From Bacillus rhizoplanae (lineage in GTDB: Bacteria; Bacillota; Bacilli; Bacillales; Bacillaceae_G): DNA of 58,529 bases. Under the pieces are notes generated by a model. That model had not been told where the DNA came from, ran no database searches, and saw nothing but the letters and a program-made list of their open reading frames with translations. This document shows positions 1 through 58,529 of the stretch, piece after piece. The stretch's first letter is position 1. The number at the start of each line of letters is the position of its first letter. Made by a program: the position numbers and the translations under genes. The stretch lies in the NCBI RefSeq assembly GCF_917563915.1, contig NZ_CAKJTI010000022.1:1-58529 (forward strand). Direction: 5' to 3'.

Positions 1-10
1 TATTTATAGT

Positions 11-100
11 TATGTCACACATTACATGACCAATTTGTCTTAAATATGAACGTAAAAAAGAATACACTTAAGACAGTATAATTTATTGAAGTGTGACATA
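11..100. repeat. large imperfect dyad with 10-bp perfect arms
   Basis: The arms TATGTCACAC (11-20) and GTGTGACATA (91-100) are perfect inverted complements. A second nested pair, TGTCTTAA (36-43) and TTAAGACA (68-75), shares exactly the same symmetry centre. The centre is AT-rich and partly paired. It lies upstream of the asnA promoter. It may be an operator, a transcript hairpin or the remnant of a small inverted-repeat element; no identity is claimed. Confidence 0.5.
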
Positions 101-194
101 TTGTATTTATGGAAATGCGTTCAAATACTTTCTTATCACACACTATTTGAAAAACCATAAAATAAAGAATTGAAAAATATTTTTAAAATTTTTG

Positions 195-222
195 TTGACT
201 TTCTTATTTTTTTGTATAAAAT
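195..222 (+). promoter_or_regulatory. likely sigma-A promoter of asnA
   Basis: TTGACT (195-200) is followed 16 bases later by TAAAAT (217-222), just upstream of the T-box leader. Spacing is acceptable for a vegetative promoter. It is inferred by pattern only. Confidence 0.5.
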
Positions 223-239
223 AAGCATTAATAAAATGT

Positions 240-540
240 TTCAGAGATGTGACAGTAAAACGACTGTGAAAGGAAGAGTAGTAATAGGGCGTAGTCCAAG
301 CGAGTCAGGGATGGTGTGAGCCTGATACGAAGCCTGTTATGAAGAACCTCCTGGAGTCGCTAACCGAAATCCTTTTTAGGAAAGTAGACTTAGCCGGGAA
401 CTTCGCCGTTACAAGAAGAACAGTATCGAGTTATCTCTAATCTCCGTACTGATAAGTGAGCAACCTCTGTTGCTAATTTGGGTGGTACCGCGGAACCAAA
501 GCCTTTCGTCCCAGTTTTTTGGGATAGAAGGGCTTTTTTT
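240..540 (+). ncRNA. T-box leader of asnA
   Basis: The leader carries the hallmark T-box GGTGGTACCGCG at 481-492, which pairs with the uncharged tRNA acceptor end. A Rho-independent terminator follows (about 497-540, GCCTTTCGTCCC and GGGATAGAAGGGC arms, then a T run). A long structured 5' part starts at about 245. The downstream gene makes asparagine, so tRNA-Asn is the expected ligand; an AAC triplet occurs at 345-347, but I could not fold stem I to prove it is the specifier. Uncharged tRNA would favour the antiterminator and asnA transcription. Confidence 0.93.
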
Positions 541-588
541 ATTGGTTTCTATCCTCACTACATCAAAACATTTTAGGAGGAAAACAAC

Positions 589-1572
589 ATGTACCAAACA
601 TTAATGACAGTAAGAGAAACACAAATCGCAATTAAGGAAGTTAAAACATTTTTTGAAGAGCAATTATCAAAACGTCTTGGATTATTCCGCGTATCTGCGC
701 CATTATTTGTAACGAAAAAATCAGGATTAAACGATCATTTAAACGGTGTAGAGCGTCCAATTGAATTTGATATGCTGCATTCAGGAGAAGAGTTAGAAAT
801 TGTACATTCACTAGCAAAATGGAAAAGATTTGCCCTGCATGAATATGGATATGAAGCTGGTGAAGGTTTATATACAAACATGAACGCAATTCGCCGCGAT
901 GAAGAGCTCGATGCAACGCATTCCATTTACGTTGATCAATGGGATTGGGAAAAAATTATTCAAAAAGAATGGCGCACAGTAGATTACTTACAAGAAACCG
1001 TACGAACAATTTATGGAATATTCAAAGATTTAGAAGGCTATTTATTTGAAAAATACCCGTTCCTTGGTAAATACTTACCGGAAGATATCGTATTTATCAC
1101 ATCTCAAGAGCTTGAAGATAAATATCCAGAATTAACACCGAAAGATCGTGAGCATGCGATTGCGAAAGAACACGGTGCAGTCTTTATTAGCGGAATTGGG
1201 GGGGCGCTGCGCTCTGGTGAAAAACATGATGGACGTGCAGCTGACTATGATGATTGGAAATTAAACGGAGATATCTTATTCTGGAATCCAGTACTGCAGT
1301 CTTCATTTGAATTATCATCCATGGGCATTCGTGTTGACAGCAAATCTCTTGATGAACAATTAACAATAACAGGGGAAGATTTCAAACGTGAATATGATTT
1401 CCATAAAGGTATTTTAGAGGACGTACTTCCACTTACACTTGGCGGTGGCATTGGACAATCAAGAATGTGCATGTACTTCTTACGCAAGGCACATATTGGC
1501 GAAGTTCAAACTTCTGTATGGCCAGATGACATGCGTGAAGAGTGCAAGAAGCAAAACATTCACTTATTCTAA
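589..1572 (+). CDS. asnA: aspartate--ammonia ligase (AsnA)
   Basis: Makes asparagine from aspartate, ammonia and ATP in the cytoplasm. At 327 residues it has the usual size of the AsnA family, which resembles class II aminoacyl-tRNA synthetases. Family-typical stretches are visible: GRAADYDDW near residue 217, NGDILFWNP shortly after, and the C-terminal [12 protein letters not shown] motif. An AGGAGG-like site (AGGAGGAAAACAAC) precedes the ATG. It is a single-gene unit between the T-box leader and a strong terminator at 1585-1618, so expression should follow tRNA-Asn charging. Nothing looks broken. Confidence 0.97.
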
Positions 1573-1584
1573 AAATAAAACAAG

Positions 1585-1618
1585 GAGATGACCCAAAAGT
1601 CCACTTTTGGGTCATCTC
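1585..1618 (+). terminator. intrinsic terminator after asnA
   Basis: A 15-bp perfect stem, GAGATGACCCAAAAG paired with CTTTTGGGTCATCTC around a 4-base loop, lies 12 bases after the asnA stop. Confidence 0.85.
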
Positions 1619-1704
1619 TTACTACTTTTCAATATGATCCAGCTTCAGTGGATAGGCTATTCACGTGTCGAACATTGTTTAAGGATCTTTATAATATGTC
1701 GAAT

Positions 1705-1790
1705 CGCCGATATATTATAAAAAATGGTCGATATATTGTGAAAAGCGCCGATAAATGTACCATTTCGACCGATATATCGGTCGACACATA
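1705..1790. repeat. four degenerate ~21-bp units with CGATATAT core
   Basis: Units with the cores CCGATATATT (1707), TCGATATATT (1728), CCGATAAATG (1748) and CCGATATATC (1769) recur at 20-21 base spacing. The last unit contains the palindrome CCGATATATCGG. Two helical turns between units would put them on one DNA face, as in cooperative operators. They lie between the convergent ends of asnA and lysC, so a promoter role is not obvious. Confidence 0.5.
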
Positions 1791-1792
1791 AG

Positions 1793-1841
1793 AAGGGGCC
1801 GATCCCCCAAGGCACCTATGTGCTTTTGGAGTCGGCTCCTT
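1793..1841 (-). terminator. hairpin at the 3' end of lysC
   Basis: AAGGAGCCGACTCC pairs imperfectly with GGGGGATCGGCCCCTT around a loop containing GCACATAGGTGC. It sits just after the lysC stop codon. The following T tract on the minus strand is weak. Confidence 0.55.
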
Positions 1842-1848
1842 GTTTTAT

Positions 1849-3081
1849 CTAATTTACTGATACGAGAGGCTCGATTTTTGCCATAAACGATTCATGAAGT
1901 GCTTCCACACCTTTTATTAAGTTAAGACGATCAATAACTACAGAAACTTTAATTTCAGATGTACTTACCATTTTAATATGAATATTTTCTTCTTGTAATG
2001 TTGAGAACATTTGAGCAGCTACACCTGGATTAGATACCATACCTGATCCAACAATTGATACTTTCGCCAAATGATTTTCATATTCTACAGATTCATAGTG
2101 CATAACCTCACGATTTTCTTCTAGTACGGCTAATGTTTCTTTTAAGTCATTCGAATGAATAGAGAAGGATAAATGTACAGTTCCTTCATTTGTAATACTT
2201 TGAATAATAATATCTACATTAATATGAGCACTCGCTAATGTAGAGAAGATTGTGGGAAGTTTTCCTTGTTGTAATCCTTTAATCGTTACGCGCGTAATAT
2301 TGTCTTCAAATGCAATGCCTTTTACGATTGATTGTTGTTCCATGTCACATTCTCCCTTTACGATTGTTCCGTTTTCTTGTTTCATACTTGAGCGAACTTC
2401 TAAAATAACATTATGATTTTTCGCAAATTCTACTGCTCTTGGATGAAGTACACCAGCACCAAGGTTGGCGAGTTCTAGCATTTCATCATAGGAAATTTCA
2501 TCTAATTTGTAAGCATCTTTTACAACTCGTGGATCAGTTGTGTAAACACCTGTTACATCCGTATAAATATCACATTTTTTTGCTTTTAATGCTGCAGCTA
2601 ATGCGACTGCAGTTGTATCAGAACCGCCGCGGCCGAGCGTTGTAATTTCTTGTTCTGCGCTTAATCCTTGGAAACCGGCTACAACGACAATTGTTCCTTT
2701 TTGTAAATGAGATTGAATACGATCTGTATCAATATCGGTAATTCTTGCACTGCCGTGTACAGGTTCGGTTGTAATACCTGCTTGCCAGCCTGTTAGTGAA
2801 ATTGCAGCATAACCTTTCGCTTGCAGAGCCATTGTTAATAAAGAAATTGAAATTTGTTCACCTGTTGTAAGTAGCATGTCCATTTCTCGTTTACTAGGCT
2901 GATCAGTAATACCGGTAGCTAAAGATACTAATTCATCTGTATTATGTCCCATCGCGGAAACGACCGCTACAATTCCATGTCCTCTTTCATATTCTTCAAT
3001 GACTAAATCCGCAACATGTTGAATACGTTCGATACTTCCAACAGATGTACCACCAAATTTTTGAACAATAATTTCCATCAT
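1849..3081 (-). CDS. lysC: lysine-sensitive aspartokinase (aspartokinase II type)
   Basis: Phosphorylates aspartate, the first step toward lysine, threonine, methionine and diaminopimelate. The protein has 410 residues, close to B. subtilis LysC (408). The kinase domain starts with VQKFGGTSV near residue 6, contains TTGEQIS near 91 and LGRGGSDTTAVALAAAL near 170; two ACT domains follow from about residue 265. Internal start codons in this family give a separate beta subunit. The lysine riboswitch upstream indicates lysine control and separates it from DapG-type (diaminopimelate-controlled) kinases. The second Met could also be the start. Confidence 0.93.
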   Translation of the reverse strand: MMEIIVQKFGGTSVGSIERIQHVADLVIEEYERGHGIVAVVSAMGHNTDELVSLATGITDQPSKREMDMLLTTGEQISISLLTMALQAKGYAAISLTGWQAGITTEPVHGSARITDIDTDRIQSHLQKGTIVVVAGFQGLSAEQEITTLGRGGSDTTAVALAAALKAKKCDIYTDVTGVYTTDPRVVKDAYKLDEISYDEMLELANLGAGVLHPRAVEFAKNHNVILEVRSSMKQENGTIVKGECDMEQQSIVKGIAFEDNITRVTIKGLQQGKLPTIFSTLASAHINVDIIIQSITNEGTVHLSFSIHSNDLKETLAVLEENREVMHYESVEYENHLAKVSIVGSGMVSNPGVAAQMFSTLQEENIHIKMVSTSEIKVSVVIDRLNLIKGVEALHESFMAKIEPLVSVN

Positions 3082-3189
3082 GAGAGCCCACTTTCAATTT
3101 AATATTGGTTAATAAATTAGGAAAAATGTTGTTAAACATAAGATGGGAAATATAGATCCCTTTCATTCCTGCGAGTTACCGAAAGCAAA

Positions 3190-3225
3190 TAAAAAAACAC
3201 CATCTCAAATAGGTGAGGATGGTGC
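3190..3225 (-). terminator. terminator hairpin of the lysC leader
   Basis: On the minus strand CACCATC and GATGGTG arms are followed by TTTTTTT. It lies between the lysine aptamer and lysC. A second hairpin (about 3268-3322, arms around GATCAT/ATGATC followed by T-rich sequence) lies closer to the aptamer and may be the riboswitch-controlled terminator. Confidence 0.7.
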
Positions 3226-3315
3226 TGTTACAGGAAAAAGGAAACAGAAAACGGAGCTAATAAAAAAACCGCCAAAAAAGAAGACGATCATAAAGAAACA
3301 TGATCTCTCTTTTTT

Positions 3316-3497
3316 GTAGATAGCTCTTCATATATACACCGCTGTATATATGACAGTTCTGTTTCTATTCGAAAACAGCCCCAATTTACATGTTCAGAGA
3401 AACATATAAATTTCGGCAACCTTTCCTTTCTTCTAAACTCACTGACAATCTCTGTGTCTCCTTTAGAATACTCATAAAAGTTGCAACCTCTATCTCA
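3316..3497 (-). ncRNA. lysine riboswitch (L box)
   Basis: Read on the minus strand, the aptamer opens with GATAGAGGTTGC, continues with AGGAG, CAGTGAG and GAAAGGTTGCCGAA, then GGGGCTG and ACAGAACTGTCAT. It closes with GCTATC, which pairs with the opening GATAG to form P1. This order of conserved blocks is that of the lysine riboswitch. It should shut off lysC when lysine is plentiful by transcription termination. Confidence 0.93.
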
Positions 3498-3717
3498 CGT
3501 CGTTCGGCGAGAGTGATTGGTTGTATGAAGTTGTTGGTAACATTTGTTCCATAGTAATCAAAATGTTGAGAGAAATCAAGTGGGTTATAAAAATTTAGAA
3601 AATTAAATCTATTCTAAAATGAAATGAAAATGATATAAAATATGTTTAAAAGAAGGATTTATAACAATATTTTACAAATTTATTCGTTATATAGATTATA
3701 TGGATGGAGCGGTGTGA

Positions 3718-4626
3718 ATGGAAAAACAAAAACCTATTTATGTGCAAACTGAAATAGAAACAACAATGAATGAACTTTGGAAATATACACAAGATCCAAA
3801 GATACATACAGAATGGGATGCACGGTTTACAGAAATATCGTATTTAGAGAGAAAAGAAGGCGAACCGCAGCGTTTTTTGTATAAAACAAAAATTGGTTTT
3901 GGACTTGAAATTGCTGGAGAAGGAGAATCAATAGGAGAACTACAAAAAGAAGGTGGGGAACGAATCTCTTCACTGAAATTTTGGACAGATAGTAAACTTT
4001 CGTTGATTGCGGTAGGGAGGGGTTATTGGAAGTATACACCGAATGAGAATAAGATTCACTTTGAAACGCAGTATGATTATGAAACGAGGTTTGGAAATAT
4101 AGGGAAATCTATAGATTCATACATATTTCGTCCGTTATTAGGATGGGCAACTGCTTGGAGTTTTGATGCTTTAAAACTGTGGTTAGAAAAAGGATTTCAT
4201 CCACGTTTATTATTAAAAAGAGCTGTTACGTATTATCTCGTTTGTTTTTTACTTTCTTTTGTGTGGATTTATCAAGGACTTATTCCGAAAGTTTTATATA
4301 CGCATCCAGAAGAGGTACGAATGCTTTCTAGTCTTATTGGTGCAACTGATAATGCTGCATGGATTATTAAAATGATTGGCTTTTTGGAAATCGTATTTGG
4401 AATCGCGTGGTTGATACCTTTCCAAAAGAAGAAATTGTTTTTCATTCATATTATTATACTATTGGCATTGACCACTGCAGCAGGATTCACAAATATTCAT
4501 AGTTTTATACAACCTTTTAATCCAATTACTTTAAACATCATGCTGATTGGATTTTCAATAATCGGTTATGTAAATAGTAATAACTTACCACAAGCAAAAC
4601 ATTGTAAGAGAAGCAGAAAGGGGTAA
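3718..4626 (+). CDS. yndG: SRPBCC / DoxX-like membrane protein, YndG type
   Basis: First gene of a three-gene operon. Residues 1-165 look like a START/SRPBCC lipid-binding-like fold (WKYTQDPKIHTEWDARF, HFETQYDYETRFG). Residues 170-295 contain about four membrane segments of the DoxX-like type. The order SRPBCC/DoxX-like, DUF4166, YndJ matches the B. subtilis yndG-yndH-yndJ operon. The stop lies 4 bases before the next start. The biochemical role is unknown; a membrane or cell-surface lipid function is only a guess. Confidence 0.75.
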   Translation: MEKQKPIYVQTEIETTMNELWKYTQDPKIHTEWDARFTEISYLERKEGEPQRFLYKTKIGFGLEIAGEGESIGELQKEGGERISSLKFWTDSKLSLIAVGRGYWKYTPNENKIHFETQYDYETRFGNIGKSIDSYIFRPLLGWATAWSFDALKLWLEKGFHPRLLLKRAVTYYLVCFLLSFVWIYQGLIPKVLYTHPEEVRMLSSLIGATDNAAWIIKMIGFLEIVFGIAWLIPFQKKKLFFIHIIILLALTTAAGFTNIHSFIQPFNPITLNIMLIGFSIIGYVNSNNLPQAKHCKRSRKG

Positions 4627-4630
4627 AAAT

Positions 4631-5260
4631 TTGTCTTCCATTTACGAAGCATTATTAGGAGAATCCTATTATCAGTTACATCCAAAATTACAGAAACGTT
4701 ATGCAATTACAGAAAAATATAGTTTTGTAGGAGAAGGAAGGATGGATGAAATTACAGAAGGATCGGTTGCTGTAAGAATGTTTTTAAAAGTAGCAGCAAA
4801 ATTCCGGATGTTCTTTTCAGAAAGAGGGGAAGAAGTACCATTTATCATTCAGAATACTGCAGAGAAAGACAGTAAAGGAGAGGTATTTGTAAGATGGAAT
4901 CGGATGTTTCTATTTGGTGAAAAAAAACGTTATTTTAATGCTGTTATGTATTTGAATGATAAACAAGATGAAATTATCGATTATTTCGGTGAACCACATT
5001 TGCTCGTATCGACGCTTGCGCTTCATGTTGGTGCAAAAGGAGCAATTCATATTTCATCAAAAAAACAATGGTTCTACTTATGTGGAGTGAAAATTCCATT
5101 GCCAAAGTTTTTATATGGAGAGGCAAAGATTATAGAAAGTTATGATGATGAATTAGATTGTTATCGAATTCATGTACAAGTGCAAAATCCGTTATTAGGG
5201 CCGCTTTTCTCCTATAAGGGGACGTTTAAAGAAAGGGATATAAATATATGCGAAATATAA
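4631..5260 (+). CDS. yndH: DUF4166 protein, YndH type
   Basis: A 209-residue protein with no membrane segment or signal peptide. It starts at TTG (4631), with AGAAAGGGG 6 bases upstream. It resembles the DUF4166 family by position and features such as FVRWNRMF and the GPLFSYKGTF end. The reading frame overlaps the next gene by 13 bases, so translation is probably coupled. Function is unknown. Confidence 0.75.
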   Translation: MSSIYEALLGESYYQLHPKLQKRYAITEKYSFVGEGRMDEITEGSVAVRMFLKVAAKFRMFFSERGEEVPFIIQNTAEKDSKGEVFVRWNRMFLFGEKKRYFNAVMYLNDKQDEIIDYFGEPHLLVSTLALHVGAKGAIHISSKKQWFYLCGVKIPLPKFLYGEAKIIESYDDELDCYRIHVQVQNPLLGPLFSYKGTFKERDINICEI

Positions 5261-6876
5261 TGATTGGTTCCATCTGTTATGTCACTTTTCTCATACTAGA
5301 GTGGCCAAAGCTACATCCTGTTGAATCGATTATATTATTGTCAATTCTTTTATTTATCCCGATGGCATTTTCTATTGTAGATAAGAGAAAAAGAAATGGA
5401 GAGGAATTATTCTGTTATAAACTTGCAGTATTTATTTATCCAATTGCGGCGATAAGTGCGATGCTTGCTTTTGTAACAAGCCACTTTCTCTTTGCGATAA
5501 TTTGGTTTATATATACGGGTATTGTAGCGTTGTTTGGTGTCCGTAGATTATTAGAAAGAGGCTGGAGACCGCTAGAAGAAACGGCGATTGATAGTGGGTT
5601 TATGTATTTATTTTTAGGCGGCTTTTGGTTCTTTGCTTCTGTAGCAAACATACCAATTATGCAGTTTAGTTCAGATATCGTCTTACTCACAGCAGCTCAT
5701 TTTCATTACTCTGCTTTTCTACTTCCTTTATCTGCGGGTTTGCTAGGGAGAAAGCAACAAAAGAAAAGTCAATTATATACGATTGTTATGTTTATTATCA
5801 TCATCTCTCCGATGACAGTTGCAATTGGCATTACTTATTCGAGAATACTCGAGTTTTTTGCGGTGCTACTCTATCTTATTTCGCTCTATGTTTACGGCAT
5901 TTTTGTATGGAAAACAAAATTTACTTCTATGAGTGCGAAAGTTCTTCTTATTATTTCGTCTAGTACACTTATGGTAACTATTCTTTTTTCGCTTTTATAC
6001 TCATACGGGAACCTTAGGGGAATGATGACTATTACAATTGCGCAAATGGTTTGGATTCATGGGGTTGTGAACGGAATTGGCGTAGCATTACCTGCTTTTA
6101 TTGGCTGGATGATTGAAAAGGAGAATCCAGTATACATTCATTATGGAAAGCCGATGAGTCGTATAAAAGGAAGGATGAAAATTGGAGAGAATATTTTATT
6201 GGAAAATAAGCTAGTAGAGAAGAACGAATATACGGGTCTTATAAATGAAATGATAGATTTTCATAGTAAACAGTTTAATCCCAAAAGTGTATCACCGCTC
6301 ATTATTGATTTTTATGAGAACACGAAAAACTATGAATTAAAAGCAACTATTCATTGGTCACGTTGGTTTCGAATATTTGCTTATCTTTATGAAAAAATAA
6401 GCCGACGCGTGCAGCAAATTCATTTAGGAATGGGAAATCGCTTAGAGGTTATGCATGGAGAGATTGTTTCTATAAAAGATGAAAAAGACGGTAGAAATGA
6501 TGCCAGAGCATGGATTCGGAAAAATGAACAGAATGAAACAATCTTTGTAGCGCTCTACTCTCAGCATGAACATAATGGGGAAACATATATGAATATTGCG
6601 TTGCCATTACCATATGCGAATATGACTGGAATGTTAAAACTGCGCAATGATAAGAAAAAACTTATCATTACGAGTCGGTTACGGAACAGTGCAAAAGGGG
6701 ATGAAGGGATTTATTTACATGGTCGCTTCTTTACGATTCGCTTACCGCTCACAGAAACGTTTTTGATAAGAGAGAAGGATGAAATCACGTTAACAGCACA
6801 TCATCAAATGTGGATGTTTGGTGTGAAGTTTCTAGAGATTGATTATGAAATAGAAAAAACGATTGCTCGAAAATAG
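5248..6876 (+). CDS. yndJ: YndJ-like membrane protein
   Basis: A 542-residue protein whose first ~285 residues form about nine hydrophobic segments. The last ~250 residues are a soluble domain with alternating beta-strand pattern. Length and layout fit YndJ. It overlaps yndH by 13 bases and ends the operon. A hairpin AAAAAACG-TTGCT/AGCAA-CGTTTTTT at about 6854-6888 follows the stop region as terminator. Function is unknown. Confidence 0.8.
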   Translation: MRNIMIGSICYVTFLILEWPKLHPVESIILLSILLFIPMAFSIVDKRKRNGEELFCYKLAVFIYPIAAISAMLAFVTSHFLFAIIWFIYTGIVALFGVRRLLERGWRPLEETAIDSGFMYLFLGGFWFFASVANIPIMQFSSDIVLLTAAHFHYSAFLLPLSAGLLGRKQQKKSQLYTIVMFIIIISPMTVAIGITYSRILEFFAVLLYLISLYVYGIFVWKTKFTSMSAKVLLIISSSTLMVTILFSLLYSYGNLRGMMTITIAQMVWIHGVVNGIGVALPAFIGWMIEKENPVYIHYGKPMSRIKGRMKIGENILLENKLVEKNEYTGLINEMIDFHSKQFNPKSVSPLIIDFYENTKNYELKATIHWSRWFRIFAYLYEKISRRVQQIHLGMGNRLEVMHGEIVSIKDEKDGRNDARAWIRKNEQNETIFVALYSQHEHNGETYMNIALPLPYANMTGMLKLRNDKKKLIITSRLRNSAKGDEGIYLHGRFFTIRLPLTETFLIREKDEITLTAHHQMWMFGVKFLEIDYEIEKTIARK

Positions 6877-6888
6877 CAAGCGTTTTTT
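6854..6888 (+). terminator. intrinsic terminator of the ynd operon
   Basis: The hairpin overlaps the yndJ stop codon: an A-rich arm with ATTGCT, a loop, AGCAAGCG, then TTTTTT. Confidence 0.7.
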
Positions 6889-7009
6889 ATTGCTAAATAA
6901 TACGATATAAAATACAAAAATTAATGAAATTTGAATTTTTAGAAAATGGTTACATTTAAATGTTATAATGGAATGCAGTATTGTTTTATTTTAGGTAAGG
7001 AGGGGACAT

Positions 7010-8272
7010 ATGCAAGGAGAGATACAAGAGCAAAAAAATTCGAATTATATAAGTAATTTATTATTACCTATTACAAAATCACGTCATTTTACTTTTTTAT
7101 GGATTGGGCAACTTTTTTCAGTTCTTGGAAGTTCCATTACAATGGTTATTCTTCCGGTGGTTGTATATACATTAACAGGCTCGACAGTCGTTATGGGGAT
7201 GACAATGACGATGTATATGCTTCCAAATGTACTTATTTTACCATTTTCGGGATTAATTGTAGATCGTCTTAATCGTGTTAAATTGATGTTATTTACCGAT
7301 ATTGTTCGAGGGATATTAATGACAACGCTAGCAATTCTCATGTTTACTGATACTTTAACGATCCATATTTTATATGTATTAGTAGCAATGTATGGTCTTA
7401 TGGAAGGGTTATTTCAACCTGCCTATTCAGCAGTTCGAGCAAGAGTATTTGTGCCAGAAATTCGAAATGCAGCGAACGCCTTAACGCAGATGAGCAGCCA
7501 AGGTGTACGTTTAATCGGTCCAGCACTTGGTGGCCTTATTGTCTCCGTCGCATCTGCAGGTGTCGGTTTTGGTTTAGATGCATTAACGTATTTGAGCTCT
7601 TTTATATGCTTACTATTTTTGAGAGATTTGACAGCAAAAAAAGTGCAAGACAGGGCAGATAATAAGGTTAACCTTAAAAAAGATTTCACGGAAGGAATTG
7701 TAGTATTAAAAAGCCATCCGTGGTTATGGGTTACAATTTTAGCATTTTCGTTTATTAATATTTGTCACGCGGGTATCGTAGTCGTCTTAATTCCTTGGTT
7801 ATTTAATATTCATCATCACTTTGAACCTTTAGTTTACGGTTTTGGAATGGCATTTTCTGGCGGGGGTGCTGTTGTTGCTGCTCTTATTTTTGGAGGGAAA
7901 CAGAAGTGGCATAAACGTGGTTTATTGGCTTATGGTGGTGTTTTAATTAGTGGAATGGCGCTCTTAATAATGCCTTTTGTCTCATGGGCACCAGCATTAA
8001 TTGGATTAATGGCTATTGAAGGGTTTGGCATTATGATTTTCGGTTTAATTTGGGAAACGAGTTTGCAAGAACTTGTGCCGGAAGAAGCGTTTGGTAGAGT
8101 TGTTAGTCTCGATATGCTTGGATCCTTTGCGCTATTACCGTTAGGGTATTTGATAGTTGGATGGTTGGCTAATATAATTGGTGGTATTTTGACTATCATC
8201 ATTTTAGCGATTGCGGCTATTGTAGTGGTTCTGGCCGCTTTATCTGTTCCGAGTATTCGTCAATTTGATTGA
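7010..8272 (+). CDS. MFS family exporter
   Basis: A 420-residue transporter with about 12 membrane segments. The MFS loop 2-3 signature is visible as GLIVDRLNRVKLMLFTD near residue 83. The N-terminal half has LPVVVYTLTGS, and the GPALGGLIVS stretch near residue 172 suggests the drug/macrolide exporter-like (MefA-type) branch. A strong TAAGGAGGGG site is placed 6 bases before the ATG. It is a single gene after the ynd terminator. The substrate cannot be read from sequence. Confidence 0.85.
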   Translation: MQGEIQEQKNSNYISNLLLPITKSRHFTFLWIGQLFSVLGSSITMVILPVVVYTLTGSTVVMGMTMTMYMLPNVLILPFSGLIVDRLNRVKLMLFTDIVRGILMTTLAILMFTDTLTIHILYVLVAMYGLMEGLFQPAYSAVRARVFVPEIRNAANALTQMSSQGVRLIGPALGGLIVSVASAGVGFGLDALTYLSSFICLLFLRDLTAKKVQDRADNKVNLKKDFTEGIVVLKSHPWLWVTILAFSFINICHAGIVVVLIPWLFNIHHHFEPLVYGFGMAFSGGGAVVAALIFGGKQKWHKRGLLAYGGVLISGMALLIMPFVSWAPALIGLMAIEGFGIMIFGLIWETSLQELVPEEAFGRVVSLDMLGSFALLPLGYLIVGWLANIIGGILTIIILAIAAIVVVLAALSVPSIRQFD

Positions 8273-8300
8273 TTCCACTTAACTATAAAAAGAGTAAGCT

Positions 8301-8375
8301 ATGCCTTTTCTGATAAAAATGATTAACAAAGAAGAAATGCATCATCATGTAGTGCCTTTAATGGGAAGTATGTAA
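8301..8375 (+). other. possible 24-codon ORF or gene remnant
   Basis: ATG at 8301 opens a 24-residue frame that begins MPFLIKMINKEE and holds three consecutive His. AAAGAGTAAG upstream is only a fair ribosome binding site. I do not recognise it; it may be chance or a remnant. Confidence 0.2.
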
Positions 8376-8478
8376 AGAAGAAGGAATTCACCTGTGAAGA
8401 ATGATAATTTAATATTTTTATCGAGTAATGAATATAGTATTATCTGTTTTTATTCTTATTAAAAAAGAGGAGGTTCTT

Positions 8479-8769
8479 ATGCAAAAATATATACTTCTAG
8501 CAAAGTTTAATCGTGAAGGAAATGTAAATGTAAAAAATATTAGTGAACGCTTTTCCAACTTACATAAGAATTATGAACGATTCGGTGGACGTATTTTAAC
8601 TGCTTATGCCATTGTAGGTGAATACGATATGGTTATCACTTTTGAAGCACCTGACATATTAGCAGTAAAGAAAATTGATTTAGCAGGGAAATTACCAGGA
8701 ATGGTAGAAACAAAGATTTTCCCGTTATTAGAAATGGATGAATTTCAACAACTAGTAACAGAAATCTAA
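8479..8769 (+). CDS. GYD-domain small protein
   Basis: The 96-residue protein starting at ATG 8479 (AGAGGAGG 6 bases upstream) matches the GYD family: small ferredoxin-like-fold proteins named after a GYD/GEYD motif, here VGEYDMVITFEAPD near residue 52. The frame can be extended upstream to 8428, but no ribosome binding site supports that. It is a single cytoplasmic gene. The family has no settled function; some members bind small ligands. Confidence 0.8.
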   Translation: MQKYILLAKFNREGNVNVKNISERFSNLHKNYERFGGRILTAYAIVGEYDMVITFEAPDILAVKKIDLAGKLPGMVETKIFPLLEMDEFQQLVTEI

Positions 8770-8822
8770 GTTAGAAGATATGGTATTTTCTATTCAAGAT
8801 TGATTTCATAATGTTTAACAAG

Positions 8823-8956
8823 TTTATAACTGAACCTTAAGGTTCAGAGAAACGCAATGAAGATAGGTGGGGATATCTACCCGTAAAGTTCGATTGGTTC
8901 AACTAACCATCAGTGAGGGATGAAGAAAATCCCTACTGATAGAGGTTTCGCTTTAT
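8823..8956. repeat. bcr1-type repeat, 5'-shortened copy
   Basis: It is bounded by TTTAT at 8823-8827 and TTTAT at 8952-8956, as expected for a target-site duplication. The interior matches the full copy at 41866-42019 from AGATAGGTGGGG onward (ACTAACCATCAGTG, GGGATGAAGAAAA, GGTTTCGCTTTAT). The left part holding CCCGCATTAACGGGCAGTAA is replaced by a short AACCTTAAGGTT stretch. The TTTAT flanks and size agree with what I know of B. cereus repeat bcr1. Confidence 0.75.
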
Positions 8957-9044
8957 TTTGGCTATCCTTAATATCTAAGGTTAGCTTTTTTATTTTTTGT
9001 TTCATGTGATGTGTCTTTTTTAGGGGATTGTTTAGAGAAAATGC

Positions 9045-9073
9045 TTGTGACAAAATTGTCACACATGTATAAT
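9045..9073 (+). promoter_or_regulatory. sulP promoter with an 18-bp perfect palindrome
   Basis: TTGTGA (9045-9050) and TATAAT (9068-9073) are separated by exactly 17 bases. The palindrome TGTGACAA-AA-TTGTCACA covers 9046-9063, overlapping the -35 and most of the spacer. A dimeric repressor bound there would block RNA polymerase. The half-site spacing (TGTGA-N8-TCACA) differs from the N6 expected for Fnr or Rex boxes, so the regulator is not identified. Confidence 0.7.
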
Positions 9074-9147
9074 CGAATCTGTTGTGTCGGACCCGACTTT
9101 CATAAGGTGAAAGTTACTTATAATTAAATCAAGAAAGAGGTGCTGTT

Positions 9148-10623
9148 TTGAAACAGAGACTACAACAAGAGTGGTTTTCAAATATTCGAGCTGATGTATT
9201 AGCGGGTATTGTAGTAGCGCTTGCTCTTATTCCCGAAGTAATCGGTTTTTCTATTATTGCTGGTGTTGATCCCATGACTGGTTTGTATGCTTCGTTTTGT
9301 ACGGCTATTGTTATTGCATTTGTAGGAGGACGTCCCGGGATGGTGTCGGCAGCTGCTGGAGCGATGGCACTTGTACTAGCAGGTTTGGTAAGAGAGCATG
9401 GAGTACAATACATGCTTGCAGCTACTATTTTAACGGGAATGATCCAAATTTTACTTGGTGCACTACGAGTAGGACAACTTGTGAAATTTATTCCGCGTTC
9501 TGTTATGATTGGTTTTGTAAATTCTTTAGCAATCTTAATTTTTATGGCACAATTACCAGCTTTTTCAGGTGAGTCTTGGAAAATGTATGCGATGGTAGCG
9601 GGAGGATTAACGATTATTTATGTGTTTCCTAGAATTACAACAGCGATTCCTTCATCGCTTGTAGCAATCATTATTATTAGTGCAATTTCTATTTTTACAG
9701 GCAGCGGGGTACGAACGGTAGGAGACATGGGGAGCATTACGAATGTGTTACCGAACTTTTTCGTTCCAAATGTTCCATTTACAATGGAGACGTTTTCAAT
9801 TATTTTACCCTATTCTATTTCTTTAGCATTGGTCGGATTAGTTGAATCGTTATTAACAGCTCAAATTGTAGATGAGATGACAGATACAGATAGCAATAAG
9901 AATACAGAATGTCGTGGACAAGGTATTGCTAACATTGTAACGGGATTTTTTGGCGGGATGGCTGGTTGTGCGATGATTGGACAATCTGTTATCAATGTGA
10001 AATCTGGTGGGCGTGGACGCTTATCAACTTTGGTAGCAGGATCATTTTTAATGTTTTTAATTATTATTTTAAACAAATTGGTTGTCCAAATTCCATTAGC
10101 GGCATTAGTTTCGGCTATGATTATGGTATCGATTAGTACATTTAATTGGAGTTCGTTACGAAAGTTGCATAAACTTCCAAAAGCAGATGCAGTTGTTATG
10201 ATTGTAACGATGATAGCGATTGTGTTTACACATAACTTAGCGATTGGAGTTATTTTAGGTACAATATTAAGTGCATTGTTTTTTGCAGCAAAAATTTCAA
10301 AGGTTCGTGTCACAGAAGTGCAAGATGCCTCACTAGATAAAGTTGTTTACAGAGTTGAAGGACAATTGTTCTTTGCATCTGTTACGGATTTTGTAAACGC
10401 ATTTGATTTTAATACAGATAGAAAAGAGATTGATATTGATTTATCTAAGGCTCATATCTGGGATGATTCAGGTGTAGGAGCAATTGATAAAGTTGTTATT
10501 AAGTTTCATCAAAATGGTATTCAAACAAATGTAATTGGTATGAATGAAGCTAGCTCATCACTGATTGAACGTGTAGCGGTCTTTAATAAGCCAGGTGGAT
10601 TAGATCAAGAAATAAGTCAATAA
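9148..10623 (+). CDS. SulP-family anion transporter with STAS domain
   Basis: A 491-residue membrane protein of the SLC26/SulP family, which moves sulfate, bicarbonate or similar anions. The start is TTG with AAGAAAGAGGTG upstream. The membrane core covers about residues 10-385, with family-like motifs [10 protein letters not shown] and a [19 protein letters not shown] stretch near 270. The STAS domain begins near residue 395 ([10 protein letters not shown], then [11 protein letters not shown]). It stands alone between a regulated promoter and a terminator. Substrate is not decided by the sequence. Confidence 0.9.
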
Positions 10624-10654
10624 AAATACCCCTTCATATAGAAGGGGTATTTTT
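10622..10654 (+). terminator. intrinsic terminator of the sulP-family gene
   Basis: A 14-bp stem, AAAAATACCCCTTC with GAAGGGGTATTTTT, has a 5-base loop. Confidence 0.9.
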
Positions 10655-10735
10655 TAGTAAGAAAAGGAGGATATGAAATAAGAATGGGATTGATAATTAA
10701 ATTCATAATATGCTTAATTAATTATGGGTGAATGA

Positions 10736-10930
10736 TATGGAAATTCATGGGGATTGATGCGCTTTGCAAAAGGAGATCCCTTAATCGTAGCGCTTGATAT
10801 TGGAATAGTGTTTATCGATAGCGTTTTGTATGGGCTTCTGTTCCATCGAACAAAAAATATATATGCTTCTTAGATTTCACACTTAGCATTGGATGTTATT
10901 GGAATCATATGTTTAGTATTCTTTTTATAA
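10736..10930 (+). pseudogene. C-terminal relic of a CPBP (CAAX-like) membrane protease
   Basis: One frame reads GLMRFAKGDPLIVALDIG then DSVLYGLLFHRTKNIYAS, stop, ISHLALDVIGIICLVFFL. This resembles the C-terminal part of CPBP intramembrane proteases: a D..F.D.ILYGL helix, an RTKN-YAS loop, then W-ISH. The TAG at 10870-10872 replaces the Trp (TGG) expected before ISH. The N-terminal two thirds is missing and a TGA sits directly upstream. The call rests on remembered family patterns. Confidence 0.6.
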
Positions 10931-10931
10931 G

Positions 10932-10970
10932 GAGTCTGCCTAGAAGTGAAGCTTTTGGGCAGACTTTTTG
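10932..10970 (+). terminator. hairpin after the CPBP relic
   Basis: AGTCTGCC and GGGCAGACT arms are followed by TTTTTG, leaving the original terminator of the lost gene. Confidence 0.7.
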
Positions 10971-11143
10971 TATTTATATATAATGGGAATTTCGCTGTGT
11001 TTATTCACAAAAAAATTACAAATAAGTTTGAAAAATTCTCACAAAACCTTCACATATGTTCGATATATTAAAAATCGGAATTATAATCTTACATGTTTAT
11101 ACGAAAAGCGAAGAGCAAGTATCATTTAGGGGGAAAACAGAAT

Positions 11144-11254
11144 ATGTTTGCAAAACGACAAACGGTAAATCATTCTGCAGAAAAGTATGTAACTCAGTTG
11201 GAAGTTTCAAAGGAGCAATCTTTGTATCGAGCTGTATGGCGCTGGATTGGTTAG
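11144..11254 (+). CDS. 36-residue hypothetical protein
   Basis: ATG at 11144 follows TAGGGGG at a distance of about 10 bases. The frame encodes a soluble, charged peptide starting MFAKRQTVNHSAEK and ending YRAVWRWIG. A longer frame in another phase (11056-11295) overlaps it but has no good ribosome binding site. Not recognised. It could form a small operon with the next tiny gene. Confidence 0.4.
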   Translation: MFAKRQTVNHSAEKYVTQLEVSKEQSLYRAVWRWIG

Positions 11255-11331
11255 TAATAAAGAGAGTTCCAGCTTTGAAAAAATGGTTTGGCTAATATAG
11301 ATTAGATTATTTATAGAGTAAGGAGAATAAT

Positions 11332-11463
11332 ATGAAAAAGAAAATCTTTTCATATGCAGTAGTAAGTATTTTATTAATAATGGGTATATATTTATATATA
11401 GGTCATGATAAAATGCATGAAACAAAAGTTACCTCTATGCCGCCTTGTCATATCAACAAGTAG
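11332..11463 (+). CDS. 43-residue single-pass membrane peptide
   Basis: The ATG is preceded by AGTAAGGAGAATA, a good ribosome binding site. Residues 5-22 (IFSYAVVSILLIMGIYLY) form one membrane segment after a KKK start. The tail contains MPPCHINK with a single Cys. It could be a small secreted or membrane-anchored peptide. Not recognised. Confidence 0.5.
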   Translation: MKKKIFSYAVVSILLIMGIYLYIGHDKMHETKVTSMPPCHINK

Positions 11464-11494
11464 AGTACAGAAAATAGTGAATCATTTTAGGTAA

Positions 11495-11540
11495 AATAAG
11501 AAAGCCCACTTGCATTTGCAAGAGGGTTTTCTTATTTTTT
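11495..11540. terminator. bidirectional hairpin between small gene and fabZ
   Basis: AAATAAGAAAGCCC and GGGTTTTCTTATTT arms, with an inner CTTGCA/TGCAAG pairing, sit between the convergent genes and overlap the fabZ stop. Confidence 0.7.
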
Positions 11541-11963
11541 ATCGTAAAGAGCAAATGTAACTTCTGCCTCACAAGCGATTTCCCCATCTACTGTAGCAAT
11601 AGCATGAGCTTTTGCAATTGAACCACGAACACGCATCATCTCCACTTCTAAACGTAGCTGATCACCGGGACGAACTTGTTTTTTGAAGCGACAATTGTCA
11701 ATACCAGCAAAAAGACCGAGCTTTCCATAGTTCTCTTCTTTTATAAGCATAATAACTGCACTTACTTGGGCTAAAGCTTCTACAATCAGGACACCCGGCA
11801 TAACTGAGTAGCCAGGAAAGTGACCGTTAAAAAATCTTTCATTAGTCGTAACATTTTTGATCCCAACTGCACGCTTTCCGTCTTCTACTTCAATAATACG
11901 ATCAATTAATAAAAGGGGAAAACGATGTGGAATAATTTCTTTGATTTGTTGAGTATTGAACAT
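11532..11963 (-). CDS. fabZ: 3-hydroxyacyl-ACP dehydratase FabZ
   Basis: Removes water from 3-hydroxyacyl-ACP in fatty acid elongation. The 143-residue protein has the FabZ signature: [13 protein letters not shown] near residue 11, then [21 protein letters not shown] near 47, holding the catalytic His and Glu. AAAGGAGATCG precedes the ATG. It is divergent from fabH across a FapR-like operator and stands outside any large fab operon, so it may be a second copy of the gene; whether another fabZ exists cannot be seen here. Confidence 0.95.
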
Positions 11964-12034
11964 GAATCGATCTCCTTTATACCGTAGCTAGATATTTTAG
12001 TCATGTTAATTTCCTAAAATTACATGTTTAAATA

Positions 12035-12064
12035 TTGACAATAATTAGTACCTAGTACTATTAT
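12035..12064 (+). promoter_or_regulatory. fabH promoter with FapR-like operator in the spacer
   Basis: TTGACA (12035-12040) and TATTAT (12059-12064) are 18 bases apart. Between them TAGTAC-CTA-GTACTA (12046-12060) is a perfect dyad fitting the FapR box (TTAGTACCTAGTACT-like). FapR represses lipid genes and is released by malonyl-CoA. The site may also control divergent fabZ. Confidence 0.8.
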
Positions 12065-12109
12065 CTAATTATAAAACTAAGTATAAAAATAGTAAAGGGG
12101 AATAAATGC

Positions 12110-13099
12110 ATGCAATCAAAAGCAAGAATTACAGCTATTGGTACCTATGTACCCGACAAAAAGTTGACCAATGATGATTTAGAAAAAATAGTAGACACAA
12201 ATGACGCATGGATTATACAAAGAACTGGAATGAAGGAAAGAAGAATTGCTGGTGATAACGAATATGCCTCTACATTAGCTTTTAAAGCCATTGAAAATTT
12301 AGTGGAACGTTATCATAAAAATCTTGTTGACGTGGATTGTATTCTAGTTTCAACAACTACACCTGACTACGCTTTTCCTAGTGTAGCCTGCCAAATACAA
12401 GAATATTTTAATATTCAACATACAGGTGCTATTGATCTCAATGCAACTTGTGCTGGTTTTACATATGGATTACATCTGGCGAATGGTTTGATTACATCTG
12501 GTCTTCATCGCAAGATTTTAGTTATAACGACAGAAACCTTATCTAAAGTTACAGATTATACTGATCGAACTACATGTATCTTATTTGGTGATGCAGCTGC
12601 GGCTGTCTTAGTAGAGAAGGATGAAGAATTGTCTAGTTTTATAGCTACCCATATTGGGACAAATGGGGAAGGGGGCATGCATGTATATCGTACGAATTTA
12701 TCTACCACCATGTTTGGAAATCCATTGAGAACACATGGAAAGATGGTTCAAAACGGAAGAGAAGTATATAAGTGGGCAGCACGGACGCTACCAATTGGGA
12801 TTAAAGAATTATTATATCAAGCAGAGTTACAACTGGATGAAGTGGATTGGTTTGTTCCACATAGTGCTAATTTACGAATGATTGAATCTATATGTGAAAG
12901 ATCAGGTTTCCCACTGGACAAAACTTTAACTAGTGTAGAATACATGGGAAATACTTCTTCTGTCTCCATTCCATTAGCATTGGACATCGGTATGAACGAA
13001 GGAAAGCTGAAAAATGGAGATACTCTTTTACTGTATGGATTTGGGGGAGGTCTTACGCATGCTGGGCATATTATTAAGTGGCATTTAGCAAAGGAATAG
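12110..13099 (+). CDS. fabH: beta-ketoacyl-ACP synthase III (FabH, FabHB-like)
   Basis: Starts fatty acid synthesis by condensing acyl-CoA with malonyl-ACP. The 329-residue protein shows the catalytic Cys114 in LNATCAGFTYG, His in WFVPHSANLRMI and Asn in MGNTSSVSIPLAL. It looks closer to the stand-alone FabHB (YhfB) form than to the FabHA of the fabHA-fabF operon, since no fabF follows. FapR-like control is likely. Confidence 0.93.
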   Translation: MQSKARITAIGTYVPDKKLTNDDLEKIVDTNDAWIIQRTGMKERRIAGDNEYASTLAFKAIENLVERYHKNLVDVDCILVSTTTPDYAFPSVACQIQEYFNIQHTGAIDLNATCAGFTYGLHLANGLITSGLHRKILVITTETLSKVTDYTDRTTCILFGDAAAAVLVEKDEELSSFIATHIGTNGEGGMHVYRTNLSTTMFGNPLRTHGKMVQNGREVYKWAARTLPIGIKELLYQAELQLDEVDWFVPHSANLRMIESICERSGFPLDKTLTSVEYMGNTSSVSIPLALDIGMNEGKLKNGDTLLLYGFGGGLTHAGHIIKWHLAKE

Positions 13100-13228
13100 G
13101 AGATGATGTATCTAGTAGTAATATAAACGTATTTTGTTGCATTAAAAGTCCTTATTATTCGTACGGGTTACTAAGAAGAGGTTTGGTTGAGGTAGACTTG
13201 AAGATTGCATGAGCTGTAAACTGTTGCA

Positions 13229-13268
13229 TAAAGGAACACCATCTGTTAGAGCGGGTGGTGTTCCTTTA
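13229..13268 (+). terminator. hairpin downstream of fabH
   Basis: AGGAACACCA and TGGTGTTCCT arms lie about 130 bases after the fabH stop; the T run is short. Confidence 0.55.
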
Positions 13269-13309
13269 TGTGTCTGCTTTATCGGGGAACGAATGAAATG
13301 AAGTACATG

Positions 13310-13418
13310 TTTATCCCGTATTAACGGGCAGTAAGACTCCCGCCTCAAGATTCAGAGAGAAGCAAAGAAGATAGGTGGGGGATGAAGAAAACCCCCACTG
13401 ACGGAAGTTTCACTTTAT
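13310..13418. repeat. bcr1-type repeat, internally deleted
   Basis: It is flanked by TTTAT at 13310-13314 and 13414-13418. It keeps both ends of the full element (CCCGTATTAACGGGCAGTAA at left, GGAAGTTTCACTTTAT at right) but lacks about 45 bases of the middle, including the ACTAACCATCAG block. It lies in the fabH-glnK gap. Confidence 0.8.
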
Positions 13419-13510
13419 TAGGATTACAAATAATCCGCTTACATATTTCAGTGGACTTATTTTTTTCTCTCCGCTCAATAAGGATATTGAAAAAATATTC
13501 TAACAATGGA

Positions 13511-13568
13511 TTGACATCTTTTCTTTTGTTGTTATAATTTATTTCAATCGATGTTAGAAAACCTTACA
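13511..13568 (+). promoter_or_regulatory. glnK promoter with GlnR/TnrA box downstream
   Basis: TTGACA (13511-13516) and TATAAT (13533-13538) are 16 bases apart. TGTTAGAAAACCTTACA (13552-13568) fits TGTNAN7TNACA, the GlnR/TnrA consensus, exactly. Its place about 14 bases after the -10 overlaps the transcript start region, which suits repression more than activation. Confidence 0.8.
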
Positions 13569-13582
13569 TGGGAGGGTGCTGG

Positions 13583-13945
13583 ATGAAGAAGATTGAAGCT
13601 ATTATAAGGCCTGAAAGGTTAACGGATACGATTAAAGAGTTGAAAAACATTGGGATTACAGGATTTACTGTATCTCAGGTTGTAGGAAGAGGGAAACAAA
13701 GGGATGCACAAGGGGTGTATCGTGGAAGAAATTATAAAGTTACTCTTCATCCGAAAATAAAACTTGAAATCGTTCTCTCAGACTATATGGTGGAAAGGAC
13801 GATAAAGGCTATTATTGCTTCTGCCCAAACGGGTGAAGATGGTGATGGTAAGATTTATGTTTATCCTATTTTGGAAGCTTATAACATACGGACAGGGAAG
13901 ATGGACTTGAGTATAGATGATTTAGCTGAGAGAGGAGGGGAATGA
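13583..13945 (+). CDS. glnK: P-II nitrogen regulatory protein
   Basis: A 120-residue P-II trimer subunit that binds ATP/ADP and 2-oxoglutarate and gates AmtB. MKKIEAIIRPERL is the classic start. The T-loop VVGRGKQRDAQGVYRGR keeps the Tyr next to RGR, and TGEDGDGKIYVYP is the family C-loop. ATG at 13583 with GGGAGGG upstream is preferred over 13568, which lies inside the operator. The stop is one base from the amtB start, so the two genes are coupled. Order glnK-amtB is the reverse of B. subtilis nrgAB. Confidence 0.95.
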   Translation: MKKIEAIIRPERLTDTIKELKNIGITGFTVSQVVGRGKQRDAQGVYRGRNYKVTLHPKIKLEIVLSDYMVERTIKAIIASAQTGEDGDGKIYVYPILEAYNIRTGKMDLSIDDLAERGGE

Positions 13946-13946
13946 A

Positions 13947-15260
13947 GTGAAGTTGATGTATTTAAATACTGTATGGGTTGTAATAGCTGCGGCAATGGTT
14001 TTGTTTATGGAAGGCGGATTTAGTTTGCTGGAAGCAGGTTTGGTTCGAACGAAAAATGCTGTGAATGTAACGATGAAGATTTTTGTGGATTTAACAGTGG
14101 GAGCCCTAGTTTTTTGGATGCTTGGTTTTGGTCTTATGTTTGGAAAAGATGCTTTCGGAATAATTGGTATTAATTTATTTGGTAGTCCTGAAAAAATATC
14201 TTTAGGAATAGAATTGCCTAGCGCTGCTTTTGTGCTATTTCAAATGGGATTTGCGATTGCGTGTGTATCTATCATTTCGGGGGCGGTAGCTGAACGGATG
14301 AATTTTAAGGCGTATATTTTGACGGTGGCTATAGTAACGTTGTTAGTTTATCCGATTTCAGGTCATTGGATTTGGAATAGTGATGGCTGGTTGGCTAAAT
14401 TAGGAATGAAAGATTTTGCTGGATCGGCTGCGATTCACGCCTTAGGTGGATTTACTGCATTAGCGATGGCAAAGCTGTTAGGTCCAAGAAAGGGAAGGTT
14501 TAATTCGGACGGCAGCGCGAATGTTTTTGCGCCTAGTAATATTCCATTGGCTTCGTCTGGAGCATTTATTTTATGGTTTGGCTGGTTCGGTTTTAATGCA
14601 GGGAGTACTCTTGATGCCTCTAGTCCAATACTTGCACCGGTAGCTATCAATACTATGTTGGCGGGAGCGAGCGGTGGTATAGTTGCTTTATTTATGACGT
14701 TGAAAAAGTACGGTAAAGCTGATCCGAGTATGACGATTAACGGTGTATTATCCGGTTTAGTGGCAATTACGGCTGGAGGAGCATTTGTTTCGCAGTGGAG
14801 TGCTGTAATTATTGGAATTATAAGTGGTTTGATTGTTATGTATGCTACGCTGCTGATTGATAATTGGAAAATCGATGATCCGGTTGGTGCAGTTGCTGTA
14901 CATGGATTCAATGGTGTGTTTGGGACAATTGCTGTTGGGTTATTTGATATGTCGGACGGTCTTCTTACAACAGGTCATTTTTCGCTTCTGGCTACACAAT
15001 TATTAGGAGCGATAGTAGTTAGTGGTTGGGGGATTTTAGGTGGTATCTTTATTGCGAAGCTATCTGAAAAAACTGTTGGCTTCCGAGTAAGTGAACGTGA
15101 AGAAGAAGAGGGGCTTGATATGTCATATCATGGTATACCGGCCTACAATGAATTGGAACGCTTTGTTGATTTACCTACGAGTTTATATGATTTTGAAGAA
15201 ACGACCGGGATTAGTGTCGCTCCAATTGATAGTAAGGAAATTGCAGGTAAAATTGTTTAG
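13947..15260 (+). CDS. amtB: ammonium transporter AmtB
   Basis: A trimeric membrane channel for ammonium of 437 residues with 11 expected membrane segments. The two pore His occur in SAAIHALGGFTALA (near residue 164) and VAVHGFNGVFGTIAVG (near 315). A cytoplasmic tail after residue 385 carries an acidic EREEEEGLD stretch. The start TTG/GTG region overlaps the glnK end closely. GlnR/TnrA should restrict the operon to nitrogen limitation. Confidence 0.95.
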   Translation: MKLMYLNTVWVVIAAAMVLFMEGGFSLLEAGLVRTKNAVNVTMKIFVDLTVGALVFWMLGFGLMFGKDAFGIIGINLFGSPEKISLGIELPSAAFVLFQMGFAIACVSIISGAVAERMNFKAYILTVAIVTLLVYPISGHWIWNSDGWLAKLGMKDFAGSAAIHALGGFTALAMAKLLGPRKGRFNSDGSANVFAPSNIPLASSGAFILWFGWFGFNAGSTLDASSPILAPVAINTMLAGASGGIVALFMTLKKYGKADPSMTINGVLSGLVAITAGGAFVSQWSAVIIGIISGLIVMYATLLIDNWKIDDPVGAVAVHGFNGVFGTIAVGLFDMSDGLLTTGHFSLLATQLLGAIVVSGWGILGGIFIAKLSEKTVGFRVSEREEEEGLDMSYHGIPAYNELERFVDLPTSLYDFEETTGISVAPIDSKEIAGKIV

Positions 15261-15296
15261 TAGCTATTCGTTATTAAAAATTTGAAAGAAGAATGT

Positions 15297-15341
15297 AAAG
15301 AGCCTTTGTGTACATACTCTTTTTGTACACAAAGGCTCTTT
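15297..15341. terminator. bidirectional terminator between amtB and gltC
   Basis: AAAGAGCCTTTGTGTAC and GTACACAAAGGCTCTTT form a perfect 17-bp stem between convergent genes. Confidence 0.92.
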
Positions 15342-15353
15342 TGCAGATCAGAC

Positions 15354-16271
15354 TTATATAAAATCTGAAAACTGATGCTTTGAAAGTAATAAGAAATAAC
15401 GTCTTACAAAATCATAAAATAGTTTTTCGGAGGGTGGAAGTTCTCGGTTTCGAGGAGAAATTAATCCGACTGTTCTCTTCACTTCCGGGTCGAGAATTTG
15501 TACTTTCACGGTATTTTTTGGGAGATTTTCGTAAAGTGTAATTTCGGGTAATAAAGTGACACCGATTCCCGCTGAAACTAAGCCTTTTATTGCATCGAGA
15601 TCTTCGCCCACAAATGGAATATTCGGACGAAATCCTGCTTGTAAACAAGCGTTTACCGCAATTTCTTGAAGGACAAATCCTTCGGGGAAAAAGATAAAGG
15701 ACTCGCCGGCTAATTGATATAGTGAAATCCGCGTTTGGGCAGCTAAAGGATGTGTTTCGGGTAATAGCGCGACGATTTTCTCCATAAATAGGATATCTCC
15801 GTGAATATCTGGGTCTCGTGTCGGAACAGGACCGATGAAAGCTAAATCTATATCTCGTTGTTTAACCGCATTTACGAGAAAGGTATTAGAACCTTGTCGT
15901 AAATGAAATCCGATATGAGGATACTCCTTTTTAAATGTTGAAATTACATTTGGGAGTGTGTGACTTGCTAGGCTGGAAGGGAACCCCACGCGGATTGTAC
16001 CTCGTTCCGGATCTAGATATTCATAAATTTGTTGTTTGGCATTGTCGATGGCTTTTAATCCGATTATCGCATGTTCAGCAAATATTTTGCCGATAGGAGT
16101 GAGTTTAACATTACGCCCTTCTCGTTCTAACAATGAAACTCCTAATTCGCTTTCTAAATTTGCGATTTGGCGGCTGACGGCAGATTGTGCAACATGTAAC
16201 GTTTCGGCTGCGTCTGATATATGTTCCTGTTTAGCAACTTCGATAAAATATTTCAATTGTCTGAGTTCCAT
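15354..16271 (-). CDS. gltC: LysR-type activator GltC
   Basis: Activates gltAB when 2-oxoglutarate is plentiful. The 305-residue protein begins MELRQLKYFIEVAK, the GltC start, so 16271 is chosen over the in-frame ATG at 16289. The winged-helix region is residues 1-60 (AAETLHVAQSAVSRQIANLE), and the effector domain follows with GEDLDAIKGLVSAGIGVTLLPE near 225. It is divergent from gltA, the standard B. subtilis arrangement. Part of this gene reappears as a relic at 32413-32545. Confidence 0.95.
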   Translation of the reverse strand: MELRQLKYFIEVAKQEHISDAAETLHVAQSAVSRQIANLESELGVSLLEREGRNVKLTPIGKIFAEHAIIGLKAIDNAKQQIYEYLDPERGTIRVGFPSSLASHTLPNVISTFKKEYPHIGFHLRQGSNTFLVNAVKQRDIDLAFIGPVPTRDPDIHGDILFMEKIVALLPETHPLAAQTRISLYQLAGESFIFFPEGFVLQEIAVNACLQAGFRPNIPFVGEDLDAIKGLVSAGIGVTLLPEITLYENLPKNTVKVQILDPEVKRTVGLISPRNRELPPSEKLFYDFVRRYFLLLSKHQFSDFI

Positions 16272-16287
16272 ATATGTATCCCCTTTC

Positions 16288-16324
16288 ATATCAAAATGAG
16301 ATGAATACTATCTAAATTATATAT
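16288..16324. promoter_or_regulatory. candidate GltC boxes
   Basis: ATATC-AAAAT-GAGAT (16288-16302) differs by one base from ATCTC-N5-GAGAT, the GltC Box I. ATCTA-AATTA-TATAT (16310-16324) is a weaker repeat 22 bases further on, one DNA face away, resembling Box II. Position next to gltC and upstream of gltA is as in B. subtilis. Confidence 0.5.
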
Positions 16325-16401
16325 TGTTTATATGAATATTGGAAATTAAAATAAAATTATAAATTTAGACTAGATAAAAATAGAGAAAAGGGGATACGGA
16401 G

Positions 16402-19400
16402 ATGAAGAAAAACTTTCAACCTCAAGGATTATATCATCCGGACCTTGAACATGATGCGTGCGGTATTGGTTTATATGCTCATCTGAAAGGAAAAGCCTCC
16501 CATGATGTAGTTGAAAAAGGATTATATATGCTTTGCCAAATGGAGCATCGCGGCGGACAGGGAAGCGATCCGAAAACAGGAGATGGAGCAGGAATTATGC
16601 TTCAAATTCCGCACGCTTACTTACAAGAAATATGCGATATGCCTATTCCGGAGCAAGGGCGTTATGGTGTAGGGATGATATTCTTTCCGCAAGAAGAAAA
16701 AGAAAGAATGGATTATCAGAAGAAAATAGAAGACATCATTGAAGCGGAAGGGCAAATTGTGCTTGGATGGAGAGACGTACCGGTTAATCCGGGTGCGATT
16801 GGAGAAACGGCAAAAGCAAGTCAGCCTTATATTCAACAAGTAATTGTTGGTGCGAGTGTCGATATGAAAGACACAATCGCTTTTGAACGTAAACTTTATA
16901 TCATTCGTAAAAAAATGGAGAAGTTAGAGCAAGGCGAAGAAAACGGGTTATACGTTGCGAGTTTCTCGAGCCGGACAATCGTGTACAAAGGTTTGCTGAC
17001 TCCAGATCAAATTCGTGCATTCTACTTAGATTTGCAGGATGAAAGGTTTGCTTCTGCGTTTGCTTTAGTACATTCACGTTTTAGTACAAATACTTTTCCA
17101 AGCTGGGAACGTGCCCATCCTAATCGCTATTTAGTTCATAATGGAGAAATTAATACGCTGCGCGGAAATATCAATTGGATGAAAGCAAGGGAGAAGCAGT
17201 TTGTTTCGGAAGTGTTTGGAGAAGAATTGGAGAAGGTATTACCTGTTATTGATATGAATGGAAGTGATTCTTCTATTTTAGATAATAGTTTTGAATTTTT
17301 TGTATTGGCAGGTCGTACGCCTGCTCAAGTTGCGATGATGATGATTCCAGAGCCATGGGTTTATGAGGACGAGATGGATCAGGAAAAAAGAGCTTTTTAT
17401 GAATATCACAGCAGTTTGATGGAGCCGTGGGATGGACCGACAGCGATTTCCTTCACTGATGGTAAACAAATTGGTGCGATTTTAGACCGTAACGGTCTTC
17501 GTCCGATTCGGTATTATGTGACAAAAGATGATTATATTATTCTTTCCTCTGAAGTAGGGGTTATTGATGTGAAACCTGAACAAGTCGCTTACAAAGGTCG
17601 ACTAAGCCCAGGGAAAATGCTGCTAGTTGACATAGAAGAAGGCCGAATTGTTTCGGACGAGGAGATTAAACAACAGATAGCAAAAGAACAGCCGTACCGT
17701 CAATGGGTAGAAGAGAATTTGATAAGAGTTGATGAGTTGCCAGAAGCAATAGAGAATGAAGCGCCTGTTGAAGATGTATTAGCGCAGCAAATTGCGTTTG
17801 GTTATACGTATGAAGATGTGACGAAAAATATCGTTCCTACAGTGGAAGAAGGAAAAGACCCAATTATCTCGATGGGCACTGATACGCCGCTGGCTGTGCT
17901 ATCTAATCGTCCGCAACTGCTGTTCAATTACTTTAAGCAATCCTTTGCGCAAGTAACGAATCCGCCAATCGATGCGATTCGTGAGTATGCCGTAACTTCA
18001 ATGGTAACATTCCTAGGGGCAGAGGGAAATCTTTTGCACCCGGATGCGCAAGTGGTGAAAAGAATTCGTTTAGAAACTCCGATTTTATCTAAGATTAACT
18101 TTCGGAATATTACAAATAATTTTCATCCAGAATTTCAAGTAGCGACGCTTTCTCTGTTGTTTCAAAACAATTTGGAGAAAGCGCTGAACGAATTATTTCA
18201 AGCGGCGGATCAAGCAATTGAATCTGGTGCGAGGTTGTTAATCTTGTCTGATCGCGGATTAAACAAAGTATTTGCAGCGATTCCGACGTTATTAGCTGTA
18301 AGTGGACTACATCACTATCTCGTTGAAAAAGGAACGCGCACAAAAGTGAGCATCCTTTTAGAAACAGGTGAAGCAAGAGAAGTGCATCATTTCGCCATGT
18401 TGATCGGCTATGGGGCGGATGCTATTTATCCGTATTTAGTTTTTGAAACATCAAAGCAATTGATTCATGATGGATCTCTTTCCATGGATGAACAGCAGGC
18501 GGAAAAGAATTTCATTGCCGCTGCAACAGATGGTGTTATAAAGGTAATGTCTAAAATGGGAATTTCTACAGTACAAAGTTACCGGGGGGCACAAATCTTT
18601 GAAGCACTTGGAATTGGCCTATCGGTGATTGAGAACTATTTCAAAGGTACGCCTTCAAAAATTAATGGTATCGGCTTAGATGTCATTGAGCAAGAAGTGT
18701 TATTGCGCCACGAGAAAGCATTTGCGGAAGCAGTTTACGAAGATAAAACATTAGAAACAGGAAGTGATTTCCAATGGAGAAAGCATGGCGAACATCACGC
18801 CTTTAATCCAGGAACGATTCACACGCTGCAACAAGCTTGCCGAGCTGGAGACTATGAATTATTTAAAAAATATTCCGAGCAGGCAAATAAAGAGCAGATG
18901 GCATTTTTACGTAATCTCTTTACATTTAAGAATGAACAAAAGTCTATTTCAATAGAAGAAGTAGAATCCGTAGAATCTATCGTTCGCAGATTCAAGACAG
19001 GAGCGATGTCTTATGGCGCTCTTAGTCAGGAAGCGCATGAGGTGCTCGCGATTGCTATGAATCGTTTAGGCGCAAGAAGCAACAGCGGTGAAGGCGGAGA
19101 AGATCCGAAGCGTTACGTTCCTGACGCAAATGGAGATTTACGCCGCAGTGCAATTAAACAGGTTGCATCGGGACGTTTCGGTGTAACGAGTCAATATTTA
19201 GTGAATGCGGATGAAATTCAAATTAAGATGGCGCAAGGAGCAAAACCAGGAGAAGGCGGACAGCTACCGGGTAAAAAAGTTTATCCGTGGGTTGCAGAAG
19301 TAAGGGGAGCTACGCCAGGTGTCGGTTTAATTTCTCCGCCGCCGCATCATGATATTTATTCCATTGAGGATTTGGCACAACTTATTCACGATGTGAAAAA

Positions 19401-20967
19401 TGCCAATCCATACGCGCGTATTAGCGTAAAACTCGTGTCAAAAGCCGGGGTTGGGACAATCGCTGCAGGTGTAGCGAAAGCCGTTACAGATGTAATTGTA
19501 ATTAGTGGTTATGACGGAGGAACAGGCGCGTCTCCTCGGACAAGCGTGAAACATGCCGGAATGCCTTGGGAACTTGGATTAGCGGAAGCTCATCAAACGT
19601 TGTTAATCAATCAATTGAGAGATCGTGTCGTGTTAGAAACGGACGGGAAGTTGATGACAGGACATGATGTCATTATGGCCGCACTTCTTGGAGCAGAAGA
19701 GTTTGGATTTGCTACAGCTCCTCTAGTTGTATTAGGGTGTGTAATGATGCGTGCTTGTCATAAGGATACATGCCCAGTCGGAGTGGCGACTCAAAATCCA
19801 GAGCTGCGCAAGAAGTTTATGGGCAGCCCGGATGATATCGTTAATTTCATGCTATTTGTCGCGCAAGAAGTACGTGAGGTTATGGCACAGCTTGGCTTTA
19901 GAACAATAGAGGAAATGGTAGGAAGAACAGATATACTAACTGCTAGCAAACGGGCAGCTTCACACTGGAAAGCGAAGCATTTAGACTTATCGGCAATGTT
20001 GTATCAGCCGCCTAACGGAGCAGTGCGGACATTTAAACGCCCGCAACAGCATAAGCTGGAGCAGTCTTTAGATGTCCGTGAAATTCTTCCGCTATGCGAA
20101 ACAGCAATTCGCGAGAAAAAACCGGTGGAGATTGTATTGCCGATCCACAATGTTAATCGTGTAGTTGGAACAATTCTTGGCAGTGAAGTAACGAAGCAAT
20201 GCGGGGAAGCGGGATTGCCTGAAGATACAATCCAGTTACATTTCAACGGTTCAGCGGGGCAAAGCTTTGGTGCATTTGTACCGAGAGGAATTTCGCTTCA
20301 GTTAGAAGGCGATGCAAATGATTTTGTTGGTAAAGGATTATCTGGCGGGAAAATTATTGTTCGTCCGCATTCGAAAGCAAGCTTTTCTCCAGAAGAGAAT
20401 GTCATTCTTGGAAACGTGGCGCTTTACGGAGCAACTTCTGGAGAAGCGTATATTTACGGCCAAGCTGGAGAACGCTTTGCGGTAAGAAATAGCGGTGTTC
20501 AGGCGGTTGTTGAAGGAATAGGCGATCATGGCTGTGAATATATGACAGGTGGTCGCGTTGTTATTTTAGGTTCTGTCGGCAAAAACTTTGCAGCAGGGAT
20601 GTCCGGCGGTATTGCCTATGTGCTGGTAGAAGATAAAGAGGCATTTGCTGCAAAGTGTAACCTTGAGATGGTGCTCTTAGAAGAATTGAAAGATGAAAAA
20701 GAGATGAAAGAGGTTGCTTATTTGATTTCAAACCACTTCCATTACACAGGAAGCTTGAGGGCGGCTCATATACTAGCAAACTGGGATGAATATGCACCTT
20801 GTTTTGTAAAAGTGATTCCAAGTGACTACAAACGAGTGGTAGAAACAATGAAAGGCTTAATGGAAACAGGGATGAGTGAGGAAGAAGCTACTCAGGCGGC
20901 GTTTGAAGCCAATACGAGTCAGACAAAGGTTTCTATAAAAGAAAATAAAAAAACGGTTATAGTGTAG
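16402..20967 (+). CDS. gltA: glutamate synthase large subunit
   Basis: Makes two glutamates from glutamine and 2-oxoglutarate with the small subunit. The 1521-residue chain has a 19-residue propeptide before the catalytic Cys20 (HDACGIGL), the glutaminase domain, a central domain, an FMN/2-oxoglutarate barrel ([19 protein letters not shown] near residue 1035) and the 3Fe-4S ligands C-x5-C-x4-C in [12 protein letters not shown]. The C-terminal GXGXG beta-helix has GLSGGKIIV and [19 protein letters not shown] precedes the ATG; gltB follows 11 bases later. Called gltB in enteric naming. Confidence 0.97.
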
Positions 20968-20978
20968 GGGGAGAGATC

Positions 20979-22454
20979 ATGGGAAAAGCTACAGGATTTA
21001 TAGACTACGTACGAGAAAAAGCGCAAGAACGTGATCCTCTTGCACGAATTCAAGACTGGAAGGAATTTTCTGTTCGATTATCAGATGAACCGTTGCGCAC
21101 GCAAGGATCCCGCTGTATGGATTGCGGGACTCCTTTCTGCCAAATGGGAACAGAAATGAGAGGATTAACATCGGGCTGTCCGGTACACAATCTGATTCCA
21201 GAATGGAATGATCTTGTATACCGGGACAGATGGAAGGAAGCATTAGGACGATTATTGAAGACAAATAACTTTCCTGAATTTACTGGACGTGTTTGTCCAG
21301 CACCATGTGAAGGATCATGTACAGTTGCGATTAATGATCCGGCAGTTTCCATAAAAAATATCGAGCGAGCTATTATTGATAAAGGCTTTGAAGAAGGGTG
21401 GGTGACACCGCGTCTTCCGAAAGCACGTACTGGAAAAAAGGTGGCTATCGTCGGATCGGGTCCGAGCGGTCTTGCTGCTGCAGATCAGCTCAATCAAGCA
21501 GGGCATTCTGTCACTGTATATGAACGAGCTGATCGAATCGGCGGTATGCTTGTGTATGGGATTCCGAGTATGAAATTAGAAAAAGAAGTAGTGGAGCGCC
21601 GTGTGAAGCTGCTAGAACAAGAAGGCATCTGCTTTATTACGAATACCGAAATTGGAAAAGACATTACAGCGGCGGAATTGAGAGAAGGATTTGATGCTGT
21701 TGTACTTTGTACAGGCGCTCAAAAGCAACGAGATTTAGTTATTGAAGGTCGTGAATTGCAAGGTGTCCATTTTGCGATGGAATATTTAACGAAGTCTATA
21801 AAAAGTTTGCTAGATCCCGATTTTACTAATGTCATTGATGCTAAGGACAAGGATGTTATTGTAGTTGGCGGTGGAGATACAGGAGCTGACTGCGTTGCGA
21901 CAGCATTAAGACAAAATTGCCGAAGTGTTGTACAATTCGGGAAGCATCCGCAATTGCCAGAAGAGCGTGCATATGACAATCCGTGGCCTGAGTTTCCGTT
22001 AACATATACAGTGGAGTATGCGTACGAGGAAGCGGAGGCGAAGTTTGGTGAAGATCCGCGTGTATATTGTATTCAAACGAAGAAATTCGTAGGAGATGAA
22101 CAAGGATGTTTAAAAGAAATTCATACGATTCAAATGGAAAAGTGTAAGGATGAAAACGGCAAGATTATTTTCCGAGAAATTCCGGGAACTGAAAAAGCAT
22201 GGCCAACGCAGCTTGTATTTATTGCGATTGGTTTTGAAGGTACAGAACAGACAGTTGTTAATCAATTCGCTCTTGAGACAGACGGACGAAAGATTAAAGC
22301 GGAGTATGGAAAATATACAACTTCTGTTCAAGGGATATTTGCAGCGGGTGATGCAAGAAGGGGACAAAGTCTCATCGTTTGGGCGATTAATGAAGGACGC
22401 GAGGTTGCTCGTGAAGTGGATTGTTATTTGATGGGGGCATCTATTTTACCATAA
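20979..22454 (+). CDS. gltB: glutamate synthase small subunit
   Basis: Supplies electrons from NADPH to the large subunit. It has 491 residues. N-terminal Cys clusters for 4Fe-4S centres are CMDCGTPFC, GCPVHN and VCPAPCEGSC. The FAD site is VAIVGSGPSGLAAAD near residue 150 and the NADPH site VIVVGGGDTGADCVATALR near 293. The C-terminal AAGDARRGQSLIVWAI is typical of this flavoprotein family. GGGGGAG upstream and the 11-base gap indicate one gltAB operon. Called gltD in enteric naming. Confidence 0.96.
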   Translation: MGKATGFIDYVREKAQERDPLARIQDWKEFSVRLSDEPLRTQGSRCMDCGTPFCQMGTEMRGLTSGCPVHNLIPEWNDLVYRDRWKEALGRLLKTNNFPEFTGRVCPAPCEGSCTVAINDPAVSIKNIERAIIDKGFEEGWVTPRLPKARTGKKVAIVGSGPSGLAAADQLNQAGHSVTVYERADRIGGMLVYGIPSMKLEKEVVERRVKLLEQEGICFITNTEIGKDITAAELREGFDAVVLCTGAQKQRDLVIEGRELQGVHFAMEYLTKSIKSLLDPDFTNVIDAKDKDVIVVGGGDTGADCVATALRQNCRSVVQFGKHPQLPEERAYDNPWPEFPLTYTVEYAYEEAEAKFGEDPRVYCIQTKKFVGDEQGCLKEIHTIQMEKCKDENGKIIFREIPGTEKAWPTQLVFIAIGFEGTEQTVVNQFALETDGRKIKAEYGKYTTSVQGIFAAGDARRGQSLIVWAINEGREVAREVDCYLMGASILP

Positions 22455-22486
22455 AAGGAGTTTATATAGTTTGTAGTAATTAAGTT

Positions 22487-22531
22487 AAAAAGTACCAAAA
22501 TATTTCTACTCAGAAATGTTCTGGTACTTTT
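22487..22531 (+). terminator. terminator of gltAB
   Basis: AAAAGTACCA and TGGTACTTTT close a long imperfect stem with TTTCT/AGAAA inside, followed by TGTTTTT. Confidence 0.85.
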
Positions 22532-22618
22532 GTTTTTATGTGCAACCGAATCTCATATGTTACGCTATAACAAATATTTTAGGAAGATTACATATTGTCT
22601 TAGAAGGGGTAGATCACA

Positions 22619-23257
22619 ATGACAAAGAAAGTGTTTTGGGACAATCCTTATCTGACTGAGCTACAGACTCGAATTACGAGTGTAGATAGGGCTGATATGA
22701 TTGTTGAACAAACTATATTCTATGCCTTTTCGGGAGGACAAGAAAGCGATACAGGCACAATTGGAGCATCCCCTGTTTTACAAGCAAGAAAGCAAGAGAA
22801 GGATATCATTTACACATTAGAAGAGGGACATACGCTGTGTGTAAACGATATTGTCACAATGAAAGTAGATTGGGATAGAAGGTACAGATTGATGCGACTA
22901 CATTTTGCGGCAGAAATCATTTTAGAACTCGTATATAAACGTATTGGAAACGTATATAAGATTGGTGCACATATTGCACAGGATAAATCTCGCATCGACT
23001 TTGAAATGGATGAAAATATATCTACATACTTTCCACTTTTACAACAAGAGGCAAATATGCTGGTGCAAGAAAACTATGACATCATTAGTAGCTTCAGTGA
23101 TGAAGAAAACGAGCGTCTGACATGCGAAATCAGAGAATTCTCTAAAGTTGCCTGCGATGGAACTCATTTAAAGAAAACGGGAGAAATCGGGGAGATCACC
23201 CTAAAAAGAAAAAATATAGGAAAAGGAAAAGAACGAATTGAAATTTATGTTGCCTAG
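22619..23257 (+). CDS. AlaX-like alanyl-tRNA editing protein
   Basis: Free-standing homolog of the AlaRS editing domain, expected to remove Ser or Gly from mischarged tRNA-Ala. The 212-residue protein has the N-terminal FYAFSGGQESDTGTI motif (the FYPxGGGQxxDxG equivalent) and the C-x3-H zinc pair in CDGTHLKKTGEIG. The usual HxxxH is HFAAE here, so one zinc ligand position holds Glu. AGAAGGGGTAGATCAC precedes ATG. A terminator follows at 23332-23370, making it monocistronic. Confidence 0.85.
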   Translation: MTKKVFWDNPYLTELQTRITSVDRADMIVEQTIFYAFSGGQESDTGTIGASPVLQARKQEKDIIYTLEEGHTLCVNDIVTMKVDWDRRYRLMRLHFAAEIILELVYKRIGNVYKIGAHIAQDKSRIDFEMDENISTYFPLLQQEANMLVQENYDIISSFSDEENERLTCEIREFSKVACDGTHLKKTGEIGEITLKRKNIGKGKERIEIYVA

Positions 23258-23331
23258 TCTTGTGTAAATAGGACTGTACAGTATATATTTCTATATTGGC
23301 ATGTTATATAAAACTAACATGAACATGATAT

Positions 23332-23370
23332 ACAAAAAAGACACTGATACATATCCAGTGTCTTTTTTGT
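23332..23370 (+). terminator. terminator after the AlaX-like gene
   Basis: ACAAAAAAGACACTG and CAGTGTCTTTTTTGT form a perfect 15-bp stem. Confidence 0.92.
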
Positions 23371-23599
23371 TCGTGAAAGAAATTACATTATTTGGGAAAC
23401 TCATAAAAAATTTTCTGAAAAATTTTTTGACCCCCTTAAAAAGAAGGTTCCTTGCGAAATAAGTATAGATGGAATCCATATAGGAGTGAGAACAATTAGA
23501 ATTCCTGCGAATGGTTTCATATTATCTTTTTAGGTCTTATTTTTGCCATTTATAAACATTTATAGACAACGCAGATGGGTATGTAATACTATCCTTAAT

Positions 23600-23695
23600 T
23601 TTATTCCGCTATTTTGGGGCAGTAAGGTCTCCTCCTCAAGATTCAGAGAGAAGCGAGGGAGAGAGGTGAAACCACTGTTGGAAGTTTCACTTTAT
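23600..23695. repeat. bcr1-type repeat, heavily shortened copy
   Basis: It is bounded by TTTAT at 23600-23604 and 23691-23695. It keeps GGGGCAGTAAGG, CCTCCTCAAGATTCAGAGAG and the right end GGAAGTTTCACTTTAT but lacks the middle. At 96 bases it is the shortest of the four copies here. Confidence 0.7.
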
Positions 23696-23857
23696 CGATA
23701 TGGACGTTTAATTCGCGTGTGAAGTCTATGAAAAACAAAATTGAGCGACAACTACGGCGTATGTAGTATATAAATTTTACGCATATACGGGTCTGTATAA
23801 ATAGAAATTCATTTCTACTTAAAATATTGGAAACCGTATTAGAAAGGGAGATTCAAC

Positions 23858-24082
23858 TTGAAGGAATTTACTGTTTGCTATACTTTGGAGAATGATATTA
23901 AAAGAGAAAAAATAATAAAAGGATTAGATGTTAAAAAGGAAGAGGTTATACAAGAAGTTTTAGAAAAGATAGAACACGACAAGTTTTTTGTTGCGAAAAG
24001 TGACGAAGGAGCTTATATAATAAATTCTTATTTAGTACGTTATGTACGCGTTATAGATGAGAAAGTGTTAGGCCAAATATAA
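23858..24082 (+). CDS. 74-residue hypothetical protein
   Basis: It starts at TTG (23858) with AGAAAGGGAG 8 bases upstream. It is small, soluble and lysine/glutamate-rich (KKEEVIQEVLEKIEH), with a predicted beta-alpha-beta layout and the ending VRYVRVIDEKVLGQI. I do not recognise the family. The AT content and ribosome binding site look native. It lies 94 bases upstream of the penicillin-binding protein gene in the same direction. Confidence 0.6.
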   Translation: MKEFTVCYTLENDIKREKIIKGLDVKKEEVIQEVLEKIEHDKFFVAKSDEGAYIINSYLVRYVRVIDEKVLGQI

Positions 24083-24176
24083 TACTCATAATTTAGTAGA
24101 TAGTAAGCTAACAAAAGGGCCTACTTAATATGGTCTGCAACTTTCATAAGTAAACGAAGCGTAGGAGAGAAGAATA

Positions 24177-26381
24177 ATGTCAGAAACGTATGGTTCTCGT
24201 GAGGAACGAAAACAAATAAAGAAAAAACAACAAGGAAGTGGAAAGTCCTCCCCAAAAGGATCATTTTTGAAAAAGATCTTACTTGTCTGCTTGCTGATTG
24301 GCATCAGTTTAGTAGGAGCAGGAGTCGTTATTTTCTTTTATATGATTAAGGACGCTCCTAAAATAGAGGCCTCAAAATTGGAGGACCCACTATCGACGAA
24401 GTTTTATGATAAAGACGGAAAATTTATCTATGAATATGGAAAGGAAAAACGAACAAAAATCACGTATGATCAAGTTCCAAAAGTGTTGGAACAAGCATTT
24501 ATTGCTACAGAAGATTCTCATTTTTATGAACACCATGGTATAGACATAAAACGAACGGGTAAAGCAATTTTCGAAAACTTGACTGGGGACTTCGGATCTC
24601 AGGGCGGAAGTACCATTACACAGCAAGTTATTAAAAACTCATTTTTGTCTCCTGAAAAAACGTTAAAACGAAAAATGCAGGAATGGTACTTGGCGTATAA
24701 GTTGGAGCAAAAATATTCCAAACATGATATTTTAACAATGTACTTGAACAAAATTAATCTTGGAAACCGCTCTTACGGCGTTGCTGCCGCAGCCAAAAAT
24801 TACTACGGTATTGAAGCGAATGATTTGGAAAAATTGACTCTTCCGCAGGCTGCTATGTTGGCAGGGCTACCACAAAGTCCGAATAACTACGATCCGTCTA
24901 AACCGGAAAACGAAGAAGCAGCGACGAAGCGCCGTAACCTTGTCTTAAGCTCTATGCATAGACAAGGTTATATCACAGAGCAACAAATGCAGGATGCAAT
25001 GAAGGTTCCGGTAACGAAAGGTATTGTTCCGAAAACCAATCAAGAAGGTATGTCGTATGAAGCGTTTTTGGATGCTGCAACAAAAGAAGTTGAAGACAAG
25101 TTGAAAGACGTCAATATCGGTACGGATGGTCTTCAAATTTATATGACACTTGACCCGAAAGCACAGCAGTATGCCGATAAAATCATGAATACGCAAGATA
25201 TTGTGAGTTATCCGAACGACCGTTTCCAGGCAGCTTTTACGTTTATGGATTCGAAAACGGGTGAAGTGCGTGCCATTGGAAGTGGCCGCAATGAATATAA
25301 AGCAACATTTCGAGGGAATAATTTCGCTATTGATATAAACCGTCAACCAGGTTCAACGTTTAAACCAATCTTTGATTATGGTCCGGCGATTGAAAATTTA
25401 AAATGGTCAACGTACCACCAACTTGTGGACGAACAGTATCATTACTCAAATGGAAAACCCATTCGAAACGCTTATACGGATTATAAAGGTTCTATGTCTA
25501 TGCGAAACGCTTTAGTAGAGTCACGGAATATTCCAGCTTTGAAGACATTACAGAAAGTTGGTTTGAATAAAGCAAAAGAGTTTGCACAATCACTTGGAAT
25601 TACGTTTTCTGGTAATCAGGTTTATGAGTCTTACGCAATTGGAAGTAACCTTGTGTCTCCTCTTGAAATGGCAGGAGCATATGGTGCATTTGCAAACGAT
25701 GGTGTGTATACAAAACCGCATTTCGTTACAAAAGTTGTTTTCTCAGACGGTAAAGAAATAAGTTTTAAGCCGAAAGGCAAACGCGTTATGCATGACTATA
25801 CGGCTTATATGATTACCGATATGCTTCGTGGTGTAGTGACTGCCTCTAACGGAACAGGTACAGCAGCTAATGTACCAGGTCTTGATATTGCAGGAAAAAC
25901 GGGAACAACAAACTTTGACGATAAGACACTCAGTCAGTTCGGCTATCCATCTAAAGCGACAAATGATAGTTGGTTTGCCGGTTATACACCACAATACACG
26001 ATGGCTGTTTGGACTGGCTATGCGAAGAATGGCCCAGGGAATTATATGCTTGGAGATACAACAAAAATCTCACACCTTATTTTTAAAGCAATGATTCAAG
26101 CATTCGGAACAGACACATCCAGATTTCAGCAGCCGAGTAGCGTATATCAAATGAATAATGAGCTGTACATTAATGGAGTTAGTCCTGACGCTGTTCCAAC
26201 AGCAGCGGCGCCATCTGTGGCGCCATCCGCAGTTGTTTCACCGGAAGCTCAAAATCCGGAACAGGATGATAATGAAGGAAATGATAATGAAAACTCAGGT
26301 CATGGTGGAGATGAAGATAAAAAAGACAAAGATAAAAAAAATAAAGATAAAAAAGATAAACATAAACATAAGCATGACTAA
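24177..26381 (+). CDS. class A penicillin-binding protein (transglycosylase/transpeptidase)
   Basis: Builds and cross-links peptidoglycan outside the membrane. The 734 residues begin with a basic cytoplasmic tail, then one membrane anchor (about 35-58). The GT51 domain has ATEDSHFYEHHGI, GGSTITQQVIKN, KHDILTMYLNKI and AGLPQSPNNYDP. The transpeptidase domain has the SxxK Ser in QPGSTFKP, SRN, and the KTG motif in AGKTGTTNFD. The last ~45 residues are a charged Asp/Glu/Lys/His tail, ending with KHKHKHD. AGGAGAGAAG precedes the start. It is PBP1A/PbpF-like; the exact ortholog is undecided. Confidence 0.95.
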   Translation: MSETYGSREERKQIKKKQQGSGKSSPKGSFLKKILLVCLLIGISLVGAGVVIFFYMIKDAPKIEASKLEDPLSTKFYDKDGKFIYEYGKEKRTKITYDQVPKVLEQAFIATEDSHFYEHHGIDIKRTGKAIFENLTGDFGSQGGSTITQQVIKNSFLSPEKTLKRKMQEWYLAYKLEQKYSKHDILTMYLNKINLGNRSYGVAAAAKNYYGIEANDLEKLTLPQAAMLAGLPQSPNNYDPSKPENEEAATKRRNLVLSSMHRQGYITEQQMQDAMKVPVTKGIVPKTNQEGMSYEAFLDAATKEVEDKLKDVNIGTDGLQIYMTLDPKAQQYADKIMNTQDIVSYPNDRFQAAFTFMDSKTGEVRAIGSGRNEYKATFRGNNFAIDINRQPGSTFKPIFDYGPAIENLKWSTYHQLVDEQYHYSNGKPIRNAYTDYKGSMSMRNALVESRNIPALKTLQKVGLNKAKEFAQSLGITFSGNQVYESYAIGSNLVSPLEMAGAYGAFANDGVYTKPHFVTKVVFSDGKEISFKPKGKRVMHDYTAYMITDMLRGVVTASNGTGTAANVPGLDIAGKTGTTNFDDKTLSQFGYPSKATNDSWFAGYTPQYTMAVWTGYAKNGPGNYMLGDTTKISHLIFKAMIQAFGTDTSRFQQPSSVYQMNNELYINGVSPDAVPTAAAPSVAPSAVVSPEAQNPEQDDNEGNDNENSGHGGDEDKKDKDKKNKDKKDKHKHKHD

Positions 26382-26478
26382 GGTAAGTACAGAAAAGGGA
26401 TAACTTAATCATGAAGTGTATTATAGATTTCTAAACTTGTAATAATGAATACTACATTAAATAGGGAAATAGCTTACA

Positions 26479-26511
26479 TATAGTATATCGTTTTTAAAAA
26501 GATATACTATA
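26479..26511. repeat. 33-bp near-perfect dyad
   Basis: TATAGTATATC and GATATACTATA flank the self-complementary TTTTTAAAAA. Only one base breaks the symmetry. It could be an operator or hairpin; there is no adjoining gene start on the plus strand. Confidence 0.5.
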
Positions 26512-26537
26512 ATTGTGCACATCAACGTCAATAAAAC

Positions 26538-26577
26538 TATCAAAAAAGGAATCAATGTTATGATTCCTTTTTTGATA
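26538..26577. terminator. bidirectional terminator, 17-bp stem
   Basis: TATCAAAAAAGGAATCA and TGATTCCTTTTTTGATA pair perfectly around a 6-base loop. It lies between the penicillin-binding protein gene and the convergent SCO gene. Confidence 0.9.
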
Positions 26578-26629
26578 TGCTATATATAATATTCTGTTTC
26601 TTCAGTTATTTTTTATCATATCTGGCGAG

Positions 26630-26672
26630 AAGACCCCCACCTTAAGCGCGAAGCGGTAGGCGGGGGTAGTTC
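26630..26672. mobile_element. possible IS200/IS605-type end hairpin
   Basis: AGACCCCCACC and GGCGGGGGT arms around TTAAGCGCGAAGCGGTA, followed by AGTTCAA, resemble the right-end hairpins left next to IS605-type tnpB genes. No tnpA or tnpB remains nearby, so it is at most a relic. It differs from the bcr1 copies. Confidence 0.35.
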
Positions 26673-26680
26673 AATATGGA

Positions 26681-27265
26681 TTAACGAATCGTTTTAATAT
26701 CTTGAATAATCTCTTCATACGGCGTATCGGTAAGGGCTGAGTAGCTCTTTACGACAGTTCCGTTCTTATCTACAAGATAGAGTTTTGTTCCGTGAATGAC
26801 TTGTGTTGTACTTGCTGGTTTATCTACAAATGCTTGAAAGCTATTCTTGGCAAAAGCAGTGATTTCTTCTTGTGTGTAGTTTGTAAGAAAGTGCCAATTA
26901 GACATATCGGTATCATAGCGTTCCATAAACTCTTTCATTTTTTCTGGCTTGTCCACAGTAGGGTCTACACTGAATGAAACAAATTCTACATCTTTGATTC
27001 CTTCTTCTTTCAACATGTTTTTAAGTTTTGTCATATTGGCTGTCATAGGCGGGCAAACCGTTTCACAACTTGTGAAAATAAAGTCGGCTATCCATACTTC
27101 TCCTTTTAAGTCAGAAAGACCAAAAGGTTTTCCGTTTTGATCGGTATACGAAAACTTCTCTACTTTCCAATTCAATGAGTTTTCTAATTTTTTGTCTCCA
27201 CATGCACTTAAAAATACGATTATGCTGACAATCATCAGTAATGTGATGTTACGAACTTTTTTCAT
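26681..27265 (-). CDS. SCO1/SenC-family lipoprotein
   Basis: Membrane-anchored thioredoxin-fold protein needed for assembling the copper centre of cytochrome c oxidase, or thiol-redox work. The ATG at 27265 with GGAAGGGGAT upstream is preferred over 27289. Signal and lipobox are visible (IIVFLSACGDKK, Cys near residue 23). The copper site ligands are C-x3-CP in FTSCETVCPPM and the His of VIHGTKLYLVD. At 194 residues it matches the B. subtilis homolog YpmQ/BsSco. It lies downstream of the metal ATPase, possibly co-transcribed (61-base gap). Confidence 0.9.
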   Translation of the reverse strand: MKKVRNITLLMIVSIIVFLSACGDKKLENSLNWKVEKFSYTDQNGKPFGLSDLKGEVWIADFIFTSCETVCPPMTANMTKLKNMLKEEGIKDVEFVSFSVDPTVDKPEKMKEFMERYDTDMSNWHFLTNYTQEEITAFAKNSFQAFVDKPASTTQVIHGTKLYLVDKNGTVVKSYSALTDTPYEEIIQDIKTIR

Positions 27266-27326
27266 ATGTATCCCCTTCCATTTCTTCATTATGTATAAAG
27301 AGGCTATGTGATAGCCTCTTAACAGA

Positions 27327-29768
27327 TTACTTGTTTCGTAGTAAACGCATACTATTTAAAATGACAAGGAGTGCAGCACCTGTATCACTAAGTACAGCAA
27401 TCCAAAGTGTAAGCCAACCTGGAAAGATAAAGGCAAGAGCGATAAATTTAATAATTAATGAGAACCAGATATTTTGTTTAATAATGTGCAATGCTTTACG
27501 GCTTAACTTCATTGTATAAGGAAGTTTTTCAAGATTGTCTGCCATCAATACAATATCTGCTGTTTCCATTGCAGTATCGGTTCCTGCACCGCCCATGGCA
27601 ATTCCAAGATTCGCTGTGGCAAGGGCAGGGGCATCATTAATACCATCTCCAATCATTGCTACCGTTTTACCTTCGGATTGAAGTTGTTTCACTGAATGAA
27701 CTTTATCTTCTGGTAGCAAATTAGCGAAATAACGATCCACTTCCGCTTTCTGTGCAATATGCTTAGCTGTTCCTTTATTGTCTCCTGTTAACATAACAGT
27801 TTCTTGAATGCCTGCTCGTTTTAACTCCTTAATGGTTTGATAAGTGTTCGAACGAATGGAATCTGCTACGGAAATCATCCCTAGAATAGAGCGGTTTGTT
27901 CCAACAAGTATTACCGTTTGACCAATTTGTTGCATTTCTTGAATTGGTTTTTTCCACACTTGAAGTGAGACACCTAAATCATAGAATAGGGTAGCGTTTC
28001 CAGCATAGTAGGTTTTCCCGTTGATGTTTACTTGTGCACCTTTTCCTACAATTGTACGGAAGTCCGTTCCTTCTTGAGCGGGAATTTGATGTTCTTTTGC
28101 ATATGTTGTGATTGCTCTTGCGATTGGATGGTTGGAGTATTCTTCGATTGTTGTCGCAATAGACAGTAGCTCATTTTCAGAACAATCCAGACTTCTCGCG
28201 TGCATTACCTTTGGTTTTCCTTCAGTCAATGTTCCTGTTTTATCAAATGCGATAGCATTTAACGAACCTGCCACTTCTAAAGCTGTCCCGCCTTTGATGA
28301 GTACACCGTTTCTCGCAGCATTTCCAATGGCAGATACAATTGCGACAGGGGTAGAAATGACCAAAGCACAAGGACATGCGATAACGAGGAGTTCTAATCC
28401 TTTATAAATCCACTCCATCCATGCTCCCATCCCAAGGAGGGGAGGGATTACCATTACGACAAGCGCTAATAGAAAGACAATTGGTGTATAGATTTTTGCG
28501 AAACGATCAACAAACGCTTCGGTCGGTGCTTTCTTTTCTTGCGCTTCCTCAACAAGGTGTATAATCCGTGAAAGAGTGGTATCCTCGACGAGTTTGGTTA
28601 CCACGATATATAGGGAACCTTCTTCGTTAATTGTTCCTGCATAGACAGAATCGCCAGTTTGTTTATCGATTGGAATAGACTCACCTGTAATGGGTGATTG
28701 GTTCACGGTAGAAGTACCTTCAATAACTGTGCCATCCAGTGGGATTTTTTCACCTGGTTTTACGACAATTGTTGTACCTATTGTAATATCGTCTACAAAT
28801 TTTTTTGTAAGTTCTGTTCCAACTTTCACCCATGCTTCTGAAGGTGCTAAATCAATAAGTCCACGAATTGATTCACGCGTATGTTCAATAGATTTATTTT
28901 GTAATGTTGCCCCTAATGCAAATAACCAAACAACCGTTGCCCCTTCTAGCCACTGTCCGATTAGCGCAGCACCAAATGCGGCAGATGTCATGAGAACATT
29001 CATATCCAGTGATTTACTTCTTAAGGCGTAAAAAGCACTTTTTGCGGGTTTATATCCTCCAATTAGGATACTGGCTGCGTAGAAAATTGTAATAAGCAGG
29101 GGCGGTGTATTTGCAAATCCACCAAAAAAGCCAAAAGCTAAAAATAATCCTGAGAGAATCAAAGTTGTATCTTTAGATTTTGAAGATGGTGTTGCTCCTC
29201 TACGTTTTCCTGCTAAGGATGCTTCAAATCCTGCATTTGACACTTCCTTTATAATGTCCTCTGCGTTTCGGTCATGACGAATATGCATCTTTCCGGTAGC
29301 GAAGTTTACGCGAACTTCTTTCACACCTGCCACGTTTTGTAGATGTTTTTCGATTGTTAAGGCACAAGCGCCGCAATCCATGCCTCCGACCAGGTACGTT
29401 TCTACACCATCTCCTGTTACTTTCGGAGTGTCACGAAGTGAGTTGTCTTCACATGAACTATTACTACAACAAGAAGAGGTTTTTGATGTTACTTCTTCTT
29501 TTGGTATGGTGGAGGTAGAAGAGCAGCATGAAGATACGTTTTTCGATTTAGACTCACAACAAGAATCAGAAGAGTCATTTTCTGTTTTTGTAGTATCAGT
29601 GTTACTACTGCAGCATGAAGCTTTTTTAGAAATGGAAACAATTGGAATCTCTTTCATAGAAGAACAACAGGATGATTTCTCCTCTGCTATTGCTTCTTTC
29701 GCAGGAGTTGATAAAGAATCACTGCAAGAAGAAGTTTGACAGGTTTGTTTCTCTTTCTTATCTGTCAT
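27327..29768 (-). CDS. cadA: heavy-metal P1B ATPase (CadA type) with Cys-pair repeat N-terminus
   Basis: Exports Cd/Zn/Pb-type ions using ATP. ATG at 29768 (GGGAGAG upstream) gives 813 residues. Residues 1-108 form a Ser/Cys-rich region with Cys-Cys pairs at 34-35, 52-53, 70-71, 81-82 and 100-101 plus single Cys at 10, 15 and 106. Next is an HMA domain with GGMDCGAC (Cys132, Cys135), then membrane helices with the CPC motif in VIACPCALVIS, the phosphorylated Asp in FDKTGTLTEG, SNHPIARA and GDGINDAPAL. CPC plus the partner sensor point to Cd/Zn/Pb. Its start overlaps the sensor gene by 11 bases. Confidence 0.92.
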   Translation of the reverse strand: MTDKKEKQTCQTSSCSDSLSTPAKEAIAEEKSSCCSSMKEIPIVSISKKASCCSSNTDTTKTENDSSDSCCESKSKNVSSCCSSTSTIPKEEVTSKTSSCCSNSSCEDNSLRDTPKVTGDGVETYLVGGMDCGACALTIEKHLQNVAGVKEVRVNFATGKMHIRHDRNAEDIIKEVSNAGFEASLAGKRRGATPSSKSKDTTLILSGLFLAFGFFGGFANTPPLLITIFYAASILIGGYKPAKSAFYALRSKSLDMNVLMTSAAFGAALIGQWLEGATVVWLFALGATLQNKSIEHTRESIRGLIDLAPSEAWVKVGTELTKKFVDDITIGTTIVVKPGEKIPLDGTVIEGTSTVNQSPITGESIPIDKQTGDSVYAGTINEEGSLYIVVTKLVEDTTLSRIIHLVEEAQEKKAPTEAFVDRFAKIYTPIVFLLALVVMVIPPLLGMGAWMEWIYKGLELLVIACPCALVISTPVAIVSAIGNAARNGVLIKGGTALEVAGSLNAIAFDKTGTLTEGKPKVMHARSLDCSENELLSIATTIEEYSNHPIARAITTYAKEHQIPAQEGTDFRTIVGKGAQVNINGKTYYAGNATLFYDLGVSLQVWKKPIQEMQQIGQTVILVGTNRSILGMISVADSIRSNTYQTIKELKRAGIQETVMLTGDNKGTAKHIAQKAEVDRYFANLLPEDKVHSVKQLQSEGKTVAMIGDGINDAPALATANLGIAMGGAGTDTAMETADIVLMADNLEKLPYTMKLSRKALHIIKQNIWFSLIIKFIALAFIFPGWLTLWIAVLSDTGAALLVILNSMRLLRNK

Positions 29769-30117
29769 GACAATTCTCTCCCTTTTGAGATAAACAAGCA
29801 TCGTTTTTATCACATGATGCTACCTCGTTCTGTACTTCATGAAATACAACATTAAACATTGTGAGTAACTGTTCGATTTGTGCATTTCGTAAAGAATAGT
29901 AGACGTACTTTCCTTCTTGTCTTCCAAGGATAATGCCACATCCTTTTAAACAGTTCAGGTGTTGGGATATATTTGACTGATTTCCTTTGATAATTTCTAC
30001 AATTTCAGATACCGTTTTTTCACCATCCATCATACACTGAAGAATCTGAAGCCTCGTTTTATCAGCAAAGCCACGAATAAATTTGGCTTTTATATCTAAA
30101 TCATTTGTATCGCACAA
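29758..30117 (-). CDS. ArsR/SmtB-family metal sensor, CmtR-like
   Basis: Repressor released by metal binding. It starts at TTG (30117) and has 119 residues. The winged helix is KTVSEIVEIIKGNQSNISQ, and the next helix carries Cys56 and Cys60 (LNCLKGCG). Cys102 lies near the C-terminus (ASCDKND), with Cys108 and Cys116 further on. A Cys pair in the recognition helix plus a C-terminal Cys is the alpha4C/CmtR arrangement (Cd/Pb), unlike the CadC site (ELCVCDL). It overlaps cadA by 11 bases. Two dyads upstream are its likely operators. Confidence 0.85.
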   Translation of the reverse strand: MCDTNDLDIKAKFIRGFADKTRLQILQCMMDGEKTVSEIVEIIKGNQSNISQHLNCLKGCGIILGRQEGKYVYYSLRNAQIEQLLTMFNVVFHEVQNEVASCDKNDACLSQKGENCHDR

Positions 30118-30135
30118 TTGGATTCACTCCATTCG

Positions 30136-30198
30136 TATTAGTCACTACTAATATGTTTATTCTTCATTTATATTAGCATTGGCTAATATGTGTGTCAA
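30136..30198 (-). promoter_or_regulatory. promoter and two operators of the sensor-cadA operon
   Basis: On the minus strand TTGACA (30198-30193) and TAATAT (30175-30170) are 17 bases apart. ATATTAGC-ATTG-GCTAATAT (30170-30189) is a perfect dyad covering the -10 and spacer. A second dyad TATTAGT-CACT-ACTAATA (30136-30153) lies downstream. Both share the TATTAG half-site, which fits an ArsR-type repressor dimer. Confidence 0.8.
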
Positions 30199-30305
30199 AA
30201 TAATTAAAAAAGTCTGATAAATAATCCATTAAACCTATTTGGGGATTTGAATTGAAACGCTTAATTAAAGAAATAGGGGAAGGTCTCTATAAGAAAAGGT
30301 ACCTC

Positions 30306-31511
30306 TCAAATGGTACCTCTTTTCCGATATGTTTTCGTTGAAATGATTACGATTAAGGAAATGGCAATAAAAATATAGGCGATCCCTCCAATCAAACCTA
30401 AGGAACGTGGAGTAAGGTATTGCAGCGCGGATCCAGAAATTAACATGGATATTCCTAATACGGTATTTAGGGTTGTTGCTAATATTCCGAAAATGGTTCC
30501 TTGGTGCTGCTCAGGGATTTCCTTCATAAGAATGGTATCAAAGCATGCATTGCAAATCCCAGACATAAATGCAGCTCCACAAAACATAAGAAAAGCAAAA
30601 AACACGAAATGTGTTTGACTTAATAACAGTTGAAATATCCCTTCAAGCAATAGACATACTAAACCTGTAACAAGGAAATTTTTTCGTAATTGATTTGCAA
30701 CAGAAAAGCTTAACATTAAACCAATCCCTAATGCACCATAAAAAAGACCTACACCTACATCTCCAAGATGGTACTCGTTAATGGCATACACGCTGATTAA
30801 AACATTATCAATTCCGTTCATAGAAGCTATTAATATCTCACAGAAAAAAAGAATTTGAACTGAGGCGGACATCAAGATTACCTTTTTGAAGGTGGAGATT
30901 AGATTTTTTGGCTTCTCTACTTTTTTAACATTTTCACTCTCAGGAAATTTAATTGTATAGTTGATGGCTGCAGCTCCTAAAAATGATACTGCATTTAACC
31001 AATATGTTACATCAGGTCCAAAGATAGACGAAACTATTCCACCTGAAAGTGTCCCAATAATTAAAACAAATCCTATCATTACTTGTTCTAAACTATTCAC
31101 TTTTACAAGATGTTTTTTATTAACGAGTCGAGGTATTGCTGATTTTCTTGCTGGTCCATATATAGCTTCACCAGCAGCTAAAATAAATGAACTAACATAA
31201 ACAATCCAGATATCCTCTTTACTCTGAACGAATATGAAGGATAAGGCAAACAAGGTTCTTATAAGGTCTGTTCCAACTAATATTGTTTTTCTCGAAAATC
31301 GATCAGCCAAAATGCCCCCGATTGGCCCAAAAAACAAAGAAGGTATCAACCGGATTGCTAAAGTCATTCCCACGGACAAGCCTGAACCTGTTAAATGCAG
31401 TAGCATCGCTAACACAGCTACAGAACTAAAGCGATCTCCAATACCATTAACAATTCCAGCTAGAAATAACTTCCAATATTGTTTTTCTTCATTTATAAAT
31501 GAAATATTCAT
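30306..31511 (-). CDS. MFS exporter
   Basis: A 401-residue transporter with about 12 membrane segments. The loop signature GGILADRFSRKTILVGTD lies near residue 62. AAGGAGGATAGAT precedes the ATG. An enterobactin/macrolide exporter-like fold is likely (IYGPARKSAIPRLV motif near 118). Its promoter region carries two copies of TTATCTAATT, the same motif as in front of the next upstream gene (ArsR-DUF2087 regulator), so they probably form one regulon. Substrate unknown. Confidence 0.85.
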   Translation of the reverse strand: MNISFINEEKQYWKLFLAGIVNGIGDRFSSVAVLAMLLHLTGSGLSVGMTLAIRLIPSLFFGPIGGILADRFSRKTILVGTDLIRTLFALSFIFVQSKEDIWIVYVSSFILAAGEAIYGPARKSAIPRLVNKKHLVKVNSLEQVMIGFVLIIGTLSGGIVSSIFGPDVTYWLNAVSFLGAAAINYTIKFPESENVKKVEKPKNLISTFKKVILMSASVQILFFCEILIASMNGIDNVLISVYAINEYHLGDVGVGLFYGALGIGLMLSFSVANQLRKNFLVTGLVCLLLEGIFQLLLSQTHFVFFAFLMFCGAAFMSGICNACFDTILMKEIPEQHQGTIFGILATTLNTVLGISMLISGSALQYLTPRSLGLIGGIAYIFIAISLIVIISTKTYRKRGTI

Positions 31512-31533
31512 ATCTATCCTCCTTGTTTTATAC

Positions 31534-31560
31534 TTATCTAATTTTATGGTTATCTAATTA
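31534..31560 (-). promoter_or_regulatory. paired TTATCTAATT motifs upstream of the MFS gene
   Basis: TTATCTAATT (31534-31543) and TTATCTAATTA (31550-31560) are 16 bases apart. The same core occurs at 32199-32212 before the regulator gene, suggesting a shared regulator. Confidence 0.55.
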
Positions 31561-31596
31561 GTTGGGTAAAAAAATAAGGGCGTCGGGTGACACCCT

Positions 31597-32175
31597 TTAC
31601 TTCAACCACCATAGCTCAACGGGGTTTAACTCATATTGATTATTTTCTCGGTACATATATTGGCACATAATAAGCTCACGTCTTAATGTTGCATAATCCT
31701 CATGAAACTGCTTTAAATATTCATTGATTTCTTTTTCTTGATAAACTTTCCCAAATTCTAACCCTTTGATCATATGCGAAAGTACGACAAGCTTTTTCTT
31801 TCGTTGTGCAGGATAGTTTTTCAGCTTTCCATCCTTTGTGAAGAAATTATTGATAATAGCTGAACGTTCCTTTTCAGTAACCGACATTTCCATGTTTGAA
31901 TCACCTCCTGTTCCTACAGTAAAAATAGCCTTAGCACTCATTTCTAATATTTTTGTATTAAGAGAAAAATAGATCGTATTTTTATCACGGCGTTCTTTTA
32001 TAAGTCCAACATCTCGCAGCTTCGTAATATGGTGTGTAATTGTTGGTGGCTTAAGCCCTAACTTCCCAGCAATCTCTTGTCCGCTCAAAGGACCTTGTTG
32101 GAGCAAGGCAATAATACGAACCCGTGTAAGATCGCCTAATGCTTTATGAAACTCAACAATTTTGTTTAATTGCAC
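31597..32175 (-). CDS. ArsR-type regulator with DUF2087 C-terminal domain
   Basis: A 192-residue protein starting at GTG with TAGGAGGG upstream. Residues 1-80 are a winged helix (LSGQEIAGKLGLKPPTITHHITKL, then LIKERRDKNTIYFSL). Residues 110-190 look like DUF2087 (DGKLKNYPAQRKKKLVVL, LEFGKVYQEKEINEYL). No Cys metal cluster is visible, so it is unlikely to sense metals by the usual ArsR sites. It likely represses itself and the adjacent MFS gene through TATCTAATTAGAT sites. Ligand unknown. Confidence 0.85.
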   Translation of the reverse strand: MQLNKIVEFHKALGDLTRVRIIALLQQGPLSGQEIAGKLGLKPPTITHHITKLRDVGLIKERRDKNTIYFSLNTKILEMSAKAIFTVGTGGDSNMEMSVTEKERSAIINNFFTKDGKLKNYPAQRKKKLVVLSHMIKGLEFGKVYQEKEINEYLKQFHEDYATLRRELIMCQYMYRENNQYELNPVELWWLK

Positions 32176-32198
32176 TCAGAACCCTCCTAATTTAATGT

Positions 32199-32212
32199 TT
32201 ATCTAATTAGAT
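32199..32212 (-). promoter_or_regulatory. candidate autoregulatory operator
   Basis: ATCTAATTAGAT (32201-32212) is a perfect 12-bp palindrome just upstream of the ArsR-DUF2087 start, with the TTATCTAATTA core found also before the MFS gene. Confidence 0.55.
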
Positions 32213-32301
32213 TGTAATCGAATTACTTTTGTCATTCAAGTAATTAAATGATGAAGGTCTTTATAACGGTAGGCAGGTGTATTTTTCTACTATGGTTAAC
32301 G

Positions 32302-32412
32302 TGAGTGCAAAAAATATTGCTGTAACAGGATTTACTGTATCTTAGGCGGTGGGAAGAGGGAAGAAAAGAGATACACAAGGAGTGTATTGTGGAAGAGATT
32401 ATAAAATTGCTT
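32302..32412 (+). pseudogene. relic of a second glnK
   Basis: The DNA matches the T-loop part of glnK (about 13645-13755) closely. The frame reads AKNIAVTGFTVS, stop, AVGRGKKRDTQGVYCGRDYK. A CAG to TAG change kills it, and both ends are missing. It joins directly to the gltC relic at CTTTTTGGAGGG. Divergence scattered over many sites shows an old copy and not an assembly duplicate. Confidence 0.85.
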
Positions 32413-32545
32413 TTTGGAGGGGGAGTTCTCATTTGTATTTTTACGGTATTCTTTTAAAGGTTTTCGAAAAGTGTAATCTCTGGTGATAAAGTGACACTAA
32501 TTCCTGCAGAAACTAAGTTTTTTATTGTATAGATATCTTCGCAAA
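32413..32545 (-). pseudogene. relic of a second gltC
   Basis: The stretch aligns with the minus-strand gltC interior (about 15423-15612): GGAGTTCTC, TTACGGTATTC, GAAAAGTGTAAT, GATAAAGTGACAC and CCTGCAGAAACTAAG all recur with small changes. It corresponds to the GEDLDAIKGLVSAGIG region and contains frameshifts and a deletion of about 50 bases. Its orientation relative to the glnK relic equals that of the intact locus, with amtB missing. Confidence 0.8.
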
Positions 32546-33300
32546 ATCATATATTTCGAAGTTTTTCCGATTTCATTGAATGAATTTCAAAAAACTACCC
32601 CCATAAAATGATTAGTTGGTCCGAATCTTATATAAGGGAAGAAGAGAGTCGTTGTAATACTTGATATATAATACTCGTCCTGAATCTATTTAAGCTAAAG
32701 TATAAAACATTAGGGTTTATTGTAGTGTCTAATATAAAAATATTAAAATATATTAGACAATCAATTTCTCCATTAGCAGATTTATTAATGATTCAAGAGA
32801 TATTTAGTAGTCATCTCCTAAAAGTTTTATCTTTTATTCTTTGTAATTGACCTTCTTGCTTCGCTTCTAGAAGAAGTAAAGCATCCAGTTGGAAATGTCA
32901 GCTTAATGGAAACATGCCAGAAGGTATAACGGATATAACGTTTTTTGTCATCTTTAAATGTGCCTCTTATTTTATATTTCTATGAATAGATTATTTGTTC
33001 GTCACCATACCTTTGAATTAGCGCACTTCGGTTTTTGCTTTACGGACATTTACACCCTCGCATTAGCCTTGGTCAATTTATCTTAAACCTTGAAGTAGGG
33101 GATAGGGGACTTACGATTCATAAATAGCGGGATAAATCCCAGTAATATTCGCTAAAGATAGTACAAGTACATAATATATATAAATAGGAAAATAACCCAT
33201 TTTGAAAATTATACCAAAATAGTAAATTGACATGTATTAGAATGTATCGTTTGTTTGTATAAAATGTGAATAAACACTTATATATAAAGGTTATTGAAGA
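32546..33300. other. gene-free, AT-rich region
   Basis: No reading frame with a plausible ribosome binding site is visible on either strand. Short inverted matches occur (for example GTCTAATAT and ATATTAGAC around 32731-32760), and TAGCGGGATAAATCCC near 33125 is a small hairpin. It may hold further relics after the glnK/gltC fossil, but I recognise none. Confidence 0.5.
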
Positions 33301-33501
33301 GTTTATATGTTAAAAATATTTCGAAATACTTGTCAAAAATACTATATGAAAATTTCTATAAAAATAGTAATATGTAAAGGTAGTAGAGAGGGACATAAAT
33401 GTTGGGGATCTGATTTATTAGAACGTATATTAAAAGATTACATAAAAATAGACCTCTTCCAGCTACAAGATTACTACAATTTAAGGAGAGGGTGTGCAGA
33501 A

Positions 33502-36117
33502 GTGAAAAAGATTTGGCTATCTGTATGTACCGCTATTACGGTTTGCGGTTTTCAGACAGTACCTGTTGCAAATGCGGACACTACAAGCTCCACTTTGGCA
33601 GCTAGTACCGTCACAAATGAACAAGCGGTAAATTTCGATGGCTTGATTAAGGATAACATGAAAGGCAATGGTATATGGACAGTACCATATGGCTTGCAAG
33701 GGGCTAGTTACCTTGGAGATGTTACCAAATATAGTGGTATGATGGTTCATGTTATTGGTAGTGCACAAGTTGGGAATGTGCTTTGGTATCATGTACAGAT
33801 AAATGGAAAAGATGGAGGTTGGCTTGATAGTAAAGTTCTAAATGCTGCAACGAATGTCAATCAGAATCAGCTGGTCGTTCTTACAACAGGGAATGGAGTT
33901 TGGTCTATTCCATATGGTCTAAATGGAGCGAGCTATATCGGTTCCACTAATAATTATGTAGGAAAAGACATAAAGCTGATTCAGAAATTAACGATAGGTA
34001 ATGCTGTATGGTATCAATTTAGCGTAAATAATCAAGTCATTGGTTGGCTCGATAGTCGTGCGTTAAGTGGTTTGACGAATTTGCAAACCATAAATCAAAC
34101 GGCTGTGATGGGTGCGACAAATGTCAATGGTATATGGACCATGCCATATGGCCTTCCAGGTGCAAATTATTTAGGATCGACCGATCGATATGCTTTTCGA
34201 GATCTGCAGTTACTGGAGAGCGCTACATACCAAGGTGTACAATGGTATAAGTTTAGTATAGATGGTCAAGTTATTGGCTGGATTAGCAGTTATGCGTTAG
34301 ACAATGCAGGGATAGTAAAGCCGGCAAACTTTTCTGTTACCATTGGAAGTACGGATGGTAACGGCATATGGACCGTACCGTACGGCATTGCTGGCGCACA
34401 ATATGTACAAAGTACCAATGATTATACATATCAAACGCTTCAAGTTGTGAAGACTGCAACAATAGGAAATGTTACTTGGGATCAAGTAGCAAAAGACGGT
34501 AAGCTGTTAGGCTGGCTCGATGCCGGGAAGGCACTTACGGATTTAACGAATATAAAAGATGAGAATCGAACAGCAGTTATAAAACCATCTACGAACGGTG
34601 ATGGCATATGGACTTTACCCTATGGGGAATATGGCTCGAAATTCGTAGAACTTACAAATAATTATAAATTTCAAATGGTGCAAGTGATACAAAGTGCTAC
34701 AAAGGGTTCTACTACTTGGAATAAAATTAAGCAAGGCGATCGCATTTTAGGTTGGGTTGATGCGAATGTATTATCTTCGCAAACTGCATATACTCAGTTG
34801 GATCCAAATGGTGAAGTTCATTATAACTGGGGATCAGGAGCTCCTGCTGGTTTTCCTTCTCAACAGTTTCAAGCTGATTTTGTTCAAAATAAGCAATTGT
34901 CTGGAGGAGATTACTTTGTTCAGTCGTTTGCAGATGACGGTATAAAGGTTTCGGTTGATAATAATCTAGTCATCGATCGCTGGACATTAGCTGCTGGTGA
35001 AACGAATCGCGCTATATTACCAAATGTAGCAGCAGGCTCCCATAGCATTCATACGCAATATTATCAAGATGGTGGACAAGCAGCTGTATTTTCAGATGTA
35101 GTACCATTTGGTAGCTGGCTTGCATATTACTATCCGAATGAAACACTTTCTGGATATCCTGTTGGCGCTAAGACTCTTTCACAAGCAGCAAATGGCGGCT
35201 TACAAGATGATAATGGTCTTGAAGGCTCCCCAGTTACAGGTGTACCAGGAACTCATTTCTCAGCACGCTATGTCACAGCTAAGCACTTGAAAGCTGGTCA
35301 GTATCTTTTATACACAGGGGCAGATGATGGAGTTCGTGTATATGTAGATGGACAAAAGGTTGCAGATACATGGGGGTATAATACTTACAATGAACAAGCG
35401 TTAAGAATTGATATTCATGATAACCAAAATGCAACAAATGGATTAGCTGATGTTCACTGGATCGAAGTGGAATATATGCAAGGGACAGGCTTTAGTAAAG
35501 TAACGACAACACTGAAACCTGCCTATACATTTATTGACGTTTCACACTGGCAAGGAAGTATAGACTGGAATCAAGTGAAGCAGTCTGGCATTAGTGCTTC
35601 TTATATGAAAGCAACCGAAGGTACTTCATATACAGATCCAACCTATGCACAATACGTACAAAATGCATCTGCAGCAGGCCTTTTAGTTGGAGCATATCAC
35701 TTCGCTCATCCAGAACAAAATGACCCGATAGTGGAAGCGAAACATTTTGTTGATGTATTGAATCAATATCATACCGATTTAATGCCTGTACTTGATCTTG
35801 AATCACCATCTAGTCCGACAAATGCGTTAACAGGATCTTATGTGTCAAACTGGGCACGTACCTTTATTAATTACGTACAGCAGACAACAGGGAAACGCGT
35901 TATGCTCTATACAGGCCGCTGGTATGTAAATGGTTTTAACATAACTGGACTCGGCGATGTACCTCTTTGGGTTGCAAAGTATGGCTCTACCCTTCCAACT
36001 ACATTAAGTGATTGGAAAGGCTGGAATTCTTGGCAATATACAGACAGTGGGAATGTAAATGGAGTAGGACCGGTTGATATGTCTGTTACAACTTCTTTAG
36101 ATGGACTTAAGCAATAA
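33502..36117 (+). CDS. secreted GH25 muramidase with GW and PA14-like domains
   Basis: Predicted to cut peptidoglycan outside the cell. GTG at 33502 with AAGGAGAGGG is chosen because a signal peptide starts there (KKIWLSVCTAITVCGF, ends near NADTT); the longer frame from 33307 lacks such support. The 871 residues hold five GW/SH3-like repeats (about 48-430, each with GIWxxPYG and GWLD-type ends), a PA14-like region (about 443-670, DDGIKVSVDNNLVID and DDGVRVYVDGQKVAD), and a GH25 domain (674-871) with DVSHWQG, GAYHFAHP, PVLDLE and SWQYTDSG. GW repeats usually bind teichoic acids. Not recognised as a named protein. Confidence 0.9.
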   Translation: MKKIWLSVCTAITVCGFQTVPVANADTTSSTLAASTVTNEQAVNFDGLIKDNMKGNGIWTVPYGLQGASYLGDVTKYSGMMVHVIGSAQVGNVLWYHVQINGKDGGWLDSKVLNAATNVNQNQLVVLTTGNGVWSIPYGLNGASYIGSTNNYVGKDIKLIQKLTIGNAVWYQFSVNNQVIGWLDSRALSGLTNLQTINQTAVMGATNVNGIWTMPYGLPGANYLGSTDRYAFRDLQLLESATYQGVQWYKFSIDGQVIGWISSYALDNAGIVKPANFSVTIGSTDGNGIWTVPYGIAGAQYVQSTNDYTYQTLQVVKTATIGNVTWDQVAKDGKLLGWLDAGKALTDLTNIKDENRTAVIKPSTNGDGIWTLPYGEYGSKFVELTNNYKFQMVQVIQSATKGSTTWNKIKQGDRILGWVDANVLSSQTAYTQLDPNGEVHYNWGSGAPAGFPSQQFQADFVQNKQLSGGDYFVQSFADDGIKVSVDNNLVIDRWTLAAGETNRAILPNVAAGSHSIHTQYYQDGGQAAVFSDVVPFGSWLAYYYPNETLSGYPVGAKTLSQAANGGLQDDNGLEGSPVTGVPGTHFSARYVTAKHLKAGQYLLYTGADDGVRVYVDGQKVADTWGYNTYNEQALRIDIHDNQNATNGLADVHWIEVEYMQGTGFSKVTTTLKPAYTFIDVSHWQGSIDWNQVKQSGISASYMKATEGTSYTDPTYAQYVQNASAAGLLVGAYHFAHPEQNDPIVEAKHFVDVLNQYHTDLMPVLDLESPSSPTNALTGSYVSNWARTFINYVQQTTGKRVMLYTGRWYVNGFNITGLGDVPLWVAKYGSTLPTTLSDWKGWNSWQYTDSGNVNGVGPVDMSVTTSLDGLKQ

Positions 36118-36165
36118 CGGATTTCTTACCTGTATATTCAGGGAGAAGAAAATACGAAACTTAAT

Positions 36166-36205
36166 GAAAAAAGCAGACCTTTTTAGAAAAGGGTCTGCTT
36201 TCTTT
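36166..36205 (+). terminator. terminator after the GH25 gene
   Basis: GAAAAAAGCAGACC and GGTCTGCTTTCTTTC arms around an AT loop. Confidence 0.8.
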
Positions 36206-36351
36206 CATTTAAAAATTAATATGGATGAAAATAGGATGATATCAAAATTATTTTTTAGTAAATTTTGAATATCATCCTGTTTAATGTATCCTTTGTATGA
36301 ATAGTGTGGAATTCATTATTTGTCATCAAATAGAAAGGAAATCTTTTTTGA

Positions 36352-36606
36352 TTACCATTCAACCCCATGTTCTGATTCAGAAATGATTATACCACCGCCG
36401 TCACCTCTATTAAATTCTGGCGCAGGTAAATCAACATGTCCATCTTGCTTAATTATATCACCATAATCCCCCAGAGAAAATGCAGGTGCACCGCCACCAT
36501 CTCCACGATTCAAAGCTTGGCTATTGGATTCGGTAAAAGTATTTAAACTAATAGTTAAAGCGCTCGTAATTGCTAGTCCCGTTATTAATAAACCAATTTT
36601 TTTCAT
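36352..36606 (-). CDS. Phr-like secreted signalling peptide precursor
   Basis: An 84-residue pre-peptide downstream of a Rap-family gene, the standard rap-phr arrangement. Residues 1-22 are a signal peptide (KKIGLLITGLAITSALTIS). The rest is hydrophilic and has NRGDGGG twice (33-39 and 66-72). The C-terminus is SEHGVEW. Mature Phr peptides are usually 5-7 residues from the C-terminal region. Its ATG overlaps the rap stop by one base (TAATG), so translation is coupled. The true mature peptide cannot be read off. Confidence 0.8.
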   Translation of the reverse strand: MKKIGLLITGLAITSALTISLNTFTESNSQALNRGDGGGAPAFSLGDYGDIIKQDGHVDLPAPEFNRGDGGGIIISESEHGVEW

Positions 36607-37700
36607 TATTTTAATGCTCCTTTTTCACGGTATTTTTTGCTCGCCATGATACTCATATAAAAATACTGACTTGCTTTTGAATTATTTTCTTCTTCATAGA
36701 ATTTTAATGCTAATTTTTCAGTATATTCTTTTACACACTCCCATAAACCTTCGCTTTTAAAATACGAAATACCTTCCAACACTACCTTTTCTAATTCTGT
36801 AGTGTGAGAATGTCTATTTAATTCTTGTAAAATTATAAAACGATGTTGGAATTCTTTGTTTTTTAGTTCATTGCAGAGATTTAATCCAGATTTAATGAAT
36901 TCATTTGCAAGCTCAATTCTACCTAATTTGTAATTTTCCTCAGCCATAGTAAAAATAGCTTTATAATGTCTAGGTGATTTTTCAACAACTTCAGAAATAT
37001 GACGAATTGCTAATTCTGAAAGATTTTGACTTCCGTATAGCCATCCTAAGTTACTTCGAACCATTAAAACAGCTTTTTCACTATTTAATTTTTTGAAAAC
37101 ATCTAAAGCAGTATTGAAGCTTTCTTCTGCTTGTTCAAATTGCTTTAAGTCGATACAACATAAAGCAAACATATTTTCACATAGAGCTGCATTAATTTGA
37201 TAATCCTCATGCTTTGCAAATTCTTCTTTTGCTTTTTTTATGTATTCAATTCCTAGTATTGGTTGATACGATTGATAATAGAAATAACTCAATCGATAAT
37301 TAAACTCAGCTTGTTCAAATGGATTCTGAACATATTTTAAAAGTTTTTCAGCCTTTTCGTATTGTTCTTTTGCTTCTTTATATTTTGTAATGAGTGTAAA
37401 ATGAAACGCTTTGAAAAAATGATAATAATATGCCAGAAATCCTTCACTTGGAATTTTAAAAGACTCTACCTGATCAAAACTGTCTTCTTTAATCTCTATC
37501 CAGTCTGTTAAAACTTTGTATCTAAAATTTAGCAAAGAATAATATAATAATAATTCATGATCTTGTTCTACATTGTTGATTTTATAATCAATATCTTCTT
37601 TTAATTGTTTCGATTCAACAAATTGTTGTTTCAATATCGATTGATACCAATTATTGAGTAAACGTGTAAGTTGTTCTTTTGTTATGACTTCTGTACTCAT
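36606..37700 (-). CDS. Rap-family TPR regulator
   Basis: 364 residues: an N-terminal three-helix bundle (1-65) followed by about seven TPR repeats that bind a Phr peptide. Known Raps dephosphorylate Spo0F or block response-regulator DNA binding. ELLLYYSLLNFRY near residue 49 aligns with the Rap phosphatase loop. There, the EDQ triad of RapH (Glu45-Asp46-Gln47) is Gln46-Asp47-His48, so the catalytic Gln is missing. AAAAAGGAGGCG precedes ATG. It is co-transcribed with the phr-like gene. The target regulator is unknown. Confidence 0.9.
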   Translation of the reverse strand: MSTEVITKEQLTRLLNNWYQSILKQQFVESKQLKEDIDYKINNVEQDHELLLYYSLLNFRYKVLTDWIEIKEDSFDQVESFKIPSEGFLAYYYHFFKAFHFTLITKYKEAKEQYEKAEKLLKYVQNPFEQAEFNYRLSYFYYQSYQPILGIEYIKKAKEEFAKHEDYQINAALCENMFALCCIDLKQFEQAEESFNTALDVFKKLNSEKAVLMVRSNLGWLYGSQNLSELAIRHISEVVEKSPRHYKAIFTMAEENYKLGRIELANEFIKSGLNLCNELKNKEFQHRFIILQELNRHSHTTELEKVVLEGISYFKSEGLWECVKEYTEKLALKFYEEENNSKASQYFYMSIMASKKYREKGALK

Positions 37701-37929
37701 AGTAGATACGCCTCCTTTTTAACTAAATATTACCATAATTCTAACTGTTGGAGGGGAGGGTTAATTTCTATGAAAATTGATAAAAAATAATCAGAATATT
37801 CTTTATATTCTGAAATATTAGGTATTTTTTTTTAAAACCTGTAATGTGTAGGATTTGCAAAGAAAAGAGGTGTGAATTGCACCTAACGGGTTCTCATTTG
37901 GGAGAAAATAGTGATAATTAAAAAGTTGA

Positions 37930-37965
37930 ATGACAGACCAAATAGCAATATTTTGGTCTGTTTTT
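37930..37965 (+). terminator. hairpin with T run, unattached
   Basis: ACAGACCAAA and TTTGGTCTGT arms around TAGCAATA precede TTTTTT. No gene directly precedes it on the plus strand; it may be left from a lost gene. Confidence 0.7.
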
Positions 37966-38355
37966 TTATTATTAAAAAATGAAGAAATTGCTTCGTTTAA
38001 AACGTGGTTTCATCAAATTTTAATCCATACGAAATTAAAAAAAAGAGGAAAACATTTTTCCTTTTTGCAACCTGAAACAGTTAGTCTCTATCATGATCAG
38101 ATTCAAAGCTGGTTTAAGGAACATCGGCAGCGAAATCAAGCATACTTACTGTTATAAGCATTATATCTCTAGTGATTTTCTTCAAACTGACAGGAAGCAG
38201 GTCGGTCAGTGTGTAACACTTTACCGAAAATCAGCCGACATAACAGAAGTGATGAAAAGAGTCCCAAAAAATGCAGATAAAAGGAAGCAATCCATATTTT
38301 ACGAAACGTTTACAGTTCGCGGATTTAAATTTTACAATCCGTTGATACGATAGAA
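37966..38355 (+). other. gene fragments of unknown origin
   Basis: One frame (ending 38155) encodes FKTWFHQILIHTKLKKRGKH and FLQPETVSLYHDQIQSWFKEH, and another (ending 38353) encodes DFLQTDRKQVGQCVTLYRKS and NADKRKQSIFYETFTVRG. Both have coding-like composition but start inside a terminator or have no ribosome binding site, so they look like relics. I do not recognise the family. Confidence 0.35.
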
Positions 38356-38394
38356 GTGCCATCGATAGGAATAAAAAAATTAAAGGAGATGTTT

Positions 38395-41300
38395 ATGGTT
38401 ACCTTAAGGAAGTTTAACAAGTCATTCTTTTCACTTATCATGATAGTTGCATTCCTACTCAGCAGTATTGTTGGCTATACGCCGGTGCATGCCGCAAGCG
38501 ATGCATATAGTCTGACAGAAGCAGAAAACTTTAGTTCCAAGTCGGGTGCCTACCTTAAAGTTGAATCTTGTCCAGATGGTGGACAATGTGTGGGAGGTAC
38601 TAATGACAACCAGTATTTAGTATATAAAAATATTGACTTTGGTAGCAGTGTTAATGGTGCTACGAAATTTAGTGCAAGACTTTCAGTAAAGGGATCAAAT
38701 GCAGGCGGTAATATCGAGATCAGGCTTGACAGTCCGACAGGTCCTTTAGCGGGAACTCTTACTGTCGCTGCTACAGCACCAGACAACTGGAATGTCTACC
38801 AGACTCAATCTACCGATATTGCCAATGTTACCGGAACTCATGATGTATACCTTGTATTTAAGGTAGCGGCGGGAAAAACATATGTAGCCAACCTTAACTG
38901 GTTTCAGTTTTCAAAAACGTTGAACAGCATTGACATTACAAAACCACCAGCAAAGACTGTTTATCGTATCGGAGAGAGCCTTGATCTCACGGGTATGGTA
39001 GTCACCGGCACCTACATAGATGGTTCGACAAGGGTGGAGGAAGTTAGACCTTCTGATGTAAGCGGGTTCAACAGTTCAACTGCAGCGGCTAGCCAGAAAC
39101 TGACCGTCAAAGTACGCGGTAAGACAGCAACTTATACAGTAGAAATAAAGCCAAAGAATCTAACAAGCATCACAGCACCTGCAGCGGTTAAAGATGTGGT
39201 AAACGGAACAGCGCCTACAGCGGCGGCCCTTGGACTGCCTAGTAAAGTAGCACTTGTGACCGATGGCGGAAATGTCGACGCACCTGTGACATGGAATATA
39301 GCTGATTCAGGTTACGATCCGGCTGTAAAGACCGAGCAGAATTTCACGGTAACGGGAACAGTAGATCCGCCAGCAGGGGTTGCAAATCCGAATAATCTAG
39401 CATTGTCAACAAGCATCAATGTTACGGTTCTTGCTTCAACAACACCTGAGAAGGATACTAGCTATAAATTCAGCTTTATGGCCATTTCTGATACCCATGC
39501 AGGTGTATCAGGTGATAAGAACGATGTCACACTTAACAATGCCTTACAGGATGCAGTTAGTAATAATGTACAAAACGTTAGCGTTGTTGGAGATCTTACT
39601 GAATATGGAACAGATGCACAATATAATACATTAATGAAAACAATGAATAAATATCCTCAACTTAATAGCAACTATATTTTAGGAAACCATGATGTAAGGT
39701 GGTTAGCGGGAGAGGGAGGATTTGATACTGCTAAAAACAGATTTTTGACACATACAGGTATGTCAGATATTTATTATGATGAGTGGATAAACGGATACCA
39801 CTTCATCTATTTGGCAACGGAGGCTGATGATAAAGACAGTGCATATCTTTCGGATACCCAGCTGCAGTGGTTAAATGATAAGCTGGCAGAGGGTGCAAGT
39901 AAAGATAAACCGATCTTTTTATTCCTTCATCAGCCACTAGATAATACCGTATATGAGGAATATCCTTGGGATCCTTATCAAAGTGATGAGGTACAGGATC
40001 AAAAGTTAAAGGACATTATTGGAAAATATCCGCAAAGCGTTTTCGTAACGGGACATATACATTATCCTCTCACGTTACCGAGTACTTTGTATAACAAGCA
40101 GTACTTTACAATGATAAGAGATGGAGCTATTAAGGATTCAGCTCAAGGCTTGATTTTAGATGTTTATGCAGACAGGGTGGTGATTAATGGAAGGGACTTC
40201 TCCACAAAGAGTACGGTAGCCACCTGGACCATCAATAATTATACAGCAGATGCACTTGCAGCAGATAAACAAGCGCCTACCGCACCAGCTAATGTCACAA
40301 CGAAAGTATTAACAGACAAGATGGCGATGCTGTCATGGGATGCAGCTACAGATAATTTTACGGGGAATGTAGGTGTTACAGGCTATGACATTTATAATGG
40401 AGATACTCTGATTGGGTCAACAACAGGGCGTACGAACTTTAAAGTAACAGGATTGACTCCAAATACGACATATCAATTTACTGTAAAAGCTAAGGATGCG
40501 GCAGGAAATGTTTCAGAGTTTAGCAGCCCATTAAAAGTTACCACTTTAGGCTACGATCCTGCTCCGGTAAATTTAACTCTGAATAAGACGGTTACAGCAA
40601 ACGGAAGTATAGCGGGGTACGAACCGTCCAAAGCAGTAGATGGATCGGCTGCAAGCGGCAAAAAGTGGTCCTCAAATACTACTGGAGACAAATGGCTAAT
40701 GGTCGATCTCGGACAAAATTATGACATTTCTAGATGGGTAGTGAAGCATGCAGGAGAAGGTGGAGATACCTTATCGCTGAATACAAAAAATTATAAGCTT
40801 CAAGGAAGTCTGGATGGAACTACTTGGACTGACCTTGATTCTGTAACAGGAAACGTTTCAAACAGCACGGACAGGTATATAAAGAAATCAAATGTAAGGT
40901 ATGTAAGGCTTTATATTACTACGCCGCAAAATTATGCTGAAACGGGAACTGCAAATATTTATGAATTTGAAGTCTATGGACGTGACGCTGATGTTCAGCC
41001 GCCTGTTACAACGGTAACGACGGATGGAGTTACAGGTGAGGACGCTTGGAATGCAAAGGATGTGAATGTGAAGTTCACTGCAGATGACGATTCAACTGGA
41101 ACTGGTGTAAATCGCATCGAGACAAGGATAGACGGCGGCGATTGGACAAACAAGGCCGAATTGACGCTGACTGCTGAAGGTATGCACAGTGTTGAATATC
41201 GTTCTATAGATAATGCCGGCAATGTAGAGGCAGTGAAACATCTTTCTATTGGTATCGATAAGACGGCGCCAGCAATCGCGGTATCTGTACCGGGGGATGG

Positions 41301-41742
41301 AAGCATTTATGAAAATTCCGGGGATTTGACGCCTCAGTTTACATTGACCGATAACTTTTCGGGTGTTGACAACAGCAAGACGACGGTAACGCTCGATACG
41401 CATTCTTACAAAATCGGAACGGAGGTTCCGCTGTATACCTTGCCGCTTGGTCAGCATACTCTTGTTATATCCTCCAGTGACCTAGCCGGTAATCAGGGAA
41501 GTAAAACCGTTCACTTCCAGACAGTGGCCAGCATCGATTCCTTAAAGGCGTTGGTGACACGCTTTGCCGATACCAAGTGGATCGACAATGCCGGAATTGC
41601 TAGTAGCCTGCAGGACAAATTGGCAAACAACGATTTGAACAGCTTTGTGAATGAAGTGAAGGTACAAAACGGGAAACACATTTCAAGTGAAGCTGCAACC
41701 TATTTGCTGCGAGACGCTCAATATGTGTTATCACAAAAATAG
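38395..41742 (+). CDS. secreted calcineurin-type phosphoesterase with carbohydrate-binding and FIMAH domains
   Basis: ATG at 38395 (AAAGGAG 6 bases upstream) gives 1115 residues with signal peptide ending near VHAAS. Order: CBM6/35-like region (about 40-175, LTEAENFSSKSG), Ig-like (178-252), Big-type region, metallophosphoesterase (about 357-612) with SDTHAG, GDLTE, GNHD and GHIHYP, fibronectin III (629-718), F5/8 C lectin-like (726-863), two Ig-like repeats and a FIMAH end (KALVTRFADTKWIDN). Metal ligands of the phosphoesterase are intact. The gene looks more GC-rich than neighbours and the architecture resembles Paenibacillus exoenzymes. Substrate unknown. Confidence 0.88.
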   Translation: MVTLRKFNKSFFSLIMIVAFLLSSIVGYTPVHAASDAYSLTEAENFSSKSGAYLKVESCPDGGQCVGGTNDNQYLVYKNIDFGSSVNGATKFSARLSVKGSNAGGNIEIRLDSPTGPLAGTLTVAATAPDNWNVYQTQSTDIANVTGTHDVYLVFKVAAGKTYVANLNWFQFSKTLNSIDITKPPAKTVYRIGESLDLTGMVVTGTYIDGSTRVEEVRPSDVSGFNSSTAAASQKLTVKVRGKTATYTVEIKPKNLTSITAPAAVKDVVNGTAPTAAALGLPSKVALVTDGGNVDAPVTWNIADSGYDPAVKTEQNFTVTGTVDPPAGVANPNNLALSTSINVTVLASTTPEKDTSYKFSFMAISDTHAGVSGDKNDVTLNNALQDAVSNNVQNVSVVGDLTEYGTDAQYNTLMKTMNKYPQLNSNYILGNHDVRWLAGEGGFDTAKNRFLTHTGMSDIYYDEWINGYHFIYLATEADDKDSAYLSDTQLQWLNDKLAEGASKDKPIFLFLHQPLDNTVYEEYPWDPYQSDEVQDQKLKDIIGKYPQSVFVTGHIHYPLTLPSTLYNKQYFTMIRDGAIKDSAQGLILDVYADRVVINGRDFSTKSTVATWTINNYTADALAADKQAPTAPANVTTKVLTDKMAMLSWDAATDNFTGNVGVTGYDIYNGDTLIGSTTGRTNFKVTGLTPNTTYQFTVKAKDAAGNVSEFSSPLKVTTLGYDPAPVNLTLNKTVTANGSIAGYEPSKAVDGSAASGKKWSSNTTGDKWLMVDLGQNYDISRWVVKHAGEGGDTLSLNTKNYKLQGSLDGTTWTDLDSVTGNVSNSTDRYIKKSNVRYVRLYITTPQNYAETGTANIYEFEVYGRDADVQPPVTTVTTDGVTGEDAWNAKDVNVKFTADDDSTGTGVNRIETRIDGGDWTNKAELTLTAEGMHSVEYRSIDNAGNVEAVKHLSIGIDKTAPAIAVSVPGDGSIYENSGDLTPQFTLTDNFSGVDNSKTTVTLDTHSYKIGTEVPLYTLPLGQHTLVISSSDLAGNQGSKTVHFQTVASIDSLKALVTRFADTKWIDNAGIASSLQDKLANNDLNSFVNEVKVQNGKHISSEAATYLLRDAQYVLSQK

Positions 41743-41750
41743 CGCATTTA

Positions 41751-41792
41751 TAGACAAATAGACGACCATAGAATTGGTCGTCTGTTTGTCTA
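41751..41792 (+). terminator. long hairpin after the phosphoesterase gene
   Basis: TAGACAAATAGACGACCA and TGGTCGTCTGTTTGTCTA pair, with one mismatch, around a 6-base loop; there is no strong T run. Confidence 0.7.
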
Positions 41793-41865
41793 TTGAGGTA
41801 GAAGAAGCGACTGTACCGGGAAGTGTAAAGTGAATTCCAATAAATGTATTTTTGATTTCTAACAA

Positions 41866-42019
41866 TTTATCCCGCATTAACGGGCAGTAAAACCCCCATT
41901 TCAAGATTGAGAGAATCGAAGAAGATAGGTGGGGGATAGCTGTCCGTAAAAGCCGGATTGGTTCAACTAACCATCAGTGGGGGATGAAAAAAACCCCACT
42001 GATGGAAGTTTCACTTTAT
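41866..42019. repeat. bcr1-type repeat, full-length copy
   Basis: It is 154 bases including the flanking TTTAT direct repeats (41866-41870, 42015-42019). The interior contains CCCGCATTAACGGGCAGTAA, AGATAGGTGGGGGATAGC, GTCCGTAAAAGCC, GGTTCAACTAACCATCAG, GGGGGATGAA and GGAAGTTTCACTTTAT. Inverted segments (CCCCCA/TGGGGG) would fold in RNA or single-strand DNA. Size and TTTAT duplication fit bcr1 of the B. cereus group. Confidence 0.85.
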
Positions 42020-42118
42020 CTCCCTTTCTGTCTAGTTAATCTACACAGAAAGGGAGAATTGTATTGAGGCTTAAATATGTACAGGCAGTAGCAACTCGCA
42101 AAAATACCTTCTTCATTA

Positions 42119-43072
42119 TCATGAAGAATACAGTTTATGTATATGCTCCATTTCTATTGAAATTTCTTCGGGAATTTGTTTAGATACAGCTTTTACGGTT
42201 TCCTCAATTTGTTGAGGAGTAGAAGCACCTGTTAACGCGCTAGCTACATTTTTTTGCTGTAGTACCCAAGCGATTGCAAATTCAGTTAAAGACATATTGC
42301 AAGCCTTTGCTATATTTTCTAATCTTTGTGCTGTGAGTAGTGACTCCTTTGTAAAAAGCTTTTTAAAGAATTTATTTACATTTGGATTGTTTGCTCTGCT
42401 GTTCTCTGGGATTCGATCGTTATACTTTCCAGTTAAGATACCTTGAGCAAGTGGACTAAAGACGATTTGCGATATCCCTAATTTTTCAGAAACAGGAATG
42501 ATGCTTTTCTCTATGTCCCGCTTAAGCAGACTGTATTCACATTGATTCACAACAATTCGATTTATTAAATACGTGTCAGAGATATGTATAGCTTCCTCAA
42601 TTTGTTCCGAATTCCAGTTACTTACCCCAGCGTATAGTATTTTCCCTTGTTTAATTAAATCATCAATTGCTCTTAGTGTTTCTTCTACTGGAGTTTCATA
42701 ATCGTAACTGTGACAATAGAAAATATCAATGTATTCAAGGTTCATTCTTTTTAAGCTTGCATGTACCTGCTCTACAATATGTTTTCGTGATAGCCCTTTG
42801 CTGTTAGGTCCTTTTCTAGTAGCCCAATACGCTTTTGTTGCTATCACATATTCGTCTCTAGCAAATGATTTCAAAGCGGATGCTAAAATTCTTTCAGCTT
42901 CACCATTTTGATACACGTTTGCTGTATCAAATGAATTAATTCCTAGATCAAATGCCTTATGGATCGTTCGTATGGCATCTTTTTCTGTTCCTTTTTCTCC
43001 GAATGTTAAGTAACTTCCTAAACTAATTTCACTGATTTTTAAACCTGATTTTCCTAGTCTGTTATATTTCAA
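42119..43072 (-). CDS. aldo/keto reductase
   Basis: NADPH-dependent carbonyl reductase of the K+-channel-beta/YrpG-like branch. TTG at 43072 is chosen because GGGGGAT lies 5 bases upstream and KYNRLGKSGLKISEISLG is the usual family start; the longer frame from 43090 lacks support. The catalytic tetrad is visible: Asp in FDTANVY, Tyr in ANVYQNG, Lys in ATKAYW, His in FYCHSYD. 317 residues. It is monocistronic. The substrate is not known. Confidence 0.88.
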   Translation of the reverse strand: MKYNRLGKSGLKISEISLGSYLTFGEKGTEKDAIRTIHKAFDLGINSFDTANVYQNGEAERILASALKSFARDEYVIATKAYWATRKGPNSKGLSRKHIVEQVHASLKRMNLEYIDIFYCHSYDYETPVEETLRAIDDLIKQGKILYAGVSNWNSEQIEEAIHISDTYLINRIVVNQCEYSLLKRDIEKSIIPVSEKLGISQIVFSPLAQGILTGKYNDRIPENSRANNPNVNKFFKKLFTKESLLTAQRLENIAKACNMSLTEFAIAWVLQQKNVASALTGASTPQQIEETVKAVSKQIPEEISIEMEHIHKLYSS

Positions 43073-43265
43073 ACATATCCCCCATAACATAATTTAGTAT
43101 TTATTAAGGTGGATCGATAGACGGTATGTATTTTCGAAGGTCCTTAATATTTAGTTGAATAAATTTGTTAAATATTATTGATTATGTAAAAAATGAGATC
43201 TTTTAATATTTTCAATGTTTCACTCTGTTTTCCTCCAACTATTGTGATTTAAAGAAAAAGAAATG

Positions 43266-43586
43266 TTATTTCAATTCTTCTAAGGAGAACACATTATTTT
43301 TCTCAAAATCACTGATGATTTCTGGAGTCATTAGTAATCGTAATTAATCTTTTGTTGACCATTGGTAATCGGTATGTTCCTTTGAGAGAACTACACTTTT
43401 AATTTTATTTTTACATAAGTATGTAAGAATAATTACTTGTCTTGTTGGGCTGTTTTTGCAAAGGGTTGCATATAAAATCTTTTCAATTGAAACGTTTCAC
43501 CCAACTTCTTCTCTAAATTCTATTTCCCTAGCACATTTCAAAGTTCTACTACCAACTTCATTATTATTAGCTCGTTGTATAATTAA
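43266..43586 (-). pseudogene. degraded Nudix hydrolase
   Basis: The minus strand reads NNNEVGSRTLKCAREIEFREE then VG, stop, NVSIEKILYATLCKNSP, then VIILTYLCKNK, SKEHTDYQWSTKD, stop, LRLLMTPEIISDFEK. The REIEFREEVG region matches the Nudix box (REx2EExGU), and the rest follows the fold order. Two in-frame stops (TGA and TAA) and the missing N-terminus show a dead gene. The call rests on motif reading. Confidence 0.7.
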
Positions 43587-43649
43587 TGCCTTACTTAAAT
43601 TTGTTGATAATATTTAAATGCTCCTGTAAAATTATACTAGTTTCCAATT

Positions 43650-43665
43650 ATGCAAACGTTTTCAT
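43650..43665. promoter_or_regulatory. candidate CcpA cre site
   Basis: ATGCAAACGTTTTCAT fits WTGNAANCGNNNNCAW. It lies about 150 bases before the ABC operon start. Cre-like sites occur by chance, so support is modest. Confidence 0.35.
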
Positions 43666-43811
43666 TGAAAGGGATGTTAGTTTATAATCTACAATCAATC
43701 CTTATTTTATAGGGGGCAGGTGTAATAGGGTGAAGAGATTTGTTTGGTTGTTTTAATATTTCAGATGTATAACGGCTAATATTTGTAATAGGGGAAGTAG
43801 GGGAATTGTAA

Positions 43812-44840
43812 ATGATTGAAGTAAAGAATGTTACTAAGAGTTATAAGATTTTAGAGAGGAAGCCAGGTTTAATAGGTGCAATAAAAGCTTTAATAAAACG
43901 TAAATATTATGATAAGCAAGCGGTAAAACCAATTTCTTTTTCTGTTGAAAAAGGAGAAATGGTCGGATATATCGGATTCAACGGTGCTGGAAAGTCAACC
44001 ACTATTAAGATGCTGTGTGGAATTTTAACTCCAGATACTGGTGAAATAAGGGTAAATGGAATTATTCCATACAAAAATAGACAGGAAAATGCCAAAAATA
44101 TTGGAGCTGTTTTTGGACAACGTACACAACTTGCTTGGGATATACCGGTGCGAGAGTCTTTTGAACTATTAAAACATGTTTATGAGATTTCAGAAACAAA
44201 ATATCAGGAAATGATGCATTTATTTGAAGATGTACTGGACCTAGGAACTTTAATGCCATTACCTGTTCGCCAGTTATCGCTCGGACAAAAAATGCGTTGT
44301 GAGTTGGCTGCTGCTTTTCTTCATCAACCTTCAGTTGTGTTCCTAGATGAACCTACAATTGGTTTAGATATTGATGTAAAGGCGAAAATACGTAGTTTTA
44401 TTAAGGAAATGAATAAGAAATTGGACGCAACAGTTGTATTAACTACACATGATATGCAGGATATAGAAGAGCTTTGCCAACGGATTATTATTATTGATAA
44501 AGGGTCTATTATTTATGATGGGGACTTACAGGATCTTAAAGATCGTTTTTCTTATAACCGCATTTTATCTTTAGAATTAGAAGAGCACACAATGTTTGAG
44601 ATTCCTGTATCATTACAAAATTACATCGTGATACAGAAGAGTGAAGCAGAAAATACTTCCCACGTAGAACTAAGTTTTCACACAAAGTATGTTTCATCGG
44701 AATTTGTGCTTTCAGAACTAGCAAGGCACAATAAAATATCAGACTTGACGATTTCAAATCCTAAATTGGAGACGATTATTAAAGATCTTTATCAGCATGG
44801 AGGTGAGGAATCCCTTGAAGAAATATTGGGAAATGCTTAA
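43812..44840 (+). CDS. ABC transporter ATP-binding protein
   Basis: ATPase of an uncharacterised three-gene exporter-type system (COG4586-like). 342 residues with Walker A GFNGAGKST near 56, the characteristic FGQRTQLAWDIP, signature RQLSLGQKMR near 153, Walker B VVFLDEP and the switch TTHD. The ~100-residue C-terminal extension resembles DUF4162-like tails. AGGGGAATTG precedes ATG. It overlaps the next gene by 26 bases. The substrate is unknown. Confidence 0.92.
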   Translation: MIEVKNVTKSYKILERKPGLIGAIKALIKRKYYDKQAVKPISFSVEKGEMVGYIGFNGAGKSTTIKMLCGILTPDTGEIRVNGIIPYKNRQENAKNIGAVFGQRTQLAWDIPVRESFELLKHVYEISETKYQEMMHLFEDVLDLGTLMPLPVRQLSLGQKMRCELAAAFLHQPSVVFLDEPTIGLDIDVKAKIRSFIKEMNKKLDATVVLTTHDMQDIEELCQRIIIIDKGSIIYDGDLQDLKDRFSYNRILSLELEEHTMFEIPVSLQNYIVIQKSEAENTSHVELSFHTKYVSSEFVLSELARHNKISDLTISNPKLETIIKDLYQHGGEESLEEILGNA

Positions 44841-45603
44841 AGTGCAGATAAAGCTAGATACCTCATATGCAGCGTGGTATTGGGCAGGGACATTTGCAAT
44901 TATCGTTAAATTATGTACGTTATATTATTTTTGGACTGCTGTTTACGAGAATAAAGAGACTGTTGGAGCACTCTCACTAACTAATATGCTAACTTATATG
45001 GTCATTGCTTTGTTATTGGAACAATACGTATCTGGAATAGGAACCAATTTAGCGAGAATGATTAAACAAGGTGACATAGCAATGGAACTTATGAAGCCAT
45101 ATCATTTGTTAGATAAACTTGTAGCGATGGATATAGGACAAAAAATTTCTAATTCTATGCGTACAACCTTTCCTATGCTACTGTTTGCCGTCTGGTTTGT
45201 AGGGATTCAACTACCACAATCATTAGAGTCTTTTATATTATTTACAGTAAGTGTAGTTTTAGGTATTTTAATTGGAACTCAATTGGATCTTATTATTGGT
45301 ATATTAGCTTTTTGGACTGTTAATATATGGGGACTTCGACTTCTGCGAGAGTCTGTTGTTCAGTTTTGTTCCGGTGCACTTGTCCCATTATCACTTTATC
45401 CACAATGGTTTCAAGAAATTAGTATGTTTTTACCTTTTCAGTCTATGGTCTATATACCTGTTTCTATTTATACAGGTTCCATATCAGGTACACAGGCTTA
45501 TATGGCAATTGCGACACAATTCATCTGGTTAATTGTTATTACAGTACTCGTCAGATCCTTATGGACTTTAGCAATCCGGAAAATCACAATATTTGGGGGG
45601 TGA
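44815..45603 (+). CDS. ABC-2 type permease (first)
   Basis: TTG at 44815 with GGAGGTGAGG six bases upstream is preferred over 44797. The 262-residue protein has six predicted membrane segments. COG4587-like: TSYAAWYWAGTFAI near the start and SGALVPLSLYPQWFQ in the second half. The ribosome binding site lies inside the upstream gene, so translation is coupled. It likely pairs with the next permease to form a heterodimeric pore. Confidence 0.85.
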   Translation: MKKYWEMLKVQIKLDTSYAAWYWAGTFAIIVKLCTLYYFWTAVYENKETVGALSLTNMLTYMVIALLLEQYVSGIGTNLARMIKQGDIAMELMKPYHLLDKLVAMDIGQKISNSMRTTFPMLLFAVWFVGIQLPQSLESFILFTVSVVLGILIGTQLDLIIGILAFWTVNIWGLRLLRESVVQFCSGALVPLSLYPQWFQEISMFLPFQSMVYIPVSIYTGSISGTQAYMAIATQFIWLIVITVLVRSLWTLAIRKITIFGG

Positions 45604-45608
45604 GTGAA

Positions 45609-46409
45609 TTGTTGCATACTCTTAAACGATACTCATTCTTATACATTGTCTATTTTAAGCAACACTTAAAAGTTATGATGGAGTATAAAGTAGACTTTCT
45701 AATAGGAATTTCTTCGGTCTTCATTCAACAATTTGCCTCTATCTTTTTTATAAAAGTGGTATTTGATCATATTGAAACTTTGAAGGGATGGAATTTTTAT
45801 CAAATTCTCTTAATCTACGGTATTGCTTTTGCAGGAAGGGCAATTCATCATATTTTCTTTGATAATTTATGGACGATTGGATGGCAATACATTCGGACAG
45901 GAAATTTAGACCGTTTGCTTATCCGTCCTATCAACCCGCTGTTCCAAATTATAGCGGAGCGTGTTCAACAAGATGGAGTAGGACAACTTTTAATAGGGGG
46001 AATTGTTCTTTATTATTCCATTAGTAATCTAGATATTGCTATTACATTTGGAAATGTACTGATACTGATCATAATGATTATATCAAGTGGTCTCATCTTT
46101 GTTGCATTAAATCTGTTTTTTATTACTTTTTCTTTTTGGATGACAGATAGTCTCCCAGTTGTATCAGCAGTATTCAATTTAAGCGATTTTTCACGGTATC
46201 CGATTACGATTTATAATAAAGTTATAGCATTTATTTTAACGTTTATTATTCCTTACAGTTTTACATCCTTTTATCCAGCTGCCTTTTTCTTCGATAAGGG
46301 GTATAAATGGGTTTCTTTGTGTACACCATTCGTTGCTATAATACTATGTTTCATTGCTTATCGTTTCTGGAAATATGGATTAAGTGTATTCACCAGTACA
46401 GGAAGTTAA
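45609..46409 (+). CDS. ABC-2 type permease (second)
   Basis: The start is likely TTG 45609, five bases after GGGGGGTGAG; GTG 45600 would overlap that site. 266 residues, six membrane segments; COG3694-like (YKVDFLIGISSVFIQQ near the start, then GNLDRLLIRPINPLFQ). It starts 5 bases after the first permease stop. The unit probably ends here, since what follows is a gene fragment. Confidence 0.85.
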   Translation: MLHTLKRYSFLYIVYFKQHLKVMMEYKVDFLIGISSVFIQQFASIFFIKVVFDHIETLKGWNFYQILLIYGIAFAGRAIHHIFFDNLWTIGWQYIRTGNLDRLLIRPINPLFQIIAERVQQDGVGQLLIGGIVLYYSISNLDIAITFGNVLILIIMIISSGLIFVALNLFFITFSFWMTDSLPVVSAVFNLSDFSRYPITIYNKVIAFILTFIIPYSFTSFYPAAFFFDKGYKWVSLCTPFVAIILCFIAYRFWKYGLSVFTSTGS

Positions 46410-46611
46410 TTTTAAGAACCCTCCTGAAGTAACTACAAATTTATTTCCAAATTTGAAGAATGACCCTGGTGAATATGCAAGAAAGTCGATTGGAAATGCA
46501 ATTCTTGATATTTCTAAAAAACATCAAGAATTAATTCGAAAGGAGTTAAATAATTGGAACTCTAAAGAGCCATTTGTATTATTTACTTATCAAATTGCAA
46601 GTCGTCATTAG
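46405..46611 (+). pseudogene. C-terminal fragment of a DNA alkylation repair (AlkD/HEAT) protein
   Basis: One frame reads NPPEVTTNLFPNLKNDPGEY then ARKSIGNAILDISKKHQELI, and ends FVLFTYQIASRH. VRKS-GNxLxDISKxH is typical of AlkD-like HEAT-repeat DNA glycosylases. No ribosome binding site or N-terminus is present and the frame runs out of the ABC permease 3' end. Only about 65 residues remain. Confidence 0.6.
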
Positions 46612-46672
46612 ATTTATTAGCTTAATGGGCATAGTTTTTTATATTACAAATGTGATGTGAAAACTAAGAAAT

Positions 46673-46705
46673 GAGAGCCCTAACTCATTTGTAGTTAGGG
46701 CTCTC
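46673..46705. terminator. bidirectional terminator before kimA 3' end
   Basis: GAGAGCCCTAACT and AGTTAGGGCTCTC form a perfect 13-bp stem between convergent units. Confidence 0.9.
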
Positions 46706-46745
46706 GTTTTTATAAAAGGATAGAAAAATTTCAATATCGTATATT

Positions 46746-48569
46746 CTATTTCTTAAATCGAAACGGAACAGTTGAAACAATAACATTCTTTTTATATAAA
46801 AGGTATACCCTTAATAAAACACTTGATTGGTTGTGTAAGATGTTATGCCAACTTTTTTTTGTTATAAACTGTGGAATTAAAACAGTAACTGAATGATGGT
46901 TTTCCTGCGCTTTTTCTTGAATCATAGCTACTAGTTTTGTTATAGGTCTCATTAAGCTTCTGTAAGAAGAAACTACTGTAATAAGACGAACATCTGGTTT
47001 CCATTCTTTCCATTTTTGTTGCATTTTTATTTCACTTTCTTTGTCGAAGGCTACATATACGGCGATGACATTATCACCAATAGCCTCGGCATAATTAATG
47101 GATTGTTCGACTACTTTTGTGATTCCTGCAACGGGTACGATGACAATGTTTCCTTCAAATTTGTGAGAAACTGCATTTGGATCGATACGTAGTTGTTCTC
47201 CAACGGAATCGTAATGTTTATAAATACGATGACAGGTGTACACAATAATTGGCAGGAATATAACGACAGACCATACTTGTGTAAACTTTGTGATAAAGAA
47301 AATCAGTAATACAGATAGTGAAATAAGCGCCCCTACTAAATTTGTTAGTAATTTAGGTAACCATCCTTTTGGTTTTTCGCGTAACCATTTTACAATCATT
47401 CCTGTTTGCGACAAGGTGAAAGGAAGGAATACACCAACTGCGTATAGTGGGATGAGTTGCTCTGTTTTTCCTTGAAACGCAATAATTAATATAATAGAAG
47501 CGATTCCTAATGTCATAATTCCATTTGAATATCCTAAGCGATCACCGCGCATTAAAAACATGCGAGGCATGTATTTATCTGATGCTAGGTTGTAAGCTAA
47601 TAATGGGAATGCGGAGAATCCTGTATTAGCAGCTAATACTAAAATAAGGGCAGTTGTTCCTTGAATAAAGTAGTAAACATAATTTCTTCCGAATATATCT
47701 GATGCAATTTGAGATACAACGGTCTCATTAGGTTTCGGAGCAATACCGTACCAATATGCCAAAACAGTGATTCCGGTAAATAAGACTGCAAGAATGGCTC
47801 CCATCATAACTAATGTATTGGCTGCATTTTTAGCAGCAGGTTCTTTAAAATTGGGAATAGCATTTGAAATAGCTTCTACCCCTGTTAATGCAGAACATCC
47901 AGATGAGAATGCTTTTAATAAAAAGAATAATGTAACGCCCGGTACTGCAGTACCAATAGGTGTATGTAAAGTTGCTGGCGCTTGTCCAGTTACAATTTTA
48001 AACACTCCAACAGTAATTAATAAAATGAGTGCTAATACGAAGAGATAAACAGGATAAGCTAGAATAGAAGCAGATTCTGTTATTCCTCTAAGGTTGAGAA
48101 TTGTAATGAAAATAACAAGTATTATAGCTATAGGAACGGTGTACTGATGTAAAACTGGGAACGCAGATGTAATGGCATCTGTCCCAGCTGACACACTTAC
48201 AGCTACGGTAAGGATATAATCTACCAGTAGGGATCCACCAGCTATGAGCCCAGCATTTATACCTAAATTTGTTTTAGAAACAACGTAAGCCCCTCCTCCT
48301 TGTGGATAGGCATTAATAATTTGTCGGTATGATAAAATAAGCGCTGTTAATAGAATAAGAACCCCGATTGCAATTGGAATGGAATACCAAAAGGCAATCG
48401 ATCCAAGTGTTGTAAGAACAAGTAAAATTTGTTCCGTTCCATACGCAACAGAAGAAAGAGCATCAGATGAAAGAATAGCTAATGCCTTTAGTTTGTTTAA
48501 TTTTTGTTCACCTAGGGCGTTTGATTTAAGAGGTCTACCAATTAAAAACCTTTTGAATGATGAAAACAT
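46746..48569 (-). CDS. kimA: potassium importer KimA (APC superfamily)
   Basis: High-affinity K+/H+ symporter regulated by c-di-AMP in B. subtilis (formerly YdaO). ATG at 48569 gives 607 residues, the same length as B. subtilis KimA, with nearly the same start (SSFKRFLIGRPLKS) and end (VPFRFKK). SSDALSSVAYGTEQIL and YPQGGGAYVVSK occur in the first helices. The C-terminal 140 residues form a universal-stress-like cytosolic domain (NIVIVPVAGITKVVEQSINY). I see no ydaO-type c-di-AMP riboswitch in the upstream 370 bases. Confidence 0.95.
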   Translation of the reverse strand: MFSSFKRFLIGRPLKSNALGEQKLNKLKALAILSSDALSSVAYGTEQILLVLTTLGSIAFWYSIPIAIGVLILLTALILSYRQIINAYPQGGGAYVVSKTNLGINAGLIAGGSLLVDYILTVAVSVSAGTDAITSAFPVLHQYTVPIAIILVIFITILNLRGITESASILAYPVYLFVLALILLITVGVFKIVTGQAPATLHTPIGTAVPGVTLFFLLKAFSSGCSALTGVEAISNAIPNFKEPAAKNAANTLVMMGAILAVLFTGITVLAYWYGIAPKPNETVVSQIASDIFGRNYVYYFIQGTTALILVLAANTGFSAFPLLAYNLASDKYMPRMFLMRGDRLGYSNGIMTLGIASIILIIAFQGKTEQLIPLYAVGVFLPFTLSQTGMIVKWLREKPKGWLPKLLTNLVGALISLSVLLIFFITKFTQVWSVVIFLPIIVYTCHRIYKHYDSVGEQLRIDPNAVSHKFEGNIVIVPVAGITKVVEQSINYAEAIGDNVIAVYVAFDKESEIKMQQKWKEWKPDVRLITVVSSYRSLMRPITKLVAMIQEKAQENHHSVTVLIPQFITKKSWHNILHNQSSVLLRVYLLYKKNVIVSTVPFRFKK

Positions 48570-48941
48570 GGATGCACCACCAATATATAAATTTTCCAAT
48601 GAACAGAATATCACAATTGATAGCGAGTGAATAGATATTTTTATTATGAATTCTTTATCCTTTAATAATAAATTGAAAAAACAGTGACAGAATGGTTTTT
48701 ACTAATGGGGATATTGCGTCATTTAAATCAAGGAACAAAGCGCTCTTAGCACAGATAATTTCAATAAAGTTCTTTTTTGATTACTTTTTAGAAACTATAA
48801 ATAAGCAAAGTATCAAAGATATATTACCTAAAGTAAATGGTATAGCTTGTGATACATGTTAGCATTCTGGCATATCTATACCCAAAACACTGAAAAGTAG
48901 GTTAAAATAATGTTAATTGTTTGAAAAAGGGGGATTCTATT
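48570..48941. other. divergent intergenic region of kimA and ppk2
   Basis: AT-rich, with weak inverted stretches such as AGCGCTCTTAGC. No recognisable riboswitch core (no c-di-AMP motif) or reading frame is seen. Promoters are not certain. Confidence 0.5.
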
Positions 48942-49736
48942 ATGAAAAAAGATCGTCTTGCAAAAGTAGATTTAACCAAAAAAATTGAATCGAAACAAAA
49001 ATATAATAAGAAGCTTGAAAAGTATCAAATGCGTTTACTAGCGTTGCAGCAGATTTTACGAGAAGAAAAAATAGCTGTTATTTTGGCCATGGAAGGATGG
49101 GATGCTGCTGGAAAGGGGGGAGCAATTAAACGAATTACCGAGCACCTTGATCCGCGTGGACTGCAAGTAAATCCAATTGGTGCGCCTGCCCCTCATGAAA
49201 AACGTTATCATTATCTGCAACGATTCTGGCGGAAAATCCCGCAATATGGCCAAATCACTATTTTCGATCGCTCTTGGTATGGTCGTGTATTGGTTGAACG
49301 CGTAGAGGATTTCGCTATAAAGGAAGAGTGGACTAGAGCATATGATGAAATCAATGATTTTGAAAAACTATTAACAGATGATCATTACATAGTAGCGAAA
49401 TTTTTCTATCATATTAGCAAAGATGAACAGTTAGCAAGATTTAAAGAGCGAGAGCAAAATCCTCTTAAGAAATGGAAAATTACAGATGAAGATTGGCGCA
49501 ATCGCGAAAAGTGGGATGAATATGTCGAGGCAATGGAAGATATGTTTGAAAAAACAGATAAACCGAATGCAAGATGGAATATTATACCTGGCAATGATAA
49601 AATGTATGCGCGTGTGAAAACATTGAAAGTAATAATTTCATTAATTGAGGACTATTTCTTAGAACATGGCATAGAACTGCCATCATACTATCATGAAATG
49701 AAAGAAGCAAAGCAAGAGGAAACTGAACAAGTGTAA
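48942..49736 (+). CDS. polyphosphate kinase 2 family protein
   Basis: Uses polyphosphate to phosphorylate nucleoside mono- or diphosphates. ATG at 48942 follows GGGGGATTC closely and gives 264 residues, a short single-domain PPK2. Walker A is EGWDAAGKGGAIK near 46, Walker B is FDRSWYGRVLVERVE near 110, and the lid carries NPLKKWKITDEDW. Class (ADP- or AMP-preferring) cannot be set here. It is divergent from kimA. Confidence 0.9.
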   Translation: MKKDRLAKVDLTKKIESKQKYNKKLEKYQMRLLALQQILREEKIAVILAMEGWDAAGKGGAIKRITEHLDPRGLQVNPIGAPAPHEKRYHYLQRFWRKIPQYGQITIFDRSWYGRVLVERVEDFAIKEEWTRAYDEINDFEKLLTDDHYIVAKFFYHISKDEQLARFKEREQNPLKKWKITDEDWRNREKWDEYVEAMEDMFEKTDKPNARWNIIPGNDKMYARVKTLKVIISLIEDYFLEHGIELPSYYHEMKEAKQEETEQV

Positions 49737-49951
49737 GATATAAGTCGTTAAATTTGTGTAGGATGAATCCTTTTAACTGATTGTAGTATTACTTTATATA
49801 CATATAAAGTGGTAGCTAAGTGCTCATCGAATCCAAGTAGTTCTCTTTCATTTGTTATAGGAGTATTCATAATAAGACGTATGCGCAAAAAATGATGAAT
49901 AAAATAGAAAAATAACGATTTTTTTTATGCTAGTAAATGGAGTTTATTATT

Positions 49952-49979
49952 GTGTCAGCTATATAACTGTGCTAAAATT
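49952..49979 (+). promoter_or_regulatory. likely promoter of the hflX leader
   Basis: TTGTGT (49952-49957) and CTAAAAT (49973-49979) suit a sigma-A promoter (spacing about 16). Transcription would start near 49985, giving a leader of roughly 390 bases before hflX. Confidence 0.45.
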
Positions 49980-50011
49980 TATGTAACTTTTAATGAACGG
50001 AGGGGTCTCCT

Positions 50012-50053
50012 TTGATCTTAATCAGATTACGTCTCAATACTTTGTGCCGATAA
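50012..50053 (+). CDS. 13-residue leader peptide upstream of hflX
   Basis: GGAGGGG (49999-50005) precedes TTG at 50012 by 6 bases. The frame encodes MILIRLRLNTLCR and stops at TAA. The internal Arg-Leu-Arg (R-x-R) motif is the kind that stalls ribosomes with macrolides in Erm-type leader peptides (for example the MRLR of ErmDL). A second frame (ATG 49993, 22 codons) overlaps but has no ribosome binding site. No direct proof of translation is available. Confidence 0.55.
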   Translation: MILIRLRLNTLCR

Positions 50054-50141
50054 TTGAATAGCGCTCAAAGGCTCTGTCTGTGTGCAGAGTGAATGGGATT
50101 GGTCTGTCTCTTTAAAGGAACCCTATTAAACTTATATGTGA

Positions 50142-50173
50142 AAAGAGGGAGGGACGAATACGCCCTCTTTTTG
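50142..50173 (+). terminator. first leader terminator of hflX
   Basis: AAAGAGGG and CCCTCTTT arms around AGGGACGAATACG, followed by TTG and TTTT. Confidence 0.8.
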
Positions 50174-50319
50174 TTTTGCCTTTAAAAACAGAATGATATG
50201 ATGCATGTATACAAACATTTCTTAGAATTGGTGTATCATGCTGGATTTGACGACCATTGAACAAGCCGGCAGCGATGCTTTTTATGTTTATTTGTCGTGC
50301 TTTCATCCGTTTATAAAAA

Positions 50320-50350
50320 ACACAGGCAGTAGCTTGTGTTTTTTATTTTG
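50320..50350 (+). terminator. second leader terminator, 29 bases before hflX
   Basis: ACACAGGC-AGTA-GCTTGTGT (one G-U pair) precedes TTTTTATTTT. It stands directly in front of the hflX ribosome binding site (GGAGG at 50365). Confidence 0.85.
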
Positions 50351-50378
50351 CGCGTAATCGAAATGGAGGAATAAATAT

Positions 50379-51641
50379 ATGGAAAAGTTAGTACAAAAAG
50401 CAATATTAGTCGGAGTGAATTTAAATAATCAAAGTGATTTTGAATATTCGATGGAAGAGTTAGCGAATTTAGCGGAAGCATGCGATGTGGAAGTGGTAGG
50501 GCAAGTTACACAAAATTTACATCGTGTGAACCCATCTCATTATATTGGAACAGGTAAAATTGAAGAAGTGTCAGCGTTCGTGAAAGAAGCCGATGCGAAT
50601 ATGGTGATTTTCAACGATGAGTTATCGCCTTCACAAATCCGAAATTTAGAAGAGGATTTAGAGTGTAAAGTGATTGATCGTACAATTTTAATTTTAGATA
50701 TTTTTGCGCAGCGTGCAAAGACAAAAGAAGCACAATTACAGGTTGAAGTCGCGCATTTACAATATATGATGCCGCGTTTAATTGGTCTTCGCGAATCGCT
50801 TGGAAGACAAAGCGGCGGTGTTGGTACGAGAAACAAAGGTGTCGGGGAAAAGAAACTAGAGCTTGATCGCCGTAAGATTGAGGAGCAAATTGCAGCGCTA
50901 AATAAAGAACTAGAAGCACTTACTTTGCATCGTCAAACGCAGCGTAAACAACGTAAGAAAAATGAAGTACCTGTTGTGTCGTTAGTAGGATATACGAACG
51001 CTGGTAAATCAACAACGATGAATGCGATGCTTGAAATGTTTAACGGATCTGAAGAAAAACAAGTCTTTGAGAAAGATATGTTGTTTGCGACGCTCGAAAC
51101 AGCTGTGCGAAATATTCAATTGCCAGATAACAAATCATTTTTATTAACAGATACAGTTGGTTTCGTTAGTAAATTGCCGCATCATCTTGTGAAAGCATTC
51201 CGTTCGACGTTAGAAGAAGTAGCGGAGGCTGATTTACTCATTCATGTTGTGGATTATGCGAATCCAAACTATGAGCATCTCATTGATATTACAAATCAAA
51301 CGTTAAAACAAATCGGTGTTGAAAATATCCCAACGATTTATGCTTATAATAAAGCGGATGTTATGGAAATTGAAATTCCAAAGGTGCAAGATAATCGTGT
51401 ATATTTGTCGGCTAAACAAAAAGTAGGTATGGATGAACTTGTACAAATGATTTGTACACAAATTTATCAAGATTATATACAATGTGAAATGTTAATTCCT
51501 TATGATCAAGGACAGCTAATTTCTTATTTTAACGAACATGCTCATGTTTTATCGACAGACTATGAAAATGAAGGTACGAAGATTACTGTGGAATGTAAAA
51601 CAAGTGATTTTGAAAAATATAAAAAGTATGTAATACGCTAA
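50379..51641 (+). CDS. hflX: GTPase HflX (ribosome-splitting factor)
   Basis: Binds 50S and splits stalled ribosomes; a divergent relative (HflXr) gives macrolide/lincosamide resistance in Listeria. 420 residues: N-terminal HflX domain, a glycine-rich linker with GRQSGGVGTRNKGVGEKK near 147, a coiled helix pair, and the G domain with GYTNAGKST near 208, DTVGFVSKLP near 252 and NKAD near 326. GGAGG precedes ATG. The surrounding genes are not the ynbB-glnR-glnA set next to B. subtilis hflX (ynbA), so this may be a second paralog. Confidence 0.93.
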   Translation: MEKLVQKAILVGVNLNNQSDFEYSMEELANLAEACDVEVVGQVTQNLHRVNPSHYIGTGKIEEVSAFVKEADANMVIFNDELSPSQIRNLEEDLECKVIDRTILILDIFAQRAKTKEAQLQVEVAHLQYMMPRLIGLRESLGRQSGGVGTRNKGVGEKKLELDRRKIEEQIAALNKELEALTLHRQTQRKQRKKNEVPVVSLVGYTNAGKSTTMNAMLEMFNGSEEKQVFEKDMLFATLETAVRNIQLPDNKSFLLTDTVGFVSKLPHHLVKAFRSTLEEVAEADLLIHVVDYANPNYEHLIDITNQTLKQIGVENIPTIYAYNKADVMEIEIPKVQDNRVYLSAKQKVGMDELVQMICTQIYQDYIQCEMLIPYDQGQLISYFNEHAHVLSTDYENEGTKITVECKTSDFEKYKKYVIR

Positions 51642-51665
51642 AGGGTTCGTTTGAAATATGAAGAG

Positions 51666-51692
51666 AAGAGTTGCTGTATAGCAACTCTTTTT
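51666..51692. terminator. terminator between hflX and the GNAT gene
   Basis: AAGAGTTGC-TGTATA-GCAACTCTT is followed by TTTTT and is usable in both directions. Confidence 0.9.
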
Positions 51693-51695
51693 TCG

Positions 51696-52256
51696 TTATC
51701 TTTTCTTTGCATATACGCACGTATCTCTTAATTCAGCGTCATCTACTGATACGCTGTTATTCTCTAAAATCCCCTCTAATTTAAAACCTAATTTTTCGGG
51801 TATGGCACGACTTTTTACATTTCTTGAGTCACAGCGGATTTCCACTCGATTTGCTTGTAATTCATTAAAGGCAAAATCCATAATTCCTGTAACGGCTTCT
51901 GTCATGTATCCTTGTCCGCTAAAACGAGAATGAATCCAATAACCAATTTCAAATTTTGGAATATCCCAGTTAATACGGTGTAACCCTGAAGAAGCAACAA
52001 ATTCACCTGTCTCCTTAAGAAAAACGAGTAACCGTAAATCTTCACGTGCTAAGAATTTCACATGAGAATCTCTAATATTTGCTTCTACTTCTTGTTCCGT
52101 TTGTTCTTTTTGAGCAAAAGGCATCCAAGGTTTTAATGCTTCCATAGACTCATTAATTGCATTATGTACTTCTTTTCCGTCTCCAGGTCTTGGCATTCGT
52201 ATGAGAAGCCTCTCAGTATAAAATTCAGAAGGGAAATTTAATAATAATGGATTCAT
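51696..52256 (-). CDS. GNAT acetyltransferase, RimJ/RimL type
   Basis: Transfers an acetyl group to an N-terminal amine or small molecule. 186 residues. YTERLLIRMPRPGDGKEVH is the usual N-terminal of the RimJ/RimL branch, and the acetyl-CoA pocket motif follows in FSGQGYMTEAVTGI with RCDSRNVKSRAIPEKLGF near 150. AAGGAGCG precedes ATG. It is convergent with hflX. Substrate unknown. Confidence 0.88.
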   Translation of the reverse strand: MNPLLLNFPSEFYTERLLIRMPRPGDGKEVHNAINESMEALKPWMPFAQKEQTEQEVEANIRDSHVKFLAREDLRLLVFLKETGEFVASSGLHRINWDIPKFEIGYWIHSRFSGQGYMTEAVTGIMDFAFNELQANRVEIRCDSRNVKSRAIPEKLGFKLEGILENNSVSVDDAELRDTCVYAKKR

Positions 52257-52523
52257 GTGAAACGCTCCTTACTTGTTCTTTTATATTATGATACTTGAAT
52301 GGGGGTATATGGTAAATGGTTTTCTGAATTTTAAAAACTAATAAAAAAGGGTATTTACTAGATTTCAGCTTTTACGTGTTTTTCATACGACAGTAAGCAG
52401 AGAAGTGGAAAAAGGTGAAAAAGAGGTATAGAATAAGAAATGTTTAAAAAGTCAGAAAAATAAGCAGGTGTATGAAATATATACACAGGCTATTTTCAGC
52501 ACAGGAGGAGAGGAGCGTGTAAC

Positions 52524-53732
52524 ATGCAGGCAGCACAAAAGCCGAATGCGATGACTACACCAACGATTTACCGTATTTTATTTGCGATTAGCTTCGGTCA
52601 TTTTCTTAATGACTCGATGCAGGCAGTTGTGCCAGCGTTATTTCCAATTTTGGAAAAGTCGATGAATTTATCTTATATGCAGGTGGGGTGGATTGCATTT
52701 GCTTTGAATATGACATCATCCATTATGCAGCCGATGTTTGGGATGTATTCAGATAAGAAGCCTTCCCCGTATTTACTGCCACTTGGAATGTTCTCAAGCA
52801 TGCTTGGGATGATTGGACTTGCGTTTGCACCGAACTTTTTTATTGTTATTTTATCCGTTTTATTTATTGGACTTGGATCCGCTGTCTTTCATCCAGAAGG
52901 TGCACGTGTTGCTTATATGGCAGCAGGAGCAAAGCGTGGTTTAGCGCAATCAATTTATCAAGTAGGAGGAAATACCGGGAATTCGCTTGCGCCAATTTTT
53001 ACGGCACTCGTATTTGTACCACTTGGTCAAATCGGAACTATTTGGTTTACGGGCTTTGCGGTGGTCGGAATTGTCTTATTATACTTTGTTTCTACATGGT
53101 ATAAAGGGGAGTTAGAAAGCGGGGCTGTAAGAAGGAAGAAACGAGCTGCACTAGAAGCGGAAAGTCTAGTAATAAGCAGCCGGGTTAAGTTTGTTATTGT
53201 TTTACTTGTATTTTTAACGTTTGTTCGTTCATGGTACGGAGCAGGGATTGGAAACTTTTATCAATTTTATTTAATTGAACATTATGGACTATCTATTAAA
53301 AATGCACAGTTTTATGTGTTTGCTTTCATGATTGCCGGCGTGCTTGGAACGTTTTTTGGAGGGCCGTTAGCAGATCGGTTTGGAAAGCGAAATATTATTG
53401 TGTTTTCCATGCTCGGTTCAGCACCTCTAGCACTGCTATTGCCGCACGTTTCGCTTATTTGGGTTGTCCCGTTATTTCTCTGTATTGGATTTATTAGTTC
53501 TAGTAGTTTTAGTGTTATCGTTGTGTATGCACAGGAGCTTGTTCCTGGAAAAGTCGGTATGGTATCTGGCTTAATTGTCGGACTCGCATTTGGACTTGGA
53601 GCACTAGGAGCGGTTGTACTTGGGAAATTAGCAGATATATATAGTCTTAACTTTATTATGCTGCTATGTAGCATGTTGCCGTTAATTGGTTTATCATCAT
53701 GGTTACTGCCAAATGATCGTAAAACGATGTAG
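52524..53732 (+). CDS. Fsr-type MFS exporter
   Basis: 402 residues with 12 membrane segments. SFGHFLNDSMQAVVPALFPI near residue 20 and the GSAVFHPEGARVAYMAAG stretch near 118 are typical of the Fsr (fosmidomycin resistance) branch. AGGAGGAGAGGAG precedes ATG. cysK begins 26 bases after its stop, so the two may be co-transcribed. The substrate is not known in this organism. Confidence 0.87.
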   Translation: MQAAQKPNAMTTPTIYRILFAISFGHFLNDSMQAVVPALFPILEKSMNLSYMQVGWIAFALNMTSSIMQPMFGMYSDKKPSPYLLPLGMFSSMLGMIGLAFAPNFFIVILSVLFIGLGSAVFHPEGARVAYMAAGAKRGLAQSIYQVGGNTGNSLAPIFTALVFVPLGQIGTIWFTGFAVVGIVLLYFVSTWYKGELESGAVRRKKRAALEAESLVISSRVKFVIVLLVFLTFVRSWYGAGIGNFYQFYLIEHYGLSIKNAQFYVFAFMIAGVLGTFFGGPLADRFGKRNIIVFSMLGSAPLALLLPHVSLIWVVPLFLCIGFISSSSFSVIVVYAQELVPGKVGMVSGLIVGLAFGLGALGAVVLGKLADIYSLNFIMLLCSMLPLIGLSSWLLPNDRKTM

Positions 53733-53758
53733 AAATGGATGGAATAGGAGCCCTGAAT

Positions 53759-54676
53759 ATGAAAATATATCATAACGTTACAGAATTAATTGGAAATACA
53801 CCTGTTGTACGTTTATCTCGCATTGTTCCGGAAGATGCGGCTGATATATATGTAAAGTTAGAGATGTTTAACCCGTCACGTAGCGTAAAGGACCGTGCAG
53901 CTTATAATTTAATTCATATGGCAGAAGAAAATGGATTCATACGACCTGGTGACACAATTATTGAACCGACAAGTGGTAATACTGGAATAGGATTGGCAAT
54001 GAATGCAGCTGCGAAAGGGTATAAAACAATTCTTATTATGCCTGATAACATGTCCAAAGAGCGTATTAACTTGCTGAAGGCATACGGAGCTGAAGTAGTA
54101 TTGACGCCAGCAACTGAACGGATGCCAGGGGCAATTGCAAAGGCGCTGGAGTTGCAGCAGCAAATTCCAGGCAGCTTTATTCCGCAGCAGTTTGAGAATC
54201 AAGCAAACCCTGATATTCACCGCACTACAACAGCAGTTGAAATTTATAAACAAATGAACGGTGAGTTAGATGCATTTGTTGCAACTGCTGGAACAGGTGG
54301 AACCATTACAGGGACAGGAGAAACATTACGAGAAAAGCTTCCTAATTTATATATTGCAGTTGTGGAACCGAAAGGATCTCCCGTTTTATCAGGTGGTACT
54401 CCGGGCCCTCATAAATTAGTGGGAACAAGTCCAGGGTTCATCCCGAAAAACTTGAATACGGAGATTTATAATGAAATTATTCAAATTGCTGATGAAGACG
54501 CAATCGAGACAATGAGAAAGCTTGCGAAAGAAGAAGGGATTTTAGTTGGACCTTCATCAGGAGCTTCTGTGTTTGCTGCGATTACGCTAGCGAAAAGACT
54601 AGGTGCTGGGAAAAAAGTGTTATGTATTGCGCCAGATACAGGAGAGCGGTATTTGAGTATGGAGTTATTTGAATGA
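53759..54676 (+). CDS. cysK: cysteine synthase / O-acetylserine sulfhydrylase
   Basis: Makes cysteine from O-acetylserine and sulfide using PLP. ATG at 53759 (AGGAGC upstream) fits the usual MKIYHNVTELIGNTPVVRL start. The PLP Lys lies in PSRSVKDRAAYN, the phosphate loop in TAGTGGTITGTGE and the substrate loop in EPTSGNTGIGLAMNA. 305 residues. A second cysK-like gene elsewhere is common in Bacillus, so its exact role (CysK or a paralog) is open. Confidence 0.92.
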   Translation: MKIYHNVTELIGNTPVVRLSRIVPEDAADIYVKLEMFNPSRSVKDRAAYNLIHMAEENGFIRPGDTIIEPTSGNTGIGLAMNAAAKGYKTILIMPDNMSKERINLLKAYGAEVVLTPATERMPGAIAKALELQQQIPGSFIPQQFENQANPDIHRTTTAVEIYKQMNGELDAFVATAGTGGTITGTGETLREKLPNLYIAVVEPKGSPVLSGGTPGPHKLVGTSPGFIPKNLNTEIYNEIIQIADEDAIETMRKLAKEEGILVGPSSGASVFAAITLAKRLGAGKKVLCIAPDTGERYLSMELFE

Positions 54677-54684
54677 TTGCTATG

Positions 54685-54717
54685 GAGGATGTATATGAGA
54701 TATACATCCTCTTTTTC
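54685..54717 (+). terminator. terminator after cysK
   Basis: GAGGATGTATAT-GAG-ATATACATCCTC, a 12-bp perfect stem, then TTTTTC. Confidence 0.9.
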
Positions 54718-54749
54718 TATTTGTTACATATGTAGCATCTTGGATTCTT

Positions 54750-55634
54750 TTAATTTGTTTTTTTGCTCAAAGTAGACCAGTGTGTTGGACGAGAAAGCAA
54801 GTGAGGTAATTTTGTGTGTGCATCGCCCTTCGCTGAATTAATCTGAACTTGGGTGAGAAGGATACTCTCTGTGAGATCTGCCCCACTAAGGTCAGCGTCT
54901 CGTAAATCAGCACCGATAAGGTCAGCCGCTCTCAAATCGGCGCCTCGGAGGTCAGCAGCAATAAGGTATGCTCCTCTTAAATTTGCTCCTCTGAGATCTG
55001 CTCCTTTAAGTTTTGCACCCATAAGATCTGCTCCTCGATGGTTCATCCTCTTGCTTTTTTTTGAATTCTTATGTTGACGACGTGCCTCCGTCCATACTAG
55101 TTCGCTTGTCTTTAAAAGCAGAGCGGTTACGTTTGCTCTGTGTAATGGAACGTCTAATTCCAAGAGTGAATCAGGACTAAGTTGAGAAAGTCGTTCCGTC
55201 TCATCAAGCGCGAGGCTGAGCTCTTGGTGAATCGGACGAGTTGCTTTCAATGTTAAAGCTTCGGTTAAATACCAGAGCATTTCATGGAGTTGTTGCATAA
55301 TTGGAAACACATTGTACATTTTCTGCGCCTTTTCTGGACCTTCAAGCCAGTCTATTCCTTCGAAAGTGACTTGGGAAACCTTTTGTCCTGCGCCGAAGCA
55401 TTCAAAAACGGTACACCCTTTAAAACCCTTCTGTCTGAGGTCTTTATGAATACTGCAACGAAAGTCAGCCTGCAGATTAGGGCAGGGCTTGCCAGCATCT
55501 TTATCAATTGCAAAATCTGCCGAAGCTGCGAAGGGAAGCGCAACACAGCACAAGCCGAAACAGTTTTCACAGTCGGCACGTAGATTATTACGACTCATGT
55601 CGCGTTTTGGATCATCATGGTTCTCAAACAACAT
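54750..55634 (-). CDS. Cys-cluster plus pentapeptide repeat protein
   Basis: 294 residues, no signal peptide. Residues 21-76 contain a Cys cluster (CENCFGLCC, then [17 protein letters not shown]) that could hold zinc or an Fe-S centre. A helical middle follows. From about residue 195 there are some 11-12 pentapeptide units of A(D/N)LxG type. AGGAGG precedes ATG. Pentapeptide proteins often mimic DNA or act as scaffolds. The family is recognised as 'pentapeptide repeat with Cys-rich head' but the function is unknown. Confidence 0.8.
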
Positions 55635-55957
55635 GTGGACCTCCTATATTTCTGAGTTACTTTTATAATTTAATATACAAGATTAATAGTTTAGTTGGTA
55701 CTTCATTTATATTAAAAAGCGTCTTCCAATTCAAATACTATAATTAAATAATTTAACAATCAATTATTGGCTATATTTAGGGGAGTTTTAGAAAAGATGT
55801 CTTTTAGATAAGTATTCACTACAACTAACCTACCACGTTAATGCAATATGACAAATCTAAATCCCCTTTTTATTAAGATAATATATTTTGGTTCATCTTT
55901 TTTATATAAATATCATACATATTATATCACCTTCTAAAATGGTAGTTACTTTATTTT
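55635..55957. other. AT-rich gap between pentapeptide gene and murJ-like gene
   Basis: No gene or RNA is recognised. Minor dyads only; the right end merges with the murJ-like gene terminator. Confidence 0.4.
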
Positions 55958-55998
55958 AATAAAAAAAGGTGTAACCTGAAATGTAAGTTACACCTTTT
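55958..55998 (-). terminator. terminator of the murJ-like gene
   Basis: On the minus strand AAAAGGTGTAAC and GTTACACCTTTT arms are followed by a T run (TTTTTTT). Confidence 0.85.
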
Positions 55999-56004
55999 CA
56001 ATGC

Positions 56005-57639
56005 TTATCGTTTTAATTTTTTCAACAATGGGAGACGATTGATACGATCACCAAGAATGTCAGAAGCGAGCCCGCTTGTAAATACAAAGGCGAAGTAAAC
56101 AAGTCCGCCAAGGGCACCGCATATGACCACAATTACTAAAGACTCCATATATGTTTGTCCTGGGATTAACCATTTTAATAACGTTTTTGCCCCAATTACC
56201 ACAGCAGACATTGCTGCAGAGTAAATTGTAATAAGTAATACGGTTTTACCAGTCTTTACAATGTTAAACTTCGTATATTTCACAATGCAGTATAACATGA
56301 TTACATCAGAAACGAGGTAACCAAGTATAGTTCCTAATACAGCACCATGTCCACCTAGCGCATATAGAAGCGGTGTATTGACAAGAACTTTTACAATAAT
56401 ACCTGCAGTAAAAGCAATCATCGTTTTACGCTGATAATCAATACCTTGTAAGATAGCTGCTGATACGGTGAAAATGGCACTCATTACAGCGGATGGGGCA
56501 AATGAGATTAAATATTGCGACCCGTCTAATGCTGTATTGTGATCGAAATATACCATGCGAAATGCATCGTAAGCGATGCTAGCAAGCCCAAATGATGCTG
56601 GGATTGTGAAAAATAATAATACTGTGAAGATCTTTTCAATTTGATTTTGCAACTGATCTAATTTACCACCCGTAAATGACTGTGTAATGGCCGGGATGAT
56701 TGTGAGAGAAAATCCTGTTGCTAGTGATGCTGGTATCATAATAAGTTTTTGAGCATAGTTCGTAATGTAAGCAAAAATAGCATTTGCTTTATCAAGTGGT
56801 GTGCCCACTGCTTGCAGTGCATCGGCAACCGTATATTGATCCACTAACGTATAAAGTGGAATGGCAATGCCGACAAAAACAATTGGAATCGCATAGCGAA
56901 GCAGTTCCATATACATTTTTGTTAAGGAAGCCGAAGAAGAGCGCACTTTTCGTTCACCTTCTGGTGGGCGTAGTCCATTGTACTTCTTCCAATACATAAC
57001 GAGCATGGAAACACTGGCAATTGCTCCAATAACAGCGCCAAATGTTGCGACTGCTACAGAAGATGCAACCGATCCGCCTAATATTTTAGAAACAATAAAG
57101 CTTCCAACTAAAATAAAAATAACACGAGCAATTTGTTCCACAACTTGTGAAACAGCACTTGGTTTCATATGCTGAAAACCTTGGAAATAACCGCGTGTAA
57201 CACTCATCGCTGGCACGATAATAAGTGCAAAACTTAGCGCGCGCATTGTTAGTGTTACATCCTCGACGAATCCAGGCTCTGGTGTTTTAGAGCGAATAAT
57301 TAATTCGGATACATAAGGTGCCCCGAAAAATAAAATTAAGAAACCGAGGAATCCCATAAACATCATTACTTTTAAGCTTGAATTATATAATCTTTTACTT
57401 GTGCCATAATCTCCTAAAGCATTATATTTGGCAACAAATTTTGAAACGGCGATAGGGATACCTGCTGTTGAAAAGCTTAATAAAATCCCATACCAGGAGT
57501 ATGCATAAGAATATAAAGCAACTCCATCACTCCCAACTAAAGCTTGAAATGGGAAGAAATAAATAAAACCTAAAATACGTGAAATTATTGTGGCTCCGCT
57601 TAGTAAGGCAGTGCCTTTTAATACTTTTGAAGTAGACAA
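56005..57639 (-). CDS. murJ: MurJ/YtgP-like polysaccharide flippase (MOP superfamily)
   Basis: Probable lipid II flippase or other lipid-linked oligosaccharide exporter with 14 membrane segments. TTG start at 57639 with AGGAGGAAG upstream. 544 residues, the same length I recall for B. subtilis YtgP/MurJ. GTALLSGATIISRILGFIYFFP opens the protein. SpoVB-like paralogs of similar length exist, so the ortholog is uncertain. It is monocistronic with its own terminator. Confidence 0.82.
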   Translation of the reverse strand: MSTSKVLKGTALLSGATIISRILGFIYFFPFQALVGSDGVALYSYAYSWYGILLSFSTAGIPIAVSKFVAKYNALGDYGTSKRLYNSSLKVMMFMGFLGFLILFFGAPYVSELIIRSKTPEPGFVEDVTLTMRALSFALIIVPAMSVTRGYFQGFQHMKPSAVSQVVEQIARVIFILVGSFIVSKILGGSVASSVAVATFGAVIGAIASVSMLVMYWKKYNGLRPPEGERKVRSSSASLTKMYMELLRYAIPIVFVGIAIPLYTLVDQYTVADALQAVGTPLDKANAIFAYITNYAQKLIMIPASLATGFSLTIIPAITQSFTGGKLDQLQNQIEKIFTVLLFFTIPASFGLASIAYDAFRMVYFDHNTALDGSQYLISFAPSAVMSAIFTVSAAILQGIDYQRKTMIAFTAGIIVKVLVNTPLLYALGGHGAVLGTILGYLVSDVIMLYCIVKYTKFNIVKTGKTVLLITIYSAAMSAVVIGAKTLLKWLIPGQTYMESLVIVVICGALGGLVYFAFVFTSGLASDILGDRINRLPLLKKLKR

Positions 57640-57951
57640 AATACTTCCTCCTACTCATGTTGCTTAAGAATCATCTTTTTCTACTATAAACTTGTCTTGG
57701 TATTTTATAAAGTAAAATACTAAATTTATTATTACAGTATCTTTACAAAGTGTGTTTTTTTGCGGAATTTTAGTAGGAAGTTACAATTTTATAAAAAAGT
57801 AGGATAAGTTTGTTTTTTTAGGGTCAGCCTTTTCAATTGTAGCTTTAACACTTCTTAATAATACAATTTTTTAAAAAGGCATGAAGATGCAATTAGGAAA
57901 AATTTATCATATAATAAGGTTGATTCCAAAGAGATATTGGGAGGTGTTGAT
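57640..57951. other. AT-rich upstream region
   Basis: No gene is recognised; it contains promoter-like AT sequence for the divergent murJ-like gene and the small ORFs to the right. Confidence 0.4.
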
Positions 57952-58035
57952 ATGGCGATTACAATGAAATTGCCAGATACTGCAGCGTCTCATGCAAAGC
58001 CAAGTATGGAAAAGGCGATACTTTGCATGAGGTAG
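57952..58035 (+). pseudogene. 27-codon ORF, possibly a frameshifted small gene
   Basis: GGGAGGTGTTGAT precedes ATG. The frame starts MAITMKLPDTAASHAKPSM and stops at TAG. Shifting one base gives a smoother ending, KYGKGDTLHEVDK and stop, so a frameshift may have broken a slightly longer gene. Not recognised. Confidence 0.35.
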
Positions 58036-58141
58036 ACAAATAATCTAACATACAATCGCCTAAATGGACTTGTATTATTTTTCCTATAGTTGGCTTTGCA
58101 CCTTATTTAGATGAAACATAAAAAATAAGGAGCGGGCAAAA

Positions 58142-58405
58142 ATGAAATATGTAAAAGCAGCGACTGTTTTACCTGAAAATTTGATTGTAGAAATTCAAAA
58201 GTATGTGCAAGGAGAAACAATTTATATTCCAAAACCAGAGAATGCTCACCATAAATGGGGTACATGCTCTGGAGGAAGAAAGCACCTTGATGATCGAAAT
58301 AAAGAAATTAAACATGCTTTTAAAAACGGAACATCAATTTATCAACTAGCTGAAGAGTATTTTCTCTCCATTGAAACCATTAAAAAGATAGTGTATTCCA
58401 AATAA
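58142..58405 (+). CDS. CD3324-family small protein (HTH-like)
   Basis: 87 residues: MKYVKAATVLPENLIVEIQK is the usual family start, followed by a small beta region (ETIYIPK) and a helix-turn-helix-like end (NGTSIYQLAEEYFLSIETIK). Similar proteins resemble Mor transcription activators of phage. AAGGAGCGGGC precedes ATG. Single gene; target unknown. Confidence 0.85.
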   Translation: MKYVKAATVLPENLIVEIQKYVQGETIYIPKPENAHHKWGTCSGGRKHLDDRNKEIKHAFKNGTSIYQLAEEYFLSIETIKKIVYSK

Positions 58406-58430
58406 ATAAAGATAAAAAAGCACTGAGTAT

Positions 58431-58529
58431 TGAATTGCACCCCAATTGTTAGACACAGTCTAACAATTGGAGGTGCAGTTTTTTTATGACGAAATACTCT
58501 TTAGAAACCAAGTTATCTGCCGTTACCGA
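58431..58529 (+). mobile_element. left end of an IS3-family insertion sequence (cut by window)
   Basis: TGAATTGCACCCC begins the terminal repeat (TG start as in IS3/IS150 types). CCAATTGTTAGAC-ACA-GTCTAACAATTGG (58442-58470) forms a perfect 13-bp stem. An ATG at 58486 after GGAGG opens orfA (MTKYSLETKLSAVT), which reads off the end of the window. Such hairpins can shield transposase genes from outside transcription. The right end is not visible. Confidence 0.8.

What the first reader, a model, noticed from the sequence alone, without database searches (positions are those of the whole stretch)
49952..50378. hflX sits behind an attenuator-like leader with an Arg-Leu-Arg leader peptide
The sequence shows a promoter, a 13-codon frame (TTG 50012, RBS GGAGGGG) with Arg-Leu-Arg, two terminators (50142-50173 and 50320-50350) and then hflX. 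Leaders of this shape let antibiotic-stalled ribosomes bypass terminators at Erm, VmlR-type and Listeria HflXr loci; R-x-R motifs stall under macrolides. Inference: this hflX is an inducible antibiotic-response gene. I do not know of a description in the B. cereus group.
Basis: partly seen in the sequence, partly recalled or inferred. Interest (0 to 1): 0.75.

Follow-up and report, generated by a model that had tools for sequence, protein, structure and literature searches.

The report
One drug-sensing leader, many resistance genes
The stretch before this hflX gene is a switch RNA that probably turns the gene on when an antibiotic jams the ribosome, and related switch RNAs sit before at least six other, unrelated kinds of macrolide or lincosamide resistance gene in Bacilli.

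Summary
In detail: a TTG uORF (50012-50053, MILIRLRLNTLCR) with Shine-Dalgarno, two terminator hairpins and hflX are present; the leader folds better than shuffles (z -4.57). By sequence the gene is of the Listeria HflXr type. Of 114 hflX upstreams, window included, 72 carry the leader; 0 of 11 second-copy (housekeeping-type) hflX do. Part is in print: the uORFC-6-1 motif (hflX, Arg-Leu-Arg, Bacillales), and HflXr-type genes named for B. cereus.

Not found in print in ten searches: a covariance model built only from hflX leaders finds the same RNA before unrelated resistance-type genes. Of 131 examined matches from 299 genomes, 123 precede Mph-, ABC-F-, HflX-, Mef-, RlmA-, Erm- or LmrB-like genes; a macrolide esterase is a weaker eighth. 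A profile from the uORF's last codons to the conserved block matches 190 of 216 preselected loci, 0 of 216 reversed. Two hairpins and a long-range helix covary across gene kinds. Attenuation by macrolide-stalled ribosomes is likeliest; the antiterminator is unsettled, induction untested.

The parts
49950..49978 (+). promoter-like site TTGTGT-N17-TAAAAT, extended -10
   Evidence: read by eye; not listed by the consensus scan
49999..50005 (+). Shine-Dalgarno GGAGGGG of the uORF
   Evidence: conserved GGAGG in A1
50012..50053 (+). uORF MILIRLRLNTLCR, TTG start; R-L-R codons 50024-50032
   Evidence: an [RK]-x-[RK] uORF was recognised in 177 of 216 related loci, R-L-R in 129 of them
50002..50015 (+). 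P0 5' strand: from the end of the SD through the uORF start codon, pairs with 50112-50124
   Evidence: duplex; own against swapped partners z -21.6, 0 of 300 swaps, 129 leaders
50040..50070 (+). P1 hairpin CTTTGTGC (50040-50047) / GCTCAAAG (50063-50070); 5' arm is the end of the uORF
   Evidence: covariation
50072..50089 (+). P2 hairpin CTCTGT / GCAGAG
   Evidence: covariation
50095..50106 (+). conserved block GGGATTGGTCTG, unpaired in the model; possible RNA polymerase pause site (G-10 50096, T-1 50105, G+1 50106)
   Evidence: conservation, partly forced by how leaders were picked; pause consensus recalled, function inferred
50112..50124 (+). P0 3' strand (TTAAAGGAACCCT)
50141..50174 (+). terminator hairpin T1
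   Evidence: a T1-like hairpin was found in 129 of the 154 deduplicated leaders
50316..50350 (+). terminator hairpin T2; ACACAGGC (50320-50327) can pair with P2 loop 50076-50083
   Evidence: pairing register worked out by hand
50379..51641 (+). hflX of the HflXr type, 420 aa
49994..50131 (+). extent of covariance model R1 (132.1 bits; the window was among its 53 training sequences)

Best explanation
The leader is a ribosome-mediated transcription attenuator of a widespread homologous RNA family that precedes many macrolide/lincosamide resistance-type genes; here it controls a resistance-type HflX (HflXr, a ribosome splitter). Shown by sequence: the uORF with R-x-R, hairpins P1 and P2, long-range helix P0 that takes in the end of the uORF's SD and its start codon, a conserved block, terminators T1 and T2, and homology with leaders of other resistance-type genes. 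Inferred: without drug, ribosomes clear the 13-codon uORF, P1 and P2 form and RNA polymerase stops at T1 or T2. With a macrolide, the ribosome stalls with Leu6 in the P site and Arg7 in the A site; its front edge then lies near 50042, inside the 5' arm of P1, so P1 cannot form, the downstream RNA refolds and transcription runs into hflX. The conserved block may be a polymerase pause that keeps polymerase close to the ribosome. Which strands form the antiterminator is open: the block against the T1 5' arm and the P2 loop against the T2 5' arm are candidates.
For: hflX leaders conserved in 72 of 114 upstreams, 0 of 11 second copies. P1/P2 covariation: 9 of 13 pairs with two-sided changes in hflX leaders, 12 of 14 in leaders of other genes, 0 of 500 shuffles in both. 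P0 coevolution: 0 of 200 and 0 of 300 swaps as good. R1 matches 109 of 299 genomes (E-values are per genome, so about 0.3 chance matches are expected at the limit of 0.001); 123 of 131 examined matches precede seven kinds of resistance-type gene. Block profile: 190 of 216 loci, 0 of 216 reversed. Window HflX scores 501 bits on chain 8a57_D (Listeria HflXr, recalled); a second-copy HflX scores 305. Published precedents, passages read: rli80-hflXr, TlrB stall geometry, Mef(E) and ErmK leaders.
Against: No expression data. Folding with a stalled ribosome masked gives a modest average shift (T1 5' arm paired upstream 0.34 free, 0.45 stalled, 0.39 with the ribosome at the stop, 116 leaders; 46 up and 7 down stalled against free, 33 up and 12 down against stop) and almost none in the window between stalled and stop (0.44, 0.43). 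The block/T1 antiterminator shows complementarity above shuffles but no coevolution (266 of 300 swaps at least as good). In the same swap test a control segment reached z -2.4, so moderate z values there mean little. 31 of 103 upstreams other than the second copies lack the leader, among them L007, the nearest relative by the HflX tree, and 12 copies of the Peribacillus branch. R-x-R was not recognised in 39 of 216 loci, and at least some truly lack it. No second B. cereus-group sequence was available.
Confidence: 0.85

Rival explanations
1. The leaders of the different resistance genes are alike by convergence: each evolved an R-x-R peptide and terminators on its own.
For: PMC11264731 postulates that erm upstream elements may have evolved independently (passages); PMC4335068 saw no homology between the mef(E) and erm(K) leaders beyond the peptide (passages).
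Against: A profile from the uORF's last codons to the conserved block, made from 33 hflX leaders, matches 143 of 169 loci not classed as HflX and no reversed sequence (the loci were preselected by R1). P1 and P2 covary in leaders of other genes and P0 does so over all kinds.
Confidence: 0.05
2. The leader is a small-molecule riboswitch or protein-binding RNA; the uORF is incidental.
For: The block is more conserved than a plain attenuator seems to need.
Against: No Rfam match at gathering score in the leader; R/K-x-R/K is recognised in 177 of 216 loci, in R-L-R, R-I-R, R-F-R, R-V-R and K-F-R forms; 123 of 131 genes behind are of kinds that resist ribosome-targeting drugs.
Confidence: 0.05
3. 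T1 and T2 are ordinary terminators or RNA-stabilising hairpins and hflX is expressed by constant read-through.
For: Expression was not measured; the masked-folding switch is weak in the window.
Against: uORF, P0, P1 and P2 go together with T1-like hairpins (129 of 154 leaders), and the leader is absent before all 11 second-copy hflX genes examined.
Confidence: 0.06

Closest known systems
uORFC-6-1 motif (PMC8632094, passages read)
   Same: primarily before hflX, mostly Bacillales, Arg-Leu-Arg uORF, covarying structure downstream of the start codon
   Different: 51 representatives; the passages read mention no other resistance genes, no P0 and no second terminator; its alignment and figure were not available
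Listeria rli80-hflXr attenuator (PMC6310831, passages read)
   Same: RLR uORF (14 aa), terminator, HflXr-type gene; drug induction shown there
   Different: nucleotide homology with rli80 not tested (no Listeria genome identified here); the passages read speak of one terminator
ErmD/ErmK and Mef(E) transcription attenuators (PMC4335068, PMC10314930, passages read)
   Same: R-L-R peptide; the ErmDL peptide MTHSMRLRFPTLNQ given there is identical to a uORF found here before a Mef-like gene (L208)
   Different: other genes; the published comparison found no homology of the mef(E) and erm(K) leaders outside the peptide
TlrB (yxjB) attenuator of B. subtilis (PMC6851288, passages read)
   Same: R-x-R stall, terminator, RNA polymerase pausing
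   Different: RYR at the peptide's end, 9 aa, stalls with tylosin and not erythromycin; pausing is NusG-dependent
VmlR attenuator (PMC9226507, PMC10201436, passages read)
   Same: attenuation of a ribosome-protection gene
   Different: MIN uORF, arrest at initiation

Membership tests
HflXr resistance-type HflX | HflX GTPase | tested here: met
   TIGR03156 465.7 bits, cut-off 216.75
HflXr resistance-type HflX | lies in the HflXr subfamily, apart from housekeeping HflX | tested here: met
   8a57_D 501 bits against 305 for a second-copy HflX; that 8a57 is Listeria HflXr is recalled, the table says only GTPase HflX. Tree of 114: the window lies in the main group; 9 of the 11 second copies form a clade of their own, 2 (L087, L091) fall with four distant clostridial copies. 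One FastTree run, midpoint root, support not examined, Listeria not in it
HflXr resistance-type HflX | second hflX copy in the same genome | not testable with these tools
   no genome held for the window; 11 of 12 related genomes have two over the cut-off
HflXr resistance-type HflX | drug-induced expression and resistance | not testable with these tools
   needs experiment
uORFC-6-1 motif | R-L-R uORF before hflX with covarying structure after the start codon | tested here: met
uORFC-6-1 motif | fit to the published alignment | not testable with these tools
   alignment not held; no Rfam family matches the leader
R-x-R macrolide attenuators (ErmD/ErmK, Mef) | R/K-x-R/K uORF with SD | tested here: met
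R-x-R macrolide attenuators (ErmD/ErmK, Mef) | intrinsic terminator between uORF and gene | tested here: met
   T1, T2; the simple terminator scan did not list them
R-x-R macrolide attenuators (ErmD/ErmK, Mef) | drug-dependent stall and read-through | not testable with these tools
   needs toeprinting and term-seq
R-x-R macrolide attenuators (ErmD/ErmK, Mef) | mutually exclusive antiterminator | tested here: inconclusive
VmlR-type uORF | MIN peptide, initiation arrest | tested here: not met
   peptide is MILIRLRLNTLCR
Rfam families | match at gathering score | tested here: not met
   window leader and six loci of other gene kinds

The most novel reading that the evidence does not exclude
A single attenuator RNA family, homologous in nucleotide sequence beyond the peptide, has been recruited in Bacilli before at least seven, probably eight, mechanistically unrelated macrolide/lincosamide resistance genes: drug kinase Mph, methyltransferases Erm and RlmA/TlrB-type, ABC-F ribosome protection, Mef-like and LmrB-like efflux, the ribosome splitter HflXr, and (weaker) a macrolide esterase. 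Its core is a uORF, P0, P1, P2 and a conserved, perhaps polymerase-pausing, block. The RNA then works as a beacon that can point to unrecognised resistance genes, for instance the SDR oxidoreductases found behind weak matches.
Probability: 0.8. Interest if true: 0.75.

Novelty: new variant of a known kind. Interest (0 to 1): 0.62.

Why it matters
If one sensor RNA serves all these genes, inducible macrolide resistance in Bacilli is modular: the sensing part is inherited or swapped independently of the resistance mechanism. That bears on the printed suggestion that erm upstream elements arose independently, makes a searchable RNA family out of scattered case studies, offers a way to look for new resistance genes by their leader, and makes the role of a programmed polymerase pause directly testable. 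For the window it says that hflX is probably a drug-response gene, not a housekeeping one.

Tried and rejected
Search of the window's own genome: none held. Relatives in plasmids and viral contigs: none found. Rfam: no leader family. Consensus promoter and terminator scan: did not list the sites seen by eye. RNAalifold on a raw local alignment gave one helix only, so P1 and P2 were set by hand before counting, which favours them; the slid versions reach at most 66.8% paired cells (93.6% observed) and covariation 0.106 (0.227 observed), but one slid version has 8 pairs with two-sided changes against 9 observed. The alignment of other gene kinds (A2) is a partly separate check. Block-against-T1 antiterminator: complementarity above shuffles, no coevolution. 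SD against the T1 3' arm and the P1 loop against the block were weighed by eye and dropped. Ribosome-mask folding: weak.

Limits of the counts. The pause-motif conservation is partly forced, because leaders were picked with loose patterns for it; only G50096 and A50098 in A1 were not asked for. One of 72 leaders was dropped for lacking the pattern, then 53 of 71 kept after deduplication. In one search, 42 of 288 leaders (hflX set and census, which overlap) lacked a recognised SD or block and 246 were deduplicated to 154. A2 used 53 of the 91 references listed. Two of 133 rows were not fetched: one at a contig end, one the leader of L127, an hflX. Beyond the rows shared, 84 rows were examined, chosen by me from the list. 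The 216 loci hold one place twice (L141 and L296). Notebook slips: entry 2 says 113 upstreams (114) and entry 3 says 134 rows (133).

Full report
Observation. The 399-base leader folds at -116 kcal/mol against -92.6 for shuffles, z -4.57, 0 of 100 shuffles as low.

The gene. A scan of genome contigs kept 80 HflX loci, closest 77% identical, none titled as B. cereus group. Of 12 related genomes, 11 have two full-length HflX over the family cut-off. In a tree of 114 distinct proteins (one FastTree run, midpoint root, support not examined) the window gene lies in the large group found by the scan, next to Priestia taiwanensis L007. The 11 second copies are 39-48% identical to the window gene; 9 form a clade of their own, while L087 and L091 fall with four distant clostridial copies. 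The best solved structure is chain 8a57_D, which I recall as Listeria HflXr: 501 bits for the window, 305 for the P. taiwanensis second copy.

The leader in hflX genes. A profile built from upstreams with R-x-R or K-F-R uORFs matches 72 of 114 upstreams, window included: 0 of the 11 second copies and 72 of the other 103. Peptides vary as IRLR, IRVR, GRIRL and IKFRF. The 31 others without it include L007, 12 copies of the Peribacillus branch (L035 with only 249 bases upstream), four Clostridium-type copies (L061, L063-L065) and most distant metagenome copies. A1 (53 deduplicated leaders) gave hairpins P1, whose 5' arm is the last codons of the uORF, and P2: 93.6% of cells paired, 9 of 13 pairs with a two-sided change, 0 of 500 shuffles as high on any of the five measures.

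The leader beyond hflX. Model R1, built only from hflX leaders, was searched in 299 genomes of the order of P. taiwanensis: 109 have a match at E 0.001 or better, against 41 with a close HflXr by protein. In 398 genomes of the class, 111 match. I examined the DNA behind 131 of the 133 matches (loci). The gene behind is Mph-like 31, ABC-F 31, HflX 24, Mef-like 20, RlmA-like 7, Erm 6, LmrB-like 4: 123 of 131; the rest are SDR 4, none found 3, other 1. Kinds come from BLAST clusters and names from NCBIfam on representatives: HflX, Erm and ABC-F representatives pass a curated cut-off, while the Mph, Mef, RlmA and LmrB ones match those families best or nearly so but below the cut-offs of the named allele models, so their drug range is not known. 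About ten of the 123 are weak matches (E 1e-6 to 9e-4; eight ABC-F, two Mef). Of 84 further matches: HflX 23, Mph-like 19, Erm 15, Mef-like 10, ABC-F 8, RlmA-like 3, LmrB-like 2, macrolide esterase 2 (a 120-residue piece of one, NCBIfam mle/EstT families; the other joined it by BLAST cluster), SDR 1, kinase-like fragment 1. Of 22 genomes with two or more examined matches, 19 have different labels behind them, one of these only because a contig ends.

Homology or convergence. A profile of about 62 bases, from the uORF's last codons to the GGTCTG block, from 33 hflX leaders, matches 190 of 216 loci at E 0.001 and 0 of 216 reversed loci; the loci had been picked by R1, so this tests where the likeness lies, not how often it occurs. 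By kind it matches HflX 47 of 47, Erm 21 of 21, RlmA-like 10 of 10, LmrB-like 5 of 6, Mph-like 42 of 50, ABC-F 32 of 39, Mef-like 26 of 30, but SDR 1 of 5 and esterase 0 of 2, so these last two rest on R1 alone. In 53 leaders of other genes (A2) P1 and P2 again covary: 12 of 14 pairs with two-sided changes, 0 of 500 shuffles; P1 commonly reads TTTGAAC/GTTCAAA there and TTTGTGC/GCTCAAA in most hflX leaders. P0, the helix between the SD spacer with the start codon and the GGAACCC element, is stronger within leaders (-11.98) than between leaders (-7.03, sd 0.22; 0 of 200 swaps, 154 leaders; z -21.6, 0 of 300, 129 leaders). On a leader tree gene kinds cluster (43 changes against 88 in shuffles), yet 11 small clades with support 0.9 or more mix labels; nine of these mix two real kinds and some are nested, so recruitment probably happened several times.

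Mechanism. The peptide motif R/K-x-R/K was recognised in 177 of 216 loci, R-L-R in 129. Several misses only have an SD my pattern did not know (for example L236, L257, L320), but SDR (5), esterase (2), four LmrB-like, several Mph-like (L250, L276, L278), an hflX (L335) and the weak ABC-F matches show no R-x-R. PMC6851288 places the middle residue of RYR in the P site, toeprint 15-16 bases on (passages); in the window this puts the front edge at about 50042, within P1. The block GGGATTGGTCTG fits the elemental pause consensus G-10, Y-1, G+1, which I recall; pausing is established for TlrB and VmlR (passages). Masked folding supports antitermination only modestly. The P2 segment against the T2 5' arm looks coevolved in 33 leaders (z -5.3, 0 of 300), though relatedness may help and a control segment of the same test reached z -2.4; the block against the T1 5' arm does not.

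Literature. Passages read: PMC8632094, PMC6310831, PMC6851288, PMC10201436, PMC11264731, PMC9226507, PMC4335068, PMC10314930, PMC9927578. The listings of ten searches showed no paper that I recognised as describing one homologous leader RNA shared by these gene kinds; papers outside the held library were not seen.

Verdict. The finding is sound and its inference likely right; as an hflX leader it is a new member of a described motif. The wider family is the part that looks new. The count of firm kinds was lowered from eight to seven on checking; the odds of the novel reading stay, as they rest on the seven.

Noticed in passing
L282, L284, L286, L287, L343: Weak matches of the leader family stand before SDR-type oxidoreductase genes (NCBIfam short chain dehydrogenase for L282); their uORFs lack R-x-R. 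Possibly an unrecognised resistance gene, or a chance neighbour.
   Followed up: partly
L346, L347: A weak, divergent leader match with uORF MWQINFR precedes an alpha/beta hydrolase of the macrolide esterase (mle/EstT) families.
   Followed up: partly
L141 / L296 (same place): A high-scoring leader (123.5 bits) with no open frame of 90 codons or more starting within 1 kb behind it: an orphan or relic.
   Followed up: partly
L007, L021, L022, L026 and similar: HflXr-type genes of Priestia taiwanensis and the Peribacillus branch, near the window gene in the tree, have no such leader.
   Followed up: partly
L061, L063, L064, L065: Clostridium-type hflX genes have a different, mutually similar terminator about 80 bases upstream, maybe another attenuator.
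   Followed up: no
window 257-516 + and 3313-3500 -: A T-box leader and a lysine riboswitch (Rfam).
   Followed up: no
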